Source: Halorubrum tebenquichense DSM 14210
Lineage (GTDB): Archaea; Halobacteriota; Halobacteria; Halobacteriales; Haloferacaceae
DNA: 64,000 nt
NCBI RefSeq assembly: GCF_000337415.1
Contig: NZ_AOJD01000038.1
Span: 1 to 64,000, forward strand
Reading direction: 5' to 3'
The notes under the pieces are model-generated. The model had not been told where the DNA came from. It saw only the letters and a program-made list of their open reading frames with translations, and did no database searches. Both the position numbers and the translations under genes were made by a program. Below are positions 1 to 64,000 of the stretch, one piece after another. Positions within the stretch are counted from its first letter, which is position 1, and every line of letters starts with the position of its first letter.

Positions 1-78
1 TCACTCGACGAACTTACAACAGCGATCGACAGTGCTCTTGATCAGCTCTCGATTCCAAAAGTGAGTAATTATTTCTAG
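1..78 (+). pseudogene. C-terminal end of a TBP-like gene (partial)
   Basis: The open frame from the window edge encodes about 25 residues and stops at TAG. The peptide begins SLDELTTAIDSALDQLSI, which lines up with the C-terminus of the complete TATA-binding protein at 21171-21731 (SPADAEAAVDVIVEELNGLG). The sequence is much richer in AT than the rest of the window. Only the tail is visible, so it may be the end of an intact paralogue outside the window. Assignment to TBP rests on a short match. Confidence 0.4.
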
Positions 79-114
79 TAACTACTATAATAATTGCGTT
101 CCCAATTGAGAATA

Positions 115-330
115 TCAGATTGACAGTGGGGTTTCTGGTGGATGATAGATTACGCCAGGGAACTGTTCGGGTTCGTATTTGACGTTCTCCAAACCAAGAT
201 GAATTATCAACGTTTCTAACTGAATGTTGGTCTCAACGTCCTCAGAAACGATAGCAAGGATATCTGCTTGATTACGGCTAACGTACTTAGAAACAGTTTG
301 TAGTCTCAGCAGAGACACAAAAAACGGCAT
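115..330 (-). pseudogene. Truncated TATA-binding protein paralogue
   Basis: This 71-codon frame contains IQLETLIIHLGLENVKYEPEQ and then FPGVIY. It matches the second repeat of the chromosomal TBP ([27 protein letters not shown]). The reading frame stops soon after this block, so the rest of the second repeat is missing. The N-terminal 28 residues match TBP only weakly, and no first repeat is found upstream. TBP folds as two repeats forming a saddle on the TATA box, so this piece should not work alone. It lies tail to tail with the TBP-like tail at 1-78. Base composition is AT-rich, as in foreign or plasmid-derived DNA. The remnant call is fairly safe; its origin is inference. Confidence 0.7.
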
Positions 331-752
331 ATCCCAGAATAACCCCTACTAATCAAACAGCAAAAGTCACAGCTAACAATCAGGTTGCCACACCACTTAC
401 AAACTGCTTCAAATCAGATACAGAGACATTCATTTTTGACTATTCACCTGACAGAGGCCCTTCTACGAACACATGTAATCCTTATTCCCCCAATTATTGA
501 GCAAGTACAGGAGGACATTCGTACTCTTGGAGTAAATAAGCCATCCTCAGCTCAATAAAGATCTAGAGCCGATCGAATAGAACCTCACCGTGTCAATTAT
601 TAATGCATGAGCAATGGTCTTGGTTCACTGTGAATCGCCAGACGGAAGCGACCCCCGTGATGTGGCATTACGAACTTGATCCGCCGGATGGTGGGCTTCT
701 TTATAAGGAAGTCTACGCCGTCCTGTGTTTCAGAAACGTAATGCAGCGACAC
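331..752. other. AT-rich gene-free stretch ending at tRNA-Arg
   Basis: I see no convincing gene here. Composition is AT-rich up to about 600 and then moves toward the chromosomal average. The stretch ends at the 3' end of the tRNA-Arg gene. Together with the TBP remnants it looks like the right edge of an integrated element or of its decayed remains. No second copy of the tRNA 3' end, which would mark the attachment site, was found inside the window. Confidence 0.5.
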
Positions 753-824
753 GGGCGCGACGGGATTTGAACCCGCGGCATCTTGGTCCGGAACCAAGTG
801 CTCTGTCCGCTGAGCTACGCGCCC
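753..824 (-). tRNA. tRNA-Arg (anticodon CCG)
   Basis: The minus strand folds as a full cloverleaf of 72 nt. The acceptor stem is GGGCGCG/CGCGCCC, the D stem GCTC/GAGC, the anticodon stem CTTGG/CCAAG with loop TTCCGGA, and the T arm has GTTCAAAT. The anticodon CCG reads the arginine codon CGG. CCA is not encoded and there is no intron. A TTAAAC box A about 28 bp upstream on the minus strand (near 851-856) is a plausible promoter. The 3' end borders the AT-rich island. Confidence 0.93.
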
Positions 825-851
825 TCACGACCGCGTATCCGCGGCGAGCGT

Positions 852-1049
852 TTAACGCTTCTGACTCGGGTCGTCCTCGGGCGGCTCCGGGGCGGTCTGC
901 CACTCGAAGGCGTCGGCCTCGGGGTCGACCGCCGCGTCCGCCCCGCCGTCGGTCCGCGGGCGCTCCGCCGGGCCGCGGTCGTCGTCGACCGGCCGGTCGA
1001 GACGAAACGGCGGGAGCTGCGGCAGCGGATCGAGACGTGCGAGTCGGGG
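852..1049 (-). pseudogene. Possible C-terminal gene remnant, antisense
   Basis: On the minus strand an open frame without a start codon ends in a typically haloarchaeal acidic tail (AVDPEADAFEWQTAPEPPED), followed by DPSQKR and a TAA. It is closed upstream by a stop near 1050. It could be the tail of a gene cut off by the rearrangement that also trimmed the TrmB-like gene, whose homology begins just where this tail ends. It may also be chance, because minus frames in GC-rich DNA often look open. Confidence 0.25.
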
Positions 1050-1568
1050 AAATCAGATCTGATAGACCGGTTGGCGGACGCCGAGACGACGGACGACGAG
1101 TTCTGGACCGCCGCGGTCGGGGCGGACGACTCCCTCGACCTGCGCTTCGGGCGGATCGACGCCGCCGAGGAGTCGATCGTCGTCGTCGCCACCGACGTGT
1201 CGGCGCAGTTCGACGTCGACCGCGAGGGGCCGGAGCTGCTCGACCGGCTCCTCGGCGCGATCCGGAGCGGCGTCGACGTCTCCGTGCCGCTCTCGCCGGA
1301 CGTGTTCGACGACGCGCGCGCCGCGGTCGACGCGGACCGGGCGACGCTGACGATCGCGCAGGGGCCGTTCGAACTCCGGATCGCGGAGGACGCGTACGGG
1401 AACTTCTACCTCATCGACGGCGAGGAGGTGTGTCTGGAGGTGGCCGACCCGCTCGCGCCCGACCGGCTGTTCGGCATGCTCGACCTGCGCGACCGCGGGT
1501 TCGCGGCCCGCGTCCGCGACGGCTTCGAGGCCGCGTGGGCGGACGGGACCGTCGTCGACGACGTGTGA
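993..1568 (+). pseudogene. TrmB-type regulator lacking its HTH half
   Basis: From about 1040 the frame encodes a coiled region and then a domain containing ESIVVVATDVSAQF, GNFYLIDGEEVCLEV, LFGMLDLRD and FAARVRDGFEAAW. This is the pattern I know from the C-terminal PLD-like sensor half of haloarchaeal TrmB-family transcription regulators. The winged-helix N-terminal half expected upstream is absent. The only in-frame ATG far enough upstream (783) lies inside the tRNA on the other strand. I read it as a regulator truncated by the same rearrangement that involves the tRNA. A translated C-terminal fragment from an internal GTG cannot be excluded. Family assignment is moderate. Confidence 0.5.
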
Positions 1569-1661
1569 CGCGCCGAGGCGCTCCGCGCCGCAGTTATCAC
1601 GACTGATTCCGGCGGCGCGCAGCTTTATCATCCCGCGTCCGTACCGTCGGTAGAACTGACA

Positions 1662-3404
1662 GTGACGCTCCGCCCATCCGACACGTCGACGCCCGGCCCC
1701 GGCGGCGACGAGGGAGAGGTCCCCGACACGGACGACCGAACCGCGGCCGGCGCGCCCGCCGACGCCCGAGACGGGGCCGTGCCTCCGGCGGAACGCGCCG
1801 GGACCGACGAGCCTCCGAGCGCCTCCGCCGGTTCCGGTCGGGCGTCGGGAGAGGGAGACGCCGGCACGACGCCCGCGGGCGGCGCGTCGCGCCCCCGTGA
1901 GGCCGACCGCTTCCTCCTCGCCGTCGCCGTCGACGGGGAGGTGCTGTTCGCCGGGCCGTCGGTGCCTGACGTCGTCGGCGTGGAGCGCGAGGCACTCGTC
2001 GGGAGCGACCTCCTCGACCGCGTCCACCCGAGCGACCGCGATCCGGTCGCGGAGGCGCTGTCGGCGGTCGCCGCGACGCGGACGGTCACCCACCGGATCC
2101 GGCGCGCGAGCGGCGGGTACGCCTGGGTCGAGTCCGTCGTCGACGAGGAGCTGGCCGAGGAGTTCGGCGGACGGGTCGTCACCGTCCGGCGCGTCGACGT
2201 CGACCGCACCTTCCCGGAGCGCTACCGCGCCTTCCTGGAGTACGGGAGCGACCTCGTCACCGTCGTCGACGGGGACGGGCTCGTCGTCTACGAGAGCCCG
2301 TCCGTCGAGGAGGTGCTCGGCTACGAGCAGGGCTCGACCGTCGGACGGTCGCCGCTCGGGTACGTCCACCCGGACGACCGCGATCGGGTGACTGAGCGGT
2401 TCTACCGCGCGCTCAACGAGCCGGAGGCGGCACCGACCTTGGAGTACCGCTACCGCACCGCCGACGGCGACTGGGTGTGGCTGGAGTCGCGCACCCGATC
2501 GCTGCCGGCCGACAGCCCCGTCGGCGAACTGCTCGTCAACTCCCGCGACGTGAGCGAGCGGAAGGCCCGCGAGCGCCGGCTCACCGACCGGAACGAGCGG
2601 CTCGACCGCTTCGCGAGCATCGTCTCGCACGACCTTCGGAACCCGCTGTCCGTGATCCGCGGCTCCATCGAGATGGCACGGCTGCGCGGCGAGACGGACC
2701 CCCTCGAACGCGGCGAGCGGGCGGTCGACCGGATCGACCAGCTCGTCTCCGAGCTGCTCACGCTCGCGCGACAGGGGACGGGGATGGACGAGCCGACCGA
2801 GTTCGGGCTGGCGAGCGTCGCGCACGAGGCCTGGGAGACCGCCGCCGAGGGCGACGACGACGCGGAGCTGGCCGTCGCCCGCGACGCCCGGGTGTACGGC
2901 GACCGCGGCCGGGTGCGGCAGGCCTTGGAGAACCTGTTCCGCAACGCGACCGAACACGCGAAGCCGGACGCGACCGACGGGGACGGGGTCGTGGCCGACG
3001 ACGCCCGGACCGACGAAACGCCGGCCGAGGACGCCACGACCGACGGCGACGGAGCCGACGCCGCCGACGGCGACGCCGACGACGAAGCGCTCACCGTCCT
3101 CGTGACCGCGACCGACGGGGGGTTCCTCGTCGCCGACGACGGGACCGGCGTCGACCCCGATGACCGGGAGTCGGTGTTCGACTCGGGGTTCACCACGCGG
3201 GCGGACGGAACGGGGTACGGGCTGGACATCGTCCGCGAGGTCGTCGAGTCCCACGGCTGGGAGGTGACGCTCCGCTGCGAGTCCGAGGGTCCGATTGGTC
3301 TCCCCGACGGGCGTCGACTCCGCCCGCCGGCGGGCGCGTGCTTCGAGGTGCGCGCTCCCGGGCCGGCCGACGCCGACCCGGACGAGCCGTGGATCGATGG
3401 GTAG
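1662..3404 (+). CDS. PAS-domain sensor histidine kinase
   Basis: This 580-residue soluble kinase starts at GTG 1662. Residues 1-80 are a low-complexity acidic and proline-rich region. One PAS-like domain spans about 85-180 and a clearer PAS domain about 190-295 (EEVLGY, YVHPDDRDRV, DGDWVWLES). The HisKA H-box is FASIVSHDLRNPLSVIRG with phosphoacceptor His323. The ATPase domain has the N box LENLFRNATEHAK near 422 and the G boxes VADDGTGVD near 492 and GTGYGLDIV near 518. An acidic insert of about 45 residues separates the N box from the G boxes. There are no membrane segments, so the signal is probably cytoplasmic. No response regulator is adjacent and no receiver domain is present, so the partner is unknown. 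Confidence 0.9.
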   Translation: MTLRPSDTSTPGPGGDEGEVPDTDDRTAAGAPADARDGAVPPAERAGTDEPPSASAGSGRASGEGDAGTTPAGGASRPREADRFLLAVAVDGEVLFAGPSVPDVVGVEREALVGSDLLDRVHPSDRDPVAEALSAVAATRTVTHRIRRASGGYAWVESVVDEELAEEFGGRVVTVRRVDVDRTFPERYRAFLEYGSDLVTVVDGDGLVVYESPSVEEVLGYEQGSTVGRSPLGYVHPDDRDRVTERFYRALNEPEAAPTLEYRYRTADGDWVWLESRTRSLPADSPVGELLVNSRDVSERKARERRLTDRNERLDRFASIVSHDLRNPLSVIRGSIEMARLRGETDPLERGERAVDRIDQLVSELLTLARQGTGMDEPTEFGLASVAHEAWETAAEGDDDAELAVARDARVYGDRGRVRQALENLFRNATEHAKPDATDGDGVVADDARTDETPAEDATTDGDGADAADGDADDEALTVLVTATDGGFLVADDGTGVDPDDRESVFDSGFTTRADGTGYGLDIVREVVESHGWEVTLRCESEGPIGLPDGRRLRPPAGACFEVRAPGPADADPDEPWIDG

Positions 3405-3448
3405 GAGGAACCCGGCGCGCTTATTCCCCGCGGGCCGTAAACCGACCC

Positions 3449-3928
3449 GTGAGCGCCGCCGACGTGACGATCCGACAGGCCGAGCGCGCGGACCTCCTCG
3501 CGGTGGTCCGGATCGAGCGCGCCTGCTTCGCGGACCCGTGGCCGCACGACGCCTTCGAGCGGCTGCTCGGCGAGTCGGCGTTCCTCGTGGCGGAGCGGGC
3601 GGGCGCGGTCGTCGGGTTCGTGGTCGCCGACCGGACGCCGAACCACGGCCGCGACATCGGCCATATCAAAGACCTCGCCGTCCACCCCGACGCCCGCGGG
3701 GAGGGGATCGGCCGGACCCTCCTCCGGTCGGCGCTGGCCCGCCTCCGCGCGACCGGCGTGGCCGTCGCCCGACTGGAGGTGCGCGAGGGGAACGACCCCG
3801 CCCGGTCGCTGTACGCCGACGAGGGGTTCGACCCGATCCGGCGTGTCGGCGGGTACTACCCCGACGGCGAGGACGCGCTCGTCCTCGTCGTCGACCTCGC
3901 GGAGTGGGTGGGCGGCGACACCGAGTGA
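3449..3928 (+). CDS. rimI: Ribosomal-protein alanine acetyltransferase family (GNAT)
   Basis: This protein of 159 residues starts at GTG 3449. It is a single GNAT domain: the acetyl-CoA loop is seen as DLAVHPDARGEGIGRTLL, followed by LEVREGNDPARSLYADEGF and the ending motif RRVGGYYPDGEDALV. These are typical of RimI/Ard1 N-terminal acetyltransferases. In archaea the enzyme acetylates protein N-termini or acts in tRNA-modification complexes. The longer frame upstream (from 3338) would overlap the kinase gene and is basic and unlike its neighbours, so the short start is chosen. An AT-rich TTATT lies about 30 bp upstream. Confidence 0.85.
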   Translation: MSAADVTIRQAERADLLAVVRIERACFADPWPHDAFERLLGESAFLVAERAGAVVGFVVADRTPNHGRDIGHIKDLAVHPDARGEGIGRTLLRSALARLRATGVAVARLEVREGNDPARSLYADEGFDPIRRVGGYYPDGEDALVLVVDLAEWVGGDTE

Positions 3929-4009
3929 CGCGGTGACGCGTCGCACGCCTATCGGTCCGCCGCGCGGGGTTTGCCAAGGCTTAGTGTGCGGGAGTCCGAC
4001 TCGACTGGT

Positions 4010-5809
4010 ATGAGTTCGGTTCCCGAGCGGTCCGAGATCGACGCCGAGTACAAGTGGGACTTGGAGGGCATCTACGCCGACGACGAGGCGTGGGAGGCGG
4101 CCCGCGAGACCGTCGCTGACCGGATCGACGAGCTCCGCGACTACGAGGGGCGCGCGACCGAGGACGCCGCGACCCTGCTCGAACTGCTCGAGCTGCGCGA
4201 GGAGATCTTCCGCGAGCTCCAGCAGGTGACCACGTACGCCCGGCTCCGCAGCGCCGAGGACACGCGGAATCAGGAGTATCAGGCGATGTCCGCGCGGGCG
4301 TCGTCGCTCGGCTCCGAGGCGTCGAGCGCGATCTCCTACCTCGAACCGGAGCTACAGTCGCTGACGGACGGGGACGTGGCGGCGTTCGTCGACGAGGAGC
4401 CCGACCTCGCCGAGTACGAGCACTACTTCGACGACGTGTTGCGAAAGAAGCCGCACACGCGGTCAAGCGAGGTCGAGGAGGTGCTCGCCGACCTGTCGGA
4501 GGTCACCGACGCGCCGAGCGAGATCTACTCGATGCTGACGAACGCCGACATGACCTACGGCGTCGTCGAGGACCCCGACGGGGAGGACGTGGAGATCACG
4601 CAGGCGAACTTCACCAAGCTCCAGACGAACCCGGACCGCGAGTTCCGCGAGCGCGTCCACGAGACGTTCTACGACGAGTGGGCCGACGTGCGCAACACGG
4701 TCGGCACCTCCTTGGAGAAGGCCGTCCGCGAACACGTCGCGAGCGCCGAGATCCGGGACTACGACTCCGCGCGCGCCGCCGCGCTCGACGGCTCGAACGT
4801 CCCCGTCGAGGTGTACGACACCCTCGTCGACACCGTCGACGACAACCTCGACGTGCTCCACCGGCACGCCGACCTGAAGGCCGAGGCGCTCGGCGTCGAC
4901 CAGCTTCAGAGCCACGACCTCTACATGTCGCTGACGGGCGATCAGGGTCCCGACGTGGAGTACGAGCAGGCCCGCGAGTGGGTGATAGAGGCGGTCGCGC
5001 CGCTCGGCGACGCGTACCAGGAGCGCATGGCCGAGGGCCTCGACTCGCGGTGGGTCGACGTGTACGAGAACCGCGGGAAGCGCTCGGGCGCGTTCTCCTC
5101 GGGAACCTACGACACCCAGCCGTACATCATGATGAACTACCAGGACGACATCGCCTCGATGTACACCCTGGCCCACGAGCTGGGCCACTCGATGCACTCG
5201 GAGCTGGCGGGCGACGCGCAGCCGTGGCACGACGCGAGCTACGAGATCTTCGTCGCGGAGATCGCCTCCACCGTCAACGAGACGCTGCTCACCCACCACC
5301 TGCTCGACACCGTCGAGGACGACGAGCTTCGGACCCACGTCCTCGACGAGTACCTCGAACGCTTCCGCTCGACGCTGTTCCGCCAGACGATGTTCGCGGC
5401 GTTCGAACAGCGGATTCACGAGCGCGTGGAGGCCGGCGACGCGCTCACGCCCGACGCCCTCGACGAGCTGTACGCCGACCTGAAGGGCGACTACTACGCG
5501 CCGGCGGAGCTGACGGGCGGCATCGAGCGCGAGTGGCAGCGGATCCCGCACTTCTACTACGACTTCTACGTCTACCAGTACGCGACCGGCATCTCCGCCG
5601 CGGCCGCCATCGTCGAGCGCGTCTTAGACGAGGGCGAGTCCGCGGCCGCCGACTACCGCGAGATGCTGAAGGCCGGCGGCTCCGACTACCCGCTGGAAGT
5701 CGTCGAACTCGCCGGCATCGACATGGCCTCCCCGGACCCGATCGAGTCCGCGGTCGGGGTCTACGACGAGTACCTCGACGAGGTCGCGGCGCTGCTCGAC
5801 CTGGAGTGA
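4010..5809 (+). CDS. pepF: Oligoendopeptidase F (M3 family)
   Basis: This cytoplasmic zinc metallopeptidase has 599 residues, the usual length for PepF, and cuts short peptides. The zinc motif HELGHSMHSEL places the ligands at His389 and His393 with catalytic Glu390. The third ligand glutamate sits in the following helix (YEIFVAEIASTVNE). The N-terminal helical region and the later GITGG-like segment (AELTGGIEREWQRIPHFYYDFYVYQYA, split here only for description) fit the family. Start ATG 4010 gives the standard N-terminus; the upstream ATG at 3971 adds 13 residues and is less likely. It follows rimI on the same strand with an 81-bp gap. Confidence 0.95.
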   Translation: MSSVPERSEIDAEYKWDLEGIYADDEAWEAARETVADRIDELRDYEGRATEDAATLLELLELREEIFRELQQVTTYARLRSAEDTRNQEYQAMSARASSLGSEASSAISYLEPELQSLTDGDVAAFVDEEPDLAEYEHYFDDVLRKKPHTRSSEVEEVLADLSEVTDAPSEIYSMLTNADMTYGVVEDPDGEDVEITQANFTKLQTNPDREFRERVHETFYDEWADVRNTVGTSLEKAVREHVASAEIRDYDSARAAALDGSNVPVEVYDTLVDTVDDNLDVLHRHADLKAEALGVDQLQSHDLYMSLTGDQGPDVEYEQAREWVIEAVAPLGDAYQERMAEGLDSRWVDVYENRGKRSGAFSSGTYDTQPYIMMNYQDDIASMYTLAHELGHSMHSELAGDAQPWHDASYEIFVAEIASTVNETLLTHHLLDTVEDDELRTHVLDEYLERFRSTLFRQTMFAAFEQRIHERVEAGDALTPDALDELYADLKGDYYAPAELTGGIEREWQRIPHFYYDFYVYQYATGISAAAAIVERVLDEGESAAADYREMLKAGGSDYPLEVVELAGIDMASPDPIESAVGVYDEYLDEVAALLDLE

Positions 5810-5863
5810 GCGACTGACCGAGTGCCGGGGTATTTTCTGTGCGGCCGAGGGCCTTCGACAGGC

Positions 5864-6097
5864 ATGGGAATTCTCGACGCGTTCGGTTCGCTGGCTAGTG
5901 CGCTGATCGCAGGCTTCGTGATGTTGGCGTTCGCGGTGTTGAGCCTGTTCGTCACCGTCTTCGTCGTCGACATTGCCGCGTCGATCGGCGGCCTCAACCC
6001 GGACGACGGGTTCGTCGTCCTCGGCGCGACGATCCTCGCCGCCGCGGCGATCGTCGCGGGCGGCAGCGGGTTCGCGCTGCCGGAAGGCTCCTCGTAA
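5864..6097 (+). CDS. Small two-helix membrane protein
   Basis: This 77-residue protein has two hydrophobic segments, at about residues 12-38 and 50-70, separated by an IGGLNPDDG loop. ATG 5864 is chosen because the upstream extension (start 5822) is not hydrophobic and would begin almost at the pepF stop. I do not recognise the family. It sits between two peptidase genes on the same strand, but nothing links it to proteolysis. The role is unknown. Confidence 0.65.
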   Translation: MGILDAFGSLASALIAGFVMLAFAVLSLFVTVFVVDIAASIGGLNPDDGFVVLGATILAAAAIVAGGSGFALPEGSS

Positions 6098-6200
6098 CGA
6101 CTGCTGTCCGCCGCGATGCCGACTTTCCTTTCCGCCGATCGCGTCCGACCCGAGAGCGACGGGTCGATCGGTTTTAGCCGGGCGAGCGCGACCCACGGAT

Positions 6201-7358
6201 ATGGACGAACGCGTACGCGAGCACGCCGAGGTGCTCGTCGACTGGAGCGCGCGGGTCGAGGCCGGCGACGACGTCGTCGTGAGCGTCGCCGAGGACGCCC
6301 ACGAGCTGGGTGTCGCAGTCGCCGCGGCGCTCGGCGAGCGGGGGGCGAACGTCACGACGCTGTACGGCTCCGACGAAGTCTCCCGAGCCTACCTGAAGGG
6401 CGTCGAGGCGAGGGTCGAGTCCGAGGGGGACGACGCGGTCGACGCGGACGACTTCGACTCGGACCCCGCGGTCGAGCGCGCTCTCTTCGAGGCCGCCGAC
6501 GCCTACCTCCGGATCGGCGGCGGGCGCAACGTCACCGCGACCGCGGACGTGGACCGCGCGACGCGGCGGGCGCACGCGACGGCGCGGCAGGGCGTCCGCG
6601 AGGCGCGGATGGACACCGACTGGGTGTCGACGGTCCACCCGACGCGGAGCCTCGCCCAGCAGGCGGGGATGGCCTACGAGGAGTACCGGGAGTTCGTCTA
6701 CGACGCCGTCCTCCGCGACTGGGAGGCGCTGGCCGACGAGATGGCGGAGATGAAGGCGGTCCTCGACGACGGCGACGAGGTCCGGATCGTCACCGAGCGC
6801 GACGACGCCCCCGACACCGACGTGACGATGTCGATCGCGGGCCGGACCGCGGTCAACTCCGCCGCCTCCGTCGCGTACGACTCCCACAACCTCCCCTCCG
6901 GCGAGGTGTTCACCGCGCCGTACGACACGGCGGGCGAGGTGTTCTTCGACGTGCCGATGACCATCGACGCGACGCGCGTCCGGAACGTCCACCTCGCTTT
7001 CGAGGACGGCGAAGTCGTCGACTTCTCCGCGGAGGCGGGCGAAGACGCGCTCGCGAACGTCCTCGACACCGACCCCGGCGCGCGGCGGCTGGGCGAACTC
7101 GGGATCGGGATGAACCGCGGCATCGACCGGTTCACGGACTCGATCCTCTTCGACGAGAAGATGGGCGACACCGTCCACCTCGCGGTCGGCCGCGCCTACG
7201 ACGCCTGCCTCCCCGAGGGGGAGTCGGGCAACGAGAGCGCGGTCCACGTCGACATGATCTCCGACGTGAGCGCGGACTCCCGGATGGAAGTCGACGGCGA
7301 GGTCGTCCAGCGGAACGGGACGTTCCGGTGGGAGGACGGGTTCGAGGCGGGGGACTGA
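6201..7358 (+). CDS. Aminopeptidase, M29 family
   Basis: This protein of 385 residues has the length and layout of the thermophilic aminopeptidases T/AmpS (peptidase family M29), which use two metal ions to remove N-terminal residues from peptides. Supporting segments are the N-terminal Rossmann-like part (VVVSVAEDAHELGVAVAAAL), SGEVFTAPYDTAGEV, with a probable metal-ligand Glu, AGEDALANVLDTDPGARRLG, GMNRGI and the C-terminal HVDMISD. The start is ATG 6201; the long upstream frame is antisense-like arginine-rich sequence. With pepF nearby it fits an intracellular peptide-recycling neighbourhood. Confidence 0.87.
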   Translation: MDERVREHAEVLVDWSARVEAGDDVVVSVAEDAHELGVAVAAALGERGANVTTLYGSDEVSRAYLKGVEARVESEGDDAVDADDFDSDPAVERALFEAADAYLRIGGGRNVTATADVDRATRRAHATARQGVREARMDTDWVSTVHPTRSLAQQAGMAYEEYREFVYDAVLRDWEALADEMAEMKAVLDDGDEVRIVTERDDAPDTDVTMSIAGRTAVNSAASVAYDSHNLPSGEVFTAPYDTAGEVFFDVPMTIDATRVRNVHLAFEDGEVVDFSAEAGEDALANVLDTDPGARRLGELGIGMNRGIDRFTDSILFDEKMGDTVHLAVGRAYDACLPEGESGNESAVHVDMISDVSADSRMEVDGEVVQRNGTFRWEDGFEAGD

Positions 7359-7370
7359 CGGCGCGGCGCG

Positions 7371-8675
7371 TCAGTTCGTCGCCGCCTCGATGGCGTCTTC
7401 CAGGTCGGCGACGATGTCCGCGGGGTCCTCGATGCCGACCGAGAGTCGCACCATGTCGTCGGTGACGCCCGCGGTCTCCTTCTCCTCGTCGGTCAGCTGC
7501 TGGTGGGTCGTGGAGCTCGGGTGGATGACGAGCGTCTTCGCGTCGCCGACGTTCGCGACCAGCGAGGCGAGGTCCGCCTCCTCGACGGTCGCCCGCGCGG
7601 CGTCGTAGCCCGCCTCCAGCCCGAAGGTGAGCATCCCGCCGTAGCCGCCCTCCAGGTACTCGGTCGCCTCCTCGTGGGTCTCGTGGCTCTCCAGGCCGGG
7701 GTAGTTCACCCACGCGACCTCGTCGTGGTCTTCGAGGTACTCGGCGACGACCGCCGCGTTCTCGCAGTGGCGGTCCATCCGCAGCGGGAGCGACTCCGTC
7801 TGCTGGAGCGTGTTCCACGCGTCGAACGGCGACTGCTGGTCGCCCAGGTCGCGCAGCCCGCGGGTGACCGCCGCGAACGTGAACGCGGCGTCGCCGAACC
7901 GCTCGGCGAAGTTGATCCCGTGGTACGCGGGGTTGTCCTGTGCGATCTCCGGGTACTTCTCCGCGTGGTCGGCCCACGGGAACGAGCCGCCGTCGACGAC
8001 GACGCCGCCGACGGTGGTGCCGTTGCCGGTGAGCCACTTCGTCGTCGACTCCCAGACGAGGTCCGCCCCGTGCTCCAGCGGCCGGCAGAGGTACGGCGTC
8101 GCGAACGTGTTGTCGACGAACAGCGGGACGCCGTGGTCGTGGGCGATGTCGGCGATGCGCTGGATGTCGGGCGTGACCAGCGCGGGGTTCCCGATCGTTT
8201 CGAGGTGGACGTAGGCGGTGTCCTCGTCGATGGCCTCGGCGTACCCCTCGTAGTCGAGCGGGTCGACGAACCGCGTCGAGACGCCGCGGCGCTCAACGGA
8301 GTGGGTGAGGTAGGTGTAGGTGCCGCCGTACAGCGCCGACGACGAGACGACGTTGTCGCCCGCCGAGGCGAGCAGGAACGTCGTCACGTCGAGCGCGGCC
8401 ATGCCCGAGGCGGTCGCCACCGCGCCGACGCCGCCCTCCAGCGAGGCGATCCGCTCTTCGAGCGCGGCGTTCGTCGGGTTCATCAGCCGCGAGTAGACGT
8501 TGCCCGGCTCCTCTAGGGCGAACAGGTCGGCCGCGTGGTCGGCGTCGTCGAACTGGTAGGCGGTCGTCTGGTAGATCGGCGTCGCGCGGGCACCGGTGGT
8601 CGGGTCCGGCTCCGAGCCGGCGTGGACGCTTCGCGTGCTGAACTTTCGGCCGTCGTCCCCGTCGTCTGCTGGCAT
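7371..8675 (-). CDS. O-acetylhomoserine sulfhydrylase (PLP)
   Basis: This enzyme of 434 residues belongs to the Cys/Met metabolism PLP family and matches O-acetylhomoserine aminocarboxypropyltransferase, which makes homocysteine from O-acetylhomoserine and sulfide. Visible motifs are FSTRSVHAG, TTAYQFDDADHAA, YSRLMNPTNAALEER, GMAALDV, the aspartate strand VDNTFATP and the PLP-binding lysine in ESTTKWLTGNGT. ATG 8675 is preceded by a strong purine-rich site (GGAAGGGG), which decides the start over the upstream frame. It is convergent with the M29 gene. The family includes cystathionine enzymes, but the length and motifs favour the sulfhydrylase. Confidence 0.9.
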   Translation of the reverse strand: MPADDGDDGRKFSTRSVHAGSEPDPTTGARATPIYQTTAYQFDDADHAADLFALEEPGNVYSRLMNPTNAALEERIASLEGGVGAVATASGMAALDVTTFLLASAGDNVVSSSALYGGTYTYLTHSVERRGVSTRFVDPLDYEGYAEAIDEDTAYVHLETIGNPALVTPDIQRIADIAHDHGVPLFVDNTFATPYLCRPLEHGADLVWESTTKWLTGNGTTVGGVVVDGGSFPWADHAEKYPEIAQDNPAYHGINFAERFGDAAFTFAAVTRGLRDLGDQQSPFDAWNTLQQTESLPLRMDRHCENAAVVAEYLEDHDEVAWVNYPGLESHETHEEATEYLEGGYGGMLTFGLEAGYDAARATVEEADLASLVANVGDAKTLVIHPSSTTHQQLTDEEKETAGVTDDMVRLSVGIEDPADIVADLEDAIEAATN

Positions 8676-8874
8676 GGCTTCCCCTTCCGTCGCTGCGCAG
8701 TTAAAGCCGGCCGGCCTGTACCGGCGTTTCCGGTATCGCGGACATCGCCGAACCGGTCCGGGCGGGCCGACGGGACCCCGAGATCGCGTCGCCGACCGGG
8801 GGATCGGCGGACGCGACGCGCTCGCGGCCCGGTCTCGTGCCAACGGTTAACAGCGTCGGGCCGTAACCCCGCGT

Positions 8875-10104
8875 ATGGGAACACAAGGTCCGCGCGGCGA
8901 GCCCGCCGAACTGGAGGAGCTGCTGGAGGAGATCCCGGACGGGGTCTGGCAGTACCTCGCGCTCGGCGTCGCGGTGCTCGTCGGCGTCGCCCTCCTCGGT
9001 CAGAGCCTCGTCTACGGCGTCGCGGCGCTCGCGGTGCTGCTGGCGGCCGTCACGGTCGTCAGCGCCGTCGAGATCGTCGACGCCTACGACAAGGAGGCGC
9101 TCACCGTCTTCGGCGAGTACCGGGAACTCCTCCAGCCCGGCGTCCACCTCATCCCGCCGTTCGTCTCCCGGACGTACGCGTTCGACATGCGGACCCAGAC
9201 GATCGACGTGCCGAGCCAGTCCGCGATCACGCGCGACAACTCACCGGTGACCGCGGACGCGGTCGTCTACATCAAGGTGATGGACGCCAAGAAGGCGTTC
9301 CTCGAAGTGGACGACTACAAGAACGCCGTCTCGAACCTCGCGCAGACCACCCTCCGCGCAGTCATCGGCGACATGGAGCTCGACGACACGCTCTCGCAGC
9401 GGGAGCTGATCAACGACCGGATCAACGAGGAGTTAGACGAGCCGACAGACGAGTGGGGGATCCGCGTCGAGGCCGTCGAGGTCCGCGAGGTGAGCCCCTC
9501 CCAGGAGGTCCAGCGCGCGATGGAGCAACAGACCGGCGCGGAGCGCCGCCGCCGCGCGATGATCCTCGAAGCGCAGGGGGAACGCCGCTCCGCGGTCGAG
9601 CAGGCGGAGGGGGACAAGCAGTCCAACATCATCCGCGCGCAGGGCGAGAAGCAGTCACAGATCCTCGAAGCGCAGGGTGACGCCATCTCGACCGTGTTGC
9701 GGGCTCGCTCCGCCGAGTCGATGGGCGAGCGCGCCATCATCGAGCGCGGCATGGAGACCCTCGAAGAGATCGGCAAGGGCGAGTCCACGACCTTCGTCCT
9801 GCCGCAGGAACTCACCAGCCTCGTCGGGCGCTACGGCAAGGCGCTCTCCGGCTCCGACGTCCAGCAGATGGAGGGGTTAGAGGGCAAGGAGTTCGACGAG
9901 GAGACGGAGAAGCTGCTCGGCCTGGAGGACATCGAGAGCGCGCTCGAACAGCTCGACACCGTGGCCGACAGCGACCTGCGGACCGACGAGACCCGGGACT
10001 CGGACACCGCCCGCGACGTCGACCTCGCTCGGCAGGCGGACGAGGAGCGGGAGGCCGACCGCGACATCGAACTGGAGGCCGAGAGCGAGCGGCCGGGGGA
10101 CTGA
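8875..10104 (+). CDS. SPFH/Band 7 membrane scaffold protein
   Basis: This 409-residue stomatin/prohibitin-like protein has two adjoining hydrophobic segments at about residues 25-63, then a Band 7 domain (ALTVFGEYRELLQPGVHLIP, RTQTIDVPSQ, GIRVEAVEVREVSP). A long helical region follows with repeated A-Q-G-E/D blocks (EAQGERR, RAQGEKQ, EAQGDAI) that typically drive oligomerisation. The last 60 residues are a highly acidic, arginine-spaced tail. Such proteins form membrane microdomains and often work with an NfeD partner or a protease, but neither is adjacent here. Start ATG 8875. Confidence 0.92.
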   Translation: MGTQGPRGEPAELEELLEEIPDGVWQYLALGVAVLVGVALLGQSLVYGVAALAVLLAAVTVVSAVEIVDAYDKEALTVFGEYRELLQPGVHLIPPFVSRTYAFDMRTQTIDVPSQSAITRDNSPVTADAVVYIKVMDAKKAFLEVDDYKNAVSNLAQTTLRAVIGDMELDDTLSQRELINDRINEELDEPTDEWGIRVEAVEVREVSPSQEVQRAMEQQTGAERRRRAMILEAQGERRSAVEQAEGDKQSNIIRAQGEKQSQILEAQGDAISTVLRARSAESMGERAIIERGMETLEEIGKGESTTFVLPQELTSLVGRYGKALSGSDVQQMEGLEGKEFDEETEKLLGLEDIESALEQLDTVADSDLRTDETRDSDTARDVDLARQADEEREADRDIELEAESERPGD

Positions 10105-10155
10105 TCGCCGGCCCGCGACGGTGGCGGCTCGGGACGGGAGACGGGGAGACTCGAT

Positions 10156-10749
10156 TCAGGGCCGCCAGCGGTCGGGGTCGACCGCCCAGAGGAGGCCGAC
10201 GGCGGCCGCGCCGCCGACGCCGCCGGTGACCAGCGAGAGTGGGTGAGAGGCCCCAACCGCCACCGCGGCGAGGAGCAGGATCGACCCCGCGAGTAGCGCC
10301 GGCGTGTCCTCGGTGACCGTCGCCTGAACCACCGGCGCGACGGCGCTACCGACGACCGCGCCGGCGACGTGGAGAGCGGGCAGTTCGGAGAGGAGCGCCG
10401 CCTGTGCCGCTGGGTTCGTCGCTGTTTCGGGAACCGATGCGGGCGCGAGGAAGAGACCGACGCCGAACGCGAACGCGGCCACGGTACTGAGCGCAGGCGC
10501 GACCAGCGCGGCGCGGGCGGAGGCGTCGGTGCCGCCCGCGGCGGCCGTACCGCCGACGAGCAGGACCGAACCGGCCGCGAGGAGCGCGGGAGTGGCGAGC
10601 GACGAGACGGGCGAGGGGGTGACGAACGCGATTCCGTCAGGCGCGGACGAGGAGGGGACGAAGCCGGAGGAGACCGTTCCGGCGAGACCAAGCGCGCCGA
10701 CGCCGACGACGAGGAGGGCCGGACCGAGGAGTCGACTGCGGAGTGACAT
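10156..10749 (-). CDS. Multi-pass membrane protein, unknown
   Basis: This protein of 197 residues has five or six hydrophobic stretches rich in Ala, Val, Gly and Leu, separated by short loops, and ends in AVDPDRWRP. ATG 10749 gives a membrane helix right at the N-terminus (SLRSRLLGPALLVVGVGALG). I do not recognise the family and no catalytic motif is visible. It lies just downstream of the lipoprotein gene at 10823 on the same strand with a 73-bp gap, so they may be co-transcribed. Confidence 0.7.
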   Translation of the reverse strand: MSLRSRLLGPALLVVGVGALGLAGTVSSGFVPSSSAPDGIAFVTPSPVSSLATPALLAAGSVLLVGGTAAAGGTDASARAALVAPALSTVAAFAFGVGLFLAPASVPETATNPAAQAALLSELPALHVAGAVVGSAVAPVVQATVTEDTPALLAGSILLLAAVAVGASHPLSLVTGGVGGAAAVGLLWAVDPDRWRP

Positions 10750-10822
10750 GGAGGGTCGAACGCGACGCGGCCACAAAACGATCGCGGGACGGAGTCGTGG
10801 TCGGAGTCCCGACCCCCGAGCC

Positions 10823-11353
10823 TCACACCGTGATTCCGGCGCGCCCGTCACCGATGACGACGATCACCCGCTCGGGGGGCCCGCGCTCGTCGGTGAGCCG
10901 CAACAGCAGCGTCTTGACGACCGGCTCGTCGGTCTCGACCTCGCCGCGGACGCCCCCTTGGTCGATCGCGATCCGGAGGGAGTGGTCGCCGGTGCGGCTG
11001 ATCCCGCCGAGGCGGAGTTGGACTTCCGGGACCGTGAGCCGCTGGGCGATCACGAGGATCGCGTCGCCGCCGCCGCCGACGAACTCCGTGCGGTCGACGA
11101 ACTCGCGGGACTCGGTCGCGTCGGGTTTGAGCGCGCTCCGGGCCGCGGCGGCGGACCGGAAGGAGGCGGCGTGTGTCAACAGTCCCTCGGGCCGGGCGAG
11201 GACGCTCTGGCTGTCGACCATCGGGTTGCCGTCGACGTACCGGCTCCGCACGCCGAGGTCGCGGGGGGTGGAGGCGGCGACGTCGTGGAGGCGGTCGACG
11301 CACCCGGCAGTGGCGACGGCGAGCGCCCCGGAGACCACTGCGCGGCGGTACAT
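10823..11353 (-). CDS. Predicted lipoprotein, unknown function
   Basis: This protein of 176 residues starts MYRRAVVSGALAVATAGC, a short lipoprotein signal with the lipidated cysteine at position 18. The mature part is about 158 residues of mixed strand and helix (REFVDRTEF, AILVIAQRLTVPEVQLRLGG, RVIVVIGDG). No enzyme motif is recognised. The alternative start at 11395 adds a stretch that would bury the signal peptide, so ATG 11353 is preferred. It is probably anchored to the outer face of the membrane. Confidence 0.72.
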   Translation of the reverse strand: MYRRAVVSGALAVATAGCVDRLHDVAASTPRDLGVRSRYVDGNPMVDSQSVLARPEGLLTHAASFRSAAAARSALKPDATESREFVDRTEFVGGGGDAILVIAQRLTVPEVQLRLGGISRTGDHSLRIAIDQGGVRGEVETDEPVVKTLLLRLTDERGPPERVIVVIGDGRAGITV

Positions 11354-11426
11354 ATCCCCGATTGTGACGCACCGAGGTAAAAACCCCGCCGTCACGGTGA
11401 CGCGGACTGAGAATCGGGCGCTACCT

Positions 11427-11473
11427 GTCTATCGCCGGTGCCGGATCCTCACTCGTCTATCGCCGGTGCCGGA
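11427..11473. repeat. 19-bp direct repeat at the uvrB stop
   Basis: GTCTATCGCCGGTGCCGGA occurs at 11427-11445 and again at 11455-11473, with a 28-bp period. The second copy encodes the last residues of uvrB (APAIDE region) and the first lies just past the stop. It looks like a small tandem duplication of the gene end. Confidence 0.85.
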
Positions 11474-13530
11474 ACGCCGTCGTCGTCCGCGTCGATCTCG
11501 AAGGCGCGCCGCAGCTCCGCGATCCGGTCGCGGATGTCGGCCGCCAACTCGAACTCTAAGTTGCTCGCGGCCTCGTCCATCCGGTCTTCGAGCGCCTCGA
11601 TCTGCGCTTTCGCCTCGTCTTCGCTCTCCACGTCGCCGACGCTCACGTTCGAGGTGTCCGTCTTCGACCCCGGGAGGTTCGTCTCGCTGACCGGCTTGTC
11701 GATGGTGGTCGCCTCGTAGCCGTGCTCCTCGTTGTATTCGAGCTGGATCTCGCGGCGGCGCTGGGTCTCGTCGATCGCCGCCCGCATCGAGTCGGTCATA
11801 TCGTCGGCGTAGAGGACGACCTCGCCGTTGACGTTGCGCGCGGCCCGCCCCATCGTCTGGACGAGGGTGGTCGTGGAGCGCAGGAACCCCTCCTGGTCGG
11901 CGTCGAGGATGGCGACGAGACTCACCTCGGGGATGTCGAGCCCCTCGCGGAGGAGGTTAATTCCGACGAGCACGTCGATGTTGCCGAGCCGGAGGTCGCG
12001 GATGATCTCGTGGCGTTCGAGGGTGTCCGTCTCGTCGTGCATGTACGCCACGTCGACGCCCGCCTCTTCGAGGTACTCGGTGAGGTCCTCGGCCATGCGC
12101 TTGGTGAGGGTGGTGACGAGGACGCGCTCGTCGCGCTCGATGCGGTCGTCGACCCGCTCTAAGAGGTCGTCGACCTGCCCCGTCGCGCCCGTCACCTCCA
12201 CCTTCGGGTCGACGAGGTGGGTCGGGCGGACGATCTGTTCGACGATCCGGTCGGAGGTCTCGCGCTCGTAGTCGCTCGGCGTCGCCGACACGTAGAGGGT
12301 GCGGTCCGTCTTCTCCTCGAACTCCTCGAACGTCAGGGGGCGGTTGTCGTAGGCGGTCGGGAGCCGGAACCCGTTCTCGACCAGCGAGTCCTTGCGCGAC
12401 TTGTCGCCCTCGTACTGGCCTTTGATCTGCGGGATCGTCTGGTGGGACTCGTCGACGACGGTGAGGAAGTCGTCGGGGAAGTAGTCGAGTAAGGTGTACG
12501 GCGCGTCGCCCGACTCGCGGTCGTCCATGTGGACCGAGTAGTTCTCGATCCCCGAGCAGTAGCCCGCCTCCCGGAGCATCTCCAGATCGAAGGTGGTCCG
12601 CTCCTCGATGCGCTGGGCGGCCACGAGGTCGCCCTGCCGCTCGAAGTAGCTGACGCGCTTCTCCATCAGGTCCTCGATCTCCGCGACCGCCTGTTCGAGC
12701 TTGTCGTCCGGGATCGAGTAGTGCTCCGCCGGGTGGAGCATGACGGCGGGCTCCTCCGAGACGACCTCGCCGTGCATCGGGTCGACCTTCAGCATGCGGT
12801 CGATCTCCTCGCCCCACAGCTCGACGCGCACCGCGTAGCGCCCGTACATCGGGTAGATCTCGACGGTGTCCCCCCGGACGCGGAACGTGCCCTGCGTGAA
12901 GTCCACGTCGTTTCGCTCGTAGTTCAGGTCGACGAGGCGGGTGAGCAGCTCCTCGCGGCCGACCGCCTCGCCGACTTCGAGCCGGAGCGCCATGTCCCGG
13001 TAGTTCCCGGGGTCCCCGAGCCCGTAGATGGCGGAGACGCTTGCGACCACGATCACGTCGTCCCGGGTGAGCAGCGAGCGCGTCGCGGAGTGGCGGAGGC
13101 GGTCGATCTCCTCGTTTATCGACATCTCCTTGTCGATGAACGTGTCCGTCTGCTCGACGTACGCCTCCGGCTGGTAGTAGTCGTAGTAGGAGACGAAGTA
13201 CTCCACCGCGTTGTCGGGGAACAGCTCGCGGAACTCCTCGTACAGCTGGGCCGCGAGCGTCTTGTTGTGGGCCAAGACGAGGGTGGGCTGATCGAGTTCC
13301 TCGGCGACCCACGAGACCGTGTTCGTCTTCCCGGACCCGGTGACGCCGAGCAGCGTCTGTTTGTCCGCGCCCGACTCGAACCCCTCGACCAGCTGCTCGA
13401 TCGCCTCCGGCTGGTCGCCCGCGGGCTCGAACGGGGCGTCGACGCGGAGGGGGCGGTCGACGGTCGGGCGGTCCTCCGAGAGGGGGGAGTCGGCGTCGCT
13501 CACGATACGCGTCGTTGGCGGCCGAGACAC
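11449..13530 (-). CDS. uvrB: Excinuclease ABC subunit B
   Basis: UvrB, 693 residues, is the damage-verifying helicase of nucleotide excision repair. It receives DNA from UvrA and recruits UvrC. The Walker A is GVTGSGKT at residues 62-69, the beta-hairpin region is [11 protein letters not shown], helicase motifs include [29 protein letters not shown] and QTMGRAARN, and the C-terminal UVR motif ([20 protein letters not shown]) is present. Length is normal with a 30-residue haloarchaeal N-terminal extension. uvrA is also in this window at 44056. UvrABC is one of the bacterial-type repair systems haloarchaea carry. Confidence 0.97.
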
Positions 13531-13570
13531 TTGAGCGACGCGGCGCGCGGTTCGTCGGGGACCGCGGTGG

Positions 13571-13798
13571 TCAGTCGCGTTCCGTTCCCCGCCGTCGGCG
13601 AGGGTCGACGAGGATCGCGATCGAACCGAGGAGCGCCAGCGTCGTTCCGGCGACGCCGAACGCGTGGTACGGGTTCGCGAGGTCCGCGATCGGTAGCATC
13701 ATCGCCAGCGTGAACGCGGACCCGAGCAGACAGATCACCGTCGCCCGCGGGTCGGGATCGTAGTAGTCGCCGAGGCGGGAGCGGAGGGCGTTCGTCAC
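13571..13798 (-). CDS. Small two-helix membrane protein
   Basis: This protein of 75 residues starts at GTG 13798. It has an N-terminal [13 protein letters not shown] segment and two hydrophobic helices at about residues 20-37 and 43-63, and ends in basic RRRRGTERD. The ATG at 13906 would extend into the opposing gene's promoter and adds cysteine-rich, non-acidic sequence, so the shorter form is preferred. I do not recognise the family. It is divergent from the membrane protein at 13891. Confidence 0.6.
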
Positions 13799-13890
13799 GC
13801 AGTGGTGTCTCGGAGCGCGAGTGTATGTCTTGGGGTCGACCGCGCCGTCAGCGGAAAGTACCTGCCCTCGCCGGACCGACCGGCCGCAGC

Positions 13891-14307
13891 ATGAGAAGAC
13901 TGACAACTGGTCCGGTGGAACGTCCGGGTGTGTTCCCCGCCCTCACGCCCGCCGTCGCGTTCGGTGCGGCCCTCGTGGTGTTCGTCTGGGCCGCGATGGG
14001 TGCGTGGGTGAACTTCGACGCTCGCGCTCGCGGCAGCCGCCGCCCCGCGATCTGGGGCGTGTTCGCGCCGCTTTCGGGGATCGTGCTGTGCTACTACCTC
14101 CTGTGGTGGCGTCGCGGGCGGTCGCGCGAGTGGCCGCCGGGACGGGCGGAACGGGCCGCGGCGGTCGTCGTCGTCGCCGGACTCGGAGGACTGATCGTCG
14201 GCATCCTCGTCTCGCCGCCCGACCCGGCTTCACAGCTGACCACGTGGCCGGTCGCGGTCGCCGGCTGTCTCCCCGTCGCGTACTGGGCGGTGAGACGAGG
14301 CGTGTGA
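13891..14307 (+). CDS. Membrane protein, unknown
   Basis: This protein of 138 residues starts at ATG 13891 and has about four hydrophobic segments (near 18-40, 48-68, 85-105 and 118-134). Conserved-looking features are WVNFDARARGSRRPAIW and the CYYLLWWRRGRSREWPPG turn. This arrangement (zinc-less, four helices, WxxYR-like loops) is common in uncharacterised haloarchaeal membrane proteins. No function is inferred. Confidence 0.6.
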   Translation: MRRLTTGPVERPGVFPALTPAVAFGAALVVFVWAAMGAWVNFDARARGSRRPAIWGVFAPLSGIVLCYYLLWWRRGRSREWPPGRAERAAAVVVVAGLGGLIVGILVSPPDPASQLTTWPVAVAGCLPVAYWAVRRGV

Positions 14308-14325
14308 GCCGGCGGGTTCCGCGCG

Positions 14326-14688
14326 TCAGCGCTCGCGGACAGCTTCCGTTTCGGCCGCACCGTCGCTCTCGTCCAGAAGGTGGTCGCGCGCGGTCGATCG
14401 GTCCTCCGTTTCGAGGAGTCGCTCGACTCGCCGCTCGAACTCGTCTTCGGTCAGTTCACCGCGTGCGTAGCGGTCTCGAAGCGACTCCAGCGGGTCCGGT
14501 TCGTCGTCGGTCACGGCCTCGTCTTCCTCGTCGTCGATCCGATCGGCGAGGACGAACGACACCGCGATGGTACCGACGATGAGTCCGGTGAGGACCGCGC
14601 CGGAGATGCTTCCGGACAGGAGGAGGGCACCGACGATCGGGACGGCGATAGCGAGTGAGAGGAGGGCTGCTCCCGTTCCGTCGTCCAT
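14326..14688 (-). CDS. SHOCT-domain membrane protein
   Basis: This protein of 120 residues has two membrane helices near residues 6-24 and 30-48, then an acidic linker and a SHOCT domain ([20 protein letters not shown], then ERRVERLLE). SHOCT is a short helical oligomerisation module often at the C-terminus of small membrane proteins. ATG 14688 is chosen because the upstream extension is not hydrophobic. It is convergent with the membrane protein gene at 13891 and divergent from hisG. Confidence 0.8.
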
Positions 14689-14748
14689 GCGTACGGACGG
14701 AGCAGCGAGGACGAAAACGTTTCCCCCCGTCCCCGCGACGCTCTCCGT

Positions 14749-15639
14749 ATGCGCATCGCCGTCCCCAACAAGGGCCGCCTGCACGAGCCGACGCTCTCGC
14801 TGTTAGAGCGCGCCGGACTCCACGTCGAGGAGACCGCCGACCGACAGCTGTACGCCGACACCGTCGACGAGGACGTGACGGTGCTGTTCGCGCGGGCGGC
14901 CGACATCCCCGAGTACGTCCGCGACGGCGCGGCCGACCTCGGCGTCACCGGCCTCGATCAGGCCGCCGAGTCGGGCGGCGTCGTCGACGGGGCCGGCGCG
15001 GCCGCGGAGGGGGACCTCGTCGACCTCCTCGATCTGGGGTACGGCTCCTGTCGGCTCGTCCTCGCAGCGCCGGAGGACGGCGACATCGCGGCGGTCGAGG
15101 ACCTGGTCGACAAGACGGTCGCCACCGAGTTTCCGAACGTCACCCGCGACTACCTCGACCGCGTGGGCGTCGACGCCGACGTGGTCACCGTGACGGGCGC
15201 GACGGAGCTGACCCCGCACGTCGACATGGCCGACGCCATCGTCGACATCACCTCGACGGGGACGACCCTGAAGGTGAACCGGCTGGCGGTGATCGACGAC
15301 GTGCTCGACTCCTCGGTGCGGCTGTTCGCGCGCCCGGACGTGGTCGACGACCCGAAGGTCGAGCAGGTGCTGACCGCCTTCGAGTCCGTCCTCGCCGCCG
15401 ACGGCCGCCGCTACCTGATGATGAACGCCCCGAAGGCGCGGCTCGACGAGGTGAAGGACGTGATCCCCGGGCTGGGCGGCCCGACCGTGATGAACGTCGA
15501 GGCCGACGCGGACGGCAACGGGATGGTCGCGGTCCACGCGGTCGTCGACGAGCGCGACGTGTTCGAGACCATCTCGGAGCTGCGGTCCGTCGGCGCGACC
15601 GGCATCCTCGTCACCGAGATCGAGCGGCTCGTGGAGTGA
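14749..15639 (+). CDS. hisG: ATP phosphoribosyltransferase, long form
   Basis: HisG catalyses the first step of histidine synthesis, joining ATP and PRPP. At 296 residues it is the long, allosterically regulated form. The catalytic part has [11 protein letters not shown], the PRPP-binding area ([13 protein letters not shown]) and DLGVTGLD. The C-terminal PII-like regulatory domain follows ([40 protein letters not shown]). The long form needs no HisZ partner. hisB and hisA lie far away in this window (58.3 and 59.3 kb), so the pathway is scattered. Confidence 0.96.
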
Positions 15640-15648
15640 CTCGGCGGG

Positions 15649-15906
15649 TCACTCGTCGCCGTCACCGTCGATCAGGCGCTCCTTCTCGGCGCGCGACAGC
15701 GACTTGATCGCGTACTCCCGCGACATCGCCGCCGACTTCGAGTCGAACGACTCGACGTGCCGCAGCGTGACGGGGGTCCGGCCGCGGGTGTACTTCGCGC
15801 CCTCCCCGGCGTCGTGTTCGGCGACCCGACGCTCCACGTCGGTCGTGTAGCCGGTGTAGAGGGTGCCGTCCGCGCACTCGATCACGTAGACGTGGTGGTC
15901 GGCCAC
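15649..15906 (-). CDS. GIY-YIG nuclease-superfamily protein
   Basis: This protein of 85 residues is a stand-alone GIY-YIG domain of the YhbQ/UPF0213 type. The paired motifs are [23 protein letters not shown], seen as V-Y-V then Y-T-G, followed by the catalytic Arg and [17 protein letters not shown]. The conserved [20 protein letters not shown] helix follows. These small proteins are structurally nucleases, but their cellular role is poorly known. It is convergent with hisG, 9 bp away. Confidence 0.9.
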
Positions 15907-16033
15907 GGGCGGCCGTGGGACCGCGAGGGCAAAGTGCGTGCGGATGTGCGCGGGCGCTCGGACGTGCCCGAACCGTCGGTGAGACGGCGCTGCCGCTCTC
16001 CGTGCGCTCGGTCTCCGATCGGCGTTTCGCCGG

Positions 16034-16186
16034 TCAGTCCCCGGTTTGAGTCCGCTCGCGAGACACCTCTGCGATGCCCGCGTTGGCGGAGCACTTCGGG
16101 CACGCGTTCAGGTCGCCGTGCTCGTCCGCGAAGACGCGAGCGAAGCGGTCCGAGACGTGCGACCCGCAGTGGTCACAGCGTGGCAT
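16034..16186 (-). CDS. Small zinc-ribbon protein
   Basis: This protein of 50 residues is too short to be found by usual length cut-offs. It has two CxxC pairs ([19 protein letters not shown] and [12 protein letters not shown]) that should bind one zinc ion, with the compact form of the many haloarchaeal mini zinc-finger proteins. ATG 16186 follows an AT-rich GGGTATTTG box about 45 bp upstream. Third-base GC is high in this frame. It may act in nucleic-acid or protein binding, but no function is known to me. Confidence 0.75.
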
Positions 16187-16357
16187 GTGATACCGACGTT
16201 CGTCGGTAACATCCTTACGGACTGGACGAACAAATACCCTTTCTCGACCCCGCCGACTTCCGGTATTCGCGCGTTTAATGTGATCCGGTACCGGCGGCCT
16301 CCGAGGGGCCGATCGAAGCCGTCGACGGGGGTCGTCGGCCGCCGAGGACGGGGGCGC

Positions 16358-17146
16358 TCACGGGGCGCGCGCCGCGTCGACGGCGCGGGCGATCAGGCCG
16401 GCCTGCGCGCCAGCGACGAACCCGGCGTCGACGTTGACGGTCGTGAGCACGGAACACGACTGGAGCGCGCCCTCCAGCGCCGCGACCCCCTCGCCGCCGA
16501 CCCCGTAGCCGGTCGAGACCGGGAGGGCGATCACGGGGGCGTCGACGAGGCCGGCGACGACCGTCGGGAGCGCCCCCTCGCGGCCCGCCGCGACGACGAC
16601 GGCGTCGGCCTCGCGGATCCGGTCGGCCTGATCCAATATCCGGTCGAGGTTGGCGACGCCGACGTCGTCGACCCGGTCAACCGTCGCGCCGACCTCGCGG
16701 GCGACGACCGCCGCCTCGCCGGCGACCGGCGCGTCGGCGGTGCCGGCGGCCACGACCGCGACCGTCGCGTCCAGCGACGGCGGCTCGAAGTCGGCGGCGT
16801 GCGCGACGACGGTCCCCGTCCGGTCGTCGCGGTCGACCGTCGCGGACGCGTCGCCGTCCGCAGTCGACCCCTCCGGGCCGCCGACCGCGGACGCGACGGC
16901 CGCCGCGGTCGCCTCGTCCGCGCGGGTCACCAGCGCCCGGCCGGTGGTGTCGAGCGCGGTCGTCGCCAGCGCGGCGACCTCCGCCGGCGTCTTCCCCTCC
17001 GCGAGGATCGCCTCCGGGATCCCGCGCCGTCGCTCGCGGTCGGCGTCGAACCGCCCCGCGTCCGTGGTCGCGTAGCCCGCGAGCCGGGACTCCGCCTCCT
17101 CGACGCCGATCTCGCCCGCTTCGAGCGCCGCTAACGTCTCTCGCAT
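16358..17146 (-). CDS. larB: Nickel-pincer cofactor biosynthesis protein LarB
   Basis: This protein of 262 residues matches LarB, a homologue of the AIR carboxylase PurE that carboxylates and hydrolyses nicotinic acid adenine dinucleotide in pincer-cofactor synthesis. The N-terminal ERRRGIPEAILAEGKTPAEV is diagnostic. The PurE-like domain has VVAAGTADAPVAGEAAVVA, DAVVVAAGREGALPTVVAGL, the substrate loop ALPVSTGYG and NVDAGFVAGAQAGL. larE lies at 50425 in this window. No larC was seen, so completion of the cofactor depends on genes elsewhere. Confidence 0.93.
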   Translation of the reverse strand: MRETLAALEAGEIGVEEAESRLAGYATTDAGRFDADRERRRGIPEAILAEGKTPAEVAALATTALDTTGRALVTRADEATAAAVASAVGGPEGSTADGDASATVDRDDRTGTVVAHAADFEPPSLDATVAVVAAGTADAPVAGEAAVVAREVGATVDRVDDVGVANLDRILDQADRIREADAVVVAAGREGALPTVVAGLVDAPVIALPVSTGYGVGGEGVAALEGALQSCSVLTTVNVDAGFVAGAQAGLIARAVDAARAP

Positions 17147-17314
17147 GAGCGACCGTGGGGGACGGGCCCGGTCGAACCTGTCGGTTCGGCGTCCGTCGCT
17201 CCAGCGGCACCGGCCGGGCGCGAGCCGCGCACGCGAGGCGAGGGAAGCGGGTTCGCGACCGATTCCGCCGGGTTCGAATCGCGTTCGCGTCGGTGGGGAG
17301 ACACGAATCTCACA

Positions 17315-17398
17315 AGATTTATAAGTGATTGTGCTCGCAACCCCCCGTGAACCGGCGGCACGGCGTCCCTCGCGGTCGAATTCAGGAACTCTTATTAA
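17315..17398 (+). promoter_or_regulatory. TATA boxes upstream of the histone-fold gene
   Basis: TTTATAAG at 17318-17325 and CTTATTAA at 17391-17398 stand out in GC-rich DNA. The second is 25-32 bp upstream of the ATG at 17423, the right distance for a leaderless transcript. The first resembles the TTTATAAGTGAT boxes of the repeat at 40.2 kb. Confidence 0.6.
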
Positions 17399-17422
17399 CC
17401 ATCACCGGGTAGGCCCGACCGC

Positions 17423-17590
17423 ATGGCAGACCTTATTGTCAAAGCGGCCGTCAAGGAAGCCCTGGACGACAAGAACGTCGCTTCGGACTTCTACGACGCG
17501 CTGGACGACGAAGTGGACGAGCTGCTCGAAGACGCCGCGCGCCGCGCCGAGGCCAACGACCGGAAGACGGTCCAGCCTCGCGACCTCTAA
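17423..17590 (+). CDS. DUF1931-type histone-fold protein
   Basis: This protein of 55 residues begins MADLIVKAAVKEALDDKNVA and ends RRAEANDRKTVQPRDL. The second half reads like the loop and last helix of a histone fold, and I recognise it as the short haloarchaeal DUF1931 protein. It could help compact DNA or act as a small regulator, but this is inference from the fold. Leaderless expression is suggested by the TATA box 25-32 bp upstream. A T-run just after the stop is a likely terminator, so it forms its own unit. It divides larB and rpiA, which lie on the other strand. Confidence 0.8.
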   Translation: MADLIVKAAVKEALDDKNVASDFYDALDDEVDELLEDAARRAEANDRKTVQPRDL

Positions 17591-17610
17591 GACGGACGCG
17601 CCTTCCGTTC

Positions 17611-17621
17611 TTCATTTTTTG
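17611..17621 (+). terminator. T-rich terminator after the histone-fold gene
   Basis: TTCATTTTTT lies 20 bp past the stop codon in otherwise GC-rich sequence. A run of T on the coding strand is the usual archaeal termination signal. Confidence 0.55.
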
Positions 17622-17674
17622 AGCGACCGTCGACCGGCGAGCGACGCGTCCGTCGGCCGGGGGTCGGACCGCGG

Positions 17675-18400
17675 TCAGCGCCTCGCGACCCGGACGCCCG
17701 ACGCGGTCCCGACGTGGACCTCGTCCGCGAGCCCGACGAAGAGCCCGTGTTCGACGACGCCGGGCGTCGTCGAGAGGGTCGTCGCCAGCGAGGCCGGGTC
17801 GTCGATTTCGCCGAACGAGGCGTCGAACACGAGGTTCCCGTTGTCCGTGACGACCGGGCCGTCCTTCCGTTCCGCGCGCCGCAGGGTCGGCTCGCCCCCG
17901 GCCGCCCGCACCGCCTCGGCGACCGCGGAGCGACCGGCGGGGAGGACCTCCACCGGCACGGACCGGTCGAGGACCGGCGTCTCCTTCGAAGGGTCGGCGA
18001 CGACGAGGAAGCGGTCGGCCGCCGCGTCGACCAGTTTCTCCCGGGCGTGCGCGGCCCCGCCGCCCTTTATCAGCGGGCCGACCGCCGGGTCGTCGCCGCG
18101 GCCGATCGCGACCCGGTCGGCTCCGTCGATCGCGACGTCGATCCCCGGCCCGTCGGGACCGACCGCCTCGGGCAGGCCGAGGCAGGGGACGCCGGCGTCG
18201 CGGGCCAGTTCGCGGCTCGCGAAGGAGGTGGGGACGCCGCGCGCGTCGAGGCCGGCGTCGACCCGGTCGCCGATCCGGCGGATGGCGTGGGCCGCCGTCG
18301 ATCCGGTCCCGAGCCCGACCACGTCGCCGTCGGTCACCGCCTCGGCCGCCGACTCGCCGGCGCGTCGCTTCATCGCGTCGCTCCCGCCGCTCGTCTTCAT
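17675..18400 (-). CDS. rpiA: Ribose-5-phosphate isomerase A
   Basis: RpiA, 241 residues, interconverts ribose 5-phosphate and ribulose 5-phosphate, supplying ribose for PRPP and nucleotides. Motifs seen are VVGLGTGSTAAHAI (phosphate loop), DVAIDGADRV, PLIKGGGAAHAREKLVDAAA with the catalytic Glu region, and VVTDNGNLVFD. Full length for the family. Start ATG 18400; the internal ATG nine codons later is also possible. Confidence 0.95.
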   Translation of the reverse strand: MKTSGGSDAMKRRAGESAAEAVTDGDVVGLGTGSTAAHAIRRIGDRVDAGLDARGVPTSFASRELARDAGVPCLGLPEAVGPDGPGIDVAIDGADRVAIGRGDDPAVGPLIKGGGAAHAREKLVDAAADRFLVVADPSKETPVLDRSVPVEVLPAGRSAVAEAVRAAGGEPTLRRAERKDGPVVTDNGNLVFDASFGEIDDPASLATTLSTTPGVVEHGLFVGLADEVHVGTASGVRVARR

Positions 18401-18499
18401 GCGACGAGGTGCGGGCGGAGCTATTGAAAAGGCGTCGGCGGTTCGCTCCGACCGCGCGACCGCCGAAATGTATTACTCGCGACGTGATCAGTCGGGAGT

Positions 18500-18760
18500 A
18501 TGTCCTCGGCAACCGCTGTCCTCCCGCTGGTCGGCCTGACGCTCCTCGGCGCGATGTTCGTGATCGCGTCGCTTCGGGCGCGCGACGGGCTCCCGTTCGC
18601 GGTCCCCGAAGGCGCGTACGTCAGCGTCTCGATCGGTGCCGTGTTCCTCGTCGCGAACTTCCTCGTCGGGTCGGACCGAGAGACCGTCGCGATCCTCGCC
18701 GTCGGAGCCCTCGCGTGGGCGACCGGGTACGAGACGGCGCGCGGTGACGACGAGGGGTAG
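18500..18760 (+). CDS. Small three-helix membrane protein
   Basis: This protein of 86 residues has hydrophobic segments near 6-24, 40-56 and 62-76, with a short polar LRARDGLPFAVPEG loop and an acidic tail. It ends 8 bp from the convergent orc gene. I do not recognise the family. Confidence 0.65.
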   Translation: MSSATAVLPLVGLTLLGAMFVIASLRARDGLPFAVPEGAYVSVSIGAVFLVANFLVGSDRETVAILAVGALAWATGYETARGDDEG

Positions 18761-18767
18761 TCGCCGC

Positions 18768-19892
18768 CTACTCCAACCGGTCCAAGACGGCCTCCGCGTC
18801 GTAGGCCAAGGAGAGTTCGCGGGAGCGGCCGCGTCCCTCCACGTCGGCGTACTCGGCGTCGATCACGCCGAGCTGGTCGAGCTTGTTGGTGATCTCCGAG
18901 TAGCGGGTGTACCCCAGCCCGGTCGCGTCGTTGAACGCGTCGTACACCGCCCCGGCGCGCTCGCCGTCGTGTTCGGCGAGGACGCGGACGAGGTCGCGCT
19001 CGGAATCGGAGAGCCCGCGGAGCGACCGCGAGAGGTGGACGTGCTTCGACTTGTCGTACGCCTCCTCGACGTCTTCCTCCGAGATCGTCTTCGAGGCGCG
19101 CATCTCGGCGTTGAGCCCGGCCCGGCGCAGGAGGTCGATGCCGACCCGGAGGTCGCCGCTCTCGGCCGTGAGGTCGGCGACGCGCTCCAGTTCGGCGTCG
19201 CCGATCACCCCCTCGTGGAAGCCGCGCTTGGCGCGCTCCACGAGGATGTCGTAGATCTCGGTCGCGTCGTAGACGGGAAAGTACACCTCCTCCGGGCGGA
19301 AGACGGACTGGACCCGCGTGTCGAGGTCGTCGATCACGTCGAGGCCGAGGTCGGAGGAGACGACGATGACGCCGATCTTCGCGCCGGAGTGCGCCTCGTG
19401 GGCGCGCAGCAGCGAGTAGAGCGTGTCGGAGGCCTCGTTCTCGTAGAAGAGGTAGTTCACGTCGTCCAAGGCGACGACCAGGACCTCGTCCTCCTCGACG
19501 AGCCGGTCGGTGATCTGGCCGAACAGCTTCTTGAAGGAGATGCCCGAGGAGGGGGGTTCGTACTCGAATATCCCCTCGAACAGCCGGGAGAACACCGCGT
19601 AGCGCGTCGAGTCGACCTGACAGTTGACCCGGACCGTCCGCACCTCGGTGCGCGCGCCCAGCTCGCCGAACAGCTTCTGCACCGCGGTGGTCTTGCCGGT
19701 GCCGGGCGGGCCGCGGACCATCGTGTTGAGCGGGCGGGAGCCGCGGACCGCGGGGCGGAGCGCGTACTTGAGGTTCTCCAGTTGGCTCTCGCGGTGGCGG
19801 AACGTCTCGGGGACGTGGTCGATCTCGAACACCGACTCGTCGCGGAACACCGACTCGTCCCACGAGAGCATGTCTCCGGCGTCCCCGGTCAT
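18768..19892 (-). CDS. Orc1/Cdc6-family replication initiator
   Basis: This AAA+ protein of 374 residues has Walker A GPPGTGKT (61-68), Walker B VVALDDVNYL, sensor motifs around STLDTRVQSVFRPEE (seen as DLDTRVQSVFRPEEVYFP) and a C-terminal winged helix (GLGYTRYSEITNKLDQLGVI). Orc1/Cdc6 proteins bind origin repeats and load MCM. Haloarchaea have several paralogues, and many are not beside an origin. I found no cluster of origin-recognition repeats next to this gene, so it may act elsewhere. ATG 19892 gives a normal N-terminus. Confidence 0.92.
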   Translation of the reverse strand: MTGDAGDMLSWDESVFRDESVFEIDHVPETFRHRESQLENLKYALRPAVRGSRPLNTMVRGPPGTGKTTAVQKLFGELGARTEVRTVRVNCQVDSTRYAVFSRLFEGIFEYEPPSSGISFKKLFGQITDRLVEEDEVLVVALDDVNYLFYENEASDTLYSLLRAHEAHSGAKIGVIVVSSDLGLDVIDDLDTRVQSVFRPEEVYFPVYDATEIYDILVERAKRGFHEGVIGDAELERVADLTAESGDLRVGIDLLRRAGLNAEMRASKTISEEDVEEAYDKSKHVHLSRSLRGLSDSERDLVRVLAEHDGERAGAVYDAFNDATGLGYTRYSEITNKLDQLGVIDAEYADVEGRGRSRELSLAYDAEAVLDRLE

Positions 19893-19997
19893 GCGAGTAC
19901 CACGAGAGGCCGCGCACTTAACCGTTGCCCGGAGCCGAGGCGGAACTGAAACTTGTCGCACGAGCGCTCGATAGGGGCGATTCCGGCGATCGGTCGT

Positions 19998-21086
19998 TCA
20001 CTCCCGGTCCGCCGGGGACGCGGCCGCGTCCGGCCGGCTCGGCTCCGCGTCCCCGCGGCGCAACACCAGCACATGCCGCGTCAGCGACCGGTGGACGCGG
20101 CGCTCGAACGCGGCGTCGACGGTCCACCCCGCCTCGTGGGCGGGGCCGCGCCAGTCGCGGTCGGCGACCAGCACCGCGCGCGGCGCGACGCGGGCGGCCT
20201 CTGCGAGCGCGCCCGCGACGAGGTCCGCCAGCTCGTGGCGCGCGATCTTCGACTGTCGGCCGTAGGGCGCGTCGAACGCGACGCCGTCGACGGCGTCGTC
20301 CGGGAACGGGAGCGCGGTCGCGTCGCCGCGCGCGACGTGCCAGTCCGGCGACCCGTCGGCGGGGTCGCCCACGTACTCGCGGAGGTTCTCGCGCGCGCCG
20401 CGGACCATCTTCGCCTGCGCGTCGCAGGCGACCGCGTCCGCGCCGACGAGCCCGGCCTCCAGGGGGAGGCCGCCGGTGCCGCACATCGGGTCGAGCAGGG
20501 TCCGGCCCGGGGCCGCGCCGGCGAGGTTGGCGTAGGCGCGGGCGTCCGCCGGGGCCATGCTCCCCGGCTGGAAGAAGGGGCGGTCGGTGGGGTCGGGCGC
20601 GAAGTCGCGGGCGGCCTCGGCGGCGACCCAGCCGAGCGCGCAGACGTCGGCGTCGCCGCCGTCGGCCCCGGCCACCGCGTCGTGGTCGGCGCGCGGGCCG
20701 GCCGCGAACAGCGCGCGGAGGACGTGGTCGGGGTCGTCGAGGTCGACGTCGAACCCGCGGTCGACGAGGACGCCGCCGAGCGCGCGCTCCGCGGCCGCCG
20801 TCGAGACGCCGGACGTCCCCCGGACGTTCCGGGCGCGGACCGCGACGCTCCCCGACCGGTCGATCGACGCCGCCCGGAGCGCGGCGACCGCGGCGTCGAG
20901 GTCGGCGTCGGTCCGGGCGAGCGCCTCGTGCGCCGCGCGGGTGTACGCGAGTCGGCGAACGCGGGAGGGGTCTATCCCGCCGGCGCGCGCGAGCCCCGGC
21001 GCGACGAGGTCGACGGCGGTCGCGGCGGTCGCGGCCTCGCGGGCGGCGAAGGCGTCGGTCTCGCCGGCGAGTTCGAGCCAGTACAC
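19998..21086 (-). CDS. tRNA (guanine-10-N2) dimethyltransferase
   Basis: This protein of 362 residues matches archaeal Trm-G10, which methylates G10 of tRNA. The N-terminal 150 residues are the region expected to hold the THUMP RNA-binding domain (SVAVRARNVRGTSGVSTAAA, GGVLVDRGFDVDLDDP). The C-terminal methyltransferase has PFFQPGSMAPADARAYANLA, the SAM motif LLDPMCGTGGLPLEAGLVGA and the catalytic loop FDAPYGRQSKI, where the usual NPPY is DAPY. The GTG start at 21086 gives the family's short N-terminus (VYWLELAGE). It diverges from tbp. Confidence 0.9.
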   Translation of the reverse strand: MYWLELAGETDAFAAREAATAATAVDLVAPGLARAGGIDPSRVRRLAYTRAAHEALARTDADLDAAVAALRAASIDRSGSVAVRARNVRGTSGVSTAAAERALGGVLVDRGFDVDLDDPDHVLRALFAAGPRADHDAVAGADGGDADVCALGWVAAEAARDFAPDPTDRPFFQPGSMAPADARAYANLAGAAPGRTLLDPMCGTGGLPLEAGLVGADAVACDAQAKMVRGARENLREYVGDPADGSPDWHVARGDATALPFPDDAVDGVAFDAPYGRQSKIARHELADLVAGALAEAARVAPRAVLVADRDWRGPAHEAGWTVDAAFERRVHRSLTRHVLVLRRGDAEPSRPDAAASPADRE

Positions 21087-21170
21087 GCCGACGGCTCCGC
21101 GCGGCGAGGGGAATAGCGTGGCGGTTCCGACCAGCCACCTTTTTACGGCGTTCGGGCGAGAACGTAGGTA

Positions 21171-21731
21171 ATGACGGCCGATCCGAAGGAGACGATCACC
21201 GTAGAGAACGTCGTTGCCTCCACGGGGATCGGACAGGAGCTCGATCTCCAGAGCGTCGCGATGGACCTCGAAGGCGCGGACTACGACCCCGAGCAGTTCC
21301 CCGGCCTCGTCTACCGGACCGCGGACCCGAAGTCGGCGGCCCTGATATTCCGGTCGGGGAAGATCGTCTGTACCGGCGCGAACTCGATCGAGGCGGTCCA
21401 CGGGAGCCTCGACATCGTGTTCGAGGAGCTGCGCGCCCTCCAGATCCCGATCGAGGACCCGGAGATAACCGTCCAGAACATCGTCACCTCGGCCGACCTC
21501 GGCGAGAGCCTGAACCTGAACGCGATCGCGATCGGCCTCGGCTTGGAACACATCGAGTACGAGCCGGAGCAGTTCCCCGGCCTCGTCTACCGGCTCGACG
21601 AGCCGGAGGTCGTCGCCCTGCTGTTCGGCAGCGGCAAGGTGGTCGTCACTGGCGGCACCAGCCCGGCGGACGCCGAGGCCGCGGTCGACGTGATCGTCGA
21701 GGAGCTGAACGGGCTGGGGCTGCTGGACTGA
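21171..21731 (+). CDS. tbp: TATA-box-binding protein
   Basis: This protein of 186 residues has the two direct repeats that form the TBP saddle. They begin VENVVASTGIGQELDLQSVA and VQNIVTSADLGESLNLNAIA, and each holds the core YxPEQFPGLVYR. The C-terminus ends DVIVEELNGLGLLD. It recruits TFB and RNA polymerase to TATA boxes. A CTTTTTAC box sits about 32 bp before the ATG, so TBP is expressed from a TBP-dependent promoter. It is complete and well conserved, unlike the remnants at the left edge. Confidence 0.98.
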   Translation: MTADPKETITVENVVASTGIGQELDLQSVAMDLEGADYDPEQFPGLVYRTADPKSAALIFRSGKIVCTGANSIEAVHGSLDIVFEELRALQIPIEDPEITVQNIVTSADLGESLNLNAIAIGLGLEHIEYEPEQFPGLVYRLDEPEVVALLFGSGKVVVTGGTSPADAEAAVDVIVEELNGLGLLD

Positions 21732-21848
21732 CGGCGGTCCCGAGACGACGACGCCGGCGGGATCGACGCCGGGACGCGGCGGGCCGGAAACGGCGGCACC
21801 GCGGCCGCGTTCCGCGGCCACTTTTACCCCTCGTCCCGTAGACCGACC

Positions 21849-22208
21849 ATGCTCTTACAGACGGTGACGCCGGTGTCCGTGCTCGGGACGACCGTCCTGT
21901 TGGCGCTGTTCCTCTCCCTGACGGCGCACGTCGCGGCCCGGAACGTCCTCGGCGACGTCGACCCGCGCCGCGCCCTCTACGTCGGCCCGCTCCCGGCGGT
22001 GATCAGCGTCGTCGGGAACGCGTTCGAACTCCCCGCGGCGCTCATCCTCCTCGCGGCGCTCCTCGTCGACGGGACGATGTTCTGGTGGAGCTACGAGGAG
22101 CCGCGGCGGGTCGTGGCCGGGATAACGCTCATCCACGCCGTGGTCACGACGCTGCTCGCCGGCGTCCTGATCCTGGTCTCCGTCCTGCTCGCGTCGATGC
22201 CCGGGTGA
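21849..22208 (+). CDS. Four-helix membrane protein, unknown
   Basis: This protein of 119 residues has four predicted helices (near 10-30, 43-62, 63-80 and 92-116) with a NVLGDVDPRRALYVGPLPAV loop and a FWWSYEEPRR motif between helices 3 and 4. These features recur in an uncharacterised haloarchaeal family, often near information-processing genes. It follows tbp on the same strand with a 117-bp gap containing a CTTTTACC box, so it may have its own promoter. No function is inferred. Confidence 0.72.
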   Translation: MLLQTVTPVSVLGTTVLLALFLSLTAHVAARNVLGDVDPRRALYVGPLPAVISVVGNAFELPAALILLAALLVDGTMFWWSYEEPRRVVAGITLIHAVVTTLLAGVLILVSVLLASMPG

Positions 22209-22239
22209 ACTCGCCCGCGTCGATGCTCGCTCGCCGGAC

Positions 22240-24459
22240 TCACGGCGACGGCGGCGGCCCGTCGTACGCGTCGTGGTCCTGATAGAAGTTGAGCATCGCG
22301 AACTTCAGCTTCTCGGGGTCGACGTCGAGTAGCTCCTCGCGCTCCTCCGGCGGGAACGCGGAGCGGACCGAGTACTTCCCCATGTCGGCGGTCGTGTAGC
22401 GGCGGTCCGCGAGGATGCGAACGCCGAAGTCCTCGGGCCCGCGGATCACCCGGCCGAGCGCCTGCCGGGTCTTGCGGATCGTCGGGATCTCGACCGCGTA
22501 CGTCCACCCCGGGTCGCGGGCGCGGTCGCGGTCGGCGAACGCCCGGTCGTAGGCGTCCTGGACCGCCTCGGTGCGGTCCGAGAGGTGCGGGTACGGGACG
22601 CCGACCACGACGACCGTGCGGGCGTCGTCGCCGTCGAAGCTCACCCCCTCGCCGAGCGTTCCCCACAGCGACGTGAACAGCGCGGCACCGTCGTCCGCGA
22701 CGAACTCGCTGCGGAGTCGCTCCTCGTCCTCGCCGGGACCGTCGAGGTGGATCGGACCGGGGTCGGCGGGGGCTCCGGCGTCACCCCGCGGCCCGGAACC
22801 GGCTCCGCCGCTCCCGGGGCTCGCACCGGTCAGGCGTTCGTGGTAGCGCTCCGCCTCCGCGTACGACGGGAAGAAGGCGAGCGTGTTGCCGGGCGTGAAC
22901 CGGATCGCGTCGCGGAGCAGCGACGCCACCGCCTCCTGCGTCTCCGGATCGTTGCGGTCGGCGGCGAAGAGCGGCGGCACGTCGGCGGCGAACGTCCGGC
23001 GGTTCGCCTCGGGGTAGCCCATCCCGTAGGCCATCGACGCGACGTCCTCCAGCCCCAGCACGTCCTCGGTCACGTCGAACGGGCGCAGCGTCGCGCTCAT
23101 CAGGACCGAGGCCGCCACCTCGTCGAACAGCTCGCTGGTGACGTTCCGCGGGATACAGGTGTACAGCTCCGCCCGGCCGTACACCTCGTCGGTGCCGGCG
23201 TCGCGGCGGACCGAGACCACGGGGAACTGCCCGAACTCGGTGCCGTCCTCGATCCACGTCGCGACGAACCGGGCGGCCGCGAGCGTCTGCGACTCCGACC
23301 GGGTCGTCGCCTCGCCGTCGCGGTAGCGGCGCTCGTACTCCTCGTCTATCGCCTGCCCGAGCTGGACGGCGAGCTCCGTCTCCGCGTCGATCCCCTTCCC
23401 CTCGTAGTTGCGGAGGAACGCGAGCGTGAGGTCGTCGCGGCGGTCGTCGTTGGCGATCGACACGTCCTCCCAGCTCTCGTCGACCGCGCCGAAGCCGAGC
23501 CCGTCCTCGTACGTCTCGACGAGGGCGTCGCGGAAGGCGCGGAGGACGTTCTCGGCCGGTTCCGCGCGGGAGTCGTCGCTGTCGGCCACCTCGTCGAGCG
23601 CGGCGTCGAGGGTGTTCTCGGTGAGGGTCCGGGTGGCGTGGTCGCGGGCGGCGTCCTCGATGTTGTGCGCCTCGTCGAACACGGTGATTATCTCCGAGGG
23701 GTCGCGGTCGATCCAGCGGAAGAACTGCTCGCGGATGTTCGGATCGAGCAGGTGGTGGTAGTTACAGACCACCAGGTCGACGCCCTCCATCCCCTCCTTC
23801 AGCAGCTCGTAGCCGCACAGCTCGCGCTCGTCGGCGTACTCGTACACGTCGTCGGGCGTCCGGACGTCCTCGAAGAGCCACCCGAAGAACGCCTCCGTGT
23901 CGCGGGTGAGGTTGTTGCGGTAGTGCTCGCAGACGTTCGCGGCCTCGTACTCGTCGACCTCGGCCTCCAGCTCGTCCAGCTCTTCCATGATCGCCTCGCG
24001 GGCCTCGGCCGCGCCCGCGTCGCCCTCGCGGCTCTCGGCCAGCAGCTCGCGCTGGCGCGACTCCAGTTCGCGGACCTCGTTCTCGGTCTCCACCATCTCG
24101 CGGGTGGTGTCCCGGAGGGTCTGACACTCCTGGTAGTCGACGTCGATGTGGCACATCGACGACTTCCCCTTGAAGACGACCGCGCGGATCGGTTCCTCGC
24201 GGGTGATCGCGCGGGCGTCCTCGACGAACTGCCGCATCTGCTGGTGGACGTTGGTCGTGATGACGACCGTGCGGTCGTGCTCGCGGGCGTGTTCGAGGGC
24301 GGGCACGAGCGCGGAGAGGGTCTTCCCCGTCCCGGGCGCGCCCTCGAACAGCACGTCCTGCCCCCGGTCTAACGCGTTGGCGACCCTGTCCATCGCCTCG
24401 CGCTGGTTCGGGTACGGCTCCTCGTACGGGAAGAACCGGAGATGCGACGACTCTGACAC
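22240..24459 (-). CDS. XPD/Rad3-like DNA helicase with Fe-S cysteines
   Basis: This superfamily 2 helicase has 739 residues. The Q-region YEEPYPNQREAM leads to Walker A GAPGTGKT, then motif Ia and the DEAH box VFDEAHNIED. Four cysteines (SSMCHIDV, YQECQTL, ANVCEHY, RELCGYELL) lie between motifs Ia and II, where XPD and DinG hold a 4Fe-4S cluster. Motif VI is RQALGRVIRGPEDFGVRILADRR, read as Q-x-x-GR. Family members unwind DNA in repair. The GTG start at 24459 gives the normal N-terminus (SESSHLRFFPYEEPYP); upstream sequence overlaps the divergent gene's promoter. Confidence 0.93.
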   Translation of the reverse strand: MSESSHLRFFPYEEPYPNQREAMDRVANALDRGQDVLFEGAPGTGKTLSALVPALEHAREHDRTVVITTNVHQQMRQFVEDARAITREEPIRAVVFKGKSSMCHIDVDYQECQTLRDTTREMVETENEVRELESRQRELLAESREGDAGAAEAREAIMEELDELEAEVDEYEAANVCEHYRNNLTRDTEAFFGWLFEDVRTPDDVYEYADERELCGYELLKEGMEGVDLVVCNYHHLLDPNIREQFFRWIDRDPSEIITVFDEAHNIEDAARDHATRTLTENTLDAALDEVADSDDSRAEPAENVLRAFRDALVETYEDGLGFGAVDESWEDVSIANDDRRDDLTLAFLRNYEGKGIDAETELAVQLGQAIDEEYERRYRDGEATTRSESQTLAAARFVATWIEDGTEFGQFPVVSVRRDAGTDEVYGRAELYTCIPRNVTSELFDEVAASVLMSATLRPFDVTEDVLGLEDVASMAYGMGYPEANRRTFAADVPPLFAADRNDPETQEAVASLLRDAIRFTPGNTLAFFPSYAEAERYHERLTGASPGSGGAGSGPRGDAGAPADPGPIHLDGPGEDEERLRSEFVADDGAALFTSLWGTLGEGVSFDGDDARTVVVVGVPYPHLSDRTEAVQDAYDRAFADRDRARDPGWTYAVEIPTIRKTRQALGRVIRGPEDFGVRILADRRYTTADMGKYSVRSAFPPEEREELLDVDPEKLKFAMLNFYQDHDAYDGPPPSP

Positions 24460-24571
24460 GGGGTGGGGTTCGGCGTCACCGGGCAAAAGGGGTCGGGTGG
24501 CGGGGCGGAAGTGGTCCGATCGCGACGCAGCCGCCTTTTTACCCCCGCACCACGACGGTCCGAAGTAACGA

Positions 24572-25072
24572 ATGTTCGACGAGATCCTCGAGAAGTTCGA
24601 GGGGTCACCGAGCCAGCAGGCCGTCATCCGGCTGTTCTTGGAGCGCGGGTTCTCCGTCAACGAGGAGGGGCGCGTCGTCTCCGGCGGGATCGAGATCCCC
24701 TACACCGGCATCGCGCGCGAACTTGACGTGGACCGGCGCGTGGTGGACTCGACGACCGACGCAATCTTGGCCGACCCGGAGCTGGAGCGCATCTTCACCA
24801 ACATCTCGTCGATCCCGAGCCTGATGGATCTGGCTCCGGTCCTCGATCTCACGGTCCTCACCATCGAGGTCGCCGCCGCCGACGAGGCCGGGATCGTCGC
24901 CGAGGTCACGTCGATCTTAGGCGACCGCGACGTGTCGATCCGGCAGGTGTTGAGCGAGGACCCCGAGTTCACCGACGACCCGAAGCTGTACGTGATCACC
25001 GACGCGGAGCTGCCGGGCGACCTGCTCGTCGAGATCCGCGACCTCGATTACGTCCGCCGGGTCGGTTTCTGA
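24572..25072 (+). CDS. HTH plus ACT-domain regulator
   Basis: This protein of 166 residues has an N-terminal helix-turn-helix-like region (PSQQAVIRLFLERGFSVNEE, IPYTGIARELDVDRRVVDST) and a C-terminal ACT domain (VLTIEVAAADEAGIVAEVTS, DVSIRQVLSEDPEF). ACT domains bind amino acids, so it probably senses amino-acid levels and controls related genes. It is the type annotated as predicted regulator of amino acid metabolism. A TTTTTACC box about 33 bp upstream (24536) serves as promoter. It stands alone between the helicase and radA. Confidence 0.85.
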   Translation: MFDEILEKFEGSPSQQAVIRLFLERGFSVNEEGRVVSGGIEIPYTGIARELDVDRRVVDSTTDAILADPELERIFTNISSIPSLMDLAPVLDLTVLTIEVAAADEAGIVAEVTSILGDRDVSIRQVLSEDPEFTDDPKLYVITDAELPGDLLVEIRDLDYVRRVGF

Positions 25073-25217
25073 GCGGGCGGCCGCCGAGTTCCGGGACCGA
25101 CGACCAGTTTCACTGCTCAGGAGATCCGCTCGCTCCGACGAGCGCTTCCGAGAGATGACGAGCCGCCAGCGAGCGGGATCGACGCCGGCTTTTCACTTTC
25201 ACAAGGGTGTAAACCAG

Positions 25218-25227
25218 TCTTTATACC
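25218..25227 (+). promoter_or_regulatory. radA TATA box
   Basis: TCTTTATACC is centred about 30 bp upstream of the radA ATG, consistent with a leaderless or nearly leaderless transcript. Confidence 0.7.
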
Positions 25228-25251
25228 CGATGGCGAACAAGGGTCGAGTAC

Positions 25252-26283
25252 ATGCCCGAAGACGAACTCGAGGACCTCCCCGGCGTCGGTCCGGCGACCG
25301 CGGACAAGCTCGTTGACAACGGATTCGAGAGCTACCAGTCGATCGCGGTCGCCAGCCCCGGCGAGATGTCGAACACCGCCGACATCGGCGAGTCGTCCGC
25401 GAGCGACATCATCAACGCCGCCCGCGAGGCCGCCGACGTCGGCGGCTTCGAGACCGGCGCGAGCGTACTGGAGCGGCGACAGGAGATCGGGAAGCTCTCC
25501 TGGCAGATCGACGAGGTCGACGACCTCCTCGGCGGCGGCATCGAGACCCAGTCGATCACGGAAGTGTACGGCGAGTTCGGGTCCGGCAAGTCGCAGGTCA
25601 CCCACCAGATGGCCGTCAATGTCCAGCTGGAGCCGGAGAACGGCGGCCTCGACGGCGGCTGTATCTTCGTCGACTCCGAGGACACGTTCCGACCGGAGCG
25701 GATCGACGACATGGTCCGCGGGCTCGACGACGAGATCCTCGCCGACGAGATGGAGCGCCGCGAGATCGAGGGCACGCCCTCGGACGAGGAGGCGCTCGAA
25801 GAGCTGGTCGAGGCCTTCCTCGACCAGATCCACGTCGCGAAGGCGTTCAACTCCAACCACCAGATCCTGCTGGCCGAGAAGGCGAAGGAGCTGGCCGGCG
25901 AACACGAGGAGACGGAGTGGCCGATCCGGATCGTCTGCGTCGACTCGCTCACCGCGCACTTCCGCGCGGAGTACGTCGGCCGCGGCGAACTCGCCGAGCG
26001 ACAGCAGAAGCTCAACAAGCACCTTCACGACCTGATGCGGCTCGGCGACCTGTACAACACCGCCATCCTCGTCACCAACCAGGTCGCGTCGAACCCGGAC
26101 TCCTACTTCGGCGACCCGACGCAGGCGATCGGCGGCAACATCTTAGGCCACGCCTCCACGTTCCGGATCTACCTCCGGAAGTCGAAGGGCGACAAGCGGA
26201 TCGTCCGGCTCGTCGACGCGCCGAACCTCGCCGACGGCGAGGCCGTGATGCGCGTCCAGAACGAGGGGCTGAAGCCCGAGTAA
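25252..26283 (+). CDS. radA: RadA recombinase
   Basis: RadA, 343 residues, is the archaeal RecA/Rad51 strand-exchange protein. The N-terminal helix-hairpin-helix domain has [19 protein letters not shown]. The core has the polymerisation segment [19 protein letters not shown], Walker [10 protein letters not shown] near residue 107, Walker [18 protein letters not shown], and DNA-binding loops [17 protein letters not shown] and [17 protein letters not shown]. Length is typical for Halobacteria and no intein is present. Confidence 0.98.
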
Positions 26284-26733
26284 CCGCCGTTCGGCGGCGG
26301 TCGTCGACGGCGACGGCCCCCACACCGCCGTCGCTTCGCCGAGGGAGGCGGGCGAGGCGATCGGTCGGCCATGGAACGGGTTGACGAACGTCAATTTCTC
26401 ACGAGGCGTCCCGAAACGCCCGAATTCGCCGCTACCGAGCCGTGTGACGGCGAACCGCGAGACGACGGAGTGGCAATACTCGCCAGAGGCGGCCGCGCAC
26501 GCCCTCAAGGCCCCCCTCAACGGCGGATCGTGCCGAAAAGAATAGAAATTTTACACAACAGGCGTCGAGTTCGAGCGCAGCAATTGCCGCGAAACACCTG
26601 AGGAAACGTCCTTATATTCCATTGCCACGTCATTATATCGGACGCCCTCCGTATTATCAAGCGTTTTTGTTGTGAAACTCAACTCGAACGTTTATGTATG
26701 GCCGTTCCCCGCAGTCGAAACGTGATTCAACGC
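26284..26733. other. Long AT-rich regulatory gap before amt
   Basis: No convincing gene lies here. The second half (about 26530-26720) is clearly richer in AT than nearby DNA, with GAATAGAAATTTTACACAAC, CCTTATATTCC, GTATTATC and a TATA-like TTTATGTA at 26691-26698. That last box would place a start site near 26720, just ahead of the small leader frame. Such length and composition suggest a regulated promoter, as expected for nitrogen-controlled ammonium uptake. Confidence 0.55.
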
Positions 26734-26796
26734 ATGAACACGACTGAAATGCGGTTCGAACCGAACGAGCGTTCAGTAGAGGTGACCGAGGCGTGA
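26734..26796 (+). CDS. Putative 20-residue leader peptide of amt
   Basis: ATG 26734 opens a short frame encoding [20 protein letters not shown] and ending TGA at 26794-26796. Its stop overlaps the GTG start of the ammonium transporter in a GTGA junction, the same arrangement used between genes of the arginine operon. A purine-rich GAGGTGACCGAG inside it could serve the transporter. It lies 36-43 bp after the TATA-like box. It may be a translational-coupling leader, or simply the result of a chance upstream ATG. No expression evidence is available from sequence alone. Confidence 0.4.
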
Positions 26797-28472
26797 CGGG
26801 TGCGGTGCTCGCCTCGATCGATCCGAGCGTCCTCGCCGAGGGCGTGAACCTGATGTGGGTCGCGGTGGTCTGTTTCCTCATCTTCTTCATGCACGCCGGC
26901 TTCGCGATGCTCGAAGCGGGGCAGGTGCGCGCGAAGAACGTGGCGAACCAGCTCACCAAGAACCTGCTGACGTGGAGCGTCGGCGTGCTGGTCTACTTCC
27001 TCGTCGGGTTCGGTGTCGAGGGCCTCTCCGCCGGGGGGGGCTTCTCCGCGGCGTCCGCGCTCGGTGACGGCGGCTGGGTGAACAGCTGGCTGTTCGGTGC
27101 CGTCTTCGCGATGACGGCCGCGACCATCGTCTCCGGCGCGGTGGCCGGGCGGGCGAAGCTCCGCGCGTACGTGGCGTACACGATCGCTATCTCGGCGGTC
27201 ATCTACCCCGTGGTCGCGGGCATCACCTGGGGCGGCGGCTTCCTCGGCGGTGCCGGCCTCGGCTTCACCGACTTCGCGGGCGGGATGATCGTCCACGGGA
27301 TGGGCGGCATCGCCGGTCTCACTGCGGCGTACGTGCTCGGGCCGCGGATGGACCGCTACGCCGAGGACGGCTCCTCGAACGTCATCCCCGGTCACTCGAT
27401 GACGTTCGCGGTGCTCGGCACGCTCATCCTCGCGTTCGGCTGGTACGGGTTCAACGTCGGCACGACCGCGACGGTGTTCGCGGTCGACGGCGGCGAACTC
27501 GTCTTGGACGGCTACGCGTCGGTCGGCCGCGTCTCGCTCGGCACGACGCTCGGCATGGCCGCGGGTGGCGTCGGTGCCGCGCTCGCGTCGGTCGCGCTCT
27601 CGAAGAAGGTCGACACGCTGTACGTCGCGAACGGGCTGCTCGCCGGGCTGGTCGGCGTGACCGGCATCGCGAACCTCGTCACGTGGTGGGGTGCCATCGC
27701 CGTCGGCCTGCTCTGCGGCCTCCAGCTCCCGCTGGTCTTCGAGTTCGTCTCGGACACGATGAAGATCGACGACGTCTGCGCGGTGTTCCCGGTCCACGGC
27801 TCCGCCGGCGTCCTCGGCGTGCTCGCGCTGCCGTTCGTCAGCATCAACGGCTTCTCGCTCGATCTCCTCATCTCGCAGGTGATCGGCGTGGTCGTCATCG
27901 GGGCGTGGACCGTCGTCGGGACGGCGGTCGTCTTCGGCGCGTTCAAGGCCACCGGACAGGCCCGCGTCACCCCGGAACACGAGCGCGACGGGCTCGACGT
28001 CAGCGAACACGGCGTCGAGACGTACCCCGAGTTCGGCAAGCCCTCCGTCACCACCGACGGCGGCCGCGTGGTCGGCGCGGACGCGGACGACGGCTCGCCC
28101 CGCGCGGACGGCGGCGAGGAGGACGGCGCAGATATCAAGATGGTCACCGCGGTCGTCCGCCCCGACAAGCTCGGGGACATCAAGCAGGCGCTCGCGGAGA
28201 TCAACGCCCCCTCGCTCACGGTGACGAACGTCTCCGGCCGGGGCAGCCAGCCCGCGAAGAAGGGCCAGTGGCGCGGCGAGGAGTTCACGGTCGACCTCCA
28301 CCAGAAAGTGAAGATCGACGTCGTCGTCGCCGACATCCCGGCCGACGAGGTCGCGGAGGCGATCGCCGACGCCGCCGAGACCGGCGAACCCGGAGACGGC
28401 AAGGTGTTCGTCCTGCCGGTCGAGGACGCGCTTCAGGTCCGCACGGGCGCGACCGGACCGGAGGCGGTGTAG
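26793..28472 (+). CDS. amt: Ammonium transporter fused to PII protein
   Basis: This protein of 559 residues joins an Amt channel to a PII (GlnK) domain. The Amt part, about 1-395, has eleven or so helices, [18 protein letters not shown], the pore motif [17 protein letters not shown], and the second pore histidine in [11 protein letters not shown] linker of about 50 polar acidic residues follows. The PII domain starts near 446 ([20 protein letters not shown]) and ends with [15 protein letters not shown]. Separate GlnK proteins plug Amt pores through their T-loop when nitrogen is plentiful; here the regulator is tethered. In the T-loop the position of the usual uridylylated Tyr51 is Trp493 (GQWRG). 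The GTG start overlaps the leader stop. Confidence 0.93.
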
Positions 28473-28583
28473 GCGGGGCGCGCGCGAACCGACGGTCAAC
28501 GGTTTCTCTCGGGCCGGTCGCGGGCCGGCCGCGTCGGGACCGGTTCGGCAACTACTTTCAGCCCGCCGACCCAACCGATCGGC

Positions 28584-29921
<1,338 letters not shown>

Positions 29922-29986
29922 ACGGCCGGGAACCGCCCGGAGCGCCCCGATCGGCAAGTGTTGCGACCGATTTTCGGTGCGGAATA

Positions 29987-30170
29987 TTTTTATACTGAAA
30001 CGGGAGTAGCTACAGGTAGTGACCGCAGTGGCTCGTCTCGACGCCGCCTGCTTCCGAGGCCGACGAGCCCTGCGACCGCGACGAGACGTCCGACCGCCGC
30101 GACCGGCCTCCGGCGCGGCGCGACGACGAGGCCCCTCGGGCCGATAACACTTCATCCCTCGTCGCGTTCG
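29987..30170 (+). ncRNA. Candidate small RNA upstream of argG
   Basis: The 363-bp gap before argG has no gene. A strong TATA box (TTTTATAC, 29987-29994) points to a start near 30015-30020. Just downstream is a hairpin with perfect arms GGCTCGTC (30030-30037) and GACGAGCC (30062-30069), then more self-complementary GC-rich sequence. argG has its own box closer in (GAATTTAAGG, 30251-30260). So this could be a short independent RNA or an extended leader. Evidence is limited to promoter plus structure. Confidence 0.3.
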
Positions 30171-30284
30171 CGCCGTTTCGTTCCGTGGAGTCTCGACTGT
30201 CGTCTCCGTGAGCGACCGCGTTCCCGCTTTCTTTCGGCTTCAATACCGCTGAATTTAAGGGCGTAGACCGTGTCTCCTCCGGTA

Positions 30285-31523
30285 ATGACGAGCGTTGCAC
30301 TCGCGTTCAGCGGGGGACTCGACACCACGGTGTGCGTACCGCTACTGAAAGAGGAGTACGGCTACGACGAGGTCATCGGCGTCAACGTCGACGTCGGCCA
30401 GCCGACCGAGGAGTTCGACGAGGCGGAGGAGACCGCCGAGGCGCTGGGACTCGACATCCACGTCGTCGACGCGAAGGCGGAGTTCGCGGACCTCTGTTTC
30501 GACGCGGTGAAGTCGAACGCCAGCTACCAGGGCTACCCGCTCGGGACCGCCCTCGCGCGTCCGGTCATCGCCGAGGCAATCCTGGAGGTCGCCGAGGAGG
30601 AGGGCTGTGACGCCATCGCCCACGGCTGTACGGGCAAGGGGAACGACCAGCTCCGGTTCGAGGCCGTCTGGCGCGGCTCCGACCTCGAAGTGATCGCCCC
30701 CGTGCGCGAGCTCGGGCTCACCCGCGAGTGGGAGATCGACTACGCCGCAGAGAAGGACCTGCCAGTCGAGGCCGGCGACGGCGGCGTCTGGTCCATCGAC
30801 GAGAACATCTGGTCGCGCGCGGTCGAGGGCGGGAAGCTGGAGAACCCGGACTACGAGCCGCCGGAGGACATCTACGAGTGGACCGCGGAGCCGGAAGGGG
30901 AGACCACCATCGAGGTGACCTTCGAGGAGGGCGTCCCGGTCGCCGTCGACGGCGAGGCGATGGACCCCGTCCCGCTCATCCAGCACCTCAACGAGTACGC
31001 CGGCGGCTACGGCGTCGGCCGCACCGACGTGATGGAGGACCGCATGCTCGGGCTGAAGGTGCGCGAGAACTACGAGCACCCGGCCGCGACCGTCCTCCTG
31101 ACGGCCCACCAGGCGCTCGAAGACCTCGTCCTCACCAAGAACGAGCGCTCGTTCAAGAAGGGGATCGAACAGGAGTGGTCCGAGAAGGCGTACGAGGGGC
31201 TCGTGTTCGCGCCGGTCGTCGACGCGCTGAACGCCTTCGTCGACGAGACGCAGGACGTGGTGACCGGCACGGCGACGGTGAAGGTCTCCGGCGGCGACTG
31301 CCGCGTCGTCGCCCGCGACTCCGAGTACGCCGTCTACTCGGAGGAGATGGCCTCGTTCAACACCGAGGACGTGGCCGGCATCGCGCAGTCGGACGCGACG
31401 GGCGTCGCGAAGTACCACGGGCTTCAGGAGCGCCTCGCCAACGACGTGAAAGCGAGCGTCTCGAAGCCCGAACTGGCGACGGACGGGTCGGGAGCCGACG
31501 CCGCCGAGACCGACGAGAACTGA
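30285..31523 (+). CDS. argG: Argininosuccinate synthase
   Basis: ArgG, 412 residues, joins citrulline and aspartate using ATP. The P-loop is ALAFSGGLDTTVCVPLL; the citrulline- and aspartate-binding parts include YPLGTALARPVIAEAI, AHGCTGKGNDQLRFE, LPVEAGDGGVWSIDENIWSR and EVTFEEGVPVAVDGE. The start ATG 30285 lies about 28 bp after a GAATTTAAGG box, so it is probably leaderless; an in-frame GTG at 30270 is less likely. It heads the arginine cluster. argH begins immediately after its stop codon. Confidence 0.96.
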   Translation: MTSVALAFSGGLDTTVCVPLLKEEYGYDEVIGVNVDVGQPTEEFDEAEETAEALGLDIHVVDAKAEFADLCFDAVKSNASYQGYPLGTALARPVIAEAILEVAEEEGCDAIAHGCTGKGNDQLRFEAVWRGSDLEVIAPVRELGLTREWEIDYAAEKDLPVEAGDGGVWSIDENIWSRAVEGGKLENPDYEPPEDIYEWTAEPEGETTIEVTFEEGVPVAVDGEAMDPVPLIQHLNEYAGGYGVGRTDVMEDRMLGLKVRENYEHPAATVLLTAHQALEDLVLTKNERSFKKGIEQEWSEKAYEGLVFAPVVDALNAFVDETQDVVTGTATVKVSGGDCRVVARDSEYAVYSEEMASFNTEDVAGIAQSDATGVAKYHGLQERLANDVKASVSKPELATDGSGADAAETDEN

Positions 31524-33053
31524 ATGACCGACGACGATCCCGGTACGGCCGACGCGAGCGCGGGCGACGACGGCGCGGGTGACGGCGACGCCGACGGCGG
31601 CACCGCCGTCCGCCGCGACCGCTTCAGCGGCGGCCCCGCCCGCGAGTTCCTGTCGAGTCTCGCCGCCGACGAGGCCATCTTCGAGGCCGACCTCGCGGTC
31701 GACCGCGCGCACGTGGTCATGCTCGCGGAGCAGGGGATCGTCGAGAGCGCGGTCGCGGGGGAGATCCTCGCGGCGCTCGGCGACGTCGAGGAAGCCGGAC
31801 ACGGCGCGCTCCCCGACGGCGAGGACGTCCACGAGGCGATCGAGACCGCGGTTATCGACCGCGTGGGTCCCGACGGCGGACGGATGCACACCGCCCGCTC
31901 GCGGAACGACGAGGTGGCGACCTGTATCCGCTACCGGCTGCGCGAGGATCTCCTCGCGGCGGTCGAGGCGACCGTCGCCGCCCGCGAGGCGCTCGTCGAC
32001 GCCGCGGACGACCACGCGGAGACCGTGATGCCGGGGTACACCCACCTCCAGCCGGCTCAGCCGACGACGGTCGGCCACTACCTGCTGTCGTACGAGGGCG
32101 CGCTCGCCCGCGACACGGAGCGGCTGCTCGACGCGTACGACCGGGTGAACCGGTCGCCGCTCGGCGGCGCGGCGTTCGCGGGCACGCCCTTCGATATCGA
32201 CCGCGACCGGACCGCCGAGCTGCTCGGGTTCGACGGCACGGTCCGCAACTCGACCGACGCCGTCTCCGCGCGCGACTTCCTCGCGGAGTCCGCGAGCGCG
32301 CTCGCGACGCTCGCGACGACGCTGTCGGGGCTGGCGGAGGACCTGATCGTGTTCTCGAACAAGGGCGTGATCGAGCTGGCGGACGCGTACGCCTCCACCT
32401 CCTCGATCATGCCCCAGAAGAAGAACCCCGACACGCTGGAGCTGACCCGCGGCGTCGCGGGCGACGCGATCGGCGAGGCGACCGGCACGCTGAGCCTGCT
32501 GAAGGGGCTGCCGCGCGCCTACAACCGCGACCTCCAGCGCGCCCACGCGAGCGTCTTCGCGATCGCCGACGACGTGCGCGAGGCGACCGAGGTCGCGGCC
32601 GGCGCGGTCGCGACCGCCGACTGGGACGAGGACGCGCTCGCGGCCGCCGCGGGCGAGGGCTTCTCGACCGCGACGGGCGTCGCGGACCTGCTCGCGGCGA
32701 ACGGCCTCCCGTTCCGCACCGCCCACGAGATCGTCGCGAGCGCCGCCCCCGCGGTCGCGGACGGCGACGACCCCGCGGCGGCCGCCGCAAAAGTTGACGA
32801 GGCCGCACGGACCGTGCTGGGCGAGTCCCTCTTCGAGCGCGTGTCCCGCGAGGCGGTCGAACGCGTGCTCGACCCGGCGGAGAGCGTCGCGAGCCGCGAC
32901 TCGGCCGGCGGGCCCGCCCCCGCGGCGGTCGCCGAGGAGTTGCCGGCCGCGACCGCGGGGATCGACGCGGACGCGGCGGCGCTCGACGAGCGCCGCGAGT
33001 CGCTCGCGGCGGCCGCCGACGCGCTCGCCGCGGAGGTGACGACGTATGCGTGA
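31524..33053 (+). CDS. argH: Argininosuccinate lyase
   Basis: ArgH, 509 residues, splits argininosuccinate into arginine and fumarate. Key motifs are GGRMHTARSRNDEVATC, MPGYTHLQPAQPTTVGHYLL and the signature SSIMPQKKNPDTLELTRG, which holds the mobile active-site loop serine. There is an acidic N-terminal extension of about 30 residues. Its ATG abuts the argG stop, so the two are co-transcribed. After argH there is a 233-bp gap with a new promoter before argW. Confidence 0.96.
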   Translation: MTDDDPGTADASAGDDGAGDGDADGGTAVRRDRFSGGPAREFLSSLAADEAIFEADLAVDRAHVVMLAEQGIVESAVAGEILAALGDVEEAGHGALPDGEDVHEAIETAVIDRVGPDGGRMHTARSRNDEVATCIRYRLREDLLAAVEATVAAREALVDAADDHAETVMPGYTHLQPAQPTTVGHYLLSYEGALARDTERLLDAYDRVNRSPLGGAAFAGTPFDIDRDRTAELLGFDGTVRNSTDAVSARDFLAESASALATLATTLSGLAEDLIVFSNKGVIELADAYASTSSIMPQKKNPDTLELTRGVAGDAIGEATGTLSLLKGLPRAYNRDLQRAHASVFAIADDVREATEVAAGAVATADWDEDALAAAAGEGFSTATGVADLLAANGLPFRTAHEIVASAAPAVADGDDPAAAAAKVDEAARTVLGESLFERVSREAVERVLDPAESVASRDSAGGPAPAAVAEELPAATAGIDADAAALDERRESLAAAADALAAEVTTYA

Positions 33054-33252
33054 TCGCCCGCCGCAGCCGGACCGGATGCGACGACCGCCGCGGTCGGCGG
33101 TCGGTCCGCGACCGCCGGCCGCGACCCCGCTCCCGCGAGGGGGCGAACCGGTGCTCGAATCCTGACAGTCGGTCTCGTCCGACCGGCCTCGGCCGCTCTT
33201 CCTCCGATAGCCGGTGCTCTAGTTAGTGTAAACTATTTGGTAAGTTCGGAAC

Positions 33253-33260
33253 CTTTATGC
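33253..33260 (+). promoter_or_regulatory. Promoter of argW-argF
   Basis: CTTTATGC at 33253-33260 is about 30 bp upstream of the argW ATG and follows an AT-rich tract (GTTAGTGTAAACTATTTGG). It suggests a second transcription unit starting at argW. Confidence 0.6.
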
Positions 33261-33286
33261 GTTCCCGTCGCCGAGAACGTGGTACG

Positions 33287-33475
33287 ATGACGAGCGACAC
33301 CGACACGCTGACCGCGGAGGACCCGATCACGGGCGAGGAGATCGAGATCCCGGCCGACGTCGAGGTCGGCGAGATCATCGACAGTCCGGTCACCGGGACC
33401 GAGCTCGAAGTGATCTCACTCGATCCGGTCGTCTTGGAGGAGGCACCGGAACTCGAGGAGGACTGGGGCGAGTAG
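33287..33475 (+). CDS. argW: LysW/ArgW amino-group carrier protein
   Basis: This carrier of 62 residues protects the amino group of glutamate during ornithine synthesis by linking it to its C-terminal glutamate. The C-terminal EDWGE is diagnostic, and the context (argX, C, B, D, E) is decisive. The middle VEVGEIIDSPVTGTELEV matches the family. However, the two zinc knuckles normally written CPxCG appear here as DPITG and SPVTG, so all four zinc cysteines are missing and the protein contains no cysteine. It must fold without the usual zinc. High acidity suits binding to its enzymes. Confidence 0.92.
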   Translation: MTSDTDTLTAEDPITGEEIEIPADVEVGEIIDSPVTGTELEVISLDPVVLEEAPELEEDWGE

Positions 33476-33548
33476 ATGGCGACGAGCGCCGCGGACCCGA
33501 CACGCGAGTGGTCGACATGCGCGTGAGCACCGACGCGAACGGAGGGGG

Positions 33549-34496
33549 ATGGCCGTGCGCGTAGGCGTCCTCTACTCCCGGATACGGAAAGACGAGAAGC
33601 TCCTGCTCGGGGAGCTCCGCGAGCGCGGCCACGAGGTCGCGAAGATCGACGTGCGCGAGGAGCGGTTCGGGCTGGAGTCCACGACCGCCCCGGTCGACGA
33701 CCTCGATCTCGTCGTCGACCGCTGCCTGTCGACGAGCCGGTCGCTGTACGCGGCCCGCTTCCTCGACAGCTACGGCGTTCCCGTGGTGAACTCCCCCGAG
33801 ACGGGCGACGTCTGCGCCGACAAGGCGAAGAACTCGCTCGCGCTCGCCGAGGCGGACGTGCCGACGCCCGCCACGGAGGTGGCGTTCACCAAGGAGGCCG
33901 CCCTCGAGGCGATCGAGTCGTTCGGCTACCCCTGCGTCCTCAAGCCGGTCACCGGCTCGTGGGGGCGGCTGATGGCGAAGATCGACTCGCGGAACGCCGC
34001 CGAAGCGATACTGGAGCACAAGGAGACGCTCGGCCACTACGAGCACAAGGTGTTCTACGTCCAGGAGTTCGTCGACAAGCCCGGCCGCGACGTCCGCGTG
34101 CTGGCGGTCGACGGCGAGCCGGTCGCCGCGATGACGCGGTCGTCCGACCACTGGCTCACGAACGCCGCGAAGGGCGGCGAGACGGCGGCGTTCGACCTCG
34201 ACGAGCGCGCGACCGAACTGGTCGAGAAGGCCTCCGACGCGGTCGGCGGCGGGATGCTCGGCGTCGACCTGATGGAGGTTGGAGTCGAGCCGGAAGCGGA
34301 CGCCGGCGAGACCGGAGTCGACGGCGACGGAGCCGACGACTACACCGTCCACGAGGTGAACCACACCGTCGAGTTCAAGGCGCTCGACGCGGCCACCGAC
34401 GTCGACGTGCCCGCGCGGGTCGTCGACTGGCTGGAGACGAAGGCGGCCGCGGCGGCCGGCGAGGGCGCGGAGGAGTCCACGGAGGCGACCACATGA
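33549..34496 (+). CDS. argX: Glutamate-carrier protein ligase
   Basis: This ATP-grasp enzyme of 315 residues (LysX/ArgX family) links glutamate to the C-terminus of ArgW. Visible are the N-terminal RVGVLYSRIRKDEKLL, DRCLSTSRSLYAARFLDSYG, PCVLKPVTGSWGRLM (ATP-grasp lysine), FYVQEFVDKPGRDVRVL and the metal- and substrate-binding EVNHTVEFK. An acidic insert of about 20 residues (EPEADAGETGVDGDGADD) precedes that last motif. A strong GGAGGGGG site precedes ATG 33549. Its stop overlaps the argC start (ATGA). Whether it also charges aminoadipate for lysine cannot be told from sequence. Confidence 0.94.
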   Translation: MAVRVGVLYSRIRKDEKLLLGELRERGHEVAKIDVREERFGLESTTAPVDDLDLVVDRCLSTSRSLYAARFLDSYGVPVVNSPETGDVCADKAKNSLALAEADVPTPATEVAFTKEAALEAIESFGYPCVLKPVTGSWGRLMAKIDSRNAAEAILEHKETLGHYEHKVFYVQEFVDKPGRDVRVLAVDGEPVAAMTRSSDHWLTNAAKGGETAAFDLDERATELVEKASDAVGGGMLGVDLMEVGVEPEADAGETGVDGDGADDYTVHEVNHTVEFKALDAATDVDVPARVVDWLETKAAAAAGEGAEESTEATT

Positions 34497-35542
34497 CCGA
34501 CGAGACGTACACCGCGAGCGTCGTCGGCGGCACCGGCTTCACCGGCGGCGAACTGCTTCGGATCCTCGCCGGGCACCCGGACTTCGAGGTCGTTCAGGCC
34601 ACCTCGCGGTCGGCGGACAACATGACCGTCGGGCGCTCGCACCCGAACCTGCGCGGGCTGGACCTGCGCTTCTCGGACCCCGACGACCTGGAGTCGGTCG
34701 ACGTGCTGTTCGCGGCGACGCCGCACGGCGTCTCGATGGGCCGGATCGACGAGTTCTTCGAGGCCGCCGACACCGTCGTCGACCTCTCGGCCGACTTCCG
34801 GCTGCCCGAGGCCGACGCCTACGACGAGTGGTACGACGGCCACGAGTCGCCGGAGTACCTCGAACGCGCGGAGTACGCGCTCCCCGAACTCAACCGCGAG
34901 AACCTCCCCGGCGCGGACCTGATCGCCGGCGGCGGCTGTAACGCGACCGCGACGATCCTCGGCCTCGAGCCGCTGGTCGACGCGGGCGCGCTCGGCCCGG
35001 GGACGGGCGAGGTCGTCGTCGACGTGAAGGTCGGCTCCTCGGAGGGCGGCGCGGGCGGCGGCGCGGCCTCCTCGCACCCGGAGCGCTCGGGCGTCGTGCG
35101 CCCGTACGCGCCCACTGGCCACCGCCACGAGGCGGAGATCGAGGCGTACCTCGGCCTCTCCGTCTCGTTCACCGTCCACGCGGTCGACATGGTGCGGGGC
35201 GCGAGCGCGACCTGCCACGTCTTCCCCGACGAGCCGGTCTCGAAGGGGGACCTGTGGGGCGCGTACCGCGACGCCTACGCCGACGAGCCGTTCATGCGGA
35301 TCGTCTCCGGCGGGGGCGGCGTCTACCGCTACCCCGAGCCGAAGTCGGTCGCCGGGACCAACCACGGCGAGGTCGGCTTCGAGCTCGACCCCGGCAACCG
35401 CCGGGTCGTCGTCTTCTCCGCGATCGACAACATGACCAAGGGGTCGGCCGGCCAGGCCGTCCACGCGGCGAACGTCGCGCTCGGCCTCGACGAGACCGCC
35501 GGCCTCGAGTTCGACGGGCTTCACCCGGTGGGATCGCCATGA
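34493..35542 (+). CDS. argC: Carrier-bound glutamyl-phosphate reductase
   Basis: This reductase of 349 residues (ArgC/LysY) turns the ArgW-bound glutamyl phosphate into the semialdehyde using NADPH. It has the Rossmann start SVVGGTGFTGGELLRIL, VLFAATPHGVSM, the catalytic cysteine in AGGGCNATATILGLEPL, and HRHEAEIE with the catalytic histidine. The start overlaps the argX stop by four bases, and its own stop overlaps the argB start. These ATGA junctions indicate translational coupling. Confidence 0.95.
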   Translation: MTDETYTASVVGGTGFTGGELLRILAGHPDFEVVQATSRSADNMTVGRSHPNLRGLDLRFSDPDDLESVDVLFAATPHGVSMGRIDEFFEAADTVVDLSADFRLPEADAYDEWYDGHESPEYLERAEYALPELNRENLPGADLIAGGGCNATATILGLEPLVDAGALGPGTGEVVVDVKVGSSEGGAGGGAASSHPERSGVVRPYAPTGHRHEAEIEAYLGLSVSFTVHAVDMVRGASATCHVFPDEPVSKGDLWGAYRDAYADEPFMRIVSGGGGVYRYPEPKSVAGTNHGEVGFELDPGNRRVVVFSAIDNMTKGSAGQAVHAANVALGLDETAGLEFDGLHPVGSP

Positions 35543-36459
35543 ACGGGACCGAGTCCGACGCGGGCGACGCGCCCGCGGACGAGCCGCCGGTCGTCGTCAA
35601 GGTCGGCGGCGCGAAGGCGGTCGACCCGGCCGGCGCGGTCGGCGACGTGGCCCACCTCGTCGCCAACGGCCGGCGAGTCGTCGTCGTCCACGGCGGCTCG
35701 ACGGTCGTCGACGAGACGCTCGAACGACTCGGCATCGAGCCGGAGTACGTCGAGTCCGCCTCGGGCGTCACGGGGCGGTTCACCGACGCGGAGACGATGG
35801 AGGCGTTCGCGATGGCGATGGCGGGCAAGCTCAACACCGAACTGACGGCACAGTTCCGGTCGGCCGGAGTCGACGCGGTCGGCCTCTCCGGGGTCGACGG
35901 CGGCCTCCTCTCGGGGCCGCGCAAGTCGGCCGTCCGCGTGGTCGAGGACGGCAAGAAGAAGATCCGGCGCGGCGACCACTCCGGACGGATCGAGTCGGTG
36001 AACGCCGACCTCCTCGCCGACCTCCTCGCGGACGGCTACACGCCGGTCGTCTCGCCGCCCATGGCGGGCGACGAGGGCGACGGCGAGGTCACCCCGGTCA
36101 ACGCCGACGCCGACCGCGCGGCCGCAGCCGTCGCGGGCGCGCTCGGTGCCGACCTCGTCCTGCTGACGGACGTGTCCGGCGTGTACGCCGACCCGGACGA
36201 CCCCGAGACGCGCATCGACGCGGCCGCGACGCCAGACGAGCTGGCGGCCGTCGAGGACGCCGCCGAGGGGTTCATGGGTAAGAAGGTGATGGCCGCGCGG
36301 GAGGCGCTCTCCGGCGGCTCCGGCCGCGTCGTGATCGCGGACGCCAACGTCCGCGACCCGGTCGTCGCCGCGCTCGGCGGCGCGGGGACGACGATAGAGC
36401 GGTCGGCGCTCGGCGGCGAAGGTGAGTCCGGTGCCGAAACGGGAGGTGAGACCGCGTGA
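35539..36459 (+). CDS. argB: Carrier-bound glutamate kinase
   Basis: This amino-acid kinase of 306 residues (ArgB/LysZ) phosphorylates the side-chain carboxylate of ArgW-bound glutamate. The ATP-binding VVVKVGGAKAVDP, VVVVHGGSTVVDETLERLGI, the substrate region VTGRFTDAETMEAFAMAMAG and the kinase signature VLLTDVSGVYAD with GFMGKKVMAAREAL are all present. The ends are acidic extensions, common in this organism. It overlaps argC and argD by four bases each (ATGA and GTGA). Confidence 0.95.
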   Translation: MNGTESDAGDAPADEPPVVVKVGGAKAVDPAGAVGDVAHLVANGRRVVVVHGGSTVVDETLERLGIEPEYVESASGVTGRFTDAETMEAFAMAMAGKLNTELTAQFRSAGVDAVGLSGVDGGLLSGPRKSAVRVVEDGKKKIRRGDHSGRIESVNADLLADLLADGYTPVVSPPMAGDEGDGEVTPVNADADRAAAAVAGALGADLVLLTDVSGVYADPDDPETRIDAAATPDELAAVEDAAEGFMGKKVMAAREALSGGSGRVVIADANVRDPVVAALGGAGTTIERSALGGEGESGAETGGETA

Positions 36460-37583
36460 GCGGCTTCGTCTTCTCCGAGAAGCCGATCGAGATGGCGTCG
36501 GGCGACGGCGTCCACCTCACCGACACGAACGGGACCGAGTACCTCGACTTCGGCGCGAGCTACGCCTGTACGCCCGTCGGGCACTGCCACCCCGAGGTCG
36601 TCGACGCCGCGACGAGCCAGCTGGAGGAGCTCATGTACGTCCAGGCGTCGTACCCGCACGCGGCGCGGACGGCGCTGTACGAGCGCCTCGCCGAGGTCGC
36701 GCCGGTCGACGTCGACAACGTCTGGCTCTGTAACTCCGGGACGGAGGCCAACGAGGCCGCGCTGAAGTTCGCCCGGCACGCGACGGGCCGCGAGAAGATC
36801 GTCGCGACCACGCAGGGGTTCCACGGCCGGACGATGGGGACGCTCGCGACCACCTGGAAGGACAAGTACAAGCAGGGGTTCGGTCCCCTCGCCGGCGGCG
36901 TGGAGTTCGTCGAGTACGGCGACGCCGAGGCGATGCGCGAGGCCGTCGACGAGGACACCGCCGCCGTCATCCTGGAACCGCTCCAAGGCGAGGGCGGGAT
37001 CAACCCCGTCTCGACCGAGTACCTCCAGGCCGTCCGGGTCGCCACGGCGACGAACGGGGCCGCGATGATACTGGACGAGATCCAGACCGGGCTCGGCCGC
37101 ACCGGTTCGATGTGGGCGGCCGACCGCCACGACGTAGTGCCGGACGTGCTGACGACCGCGAAGGGGCTCGGCAGCGGGCTCCCCATCGGCGCGACGCTGT
37201 GTCGCGACTGGATCGCCGCCGACGCCGGCGACCACGGCTCGACGTTCTCCGGCGGCCCGGTGGTGTCGGCCGCGGCGGGCGCGACCCTCGACGTGATCGA
37301 ACGGGAGGGCCTGCCCGCACACGCCGAGGAGATGGGGGAGTACCTCCGCGGCGAGCTCCGCGACCGCCTCGGCGACGACGTGCGCGACGTGCGCGGCGAC
37401 GGACTGATGGTCGGCGTGGAGGTCCGCCGCGGGTCGAACCGCCTGCTGCGCGACCTCGCCATCGACCACCAGATCCTCGCGCTGCCAGCGGGCCGCACCG
37501 TCCTGCGGCTCCTGCCGCCGCTGACGGTCGAGCGCGAGCACGCCGACCGCGTGGTCGACGCGATAGCCGAGGTGATCGGCTGA
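36456..37583 (+). CDS. argD: Carrier-bound ornithine aminotransferase
   Basis: This class-III PLP aminotransferase of 375 residues (ArgD/LysJ) aminates the ArgW-bound semialdehyde. Features are GASYACTPVGHCHPEVVDA, NVWLCNSGTEANEAALKFAR, TQGFHGRTMGTLA, the aspartate strand MILDEIQTGLGRTG and PLP lysine in TTAKGLGSGLPIGA. The GTG start at 36456 overlaps the argB stop. Its TGA shares a base with the argE ATG (TGATG). Confidence 0.95.
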   Translation: MSGFVFSEKPIEMASGDGVHLTDTNGTEYLDFGASYACTPVGHCHPEVVDAATSQLEELMYVQASYPHAARTALYERLAEVAPVDVDNVWLCNSGTEANEAALKFARHATGREKIVATTQGFHGRTMGTLATTWKDKYKQGFGPLAGGVEFVEYGDAEAMREAVDEDTAAVILEPLQGEGGINPVSTEYLQAVRVATATNGAAMILDEIQTGLGRTGSMWAADRHDVVPDVLTTAKGLGSGLPIGATLCRDWIAADAGDHGSTFSGGPVVSAAAGATLDVIEREGLPAHAEEMGEYLRGELRDRLGDDVRDVRGDGLMVGVEVRRGSNRLLRDLAIDHQILALPAGRTVLRLLPPLTVEREHADRVVDAIAEVIG

Positions 37584-38749
37584 TGGCGGCCGGGAAGGAG
37601 CGGGGGGCGGAGCCGGAAGCGGATCCCGAGGACGCCGACGTCGTCGCCGGCGGCGGCTACCCCGCGGCCTGCGACACGGCCGCCCGGAAGCTGCTGTACG
37701 ACATGGTCTCGATCCCCTCGCCGTCGGGCGAGGAGGGGCGGGCGGCCGAGCGCCTCGTCGACTTCTTCGAGGCGAACGGCCGGGAGGCGCGGATCGACGA
37801 GGTCGGGAACGTCCGCGCGCCCGCGGACGACGCCGTCCTCTTGACCTCGCACGTCGACACCGTGCCTGGCGATATCCCAGTCGAGGTGCGGCCGGCACCG
37901 CCGGAAGGGGAGCTTCCGGAGCCGTCTGACGTGCGCGTCGGCGACCCCGGCGACCCCGTCCTGTGGGGTCGCGGCGCGGTCGACGCGACGGGCCCGCTGG
38001 TCTCGATGGCGGTCGCGGCGGTGAAGACCGGCGTCTCCTTCGCGGGCGTCGTCCGCGAGGAGGTCGACTCCGGCGGCGCGCGCCACCTCATCGGCGACCG
38101 CGACGCCCCCGAGGCGGTGATCAACGGCGAGCCGTCGGGCTGGCAGGGGATCACCCTCGGCTACCGCGGCCTGCTGGAGGGGACGTACGTGAACACGAGC
38201 GAGTCGGGCCACTCCTCGCGGCCGGAGCCGAACGCGATCCAGCACGCGATCGACTGGTGGCACGGCGTCGAGGAGACGTTCACGCCGGACGACGCCGAGA
38301 CCGCCGTGTTCGATCAGGTGACGACCAAGCCCATCTCGGTCGACGGCGGGCTGAGCGACGACGGCCTCGCCGTGGAGACGACGATGGACGTCCAGCTCCG
38401 GGTCCCGCCCTCGCGGCCGGTCGACGAGATCCACGAGCTGGCGGAGGCGGAGCTGTCGACCGGCTCGGTCCAGTGGGACGAGCCGATGCCGCCGGTGATG
38501 GAGAGCCCGCGGACCGACCTCGCGCGGGCGTTCCGCGTCGCGATCCGGTCGGCGGACGGCGACGTGCGCCTGCTGCGGAAGACCGGCACGAGCGACATGA
38601 ACCTCTTCGCGGCCGCGTGGGACTGCCCGATGGTCACCTACGGCCCGGGCAACTCCGACCTCGACCACGCCCCCGACGAGCGGCTGCCGCTGTCGGATCT
38701 CGACCGCGCCGTGCGCGTCCTGACCGACGTCTGTCGCGAGCGACTGTAA
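37583..38749 (+). CDS. argE: Carrier-ornithine hydrolase (M20 peptidase)
   Basis: This deacylase of 388 residues (ArgE/LysK) releases free ornithine from ArgW. Metal-binding motifs of the M20 fold are LTSHVDTVPGDIPVEV, WGRGAVDATGPLVSMAVAA and GVVREEVDSGGARHL. The dimerisation lid has YVNTSESGHSSRPEPNA, and the C-terminal ligand region is TYGPGNSDLDHAPDE. The first 25 residues are an acidic extension. The start codon overlaps the argD stop by one base. It closes the run of overlapping genes; argF follows after 33 bp. Confidence 0.94.
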   Translation: MAAGKERGAEPEADPEDADVVAGGGYPAACDTAARKLLYDMVSIPSPSGEEGRAAERLVDFFEANGREARIDEVGNVRAPADDAVLLTSHVDTVPGDIPVEVRPAPPEGELPEPSDVRVGDPGDPVLWGRGAVDATGPLVSMAVAAVKTGVSFAGVVREEVDSGGARHLIGDRDAPEAVINGEPSGWQGITLGYRGLLEGTYVNTSESGHSSRPEPNAIQHAIDWWHGVEETFTPDDAETAVFDQVTTKPISVDGGLSDDGLAVETTMDVQLRVPPSRPVDEIHELAEAELSTGSVQWDEPMPPVMESPRTDLARAFRVAIRSADGDVRLLRKTGTSDMNLFAAAWDCPMVTYGPGNSDLDHAPDERLPLSDLDRAVRVLTDVCRERL

Positions 38750-38782
38750 CGCCACCCGATCACCCGACCCGTTTTCAACATC

Positions 38783-39682
<900 letters not shown>

Positions 39683-39710
39683 CCGACCGGCGAGAGCGAA
39701 CGATCCGTCG

Positions 39711-39866
39711 TCAGCGACCCTCCGGCTGGTCGCGGTCGTCGACGAGGAAGACGCTGTCCTGATTCGGGTCGAAGTACACCTGTAGCGCGCGGAGGGCACC
39801 CACGTACGCCGCGAGCGCACCGATCACGAACGCGACCGCCGCCGGAACGAGCAGCGTGAGGACCAT
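39711..39866 (-). CDS. Small single-helix membrane protein
   Basis: This protein of 51 residues begins MVLTLLVPAAVAFVIGALAA and has one long hydrophobic helix (residues 3-28), then a polar tail (LQVYFDPNQDSVFLVDDRDQ). ATG 39866 is preferred over the TTG at 39893. It is convergent with argF. I do not recognise the family. Confidence 0.6.
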   Translation of the reverse strand: MVLTLLVPAAVAFVIGALAAYVGALRALQVYFDPNQDSVFLVDDRDQPEGR

Positions 39867-39928
39867 GTTCCGACTTTCCCGATCCGGAAACAAATACGTG
39901 CCGCGTCATTGGCGGCCGTGTTGGCTCA

Positions 39929-40187
39929 TTTATAAACATACGGTTGCGGTGGCGCGTGCCTGCGAGCGGCCGACAGGCCGCGAGTCAGCACGCGCGAGGG
40001 ACGCCGCGAGCGCAGCGAGCGGCGAGGCTGGGGAGGCGTGAGGCGCTGTGCGGAGCGGTCAGGGGCGGGACTCGAAGGGGCAGTCGCGAGGCGGACGGAG
40101 GCGACGCAAGCACCGCAGGAGCGAACGAAGTGAGCGACGAGGAGCGCAGCGAGCGTCCGTCCGCCTCGCGGCTGGGGCTTCGGAGGC
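39929..40187 (+). repeat. Structured repeat, copy A (candidate RNA)
   Basis: The element opens with TTTATAAA (39929-39936) and the conserved GCGGTGGCGCG (39946). Hairpin 1 has inner stem GCGGCC/GGCCGC (39966-39971, 39976-39981) flanked on both sides by GA. Hairpin 2 is CGCCGC/GCGGCG, then the core GAGGCTGGGGAGG (40024-40036) and GCGGGACTCGAAGGGGCAG (40065-40083). Hairpin 3 is a 19-bp stem (40081-40099 with 40156-40174, one G-T pair), followed by GGGGCTTCGG. No protein frame in it is believable. Copies B and C share the layout with compensating stem changes. It lies between a small membrane gene and tatC. Confidence 0.75.
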
Positions 40188-40309
40188 ACCCATGTTGGTT
40201 GAGTGTTTATAAGTGATAACGTCCAGCCGAGCGGCTGGGGCTTCGGAGGCACCCATGTTGGTTGAGTGTTTATAAGTGATAACGTCCAGCCGAGCGGCTG
40301 GGGCTTCGG
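40168..40309 (+). repeat. 63-bp tandem repeat with TATA box and hairpin
   Basis: A 63-bp unit is repeated perfectly at 40168-40230 and 40231-40293, with the first 16 bases of a third copy. Each full unit has the tail GCGGCTGGGGCTTCGGAGG, then a spacer, TTTATAAG (40206-40213 and 40269-40276), and CCAGCC-GAGC-GGCTGG hairpins (40223-40238 and 40286-40301). It continues the 3' end of copy A. Confidence 0.85.
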
Positions 40310-40331
40310 TGGCGTTCGTGCCGATGGTTGA

Positions 40332-40415
40332 TTTATAAGCAGAAACCGAGTCGTAGCGAGCGACTGAGGCTTCGGCGGAGATCACCGGCCATCCGCCAGC
40401 GATCACTTATAAACA
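40332..40415 (+). repeat. Diverged third TATA-hairpin unit and end box
   Basis: TTTATAAG (40332-40339) is followed by a different hairpin AGTCG-TAGCGAG-CGACT (40349-40365) and GAGGCTTCGGCGG. The series ends in CACTTATAAACA (about 40404-40415), close to the tatC stop. The stem differs from the 63-bp units yet still pairs, and the position of each part is kept. Confidence 0.65.
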
Positions 40416-40426
40416 AACGACCGGAT

Positions 40427-41491
40427 CTAGTTGCCGGTCCAGCGCAGCATCGCGAGCGTCCCCTCGAAGAGGGCGATCATCGTGAGCGTCACGATGATCG
40501 GGGCCATTCCGGTCGGATCCGGGCTAAAGAGGAAGGCGATCCCGAGGAACGACCCCCAGAATATCAGCCGCTTCGACTCCAGCCACCGCCGCGTGACGAG
40601 GTTCATCATGATGGCGAGCATGATGAAAAGCGGGATCTGGAACACGATCGCCATGAACGCGAGCATCACGACGATCAGGTTGAACGTCTCCGCGAGCCCG
40701 AAGGCGATGGTCGCCGCGTCGGAGGTGTAGGTGGTGAAATACGAGAAGATCGTGGGCAGCACGATGAAGTGCGCGAACACGATGCCGACCCCGCCGAGGA
40801 CCAGGCTCGTCGGCACCGCCGCGAGGTAGTAGCGCCGCTCCTGCTGGTAGAGCCCGGGGCGCATGAACCGGTACGTCTCGTAGACGAACGCCGGAAGCCC
40901 GACCACCACGCCCGCGAGGCCGGCCACCTTCAGCCGGGTGAGCGGGAGCTCCAGCGGCCCGTACAGCCGCGGCCGGTTCTCCAGCGGGGCCGGGATGTGG
41001 TAGCTCCAGAAGTAGTTGATGAGCTCCGTCGACTCGGTGACGACGACGAGCGTCGCCAGCCCGCCGACGAGGAAGACGACCGCGAGCCGGCGCATCATCT
41101 CCTCGATGTGGGCCGCAAGCGGCATCTCCTCGTCCGTCTCCGGCCCCTCGATGCCCTCGAAGGGCTCGTCCTCGCCGGCGGTGGCTGGGGCCGCGTTCGG
41201 CGACGCCGCGGGCGTGCCGCCGTCGCCGAGGCTCTCGGCGCTCTCGTCGTCGGCGGTCGTCTCCTCGTCGGCGTCGTCGGCCTCCGCGCCGGTGGTCGTC
41301 TTCTCGCCCGCGTCGCCGGCGCTCTCCTCGCCCGCGTCGGGCCCGATCTCGGCGGAGACCTCGGGCGTCACCTCCGACTCGACGGTCTCGGCGTCGGCCG
41401 GCTCGGATCCCGCGTCGGCGTCGGCCTCGTCGGCGGCCGGATCGCCGGCACCCGCCGAGTCGTCGTCGCGCGACCGATCCGAGTCGTCCAT
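40427..41491 (-). CDS. tatC: Sec-independent translocase TatC
   Basis: This TatC of 354 residues is the receptor of the twin-arginine pathway, which haloarchaea use for most exported proteins. The six-helix core starts near residue 124 (MPLAAHIEEMMRRLAVVFLV), with LKVAGLAGVVVGLPAFVYET, FMRPGLYQQERRYY and SPDPTGMAPIIVTLTM. Residues 1-122 form a very acidic, low-complexity cytoplasmic extension far longer than in bacteria. It diverges from tatCt, with which it shares a mirrored promoter pair. Confidence 0.94.
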   Translation of the reverse strand: MDDSDRSRDDDSAGAGDPAADEADADAGSEPADAETVESEVTPEVSAEIGPDAGEESAGDAGEKTTTGAEADDADEETTADDESAESLGDGGTPAASPNAAPATAGEDEPFEGIEGPETDEEMPLAAHIEEMMRRLAVVFLVGGLATLVVVTESTELINYFWSYHIPAPLENRPRLYGPLELPLTRLKVAGLAGVVVGLPAFVYETYRFMRPGLYQQERRYYLAAVPTSLVLGGVGIVFAHFIVLPTIFSYFTTYTSDAATIAFGLAETFNLIVVMLAFMAIVFQIPLFIMLAIMMNLVTRRWLESKRLIFWGSFLGIAFLFSPDPTGMAPIIVTLTMIALFEGTLAMLRWTGN

Positions 41492-41511
41492 TCAGTTGCC
41501 CTACGCGACCG

Positions 41512-41705
41512 GGCCGTTATCAACCTTTTCGGATAGCGACGCCGCGAGGGGGCGATCGGGGCCCCGTGGCCGGACCGGCGGGGGTCACTGACCGGACCGG
41601 CGAGAGCTACGCACCGGACCGACGGTCTCCCCGACCGGGCCGCTCGCGGATGGCGCGGGGGCTCGCGTGCGAAACTGCCCGCGGTCGAAAAGGTTGATAA
41701 CGGCC
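41512..41705. promoter_or_regulatory. Mirrored promoters of tatC and tatCt
   Basis: CGAAAAGGTTGATAACGGCC at 41686-41705 faces tatCt, and its exact reverse complement at 41512-41531 faces tatC. Each lies about 20 bp before its ATG, where a core promoter is expected. The identity over 20 bp across the spacer suggests matched control of the two genes. Confidence 0.7.
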
Positions 41706-41723
41706 ACGGCCTTCGGCCTCCGT

Positions 41724-43970
41724 ATGGCGAGCGCCCTCGACGATGACACCCAGCGGTCGATCGCGGAGGGCCGCGAGACGGCGAAGGCGTTCCTTCGGTC
41801 GATCCAGAAGGACCTCCAGAAGGTGTTCGTCGTCTTCCTGCTCGGATTCCTGCTGTCGTTCTGGGCGCTGCGCGTCTACATCTGGGACTGGCTCAAGGCG
41901 GTGACGGAGTCGAACATGAGCCCCGCGGTCGCCGCGGAGGCGGACATCATCGCGACGACGCCGTTCGAGGTGATCCTCCTCCAGGCGAAGATCGGGCTTA
42001 TCATGGGCGCGATAACCGCGATCCCGCCGCTGATCTACGTCACCCGCGACGAACTCCGCGCCCGGGGCATGTGGCCGCGGTCACCCGTCGCGCGCTGGAA
42101 GCTCGCGGGGATCGCGCTGCTCGGTGCCGGGCTGTTCGCCGCCGGCGTCGCCTACGGCGTCCTCGCGTTCTTCCCGCTGATGTTCGGCTTCCTCGCGGAG
42201 TTCGGGCTGGAGGCCGACATCCAGCCCACCTACGGGATCGTGATGTGGACGGAGTTCATCGTCTTCCTCTCGCTGTCCTTCGGGCTCGCGGGGCAGATGC
42301 CCCTGCTGGTCACCGGGCTGTCGTACGCCGAGATCGTCCAGTACGAGACGTTCCGCGACAAGTGGCGCTACGCGGTCCTCGCGATCTTCGTCTTCGGCGC
42401 GTTCTTCTCGCCCCCCGACCCGTTCACGCAACTGCTGTGGGCGTTCCCGCTGACGGCGCTGTACGGGTTCAGCCTCTACCTCGCGAAGCTCGTCGTCACG
42501 GCCAAGCGCAGCTCCGAACAGATCGACGTGCCGGGGGCCGTGCGGAACCACTGGAACGTCGTCGGGGGCGTGACCCTCCTCGGCGGCGCGCTCGTGTACG
42601 GATTCTACGAGTACGGCGGTCGCGCGGCGGTCAACGCCGTCCTGCGGCACCCGCTCGTCGACAGCACCTGGCGGTTCCTCGAACCCGGCGCGGGGCTCGG
42701 GGTCGACCCCGCGACGGCGCTCGGGGTCTACGCCGCCGCGTGGGCGCTGGCGTTCGCCGTGGTCGCGACGCTGTGGGCCGTGTACACCGACCTCGACACC
42801 ACGAGCGCGGGCTACCGGTACGGCGACCCGACCGCGATCGACGTGGGCGAACTCGACGCGGCGGGCGTGCGGGCGGCCCCCGCCGACGCCTTCTCGGAGA
42901 TGGAGGAAGCGGAGTCGCTCGCGCTCGCGCAGGCCGCGATGGAGGACGACGAGCCGGAGAAGGCGCAGGCGATCTTAGACCGGTTCGACGAGGTACACGA
43001 GGGCGGCGAGGACGGCGGTTCGGCCGACGGCGACGGGGACGGCGGTTCGGCCGACGGCGACGCGAGCGCCGGCGGCGACGGGGGCGGAGGCGACGACGGG
43101 CTGATCGGGTCGGTGCGGAACCGCGGGTCCCGTGCGGGGTCGACGTTCCTCGCCGAGTTCACTGACGGCGACGGGGAGGCGGCCGAGGACGACATCGGCG
43201 GCTACTACACGGACCTCAAGTTCATCCTCGACTCGCTGCGCTCGGGGTCGTTCCGGATCGTCGCCGTCTTCGGCGCGGTGATGGCGGCGGCGTTCATGTG
43301 GCTGTACCTCGGGGGGCTCGGCACGGTCCGGGGCGACCTCGAACGACGCGTGCCCGCGGAGGTCGAGGGCGGGATCAACATCATCACGCTCCACCCGGTC
43401 GAGGCGCTGATCTTCATGGTGAAGTTCTCGGTGGTGATCGGGATCTTCGCGGCGTTCCCGCTCGTCCTCTACTACGCGTGGCCCGCGCTCCGCGAGCGCG
43501 GCTTCGTCGCCGGGCGGGTGTACCAGGTGTACCTGTGGGCCGGGGCGCTCGGTGCCGGAATGGTCGGCGGCTTCGCGCTCGGCTACGCGTACATCGCGCC
43601 GGGGCTCATCGGCTGGCTCGTCACCGACGCGCGCCTCGCCGACATGATCATCACCTATCAGGTGAGCGACTTCCTCTGGCTCGTCATCTACACCACGGTC
43701 GGGATCGGCTTCCTCGCCGACATCCCGATCGCGATGGTGCTCATGAACAAGGCGGGCGTCCCGTACCGCGTGTTCCGCGAGCGCTGGCGCGAGGCGACGA
43801 TCGCGACCATGCTGATCGCGACGGTGTTCACCCCCTCCGACGTGGTCACGATGTTCCTCGCGACGGTCCCGCTGATGGCCGCGTACGGCGTCGGCGTCGG
43901 GGCCCTCTTCCTCGTCACCTTCGGGGGGCGGCGGAACCTCTCGCCGCCGGCGGAGTTCGTCGGGCGCTGA
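41724..43970 (+). CDS. tatCt: Double TatC protein TatCt
   Basis: This protein of 748 residues carries two TatC-like units, the arrangement known only from haloarchaea and called TatCt. The first unit begins near residue 20 (KAFLRSIQKDLQKVFVVFLL) with GAITAIPPLIYVTRDELRA and SPPDPFTQLLWAFPLTALYG. Two extra helices follow, then an acidic linker of roughly 100 residues (390-495) with Gly/Asp repeats. The second unit has IITLHPVEALIFMVKFSVVI, LYYAWPALRERGFV and FTPSDVVTMFLATVPLMAAY. It is expected to work with TatC and a TatA protein. Confidence 0.95.
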   Translation: MASALDDDTQRSIAEGRETAKAFLRSIQKDLQKVFVVFLLGFLLSFWALRVYIWDWLKAVTESNMSPAVAAEADIIATTPFEVILLQAKIGLIMGAITAIPPLIYVTRDELRARGMWPRSPVARWKLAGIALLGAGLFAAGVAYGVLAFFPLMFGFLAEFGLEADIQPTYGIVMWTEFIVFLSLSFGLAGQMPLLVTGLSYAEIVQYETFRDKWRYAVLAIFVFGAFFSPPDPFTQLLWAFPLTALYGFSLYLAKLVVTAKRSSEQIDVPGAVRNHWNVVGGVTLLGGALVYGFYEYGGRAAVNAVLRHPLVDSTWRFLEPGAGLGVDPATALGVYAAAWALAFAVVATLWAVYTDLDTTSAGYRYGDPTAIDVGELDAAGVRAAPADAFSEMEEAESLALAQAAMEDDEPEKAQAILDRFDEVHEGGEDGGSADGDGDGGSADGDASAGGDGGGGDDGLIGSVRNRGSRAGSTFLAEFTDGDGEAAEDDIGGYYTDLKFILDSLRSGSFRIVAVFGAVMAAAFMWLYLGGLGTVRGDLERRVPAEVEGGINIITLHPVEALIFMVKFSVVIGIFAAFPLVLYYAWPALRERGFVAGRVYQVYLWAGALGAGMVGGFALGYAYIAPGLIGWLVTDARLADMIITYQVSDFLWLVIYTTVGIGFLADIPIAMVLMNKAGVPYRVFRERWREATIATMLIATVFTPSDVVTMFLATVPLMAAYGVGVGALFLVTFGGRRNLSPPAEFVGR

Positions 43971-44055
43971 GCCGCCCGACGCCGGGAGTCCTCCCTCGAC
44001 GCCACCCCTGCGACCGACGGGTATTCCCGCGCGCGCCCGCAACGGAGGGATAGAA

Positions 44056-47007
44056 ATGAGCAAGGACTACATCGAGGTCCGCGGCGCTGAGGAACACAAC
44101 CTCAAGGACCTCGACGTCCGGATCCCGCGCGAGGAGTTCACCGTCGTCACCGGGCTGTCCGGGTCGGGGAAGTCGTCGCTCGCGTTCGACACCGTCTACG
44201 CCGAGGGACAGCGCCGCTACATCGAGTCGCTGTCCGCGTACGCCCGGAACTTCCTCGGGCAGATAGACAAACCGCAGGTCGAGTCCGTCGAGGGGCTCTC
44301 GCCGGCGATCTCGATCGACCAGAAGAACGCCGCGAACAACCCCCGGTCGACGGTCGGCACCGTCACCGAACTCCACGATTACCTCCGCCTCCTGTACGCC
44401 CGGATCGGCACCCAGTACGACCCGGTCACCGGCGAGGAGGTCGGCGAGCAGTCCGCACAGGACATGGTGAACCAGATCCTCGAACTGCCGGAGGAGACCC
44501 GCGCGAAGGTCGCCGCCCCGGTCGTCCGCGACCAGAAGGGGGCCTTCGAGGAGCTGTTCGAGGAGCTGGTGGGCGACGGGTACAGCCGCGTCGAAGTCGA
44601 CGGCGAGTCCGTCGACCTGACCCTCGACGACCCCGAGTTAGACGAGAACTACGACCACACGATAGACGTGATCGTCGACCGGGTCAAAGTCTCGCCGGAC
44701 GCCCGCTCGCGGATCACGGACTCCGTCGAGACCGCGCTGGAGGAGGCCGACGGTTCCCTCAAGCTGATCGTTCCCGACCCGCCCGAGGACGTGCCGTTCG
44801 CGTCGAACGCGCGCTCGACGGGCTCGCTCGCGGCCGACGCCGAGAGCGACGACCGGCTCGTCGTGGAGTTCTCCGAGGAGCTGGGCAACCCCAACTCCGA
44901 CGTCCAGTTCTCCGCGATCGAGACGCGCTCCTTCTCCTTCAACAGCCCGTACGGGGCCTGTCCCGAGTGCGAGGGGATCGGCTCGACGAAGGAGGTCGAC
45001 GAGGACCTCGTGGTCGAGGACCCGTCGAAGCCGCTCAAGCACGTGTTCGAGCCATGGAGTTACGACCGCACCTACTACTCGCGGCAGCTCGACAACGTCG
45101 CCGACCACTTCGGGGTCGACCTCGACACGCCGTTCGAGGAGTTAGACGAGGAGATTCGGCGGCAGTTCCTCTACGGCACCGACGACCTCGTCCACTTCGA
45201 GTGGACCACGAAGAACGGCACGCGCGAGAAGACGGAGCGGTTCGAGGGCGTCATCCCCAACTTGGAGCGCCGCCACGTCGAGACCGACTCCGAGCGCGCC
45301 CGCGACCACATCGAGGAGTACATGGCCGTGACGACCTGCCCCGAGTGCGACGGGACTCGCCTCAAGGAGCAGTCGCGGCACGTCCTCGTCGCGGGCACGT
45401 CGATCACGGAGGTGAACGAGCTGTCGATCGCCGACGCCCGCGAGCACTTCGAGGGGATGGAGTCCGACCTGAACGAGCGCGAGACCACCATCGCCGAGGA
45501 GATCTTAAAGGAGATCCGCGCGCGGCTCGGCTTCATGGAGGAGGTCGGCCTGGAGTACCTCACGCTCGACCGCGAGGCCTCGACGCTCTCCGGCGGCGAG
45601 AGCCAGCGCATCCGGCTCGCCACGCAGGTCGGTTCCGGGCTGGTCGGCGTGCTGTACGTCTTAGACGAGCCCTCCATCGGGCTCCACCAGCGCGACAACG
45701 ACCGGCTCCTGAACACCCTCGAAGGGCTCCGCGACCTCGGTAACACCCTCCTCGTCGTCGAGCACGACGAGGAGACGATGCGCCGCGCAGACGAGATCAT
45801 CGACATGGGGCCGGGACCGGGCAAGCGCGGCGGCGAGATCGTCGCGCAGGGCACCTTCGACGAGGTGGTCGAGGCCGACGAGTCGGTGACGGCCGACTAC
45901 CTCGCGGGCCGGGAGGCGATCCCGGTGCCCGACGAGCGCCGCGAGGCCGAGGGCGAACTCGTGGTGCGGGGGGCCCGCCAGCACAACCTCGACGACCTCG
46001 ACGTGCCGATCCCGCTCGGCACGCTGACGACCGTCACCGGCGTCTCCGGCTCCGGGAAGTCGACGCTCGTCAACGACATCCTCTACAAGGGGCTCGCCCG
46101 CGAGATGAACGACAACACCTCGGTCGACCCCGGCGAGCACGACGCGATCGAGGGGCTGGAGGGGATCGAGACGGTGCGGCTCATCGACCAGTCGCCCATC
46201 GGGCGGACGCCGCGCTCGAACCCCGCGACGTACACCGACGTGTTCGACCACGTCCGGGAGCTGTTCGCGGAGACGAAGCTCTCGAAGCGCCGCGGCTACG
46301 AGAAGGGGCGCTTCTCCTTTAATGTGAAGGGCGGCCGCTGCGAGGAGTGCGGCGGGCAGGGGACCGTCAAGATCGAGATGAACTTCCTCTCGGACGTGTA
46401 CGTCCCCTGCGAGGAGTGCGGCGGCGCGCGCTACAACGACGAGACGCTCGACGTCGAGTACAAGGGGGCGACCATCGCCGACGTGCTCGACATGAGCGTC
46501 GCGGAGGCGTACGACTTCTTCGAGAGCCACCGCGGCCTCGAACGACGCCTGAAGCTGCTGAAGGACGTCGGGCTGGGCTACATGGAACTCGGCCAGCCCT
46601 CCACCACGCTCTCCGGCGGCGAGGCCCAGCGGGTGAAGCTCGCCGAGGAGCTGGGCAAGCGCGCGACCGGCGACACGCTGTACCTGCTCGACGAGCCGAC
46701 GACGGGCCTCCACAAGGCCGACGAGCGCAAGCTGATCGACGTGCTCCACCGCCTCGTCGACGCGGGCAACACCGTGGTCGTCATCGAGCACGAACTCGAC
46801 TTGGTGAAGAACGCCGACCACGTGATCGACCTCGGTCCCGAGGGCGGCGACGGCGGCGGCGAGCTCGTCGCCAGCGGCACGCCCGAGGCGGTCGCCCGCG
46901 ATGACGACTCGCACACGGGGCGCTACCTCCGGGACATGCTCCCCGATGTCGACCTCGAAGGCCCCCGCGACGACCGCCGGAAGCCCGCGGTGGCCGACGA
47001 CGACTGA
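44056..47007 (+). CDS. uvrA: Excinuclease ABC subunit A
   Basis: UvrA, 983 residues, is the dimeric ATPase that finds DNA lesions for UvrB. It has two ABC modules: Walker [15 protein letters not shown] near residue 35 and [14 protein letters not shown] near 665, and signature motifs [20 protein letters not shown] and [19 protein letters not shown]. Zinc-finger cysteine pairs CPEC...CPEC and CEEC...CEEC lie within the modules. Length is standard. uvrB is 30 kb to the left. Confidence 0.98.
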
Positions 47008-47059
47008 AGGCGACCAGATCGCCGCGCTCCGGCCGTCTATGGCGCACATTCGGAAAACG

Positions 47060-47068
47060 TTTTTATTA
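47060..47068 (+). promoter_or_regulatory. AT-rich box before the Tat-exported protein
   Basis: TTTTTATTA lies 23-31 bp before the ATG at 47091, a fitting TATA position. The same T-rich run could also end uvrA transcripts. Confidence 0.55.
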
Positions 47069-47090
47069 TGGCTTTTCTTCACGAGTGATC

Positions 47091-47576
47091 ATGGAGCGGC
47101 GATCGTTCCTGTCCGCGGGCGGTGCGGCGGCCCTCGCGCTCGCGGTCGGGAGTCCCTCCATCGCACGTATCGAATCGGACGGTCCGGTTGCGGTCGTCGA
47201 GGCGTACTACCGGCGAGCGAGCGACGCCGAGGACGCCGAGGCGTTCGCCGACGACGTGCGCGACCTCGCTCACTCCGCCTCCCCGCTGTCGGAGCTCGCC
47301 GGTGACGCACCCATGGCGTTCGACGGGACGGTGCGGCAGCGGTTCGTCGAATCCGTGGTGATCGCCGAGGACCTCTCTCCCGACCGGATTCGAAGCGTCT
47401 CCGGGTTCCTCGCCGCGTCGCTCACCGCCGACGGTACCGAGTCGATCGCCGCGGAGAACGCCCTCGTCTCCGTGACCGTGGAGGCCGACGACGGCGAGTT
47501 GGAACTCCGGTGGCTCGTCGCGACCGACGGCGGCGAGTGGCGGCTCGTCTGGCCAGGCGAACCGGACGAGACGTGA
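47091..47576 (+). CDS. Tat-exported protein, unknown function
   Basis: This protein of 161 residues starts MERRSFLSAGGAAALALAVG, a clear twin-arginine signal ending near Ala25 with no lipobox. The mature part has a helical, NTF2-like feel (VAVVEAYYRRASDAEDAEAF, VSVTVEADDGELELRWLVAT, GEWRLVWPGE), where the final W-R-L-V-W strand is typical. This fold assignment is tentative. ATG 47091 is preferred to the GTG at 47085 because of the TATA-box spacing. Confidence 0.75.
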   Translation: MERRSFLSAGGAAALALAVGSPSIARIESDGPVAVVEAYYRRASDAEDAEAFADDVRDLAHSASPLSELAGDAPMAFDGTVRQRFVESVVIAEDLSPDRIRSVSGFLAASLTADGTESIAAENALVSVTVEADDGELELRWLVATDGGEWRLVWPGEPDET

Positions 47577-47627
47577 ACGCCCGAGCGATCCGGCGAGACC
47601 GACGACTCGGGGGGTGCCGCCCGGCGG

Positions 47628-47879
47628 TCACCGACCTGCGACCGAGCGTCGGCCACCCCGGTCGGCGACGGTGACCGACGCGACGAGCACGGCGAGATCG
47701 ACGGCGACGGTCGCGACGACGCCGAAACGGAACAGGACCAGTGCGCCGAGCGTCGCGACGGCGAGGCCGACCGCGGCGCGGCGAGCGCGGTCGCGGGCGG
47801 TGAGCGAGCGGGACGCCTGAACGCCGACGCCGACCTGAGCCGCGAAGAGGAGGACGCCGAACGGGGACACTGCGGGCAT
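47628..47879 (-). CDS. Small membrane protein
   Basis: This protein of 83 residues has hydrophobic segments near 5-20 and 34-68, with a basic loop RSLTARDRARRAAV between them. Start ATG 47879. I do not recognise the family. It sits between two unrelated genes on the opposite and same strands. Confidence 0.55.
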   Translation of the reverse strand: MPAVSPFGVLLFAAQVGVGVQASRSLTARDRARRAAVGLAVATLGALVLFRFGVVATVAVDLAVLVASVTVADRGGRRSVAGR

Positions 47880-47952
47880 GCGACGCGATATCGGCGGACG
47901 GAATATGAACGTACCGGCGGTGTCCCTCTATCGAGGGCGGACGTGCGAGGTC

Positions 47953-49986
47953 TCAGAACTTCTCCAACAGGTCGCCGTAGAACTCGCCGCCGCGGTCGTC
48001 CGCGAGCTTCTCGACGATCAGCTCCGGCGTCGACCGCGCGAGGTGGCCCTTCTTCGGCGAGCGGTTCACCCGGAGTTCGCCGTCGGCGAGCCCCGCCGCC
48101 TCGATGCCGTCGACCGCGACCTCGAAGTCGGCGGCGTCTCTGATCTCGCGGGCGAGGTGCGAGACGAACACCGCGGTCGCGTGCTGGTCGTCGAGCGCCT
48201 CGAGGATGCCCGCGATGATCTTCGCGGAGGCCCCCGGCTCGGTGATCGACTCCAGTTCGTCGACGAGGACGAGGCGGCCGTCCGCGCCGTCGACGAGGTC
48301 GCCGAAGTCGCGGAGCGTGGCCTCGAACGCGCCCGCGTCGAGGGTCCCCTGCGACTTCGCGTAGTAGTGGATCTCCTCGAAGCGCTCGACCGTGGCCGAC
48401 TCGGCGGGGACGGGCAGCCCCATCTGCGCGAGCACGACGACGAGCGCGACCAGGTCGAGCGTCGAGGTCTTCCCGCCGGAGTTGACCCCCGACAGGAGCG
48501 TCGCGCCCGAGACGGCGTAGTCGACCGGCTCGGCGTCGGCGAAGTCGACGTCGAGCAGCGGGGAGCGGCCGCCCTCGATTCGGAAGCCCTTCGCGCCGTC
48601 GCCGGCGTCGGCGTCGCCCTCGGCGGCGGCGTCCCCCTCGGCGTCCGGGTCGACGACCTCGGGCAGCACGCAGTCGAAGTCGCGGGCGAACCGCGATATC
48701 GCGAGCTCCACGTCGAGTTCTAAGGCGTCGCGCACCAGGGTCTCGACCGGCTCGCGGAGGTCGCCGAGGTCGCTCGCGAGGTCGGCCTTCAGCTTCGCGG
48801 CGCGGCGGTCTCGGGCCGCCGAGAGTTCGGTGCGGAGCCGGGAGACCGCGCTCTCGTCGTGGTCGACGGGGAACGAGGGGTCGCCGCCGAAGACGCGCTC
48901 GGCCAGCTCCGCCTCCTCCGGCTCCAAGCGGAGCGCGTCGGCGAGGTGGTCGCGGGCGGCGTCGACCGCCTCGTCGTACTCGTCGGCGAGCTCGCGGTCT
49001 AAAAGGGAGTCGACGCGCGCCCCCTGCTCGACGAGGGAGAGGAAGTCCGTCCCCTCGATGGTGACGTCGCGCTCGCGGATCGCCTCGCGCAGGCGGTCGT
49101 CGGCGACCGAGGCCGCCGTCGACACCGCGGCGTCGAGGTCGTCGACGGCGGCCGTCAGGCGGTCCAGCTCCGCGTCGCCGGCGATCGTGCCGTCGTCGTC
49201 GAGCCGCGAGAGCGCGTCGCGCAGTCGGTCGAGGTCGACCGGCGCGTCGGCCGCGGTCCCGGCCGCCTCGTGGACCGCCGCGGCCGCCTCCAGCCGCTCG
49301 CGGTTCTCCGCGAAGAAGGTCAGCAGCCGCTCGGGGACCGTCTCCGCGGGGGTTTCGAGTGCGTCCGGGCGGACGACCACGTCGCCCTCGACGTCGAGGC
49401 CCGCGAACGACTCGTCCAAGACGATCACGGAGGCGTACGACCGGCCGAGCTCGGAAATGTCGCGGGCGTCCTCGACGGTCTCGACGGAGAGCTCGGGGAC
49501 GGCCGCCTCGGCGCGCGCGAGCGTCTCGGCGTCGGCGGTCGCGAGGCAGCGGTCGCGGACGCGGACGGTCGGGGGGTCGGAGAGGGGCGCGCAGTCCGTG
49601 AGCGCCTCGCGGACGGCGGGATCCGGGTCGCGTTCGGCGGCGGCCGCCGCGAACGACTGCGCCTCCGCGATCCGCGAGGCGGACGCACTCGGGTAGAACG
49701 TCTCCAGCCGCTTCGCGGCGTAGTCGGTGACGGTGCGCTCGCGGAGCAGGTCGATCGCCTCCCGGTACAGCTCGCGGGCGCGGTCGGTCGCCAGCACGCG
49801 CCCCTCGTCGTCGTGGCGGCGGCGGATCGCCCCGCGGGCGATGCGGGCCGCGCGGGCCTCGTTGACGCCCGGGGCGCGGGCGATGGCGGCCACGTCGCCG
49901 GACTCGACGGTCGCGGCCGGGTCGTCCAGTTCGCGAAGCGCCGCGGCCGTCTTGGTCCCGACGCCGGGGATCGCCTCCAACTCCAT
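47953..49986 (-). CDS. MutS-family ATPase with N-terminal HhH
   Basis: This protein of 677 residues has an N-terminal helix-hairpin-helix region (LEAIPGVGTKTAAALREL, AIARAPGVNEARAARIARGA), a long helical middle like the MutS core and lever, and a C-terminal MutS ATPase: Walker A SGVNSGGKTSTLDL near 500, the Walker B region RLVLVDELESITEPGASAK and ATAVFVSHLAREIRD. It lacks the mismatch-reading N-terminal domain and the Smr domain of MutS2. It resembles the archaeal MutS-like (MutS5 type) proteins and probably binds branched DNA rather than mismatches. Confidence 0.88.
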   Translation of the reverse strand: MELEAIPGVGTKTAAALRELDDPAATVESGDVAAIARAPGVNEARAARIARGAIRRRHDDEGRVLATDRARELYREAIDLLRERTVTDYAAKRLETFYPSASASRIAEAQSFAAAAAERDPDPAVREALTDCAPLSDPPTVRVRDRCLATADAETLARAEAAVPELSVETVEDARDISELGRSYASVIVLDESFAGLDVEGDVVVRPDALETPAETVPERLLTFFAENRERLEAAAAVHEAAGTAADAPVDLDRLRDALSRLDDDGTIAGDAELDRLTAAVDDLDAAVSTAASVADDRLREAIRERDVTIEGTDFLSLVEQGARVDSLLDRELADEYDEAVDAARDHLADALRLEPEEAELAERVFGGDPSFPVDHDESAVSRLRTELSAARDRRAAKLKADLASDLGDLREPVETLVRDALELDVELAISRFARDFDCVLPEVVDPDAEGDAAAEGDADAGDGAKGFRIEGGRSPLLDVDFADAEPVDYAVSGATLLSGVNSGGKTSTLDLVALVVVLAQMGLPVPAESATVERFEEIHYYAKSQGTLDAGAFEATLRDFGDLVDGADGRLVLVDELESITEPGASAKIIAGILEALDDQHATAVFVSHLAREIRDAADFEVAVDGIEAAGLADGELRVNRSPKKGHLARSTPELIVEKLADDRGGEFYGDLLEKF

Positions 49987-50088
49987 CCACTCGCCGGTAT
50001 CGCGGCAACGGTCTAAAGCGTGCGGGTCGATCCCGCGCGTCGAGTCCCCGCGGGTCCCTCGGACCGGAGCGGAGCGCCGTCGGGGGCG

Positions 50089-50307
50089 TCAGCCGGTCGC
50101 GCCGACCGCGGGGCGCGGGGGGTCGCTCGCCGGGAACCGCCGCGGCGACGACGCGAGGCGGTCGCGGAGCCGGCGGAGCCGGGCCCGCGGCCGGAGCGCC
50201 CGACGGAGGGGGCGCAGTCGGGGCCCGGTCGGCGGGCGGGCGAGGAGTCGGTCGGTCGAGCGCACGATACCGCCGGTTCGGGTGCGGGAGAGATGGTCGT
50301 CACTCAT
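50089..50307 (-). CDS. Small arginine-rich protein (doubtful)
   Basis: This frame of 72 codons starts MSDDHLSRTRTGGIVRSTDR and turns into an arginine/proline-rich sequence (LRPLRRALRPRARLRRLRDR). Third-base GC is high, and the start looks like a normal haloarchaeal N-terminus. It is strongly basic, unlike nearly all proteins here, which could suit nucleic-acid binding or could mean it is not coding. It diverges from larE. Confidence 0.35.
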   Translation of the reverse strand: MSDDHLSRTRTGGIVRSTDRLLARPPTGPRLRPLRRALRPRARLRRLRDRLASSPRRFPASDPPRPAVGATG

Positions 50308-50424
50308 GGTGTCGGTGTCGTTTCGAAGGGGCCACTCGGAACAAAGCGTTTCGTCGGCGGGCGACGCTTCCGCGACCGGATCCGCGTGCGACGGGCTTTT
50401 TCGCGCTCGCCGCCAACGCCGGCC

Positions 50425-51369
50425 ATGAGTCAGAACGCGCGGCCCGTCGGCGACGGGTCGCTCGCGCCCGAGACGGCGGCGAAGGCGGCGACCGCCCGCG
50501 ACGCGATCGGCGAGCGCGACGGGGTCCTCGTCGCGTTCTCGGGCGGGGTCGACTCCGCGGTGGTCGCGGCGCTGGCGGCGGACGCGCTCGGCGACGACGC
50601 CGTGGCGTGTACCGCCCGCAGCGAGACGCTCCCGGCCGCGGAGCTGGCGGACGCGGAGCGGGTCGCCGACGAGATCGGCATCCCCCACGAGACCGTGACC
50701 TTCTCCGAGCTGGACGACCCGAACTTCGTCGCCAACGACGGCGACCGCTGTTACCACTGCCGGACGATGCGACTCGGCAAGATGTACGAGACGGCGAAGG
50801 ACCTCGGGATCGACACGGTCTGCGACGGGACGAACGCGGACGACCCCGGCGAAGGCCACCGCCCCGGTCTCCGCGCCGTCGAGGAGCTCGACGTGTTCTC
50901 GCCGCTGCTCGATGCCGGCGTATCGAAGGAGGAGGTGCGCGCGGTCGCCGACGCATACGACCTCTCCGTGGCCGACAAACCCTCGATGGCGTGTCTCTCC
51001 TCGCGGATCCCGACCGGACTGGAGGTGACCGAGGAGCGGCTGAGCCGCGTCGAGAAGGCCGAGCGGGTGCTCCGCGAGTGGGGCTTCGAGGGGTTCCGCG
51101 TGCGCGACCACGACGGGCTGGCGCGCGTCGAGATCGCGCCGGAGGAACTGGAGCGCGCGCTCGACCCGGCGTTCGCCGACGCCGTCCACGAACACCTCAC
51201 CGACCTCGGCTTCGAGTACGTCACGCTCGACATGGCCGGCTACCGGACGGGGAGCGTGAGTCCGGGCGGCGACGAGGAGGGTTCGGACGACGCGGCCGAC
51301 GACGAGGAAAGGAATTCGGACGGTTCGGCCGACGACAGCGTCGACCTCGGCCGGCGGTACCCGCGCTGA
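50425..51369 (+). CDS. larE: Sacrificial sulfur transferase LarE
   Basis: LarE, 314 residues, adds sulfur to the nickel-pincer cofactor precursor using ATP, giving up sulfur from its own cysteine or a cluster. It has the PP-loop VLVAFSGGVDSAVVAALAAD, GDRCYHCRTMRLGKMYE, DTVCDGTNADDPGEGHRPGL and the conserved CLSSRIPTG, with Cys190 in the place of the sacrificial cysteine. The last 40 residues are an acidic low-complexity tail. larB, for an earlier step, is at 16358; no larC was seen. Confidence 0.92.
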   Translation: MSQNARPVGDGSLAPETAAKAATARDAIGERDGVLVAFSGGVDSAVVAALAADALGDDAVACTARSETLPAAELADAERVADEIGIPHETVTFSELDDPNFVANDGDRCYHCRTMRLGKMYETAKDLGIDTVCDGTNADDPGEGHRPGLRAVEELDVFSPLLDAGVSKEEVRAVADAYDLSVADKPSMACLSSRIPTGLEVTEERLSRVEKAERVLREWGFEGFRVRDHDGLARVEIAPEELERALDPAFADAVHEHLTDLGFEYVTLDMAGYRTGSVSPGGDEEGSDDAADDEERNSDGSADDSVDLGRRYPR

Positions 51370-51432
51370 ACCCGCCGCCGGACCGCTCGCACGGCCGACG
51401 GCGTTATCACCGGAGAGAACCCGGCACGAACG

Positions 51433-51440
51433 CTTATAAG
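51433..51440 (+). promoter_or_regulatory. TATA box of the 51463 gene
   Basis: CTTATAAG lies 23-30 bp before the ATG at 51463 in GC-rich surroundings, suggesting a leaderless transcript. Confidence 0.65.
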
Positions 51441-51462
51441 CCGTGTTGCTGAAGCGACACCT

Positions 51463-51666
51463 ATGCGAGAGGCACAGACGCTGGCGGTGATCGCCGGCGG
51501 CGTCGGCGGGGCGGTCGGGGCGTTCGTCGGCGTCGCGGTCGGCGGGTCCGTGATATCGGTGACCCTGACCACCCTCGGGGTCGCCACCCTCGTCGGCGTC
51601 GGGGTCATCGCCAGCGCGGTCGTCGCCGGCGACGTGGAGTTCCTCGCCGACGCGGACGGCGAGTGA
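51463..51666 (+). CDS. Small glycine-rich membrane protein
   Basis: This protein of 67 residues has two hydrophobic helices rich in Gly, Val and Ala (AVIAGGVGGAVGAFVGVAVG and TTLGVATLVGVGVIASAVVA) and an acidic tail. The strong TATA box upstream supports expression. I do not recognise the family. Glycine spacing (GxxxG-like) suggests tight helix packing or oligomers. Confidence 0.7.
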   Translation: MREAQTLAVIAGGVGGAVGAFVGVAVGGSVISVTLTTLGVATLVGVGVIASAVVAGDVEFLADADGE

Positions 51667-51712
51667 CCCCGCGACCGCGCGCTTCAAGGTCCCGCCGGGA
51701 CGAACGGGAGCC

Positions 51713-52360
51713 ATGAGTCTCATCGCGTTCGACTTCGACGGGACGCTCTCCGACTCCGAGATGACGGTGCTGCTCGCCGAGCGGGCGGGCGTCACCGACG
51801 AGGTCGCCGAGATCACCGAGCGGGCGATGAACGACGAGATGAGCTACGCCGAGAGCCTCTACCGGCGCGCGGAGCTACTGGAGGGCCTCCCGGAGGAAGA
51901 CGTCGCGGACGCCTTCGACGCGGTCCGGATCCGACCCGGCGCGGCGCGGCTCATCGAACGCCTGCGCGGCGAGGGACACCACGTCGCGGTGTTGACCGGC
52001 GGGTTCGAACGCGGGGTCGAGGCGGCGCTGGAGCGGGAGGGGGTCGCGGTCGACACGATCGTCGCGAACCGCCTGCCGACCGGAGCGAACGGCGCGCTCA
52101 CCGGGGCGGCCGAGGGGCCGCTCATCGAGGGGACGAAAGACGACGCGCTCGCGGATCTAGCGGCCGAGGTCGGCGTCCCGATGGCCGACACGGTGGCGGT
52201 CGGCGACGGCGCGAACGACCTGCCGATGCTGGAGGTCGCGGGCCTCGCCGTCGGCTTCGTCCCCAAGTCCGCGGTGCGGCCCGTCTGCGACGCCGTCGTC
52301 GCCTCCATGTACCGTCTCGGGAAGGTACTGGAGGCGCACGGCGTGCTCGCGGCGGAGTGA
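51713..52360 (+). CDS. serB: Phosphoserine phosphatase
   Basis: This HAD phosphatase of 215 residues removes phosphate from phosphoserine in serine synthesis. The nucleophile motif is FDFDGTLSDSE, the cap has MSYAESLYRRAELLEGLPEE, motif II is VAVLTGGFERG and the last motif VAVGDGANDLPMLEVAGLAV. This fits SerB, though other substrates of HAD phosphatases are possible. It stands just before the carotenoid genes without obvious connection. Confidence 0.88.
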   Translation: MSLIAFDFDGTLSDSEMTVLLAERAGVTDEVAEITERAMNDEMSYAESLYRRAELLEGLPEEDVADAFDAVRIRPGAARLIERLRGEGHHVAVLTGGFERGVEAALEREGVAVDTIVANRLPTGANGALTGAAEGPLIEGTKDDALADLAAEVGVPMADTVAVGDGANDLPMLEVAGLAVGFVPKSAVRPVCDAVVASMYRLGKVLEAHGVLAAE

Positions 52361-52455
52361 ACTGACCCCGGCCGATACCTGACCATGTTTGGATCAAGCC
52401 TTAATCAACGACGAGCCGAACGTGATCGCATGAGCGTCCTCGCCGGGGTGACCCG

Positions 52456-53286
52456 ATGCTGCCGACGCTGACGTACCTCCAGTTCCACCTCGTCTTCAGC
52501 CTCCCCGTGCTGGCGCTGCTGTGGTACCTCGCGCCGCGGTACGAGGCCGTCCGCCAGCGGCGGGCGACGGTCGGGATCGCGATCCTCGTCGCCATCGCGT
52601 ACTTCTACACGACCCCGTGGATCAGCTACATGATCCGGCAGGGCGCGTGGTGGTACGCCGACGGCGCGGTGCTCGTCCGGGCGCTGTCGATCCCCCTCGG
52701 CGAATACCTGTTCTTCACCATCCAAACCGTCGTCACCGCGTTCGCGCTCCACCTGATCGGGTTCGACCCGACGTTCCGCGAGGGCGACTTCGACCGGAAA
52801 CCGCGGGCCGCCGGCGTCGTCGCCGGGGTCGCGATGGTCGGCGGCGGGCTCTGGCTGACGACGCTCGACCCCTCGTACCTCTACCTCGGCGGCCTGATCG
52901 CGTGGGTCGGTCCGGTGGTCGCGCTCCAGTGGGCGGTCGGCGGCGGCTACCTCGTCCGCACGCCGCGGATGTGGCTCGCCGCGACGCTGATCCCGGCCGC
53001 CTACTTCTGGGTCGCCGACCGGATCGCGATCGCGATGGGGACGTGGAAAATCTCCGCCGAGTACACCACCGGCGTCGCCGTGTTGGGTCTCCCGGTCGAA
53101 GAGATGCTGTTCTTCGCCGCCGCCGGGGTGATGACGGTCAACGGGCTGGTGCTGTTCGAGTGGGTCCTCGACTGGAACGACCGCCGCGGGAGCGTTGCGG
53201 AGTCGGTCCCGTCGAGAGCGGCCGAGCCAGACGTGCCCGGCCCGGAACCGGCCGCCGACCCGGACCCCGACGTGGTCGATGACTGA
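52456..53286 (+). CDS. crtY: Lycopene beta-cyclase
   Basis: This membrane enzyme of 276 residues converts lycopene to beta-carotene. It is the haloarchaeal type, a fusion of two CrtYc/CrtYd-like halves. Each half shows a repeated layout: LTYLQFHLVFSLPVLAL and PLGEYLFFTIQTVVTAF in the first, and RMWLAATLIPAAYFW and LPVEEMLFFAAAGVMTVNG in the second. The E-x-L-F-F motifs (GEYLFF, EEMLFF) are characteristic. The C-terminal 40 residues are a Pro/Asp tail. A TTAATC box lies near 52402. Its end overlaps brp, indicating joint expression for retinal synthesis. Confidence 0.93.
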   Translation: MLPTLTYLQFHLVFSLPVLALLWYLAPRYEAVRQRRATVGIAILVAIAYFYTTPWISYMIRQGAWWYADGAVLVRALSIPLGEYLFFTIQTVVTAFALHLIGFDPTFREGDFDRKPRAAGVVAGVAMVGGGLWLTTLDPSYLYLGGLIAWVGPVVALQWAVGGGYLVRTPRMWLAATLIPAAYFWVADRIAIAMGTWKISAEYTTGVAVLGLPVEEMLFFAAAGVMTVNGLVLFEWVLDWNDRRGSVAESVPSRAAEPDVPGPEPAADPDPDVVDD

Positions 53287-54424
53287 GGCCGCCGCGACGG
53301 AGTCGACCGAATCGCGCCCCGCCTCGCCGGGGGGGCGCGGGTCGACCGCGCAGTCGGCGGAGGAACGGGTCGACCGGTGGTTCGCGCGACGCCCCGCGCT
53401 GGCGCTGGCCGCGCTCCTCCCGATCGGTGCCGTGACCCCCCTGTTTCCGGTCGAGGTCGGCGTCGCGACGTTCGCGCTCGGCACGCTCGTCGTCGGGATG
53501 GCCCACGGCGCGGTCGACCACCTCGTCCCGCTCCGAGCCGCGCCGGACGTGTCGCTGCGGCGGTCGATCGCGGCCGTCTCCGTCGTCTACGCGGTCCTCG
53601 GCGGGGCGGTGGTCGCCGCGTTCTTCCTCGCGCCGGTCGCGGCGTTCGTCGGCTTCATCGCGCTCACGTGGCTCCACTGGGGGCAGGGCGACGTGGCGAC
53701 GCTCTCCATCGCCGGCGTCGACCACCTGCCCACGTCGGCGGAGCGGTGGCTGGCGCTCGTCGTCCGCGGCGGTCTCCCGATGGGCGTCCCGCTGCTCGCA
53801 CACCCCGAGGAGTACCGGCTGGTGGCCGAGTGGACCGTCGGGCTGTTCCTCGTCGACGCGGGCGCGGCCGCGACCGCGGTCGACCCACTCTTTACCCCCG
53901 CGGTCCGGGCCGCGGTCGGTGCGGGGATGGCGACTGCGACGCTGGCGTCGGTCGGACTGGGGTACCGCCGAGTCCGGAGCGGTGGCGGCGGCGGCAGCAA
54001 CGACGGCGGGGGGAGACGCGACCCCGCCGGGTGGCGGCGCGACGTCGGCGAGCTGGCGGTGCTGTGGGCGTGGTTCCTGCTCGCGGCACCCGTGTTCGCG
54101 ATCGGGGTGTACTTCGCGCTGTGGCACGCGCTCCGGCACGTCGGACGGCTCGTCCTCGTCGACCCCGAGGCCGCGAGCGCCGCGTCTGCCGGCGACGCCG
54201 TCGGAGCGCTCGCCCGCTTCGGCCGCGACGCGGCACCGCTCACGCTCGGCGGGTTCCTCGTGGTCGGCGCGGTGGGCGCGAGCGTGCCGGCGGGCGTGGC
54301 CGCGCCCGGCGACCTGCTGGCCGTGTCGCTGGTCGCCATCGCCGCGTTGACCCTGCCCCACGTCGTCGTCGTCGCGTGGCTCGACCGGCGGCAGGGCGTC
54401 TGGCGTCCCGGCGTCGGAGCCTGA
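53279..54424 (+). CDS. brp: Beta-carotene 15,15'-dioxygenase (Brp/Blh)
   Basis: This membrane protein of 381 residues cleaves beta-carotene into two retinals, the chromophore of bacteriorhodopsin and related pumps. Its iron-binding histidines are visible in VVGMAHGAVDHLVPL, LTWLHWGQGDVA, YFALWHALRHVGRL and LPHVVVVAWLDR. About eight to ten helices are predicted. A glycine/serine-rich loop interrupts the middle (RSGGGGGSNDGGGRRD). The ATG at 53279 overlaps the crtY stop by 8 bp. No opsin gene lies in this window, so the pump must be elsewhere. Confidence 0.93.
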   Translation: MTEAAATESTESRPASPGGRGSTAQSAEERVDRWFARRPALALAALLPIGAVTPLFPVEVGVATFALGTLVVGMAHGAVDHLVPLRAAPDVSLRRSIAAVSVVYAVLGGAVVAAFFLAPVAAFVGFIALTWLHWGQGDVATLSIAGVDHLPTSAERWLALVVRGGLPMGVPLLAHPEEYRLVAEWTVGLFLVDAGAAATAVDPLFTPAVRAAVGAGMATATLASVGLGYRRVRSGGGGGSNDGGGRRDPAGWRRDVGELAVLWAWFLLAAPVFAIGVYFALWHALRHVGRLVLVDPEAASAASAGDAVGALARFGRDAAPLTLGGFLVVGAVGASVPAGVAAPGDLLAVSLVAIAALTLPHVVVVAWLDRRQGVWRPGVGA

Positions 54425-54493
54425 CGAGGGGTCGAATCAATCGCGGTTCCGACACCGCATCGCTCTTGCTCCGGGAACCCCTCGCTCCGGTGG

Positions 54494-55087
54494 ATGGACG
54501 AGATCGCGATCCGAGAGCCCCGCCCCGGCGACGCCGAGCCGCTGGAGGAACTCATCACGTCGCACTTCAGCGAGGGGAGCTCCTACGGCGTCGACCTCGG
54601 GCTCGACGACCCGACGTACCGCGTGCTGGTCGCGGTCGAGGCCGACAGTGCCGAGGCCGATAGCGCCGAGGCCGACTCCGAGGGTTCGATCCTCGGCGTC
54701 ATGGCGCTCCGCGAGTTCGCCGACCCCGCCGCCGTCGCCGACGAGATGTACTTCTTCGACGACCCCGGCCTCTTGCCCGCCGCGGAGCTGTACGGCCACC
54801 TCGAGATGGGGTACGTCGCCGAGTCGGCGACCGGCCGCGGGATCGGGAGTCGGCTGCTCCAACGGCTCCACACGGTCGGAGCCGAGCGCGGCGTCGACCT
54901 GTTCGTCGCGGACTCGTGGTACCACGGGGGCGACGACTCGCCGGAGCAGCTGTTCGACGGGCACGGGTACGAGACGGTCCACCGCGACCCGATCGACCGA
55001 CCGGCGTCGGAGTGCCCGAAGTGCGAGGGCGAGTGCGTCTGCGAGGGCGCGCTCGCGGTGCGGCGAGTCGGGGGCGACGGAGCGTGA
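54494..55087 (+). CDS. GNAT acetyltransferase with C-terminal Cys cluster
   Basis: This protein of 197 residues is a GNAT N-acetyltransferase: the acetyl-CoA loop is YVAESATGRGIGSRLLQRL, followed by DLFVADSWYHGGDDSPEQLF. Unusual is the C-terminal CPKCEGECVCEGALAVRR, four cysteines that might bind zinc. An acidic repeat DSAEADSAEADSE (three D-S-A-E-A/D units) sits near residue 50 in the region of a surface loop. Substrate unknown. Confidence 0.82.
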   Translation: MDEIAIREPRPGDAEPLEELITSHFSEGSSYGVDLGLDDPTYRVLVAVEADSAEADSAEADSEGSILGVMALREFADPAAVADEMYFFDDPGLLPAAELYGHLEMGYVAESATGRGIGSRLLQRLHTVGAERGVDLFVADSWYHGGDDSPEQLFDGHGYETVHRDPIDRPASECPKCEGECVCEGALAVRRVGGDGA

Positions 55088-55115
55088 CTGACCGGTTCGG
55101 GGGCCGGAAGCCGTC

Positions 55116-55409
55116 GTGAACCACGACCGCGTCCACGCGAAGGAGCCGTCGCATCACGTCGATCGGTGGTCGGTCGGCGTGATCGAGTCGATCCGCGAGC
55201 GGGACGGCCACTGCGTCGTGACGGTCCGACCGGTCGAAGCGGGGGGGTCGACAGCGGAGCCGGAAGGCGGCGAAACCGGAGCCGGCGGGGGGTCCGTCGA
55301 GCTGCTGATCACGTTCGCCGTCAGGGACCTGTTCGTGGGTCGGCTCCCGATCGCGGACGGGGAGTCGTCGGTCGGCGAGCGCGTCTGGTACCGGAAGCGG
55401 GGCGGGTGA
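55116..55409 (+). CDS. Small conserved-looking protein, unknown
   Basis: This protein of 97 residues starts at GTG 55116, 28 bp after the acetyltransferase stop. It has a beta-rich pattern (WSVGVIESIRERDGHCVVTV, SVELLITFAVRDLFVGRLPI, GERVWYRKRGG) with a glycine-rich insert in the middle. It may be a small OB-like or S1-like barrel, but that is a guess. Probably co-transcribed with the preceding gene. Confidence 0.6.
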   Translation: MNHDRVHAKEPSHHVDRWSVGVIESIRERDGHCVVTVRPVEAGGSTAEPEGGETGAGGGSVELLITFAVRDLFVGRLPIADGESSVGERVWYRKRGG

Positions 55410-55427
55410 GCGGAGGCGGACTCGCGG

Positions 55428-57209
55428 TCACTCCAGCTGGTGGTAATCCAGTTCGTGGCCCTCGTCGAGCGCGGCCTTGACCGCCTCGCTCGGCTCGTCG
55501 ACCGGTTCGGTCCGGAGCCGCATCCCGCCCACGTCGGCCGCCTCGAAGTGGACGTTTCGCCGCCAGTCGGCGTCGAGGTCGGGGAAGTCGGTGCGGTAGT
55601 GAGCGCCGCGGGACTCCTCGCGTTCGAGCGCGCCGCGGAGCACCGCCTCGGCGGCGACGATCATGAAGCCGAGGTCGACCGCGAACTCGAACGACTCGCT
55701 GGTGACCGGGCCGACGCGTAAGTCGGCGGCGCGCTCGCGCACGTCGGCGAGGCGGTCGAGGCCCTCTCGGAGCGACGCCTCGTCGCGGAGGATGCCGGCG
55801 TGGTCCCACATCAGCTCGCGCAGGTCAGCGAGCACCGCGTCCACGTCGTGTTCGCCGTCGCGGTTCGCCATCGCGCGGAGGTCGCGGAGGTGCGGTTCGA
55901 CGACCGACTCGCGGAGGTCGTCCGGGACGGTCCCCGGCCCGTCCGCGCGGTCGGCGATCCGCTCGCCGGCGACGACGCCGTACGCGACGGTCTCGGCCAG
56001 CGAGTTCCCGCCGAGCCGGTTCGCGCCGTGGACCCCGGCCATCGTCTCGCCGATGGCGAAGAGCCCGTCCACGTCGGTCTCCCCGTGGTCGTCGACCGCG
56101 ACCCCGCCCATCCCGTAGTGGGAGGTCGGGGCCACCTCGACCGCCTCCTCGGCCATGTCCACGCCGAGGTCCTGGAAGCGCTCGTACATCCGCGGGAGCC
56201 GCTCCCGGACGAAGTCGGCGTCGCGGTGAGAGATGTCGAGGTAGACGCCGCCGTTCTCGGTGCCGCGCCCCTCGGCGACCTCGCGGGCGATCGCCCGGGC
56301 GACCACGTCGCGCGCGTCGAGTTCCATCTGGTCCGGCGAGTAGCGCTCCATGAACCGCTCGCCCGCCGCGTTGAACAGTCGGCCCCCCTCGCCGCGGACC
56401 GCCTCGGTCACGAGGCGGCCGCTCCACGGCTCCCACTCGGGATCGCTCTCGTCGACGGCCATCCCGGTCGGGTGGAACTGCATGAACTCCATGTCCATCA
56501 GGGACGCGCCGGCGTCGTACGCCAGCGCCGCCCCGTCGCCGTTGTTCTCGTCGTCGCGGGAGGTGTGCCGGTTGTAGATTGCGGCGTGGCCGCCGGCGGC
56601 GAGGACGACCGTGCCGGCGTTGAACAGCACGAACTCGCCGTCGTCCATGTCGAAGCCGACGGCACCGCGGACCGCGCCGCCGTCGGAGACCAGTTTCGTT
56701 ACCATCACGTTCTCCCGGTATGGGACAGACAGGGACTGTGCGCGGTCGACGAGCGCGTTCAGCAGCGACTCGCCGGTGTGGTCGCCGGCGAAGGCGGTCC
56801 GGCGGAACGACTGGGCTCCGAAGTAGCGCTGGTCGATCTCGCCGTCGTCGGTCCGAGAGTACTCCATGCCCCACTCGTCGAGTTCGCGGAGGCGCGCCGG
56901 CATCTGTTCCGTCACCGTCTCGACCTTGGCCGGGTCGTTGACGTGGTGGCCCTCGTTGAGCGTGTCGGCGGCGTGGATCGCCGGCGAGTCCTCGGGGTCG
57001 CGCGTGCCGAGCGCGCCGTTGATCCCCCCGCGCGCCCACGTCGTGTGCGCGTCGCCGTGCCCGCGCTTGCCGAGCACGAGCACGTCGTCGACGCCGCGCT
57101 CGGCCAGTTCGATGGCCGCGCGTGCGCCCGCCGCGCCAGCGCCGACGACGAGGACGGAGACGTCTTCGCGCGCGTACTCGACCGGCTCGTCGGTGTCTCG
57201 TTCGGTCAT
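55428..57209 (-). CDS. FAD-dependent dehydrogenase, SdhA/NadB family
   Basis: This flavoprotein of 593 residues belongs to the succinate dehydrogenase/fumarate reductase/L-aspartate oxidase family. The dinucleotide fold is VLVVGAGAAGARAAIELAER; THTTWARGG-like AHTTWARGGINGAL, GGHAAIYNRHTSRDD, MEFMQFHPTGMAVDE and APTSHYGMGGVAVDDHGETD with the active-site residues follow, and HGANRLGGNSLAETVAYG is typical. No iron-sulfur or membrane subunit is adjacent and no nadA/nadC, so a stand-alone role such as aspartate oxidase is possible but unproved. Confidence 0.85.
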   Translation of the reverse strand: MTERDTDEPVEYAREDVSVLVVGAGAAGARAAIELAERGVDDVLVLGKRGHGDAHTTWARGGINGALGTRDPEDSPAIHAADTLNEGHHVNDPAKVETVTEQMPARLRELDEWGMEYSRTDDGEIDQRYFGAQSFRRTAFAGDHTGESLLNALVDRAQSLSVPYRENVMVTKLVSDGGAVRGAVGFDMDDGEFVLFNAGTVVLAAGGHAAIYNRHTSRDDENNGDGAALAYDAGASLMDMEFMQFHPTGMAVDESDPEWEPWSGRLVTEAVRGEGGRLFNAAGERFMERYSPDQMELDARDVVARAIAREVAEGRGTENGGVYLDISHRDADFVRERLPRMYERFQDLGVDMAEEAVEVAPTSHYGMGGVAVDDHGETDVDGLFAIGETMAGVHGANRLGGNSLAETVAYGVVAGERIADRADGPGTVPDDLRESVVEPHLRDLRAMANRDGEHDVDAVLADLRELMWDHAGILRDEASLREGLDRLADVRERAADLRVGPVTSESFEFAVDLGFMIVAAEAVLRGALEREESRGAHYRTDFPDLDADWRRNVHFEAADVGGMRLRTEPVDEPSEAVKAALDEGHELDYHQLE

Positions 57210-57302
57210 AACGGAAGTGAGGGGCCCTACACGGGTAAGCCTCACGCGCGTGTGCGCGCGAAAGGAGCCGGAGCGTCGGTCCGGGTCCGCGCGGCCGCCG
57301 CT

Positions 57303-58190
57303 TCAGTCCCACCCCGGCGTGCCGGGCGCGCCCCTGTCGTCCTCCACGTCGCGCACCAGTCGGTCGAGCGCGTCGGCGTCGAGCGCGACGGAGTCGCCGT
57401 CGCCGGCGGCCCGTTCGGTCCACTCGCGGATCGCCGTCCCGACCCACGAGTCGGTCTCGCGGGCGCGCTCCCGGGCGTCGGCCATGCGGTCGCGGTCGAC
57501 CGACAGCGATCCGGGGCGAGAGCCGGCAGCGGCACCGGCGAAGCGGGCGCGGTCGTCGGCGGTCGCCGCGCCGTCGCGGAGGCGGGCGACGACCCCGTCG
57601 AGGGCGTCTGGCTCGGGGTAGGCGAACACGGTCGCGCCGAGCGCCTGCGGGCCGAACGCGGGTGCCGGGAGGTCCTCGGGCGGGTCGTCGTCCAGGAGCC
57701 GGTCGCCGCCGCCGGCGGCCTCGACGCGCTCGCACTCCGTCTCCGCGCCGAGTTCGAGGTTGTGCCCGGGGTACGTCGCGCAGGTGCGCGGGTAGCGCTC
57801 GTCGCCGTGGATCCGGCACTGGAGCGTCGTCGGGTCGAGGAAGACGCAGGCGTCGAGCCAGCGCGGCTCGTCGGTCCCGACCGGCGCGACCGGCTTCGGC
57901 GGCTTGCGGAGGCCGACGACGAAGACGGGGCGGCCGTCGACCGCGGCGAGGTCGACGCCGTCGACCCGGACGCTGTCGTCGCCCTCGACCGGCTCGAACA
58001 GCCGGGGAGTCAGCGCGGCGGCGAGGCCGTCGTCGACGAAGCCGGCCACCTCGTCGCGGGTGAGCGGCGCGAGGTCGTAGACGTCGTCGAGCGGGGGGCG
58101 CGGCCCGGTGCGGTCGGAGCCCGCGGCGGCCGGGTCGAGCGGTCGCCAGTCGACGCAGCAGCCGGCGCACCCCTCACAGCGGAGGTCCAT
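57303..58190 (-). CDS. YkgJ-family cysteine-cluster protein
   Basis: This protein of 295 residues starts MDLRCEGCAGCCVDWRPLDP, the CxxCxxCC cluster of the YkgJ (zinc- or iron-chelating) family, with further cysteines in DACVFLDPTTLQCRIHGDER and YPRTCATYPGHNLELGAETE. These cysteines should bind a metal cluster. The C-terminal 130 residues are acidic and poorly conserved. The cellular role of the family is unclear. It lies upstream of the flavoprotein on the same strand with a 93-bp gap. Confidence 0.87.
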   Translation of the reverse strand: MDLRCEGCAGCCVDWRPLDPAAAGSDRTGPRPPLDDVYDLAPLTRDEVAGFVDDGLAAALTPRLFEPVEGDDSVRVDGVDLAAVDGRPVFVVGLRKPPKPVAPVGTDEPRWLDACVFLDPTTLQCRIHGDERYPRTCATYPGHNLELGAETECERVEAAGGGDRLLDDDPPEDLPAPAFGPQALGATVFAYPEPDALDGVVARLRDGAATADDRARFAGAAAGSRPGSLSVDRDRMADARERARETDSWVGTAIREWTERAAGDGDSVALDADALDRLVRDVEDDRGAPGTPGWD

Positions 58191-58286
58191 ACGATCGTGG
58201 GGACGGTTCGCACGGGGATAAGCGATCGGCGGGGAGGGTATCGGACTGATAACCGATCGGCGGAGGGTCCCGGAGGCGTCGCCGGC

Positions 58287-58883
58287 CTACAGTTCGCCCT
58301 TCGTGCTGGGCGTGTCGCTGCGTCGCTCGTCGAGGCGGGTGGCGTCGTCGAGCGCGCGCGCCAGCGCCTTGAACAGCGCCTCGACCTCGTGGTGGGCGTT
58401 GTCGCCGCGCTCGACCGCCGCGTGGAGCGTCAGCCCGGCGTTGTGGGCCAGCGACATCGCGAAGTGGTCGGCCATGACGCTCGTGAACTCGCCGACCGAC
58501 TCCTGTGAGAACTCGCCGGCGAACTCGTAGTACGGGCGGCCCGCCACGTCGACGACGACGCTCGCGACCGCCTCGTCGAGGGGGACCCGTCGGTCGGCGT
58601 ACCGGCGGATCGCGCGCTTGTCGCCGAGCGCCTCGTCGAACGCCTCGCCGAGGCAGATCGCCACGTCCTCGACGGTGTGGTGGTCGTCGATCTCCAGATC
58701 GCCGTCACAGCGCACGGTGAGGTCGAAGAGGCCGTGTTTGGCGAACGACTCCAGCATGTGGTCGTAGAAGCCGATACCGGTGTCGACCTCGCTGTCGCCG
58801 TCGCCGTCGACCGCGAGCGTCAGCTCGATCGTCGTCTCCGCGGTCTCGCGGGTGACCGCCGCGGTCCGGTCGTGCTCGCTCAT
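58287..58883 (-). CDS. hisB: Imidazoleglycerol-phosphate dehydratase
   Basis: HisB, 198 residues, is the monofunctional dehydratase (no phosphatase domain) of histidine synthesis. Manganese-binding histidine motifs are [53 protein letters not shown] and [17 protein letters not shown]. Length is typical. Structured repeat copy B lies directly upstream of its start on the opposite strand. Confidence 0.96.
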
Positions 58884-58937
58884 ACGTGTCCGTCGCGGCC
58901 GGCTCTTAAGGGGATTGCGGGGAACGGGGTGTCATCA

Positions 58938-59202
58938 GTTATAAGTTCAACTGCGGTGGCGCGCGCCTCCGAGGCCGCCTTGCGGCCGAGGAGCGTCGCG
59001 CGAGGGAGTCGCTGTCGGCCGAAGCGTGAGCGAAGGCCGCCAGCGACGAGGCTGGGGAGGTGTGAGGTGCGGTAGGGCGGGACTCGAAGGGGCAGCCGCG
59101 AGGTTGACGCAGGCGACGCAAGGACCGCAGCGAAGGAGCGACAGCGACTGAGAGAGGACCGCAGCGAGCGTGCGTCAACCTCGCGGCTGGGGCTTCGGCG
59201 GT
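58938..59202 (+). repeat. Structured repeat, copy B (candidate RNA)
   Basis: It begins GTTATAAG (58938-58945) and GCGGTGGCGCG (58953). Hairpin 1 is CTCC-GA-GGCCGC-CTT-GCGGCC-GA-GGAG (58967-58993). Hairpin 2 is GTCGCTG/CAGCGAC with an inner GGCC/GGCC. The core GAGGCTGGGGAGG is at 59048-59060 and GCGGGACTCGAAGGGGCAG at 59077-59095. Hairpin 3 is a perfect 19-bp stem (59093-59111 with 59171-59189), followed by GGGGCTTCGGCGG. Compared with copy A, three base pairs of hairpin 3 have changed on both sides. No downstream TATA units follow here. Confidence 0.78.
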
Positions 59203-59268
59203 CTCGGTCATGGGGACGCGCTTGTGTCCGACCGAGTCATCCACGACTCCACATCCGAACGCCTCGTC

Positions 59269-60024
59269 TCAGACCTCGTCGGCCGCCTTTTGCGCCTCAC
59301 GAAGCGTGAACTCGCCCTCGTACAGCGCGGTCCCGACCACGACCGCGGCCGCGCCGGCCTCCTTCAGCGCGATCACGTCGTCGACCGTCGCCACGCCGCC
59401 GGAAGCTATCACGGGAATCTCGACCGCCTCGACCACCGACTCCACCGCCTCCCGGTTTATCCCGGCCAGTTGACCCTCCACGTCGACGTTCGTGAATAAG
59501 ATTGCGCCCGCCCCCAGCTCCTCGTAGCGCGCGGCCGCCTCGCCGGGGTCGAGGCCGGTCCCCTCGGTCCACCCCGACACCACGACCTCGCCGTCCTTCG
59601 CGTCGAGGCTGACGACGACGCTCCCCGGGTGCGTCTCGTCGATCTCCGCGACGATCTCGGGCGTCTCGACCGCCGCGGTCCCCAGAATGACGCGGTCGAG
59701 CCCGAGATCGAGGAGGTCGCGCGCGCCCTCGGCGGTGCGGATGCCGCCGCCGAGTTGGAGGCCGATCGCGTCGTCGCCGTCCGCGCCGCCGACCGCCTCC
59801 ACCACCGCCTCGATCGCCGCGGCGTTGACGCGCTCGCCCTCGAACGCGCCGTCGAGGTCGACGAGGTGGAGCGTCTCCGCGCCCGCCTCGATCCAGCGCT
59901 CGGCGGCGTCGACCGGGTCGCCGTAGCGTTTGCCCGTGCCGCGCTCGCCGCCGACCAGCTGGACGACCTCGCCGTCCTGCACGTCGACGGCGGGGATCAC
60001 CTCGAACTCGGGGAAGTCGCTCAT
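59269..60024 (-). CDS. hisA: ProFAR isomerase
   Basis: HisA, 251 residues, isomerises ProFAR to PRFAR in histidine synthesis. It is a half-barrel duplication: the first half has VIPAVDVQDGEVVQLVGGE, LHLVDLDGAFEGE and IGLQLGGGIRTAEGARDLLD, and the second VSLDAKDGEVVVSGWTEGTG, GAILFTNVDVEGQLAGIN and VIASGGVATVDDVIALKE. Both phosphate sites (GGGIR, ASGGV) are intact. ATG 60024 is chosen; a TTTAATC box lies about 28 bp upstream on this strand. It is flanked by structured repeats B and C facing each other. Confidence 0.96.
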   Translation of the reverse strand: MSDFPEFEVIPAVDVQDGEVVQLVGGERGTGKRYGDPVDAAERWIEAGAETLHLVDLDGAFEGERVNAAAIEAVVEAVGGADGDDAIGLQLGGGIRTAEGARDLLDLGLDRVILGTAAVETPEIVAEIDETHPGSVVVSLDAKDGEVVVSGWTEGTGLDPGEAAARYEELGAGAILFTNVDVEGQLAGINREAVESVVEAVEIPVIASGGVATVDDVIALKEAGAAAVVVGTALYEGEFTLREAQKAADEV

Positions 60025-60118
60025 ACGGGACGAGAGCCGACGACGGCGATTAAACCGGTCGGTTCGAGGCGAAACGAGGGGGTTCGGCGGTGAACTCCTC
60101 CGAGGAGGTAGTGATTTA

Positions 60119-60415
60119 CTTATGAATGGCTGTGGCTGAATCTCCGGCGAACGCCTCCCCAGCCTCGTCACCGGCGCTACGCGCCGGTTGTAAGCGAGAG
60201 CGAAGCTCTCGCCCTGTCGCTGGCGGTCTTCGCTTCGCTCGACCGCCAGCGACTCCGGCGAGAATCGAAGATTCTCTGGCAGCGAGGGACGCGATCTCTC
60301 GGGCGACCGGGCTTCGTCCGGTGACAGCCGGCGGCTTCGCCGCCGGCGACCTCGCGCGTGCGACTCGCGGCCTGGCGGCCGCTCGTCGGCACGCGCCACC
60401 GCACCTATTTATAAA
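60119..60415 (-). repeat. Structured repeat, copy C (hairpin-expanded)
   Basis: On the minus strand it opens TTTATAAA (60408-60415), GCGGTGGCGCG (60392-60402) and hairpin 1, CGAC-GA-GCGGCC-GCCA-GGCCGC-GA-GTCG. Then follows a block of about six closely packed inverted repeats, such as GGCGGCGAAGCCGCC, GAGAATCTTCGATTCTC, GGCGGTCGAGCGAAG with its partner, GCGAGAGCTTCGCTCTCGC and CCGGCGCGTAGCGCCGG. The core GAGGCTGGGGAGG (60154-60166) comes next, ending GTTCGCCGGAGATTC and TTCATAAG. The GCGGGACTCGAAGG module and hairpin 3 are absent. Confidence 0.72.
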
Positions 60416-60460
60416 CAATCGCGTTTCAACAGAGTCGGATATTCCGGATCTCCGACCCAC

Positions 60461-61279
60461 TCACGCCACGGAGATGAGCAGCTGCGAGACGTCCACGTCG
60501 AAGGCGGCCGGGTCGGTCGCGAGCGCCTCCGCGGCCTCCGCGCCGGCGAGTTCCGTCACGAGCGTCTCCGCGTCCGCGAGGTCCGGCAGCGCCTCGCCGA
60601 TCACCTCGATGAGCGGGTCGATCGGGTACGCGCCGCCCGCGACGATCACGTCGGTCCCGTCGTGCCAGACGCCGAGCCGCGACTCCATCTCGACGGTCTC
60701 GCTGACCGACTCGGTGGAGCCGTCCGGGAGCGGGAACTCGCCCGCGAGCGGGAACTCGCCCGCGAGCCGCCACGCCGTCGCGGTGTGCCCGCTCCGGACC
60801 GTCGTCGTCCCCTCGTCTGCGACCTCGACGTTCTCGATCCCGCTGTCGCGGAGCTGCGCGCGGAACGCGTCGACCGCCGCGCCCTCCACCTCCGCCATCA
60901 GCCGGTCGCGGCCGACGCCGGCCGGGAGCTGATCGACCGCCGGTCGGAGGTCGATCCGGGTGGCGAAGAAGACGAGGGGCGACCCCGACGCGTCGAACGT
61001 CGCCGCGAGCGCCTCGGCGACGTCGACGTACTCGTAGATCAGCGTCCGCTCGCGCGCCCGGACCGTCACCGGGCCGTACGACTGCTCGAACACCGTGCTC
61101 CGCGACTCATCGATCTGCCGCCAGTCCTCGATCCGGTCGCCGGTCACCGTCGGTTCCGGGACCGGCCCCTCCCGCGTGCCGAGACAGCCCGCGAGTCCGA
61201 GCAAGCCGAGGCTCCCGGCACCGGCCAGCAGTCGCCGTCGCGTAGTCCCCGCTGACCGTCCCGTCGGTGAGTCATTCAT
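60461..61279 (-). CDS. Tat-type lipoprotein, unknown function
   Basis: This protein of 272 residues has a Tat lipoprotein signal: RRRLLAGAGSLGLLGLAGC, with the lipidated cysteine at 32. The mature domain resembles haloarchaeal lipoproteins with mixed alpha/beta pattern (SYGPVTVRARERTLIYEYVD, PLVFFATRIDLRPAV). There is a small internal duplication LAGEFPLAGEFPL. It diverges from thiB by 119 bp. Function unknown. ATG 61279 is preferred over one at 61360. Confidence 0.75.
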   Translation of the reverse strand: MNDSPTGRSAGTTRRRLLAGAGSLGLLGLAGCLGTREGPVPEPTVTGDRIEDWRQIDESRSTVFEQSYGPVTVRARERTLIYEYVDVAEALAATFDASGSPLVFFATRIDLRPAVDQLPAGVGRDRLMAEVEGAAVDAFRAQLRDSGIENVEVADEGTTTVRSGHTATAWRLAGEFPLAGEFPLPDGSTESVSETVEMESRLGVWHDGTDVIVAGGAYPIDPLIEVIGEALPDLADAETLVTELAGAEAAEALATDPAAFDVDVSQLLISVA

Positions 61280-61398
61280 GCCGATCTGGAGGGCGCGACC
61301 GGACAAAGCGGTGTCGGCGGCGATATCTCGGCGAACGAGGTGCGACACCGCGACCGACACGGATCCCTTTTGTAACCACCGAGTACAACAACCGAGTG

Positions 61399-62640
61399 AT
61401 GACTACCGACGAGAGCGAGACGCGGCGGCGACCCGCCCGGCCACACACCCGACGACGGTTCCTGACGGCGGCCGGGGCGGCGGGGGCCGTCGCCCTCGCC
61501 GGCTGTAGCGCCGAGCGTACCGGCGACGGGGACGAGGGCGGCGACGAGAGCGGCGGCGACGGCTCGGACGGGTCCGACAGTTCGGACGGCTCCGACGGAG
61601 AGGGGGACGGCGAGACGCCGACGCTGACCGTCGCCACCTACGCCAACTTCATCGACGCGCCCTCGGTGAGCCCCGGCGAGTGGCTCAAAGAGGAGTTCGA
61701 GAGCCGCTTCGACGCCGAGCTGGAGTGGGCGACGCCCGACAACGAGGTGAACTACTACGTCGAGCGCGCGGCCTCGGGAGCCGGCGTCGACGCCGACCTC
61801 TACGTCGGCCTCACCACGGAGGACCTCGTGCGCGTCGATGAGGAACTCGACGACGACCTCTTCGCGGAGCGGGGGTCGGTCGACGGGTTCGACGACGTGC
61901 GGGAGGGGCTGCTGTTCGACCCGTTCGAGCGGGCGGTCCCGTTCGACACCGGCTACGTGAGCCTCGTGTACGACGGGACGACGGCGGAGGCCCCGGAGAC
62001 GTTCGACGGGCTGCTCGACGACGAGCACGCGGGCGCGCTCATCGCGCAGAACCCCGGCGGCTCCGCGACCGGTCGGGCGTTCCTCCTCCACACGATCAAC
62101 CGCTTCGGCGACGGCGGAGTCGCGAGCGACGGAGACGGGGAAGCCGTTTCGGGCGAGGACGGCGACCCCGACTACGACTACCTCGACTACTGGGCGGACC
62201 TTCAGGCGAACGACGTGCGCGTGCTGGGGAGTTGGGACGACGCGTACACGGCCTGGAGCGAGGGGGAAGCGCCGATCGTCGTCTCCTACTCCACCGATCA
62301 GGTGTTCGCTGACATGGAGGGCGAGAACCTCGAAGAACACCAGATCCGGTTCCTGAACGATCAGGCGTACGCGAACCCGGAGGGGATGGCCGTCTTCGCC
62401 GACGCCGACGAGCCCGACCTCGCCCGACAGTTCATGTCGTTCGTGCTGGAGCCGGACGTTCAGGGCGAAATCGCGCAGCGCAACGTCGCGTTCCCGGCGA
62501 CCGGAACCGCCGAGCTGCCGAGCGACTACGCGGAGCTGGCACAGGAGCCGGCCGACCCGGTTACGTTCACCTACGACGAGCTCCAGGGCTCGGTCGACGC
62601 GTGGGTCGAGGCCTGGGAGCGGCAGTTCGCCGGAAACTAA
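61399..62640 (+). CDS. thiB: Thiamine-type ABC transporter binding lipoprotein
   Basis: This protein of 413 residues has a Tat lipoprotein signal (RRRFLTAAGAAGAVALAGC, Cys36), then a Gly/Ser/Asp linker of about 35 residues. The binding-protein part begins TPTLTVATYANFIDAPSVSP and continues with VDADLYVGLTTEDLVRV, FDTGYVSLVYD and PIVVSYSTDQVFADMEG. This agrees with the ThiB/TbpA thiamine-binding family, which shares the LTVATY opening. The permease follows 24 bp later. No TPP riboswitch was found upstream. Substrate is inferred from family resemblance only. Confidence 0.82.
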   Translation: MTTDESETRRRPARPHTRRRFLTAAGAAGAVALAGCSAERTGDGDEGGDESGGDGSDGSDSSDGSDGEGDGETPTLTVATYANFIDAPSVSPGEWLKEEFESRFDAELEWATPDNEVNYYVERAASGAGVDADLYVGLTTEDLVRVDEELDDDLFAERGSVDGFDDVREGLLFDPFERAVPFDTGYVSLVYDGTTAEAPETFDGLLDDEHAGALIAQNPGGSATGRAFLLHTINRFGDGGVASDGDGEAVSGEDGDPDYDYLDYWADLQANDVRVLGSWDDAYTAWSEGEAPIVVSYSTDQVFADMEGENLEEHQIRFLNDQAYANPEGMAVFADADEPDLARQFMSFVLEPDVQGEIAQRNVAFPATGTAELPSDYAELAQEPADPVTFTYDELQGSVDAWVEAWERQFAGN

Positions 62641-62664
62641 GCGCGTGGCCGACGAGGAGAGCGC

Positions 62665-64000
62665 GTGACCGACGGCGACGACCACGGCGGGGACGCCGAC
62701 GACGGCGGGGACGCCGACGATCACGGCGACGACACCGACGATCATGGCGGCCGCTTGGCGCGGGTCCGCGCCGGGACCGAGGCGCGCGCGCTGACCGCGC
62801 TCGCGGTCCTCACCAGCCTCACGCTCGTCGTCGCCTTCTACTACCCGACCGCGACCGTCCTCGTCGAGGCGGTCGTCGTCGACGGTGCCGTTACCCTCGG
62901 CGTCTTCGCCGACGTGCTCACCGACCCCTTCTACTTCGGCGAACTCGCGCGCCTGCTGTCCGGCGAGCCGCCAGGAGTCGTCGCGCGAGCGCTGCTCTCG
63001 CCGGACCGCCGGCTGGGGATCGTCGGGTTCACCGCGTATCAGGCGGTGCTCTCGACGGTCGCGAGCGTCGCCCTCGGCCTCCCCGCCGCCTACCTGCTCG
63101 CCCGCTTCGAGTTCCCGGGCCGGAAGACGCTGCGCTCGCTGACCATCGTCCCGTTCGTCCTGCCGTCGATCATGGTCGGGGTGGGGTTCGTTGCCACGTT
63201 CGGGCAGAACGGCACCCTGAACGCCGCGCTGAGCGCGCTCGGACTGCCGCCGGTCGATCTCATGTTCACCCTCGAAGCCGTGGTGATCGCCCACGCGTTC
63301 TACAACGCGCCGCTCGTCGCGCGCGTGACGACCGCGGCGTGGGAGTCGGTGGACGCGAGCGCGGTCGAGACCGCCCGGAGCCTCGGTGCCGGCCCGGTGC
63401 GGGCGTTCGTCGACGTGGTCGCGCCGCAGGTGTACCCGGCCGTGCTGACGGGCGCGGCGCTCACCTTCGTGTTCACGTTCGGGACGTTCCCCATCGTCCT
63501 CGCGCTCGGCGGGTTCGAGCTGGCGACGGTGGAGGTGTTCGTCTACCGGCTGGTGCGCGACCTGAACTACGCCGAGGCCGCCGCGCTGGCGGTCGTCGAA
63601 CTCGTCGTCTCGCTCGCGGTCCTCCTCGCGTACCTCCGCTACGAGGCCCGGAACGCGACCAGCACGCGAGGGGCGCGACCGCTGCCGCGCCGGTCGCTCG
63701 TCCCGCCGTCGCTCTCCCCCCGCGAACTGCTGCCGCGGGCGGGGCTGGCCGCCTACGGCGTCGTGGCCGCGGTCGTCTTCCTCGCGCCGATCGCGTCGAT
63801 GATCCTCGCGTCCGTCACGGGCGGCGACGGCGCGCTCACGCTCGACAACTACCGGTTCCTGGTCGAACGGCAGCAGACGGGCGCGGCGTTTCAGGTGCGG
63901 CCGTGGCCCGCGATCCGGAACTCGCTGGCGTTCGCGGGGGCGGCGACCCTGCTCGCGCTCCCGATGGGCGTCGTCGTCGCGGTGCTGACCACGCGGCGGT
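62665..64000 (+). CDS. thiP: Thiamine-type ABC permease (partial, 3' end outside)
   Basis: The frame from GTG 62665 runs open to the window edge (445 codons seen). After a His/Asp/Gly-rich N-terminus (about 25 residues, DDHGGDADDGGDADDHGDD) come hydrophobic helices and an inner-membrane permease domain: STVASVALGLPAAYLLARFE, IVPFVLPSIMVGVGF, and the EAA-type loop ETARSLGAGPVRAFVDVVAP. A second permease unit begins near residue 350 (GLAAYGVVAAVVFLAPIASM, IRNSLAFAGAATLLALPMG), matching the doubled ThiP/iron permeases. The ATPase should lie beyond the edge. Confidence 0.83.
   Translation, partial: MTDGDDHGGDADDGGDADDHGDDTDDHGGRLARVRAGTEARALTALAVLTSLTLVVAFYYPTATVLVEAVVVDGAVTLGVFADVLTDPFYFGELARLLSGEPPGVVARALLSPDRRLGIVGFTAYQAVLSTVASVALGLPAAYLLARFEFPGRKTLRSLTIVPFVLPSIMVGVGFVATFGQNGTLNAALSALGLPPVDLMFTLEAVVIAHAFYNAPLVARVTTAAWESVDASAVETARSLGAGPVRAFVDVVAPQVYPAVLTGAALTFVFTFGTFPIVLALGGFELATVEVFVYRLVRDLNYAEAAALAVVELVVSLAVLLAYLRYEARNATSTRGARPLPRRSLVPPSLSPRELLPRAGLAAYGVVAAVVFLAPIASMILASVTGGDGALTLDNYRFLVERQQTGAAFQVRPWPAIRNSLAFAGAATLLALPMGVVVAVLTTRR

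Follow-up and report, generated by a model that had tools for sequence, protein, structure and literature searches.

A haloarchaea-wide family of structured intergenic repeats that may be transcribed and recognised through a shared fold

Introduction

The stretch of Halorubrum tebenquichense DSM 14210 DNA analysed here (64 000 nt; the window) carries an intergenic sequence of ~240 nt which a preliminary description, made from the letters alone, had grouped with two other copies (A, B and C) as a dispersed, structured repeat and a candidate new RNA family. What kind of element is this, and is its fold maintained as RNA or as single-stranded DNA? Our leading, though tentative, answer from sequence comparison is that the copies belong to a haloarchaea-wide family of short, non-coding, non-autonomous repeats which would be transcribed and whose fold would be recognised in trans.

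Results

Copies A, B and C and the anatomy of the element

The three copies and their parts lie within the window as follows.

39929–39935, plus strand: TATA-like box TTTATAA upstream of copy A (read in the sequence)
39946–40183, plus strand: copy A, a complete element with 5' module, linker and 3' module (profile match 39947–40182, E 4.4e-57)
39953–39995, plus strand: copy A hairpin 1, with tandem GA/GA internal loop (covariation over 40 copies; fold)
40002–40024, plus strand: copy A hairpin 2, the most variable and most exchanged block (copy comparison)
40024–40036, plus strand: copy A conserved box GAGGCTGGGGAGG (identical to the letter in 96 of 108 copies)
40064–40183, plus strand: copy A 3' module, comprising GGGACTCGAAGGGGCAG, the long stem and CTGGGGCTTCGG (covariance model R1, 130.2 bits, E 4.9e-22)
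40170–40361, plus strand: copy A tandem tail units of ~63 bp each, starting GGCTGGGGCTTCGG and holding TTTATAA
40170–40232, 40233–40295 and 40296 onwards, plus strand: the same tail units singly (first TTTATAA at 40206–40212)
58939–58944, plus strand: TATA-like box TTATAA upstream of copy B (read in the sequence)
58953–59198, plus strand: copy B, a complete element (profile match 58954–59197, E 7.7e-46)
59076–59198, plus strand: copy B 3' module (R1, 130.3 bits, E 4.7e-22)
60119–60415, minus strand: copy C, damaged, with the 3' module missing (sequence reading, fold, core profile)
60408–60414, 60401–60340 and 60154–60166, minus strand: copy C TATA box, hairpin 1 and box GAGGCTGGGGAGG, respectively

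On reading and folding the three regions, we found every motif that had been named for them, and the quoted stem letters were right (position 4 is T–G in A and C–G in B; positions 12, 13 and 18 are C, G and G in A and T, T and C in B). The outer pairs of hairpin 1 (CTGC/GCAG, CTCC/GGAG and CGAC/GTCG) are likewise real and recurrent, and a fourth type, CGGT/ACCG, can be added. The common plan proposed for all three copies holds for A and B, which are complete members; C is broken and is matched by the core profile over hairpin 1 only (1e-6), having several extra hairpins while retaining box GAGGCTGGGGAGG and the tail. Since its orthologue in the sister genome G016 is complete, copy C is a damaged copy. 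Copy B is flanked by hisA and hisB, two minus-strand genes to which it is antisense, and is letter-identical in G016. A search of Rfam 15 gave no match to the repeat, in line with the earlier failure to recognise a named family; the sole Rfam match in the window is a tRNA gene at 752–824 on the minus strand.

Read along the plus strand, a Halorubrum element begins ~8–10 bp after TTTATAA with GCGGTGGCGCG and continues through hairpin-forming and single-stranded parts in a fixed order: hairpin 1 with its tandem GA/GA loop, GCGCGAGGGA, hairpin 2 (very variable in sequence and length), GAGGCTGGGGAGG, a G/T-rich linker, GGCGGGACTCGAAGGGGCAG, the long stem, CTGGGGCTTCGG and a tail (RGTGTTCG...). Within the long stem are a GGG/GGG loop, GA/GA steps and a fixed asymmetric loop, AAGCAC/GCGCAGCGA. 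When folded, the strand as a whole shows two hairpins that vary, a single-stranded G-rich linker and a long 3' stem whose non-canonical loops are fixed. The tail unit, a refinement on the preliminary description, adjoins the element on its 3' side, often contains TTTATAA plus another CTGGGGCTTCGG, and is tandemly repeated at copy A, where a diverged fourth box stands at 40362; a second box of this kind is present within 25–100 bp in 101 of 182 copies. The 5' end GCGGTGGCGCG and the 3' end CTGGGGCTTCGG are not complementary, i.e. the terminal inverted repeats expected of a MITE are absent. Outside Halorubrum the 3' module has closing-helix letters of its own (GGGACTGAAAGGGG...GGGGCTTTC) and occurs alone, with a 5' module or in head-to-head pairs.

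Several local features deserve mention in their own right. Two elements or 3' modules stand head to head at loci of other genera (L339/L351, L342, L348, L331, L393), some with gaps of only ~20–35 bp, giving long imperfect palindromes. The linker GGGGAGGYGTGAGGTG (window 40024–40060) is Shine–Dalgarno-like (GGAGGTG) and, if transcribed, could touch the 16S 3' end. The symmetric GGG/GGG loop (40078–40080 with 40175–40177) is kept in nearly all copies and genera, and two such stems could form a G-quadruplex in a KCl-rich cytoplasm. Finally, GGGA(C/T)TGAAAG in copies of other genera (L341, L348; cf. window 40064–40090) resembles the archaeal crRNA 5' handle ATTGAAAG; this is a short likeness only, its letters pair with CTTTC and covary, and we consider a relation to CRISPR probably fortuitous.

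Abundance and distribution

Chance is excluded as the source of the repeat, because this genome contains 89 occurrences of the exact box GGGNNTCRAAGGGGCAG and none of its reversed pattern. In six other Halorubrum genomes, counts of the same box are 88 in G016, 124 in G027, 178 in G062, 85 in G008, 36 in G030 and 5 in G021, so three genomes hold 85–89 copies per 3.1–3.6 Mb and one holds 178, on both strands. DNA matches were obtained in all 35 sampled Halorubrum genomes. A covariance-model search of haloarchaeal genomes, which the preliminary description had proposed, finds the 3' module across the Halobacteria: the 122-nt model R1 matches 210 of 294 genomes and 62 of 78 genera (up to 73 copies per genome outside Halorubrum, in G059), finds no match in the other 84 genomes, and matches none of ~200 genomes of the phylum outside the class. 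An origin in viruses or phages was rejected, the exact box having no occurrence in IMG/VR and phage records giving no match. Copies were sampled from ~1.2 Mb of G016 and 0.85 Mb of this genome; many are truncated, and no autonomous version with an ORF between the halves was seen in ~2 Mb.

By the calls of a simple, purpose-written gene caller, 51 of 71 elements lie between same-strand genes (31 antisense, 20 sense), 11 between convergent and nine between divergent genes, and two are inside predicted genes. Sites upstream of sense genes are not preferred among the 71, a distribution that speaks against the element being a riboswitch or leader.

A plasmid-linked conserved unit was observed in Halobacterium, Halorubrum, Haloplanus, Halomarina and Halorientalis (L394–L399; L392 1330–1660, on H. 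salinarum pNRC200). In it, the block GCCCGGAATGGTCGGTCGCGA.CGACGCGGAGGGCGG precedes a relative of the 3' module (GACTCAGAAAGGGC...CCGCAAGCACCGCAGG...GGGCTTTC), and the unit may be a separate non-coding RNA gene with a common 3' domain.

Covariation and selection on the fold

In 40 Halorubrum copies, 97.4 % of the cells of the 3' stem are paired, with double changes in 23 of 39 pairs (171 cells) and a covariation of 0.344, against 0.140 ± 0.007 in shuffled and at most 0.063 in slid controls; for hairpin 1 and the base of hairpin 2 in 40 copies the corresponding figures are 95.5 % paired, 12 of 20 pairs and 0.372 against 0.135. Among 49 matches mostly from other genera, 93.6 % of cells are paired and double changes affect 33 of 39 pairs (516 cells; 0.686 against 0.181), most outer-stem pairs having at least three Watson–Crick types, although this alignment was fitted to the structure and its counts lean that way. 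Nor do any of these counts equal numbers of independent events, the rows being related and blocks being common to several copies. Block exchange (see below) explains part of the stem difference between species, so that the copies are not independent witnesses; we regard the between-genus alignment, in which nearly every pair differs, as the stronger evidence for covariation. With these provisos, the claim of a structured family with covarying stems stands far above both kinds of control, and the wide alignment supports one fold.

The closing helix varies by lineage (UCGAAG/CUUCGG, UCAAAG/CUUUGG, GAAAG/CUUUC or GGAAG/CUUCC). Within the box, G062 and G030 have undergone a whole-lineage shift from UCGAAG to UCAAAG, and in G062 the partner has changed as well, from CUUCGG to CUUUGG (L220; likewise L201, L215, L217 and L227). 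Pair 46/98 reads C–G in 17 copies, U–G in 17 and U–A in six, and never C–A; at pair 21/120 T–G intermediates are present and C–A is not; pair 9/132 is U–G in 38 of 40 copies. Almost without exception, the aligned copies retain the GA/GA, GGG/GGG and asymmetric AAGCAC loops even where neighbouring pairs differ, and no copies with internal loops turned complementary stood out in alignments A2 and A3. Because a process that wrote one arm onto its partner would mend non-canonical loops into pairs too, we argue for selection rather than mutational mirroring, and selection on the plus-strand fold is our best reading of the alignments. Since the fold is kept despite near-total change of its letters, something in these cells would appear to depend on it.

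Inheritance and block exchange

The copies are inherited at constant sites and in constant orientation, and they are reshaped by trading hairpin blocks with one another. Between sister species about nine in ten copies lie at the same sites in the same orientation. At 16 parsed sites in common with G016, where flanking genes are ~91–99 % identical in most cases, median identities are 0.45 for hairpin 2, 0.78 for hairpin 1, 0.89 for the outer 3' stem and 0.53 for the tail. Differences are mosaic: at L022 the pair differs essentially in hairpin 2 only, and at L016 in hairpin 1, the stem tip and the tail. Within G016, nine of 42 copies have a hairpin-2 block letter-identical to that of another locus, and yet all 42 parsed 3' stems differ, i.e. 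the family is not one of recent, near-identical spread, the outcome that the preliminary description had set against its own claim. Given that site and orientation are constant, that hairpin blocks are swapped wholesale and that some blocks match another locus exactly, the pattern fits segmental gene conversion between copies, not re-insertion. At three non-shared sites the spacers have been replaced, leaving no clean empty site or insertion edge, and no target duplication was seen; the hisA site is filled in a set of species and holds an unrelated short spacer in others.

RNA or single-stranded DNA

In 73 of 182 full copies (~40 %) a TATA-like hexamer starts between −22 and −10, against five and one in control windows of equal width. 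At the hisA site the filled orthologues keep the box (TTTATGA once) although the rest of the spacer diverges. The orientation of neighbouring genes does not explain the TATA box of the family as the promoter of a divergent upstream gene. With the archaeal spacing, in which transcription starts ~26 bp after TATA, a transcript would begin near the start of the 5' arm of hairpin 1, which refines an earlier prediction of initiation within hairpin 1. RNA is favoured by the TATA box, which 40 % of copies have immediately upstream, and by the tolerated G–U pairs: the U–G consensus at 9/132 and the T–G but not C–A intermediates at 46/98 and 21/120 look RNA-like, and the TATA spacing in Halorubrum suits transcription. 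Against it, the box is confined to that ~40 %, the distant 5' modules examined have none, G–U makes up only ~3 % of pairs, and 3' modules head to head ~30 bp apart in other genera leave scant space for two promoters.

The last three of these points lend weight to the alternative that the selected form is single-stranded DNA. In that case the plus strand would be exposed during replication, or while being processed by a trans-supplied nuclease or recombinase, and would fold into mini-hairpins that serve as recognition sites in transposition or recombination. Both tandem GA steps and GCGAAGC are DNA motifs known for their stability. The apical loops of ~470 distinct hairpin blocks comprise 271 GNA triloops, 32 GNYA and seven GNRA tetraloops and no UNCG (those of hairpins 1 and 2 assigned by a simple stem-length rule, so that single assignments may be wrong); 158 of 180 parsed stem-3 tips follow GNA/GNNA with C–G closure, and 15 of 19 four-base tips are GNYA. 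The loops thus obey the rule for extraordinarily stable DNA mini-hairpins (GNA/GNNA loops with G–C pairs; PMC4686876), not that of GNRA or UNCG. The lack of an ORF points the same way. Apart from the RNA-like pairs and the promoter spacing, what tells against DNA is that no HUH/Y1 partner was found, G059 having 73 copies and no match to PF01797 or PF07282. We therefore see single-stranded DNA as a real possibility, and slightly prefer RNA. Somewhat less probable than single-stranded DNA in general is the reading of the family as a shape-coded repeat for a candidate haloarchaeal reader protein, in which ~100 shape-identical, sequence-scrambled, individually maintained single-stranded DNA elements, class-wide, would combine GNA/GNNA mini-hairpins, an invariant GGG/GGG loop and hairpin-wise gene conversion.

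Discussion

We suggest, with the reservation due to a reading that faces a strong competitor, that the plus strand of the repeat is transcribed from a TATA box 10–22 bp upstream, that the RNA begins near the 5' arm of hairpin 1 and then folds, and that a protein or complex may bind the folded RNA by reading its invariant loops (GGG/GGG, AAGCAC/GCGCAGCGA and the GA/GA steps). Such recognition would lead to the element being copied in trans and to surviving copies being kept folded, although no active mobilisation was caught at the three non-shared sites.

It is less probable, and in our view unlikely, that the repeat is a host-beneficial, multi-copy non-coding RNA family, the cell needing the RNA itself, e.g. 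as a protein-binding or ribosome-associated species. The distinct, well-paired stems of the examined copies, the persistence of the family over 62 of 78 genera and the conserved plasmid-linked relative of the 3' module in several genera would suit such a role, but copy number ranges from 5 to 178 within one genus, 84 of 294 genomes have no match, sites come and go between species and many copies are truncated. Very improbable is a PATE-like IS200/IS605 remnant or a TnpB guide (omega) RNA. The element is indeed short, palindrome-rich and without a clean insertion edge, features that recall PATEs (PMC3119063), but the five R1 matches among 31 tnpB or Y1 loci approximate the expectation from copy density and are placed on the outer margins of these loci, none at gene ends, and G059, the copy-richest genome outside Halorubrum, lacks both genes (PF07282, PF01797), which largely refutes an IS200/IS605 derivation. 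Equally remote is an origin without function, the arms being paired through palindrome correction (template switching) and base composition: haloarchaeal spacers gave the impression, in the loci read, of being rich in GAGCGAAGCGAG-type palindromes, and hairpin blocks do change wholesale, but correction would have paired GA/GA, GGG/GGG and the asymmetric AAGCAC loop, and ~200 genomes outside the class have no match.

If our preferred reading of a transcribed, fold-recognised repeat is right, the Halobacteria possess an abundant non-coding family hitherto undescribed, with no entry in Rfam or in the open literature searched. A 104-RNA survey has no word starting 'Halo' in its main text (PMC2864571), and we found no described haloarchaeal repeat of this kind in the open literature, the scope of the search (subscription journals lying outside it). 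With ~90 natural compensatory variants in each genome, the family would lend itself to tests of what recognises the fold, and it would show an archaeal mode of change that we have not seen documented, in which site and orientation are inherited and inner hairpins are swapped between copies. The two modules enable haloarchaeal annotation, repeat masking and searches for a protein or recombinase partner.

Among known systems, the omega RNAs of IS605/TnpB are likewise structured haloarchaeal RNAs tied to mobile DNA, but the present repeat is not at tnpB ends and occurs in a genome without tnpB. REP/BIME sequences are short, intergenic, structured repeats of orientation-independent context, possibly recognised as single-stranded DNA; REPs, however, are 20–40 bp of near-constant sequence, whereas our element has ~240 nt and freely changing stem letters. 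Integron attC sites are also sequence-variable and recognised via a folded single strand, but the repeat has no cassette arrangement and its motifs differ. In Haloquadratum, PATEs lack inverted repeats and target duplication, have palindromes near their termini and reach 194 copies (PMC3119063). With these and the small mobile repeats (SMRs) of Haloquadratum walsbyi our family shares a haloarchaeal host, non-coding and palindromic character, ~100–200 copies and no visible target duplication, but PATEs have IS605-related ends, none of which were found here, and SMRs have terminal inverted repeats, which the present element does not (PMC3119063). Being dispersed, non-coding, intergenic, base-paired and modular, the copies belong with structured interspersed repeats of the BOX kind. 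BOX elements of Streptococcus pneumoniae, to which we claim no sequence relation, are similarly interspersed, intergenic, modular, highly base-paired and without a transposase of their own, with low apparent mobility and a module content that varies at one site between strains (PMC3049150). Where BOX varies the number of boxB units, however, the haloarchaeal repeat exchanges whole hairpins in place, and it is further set apart by its GC-richness, its upstream TATA box and covariation across an entire archaeal class.
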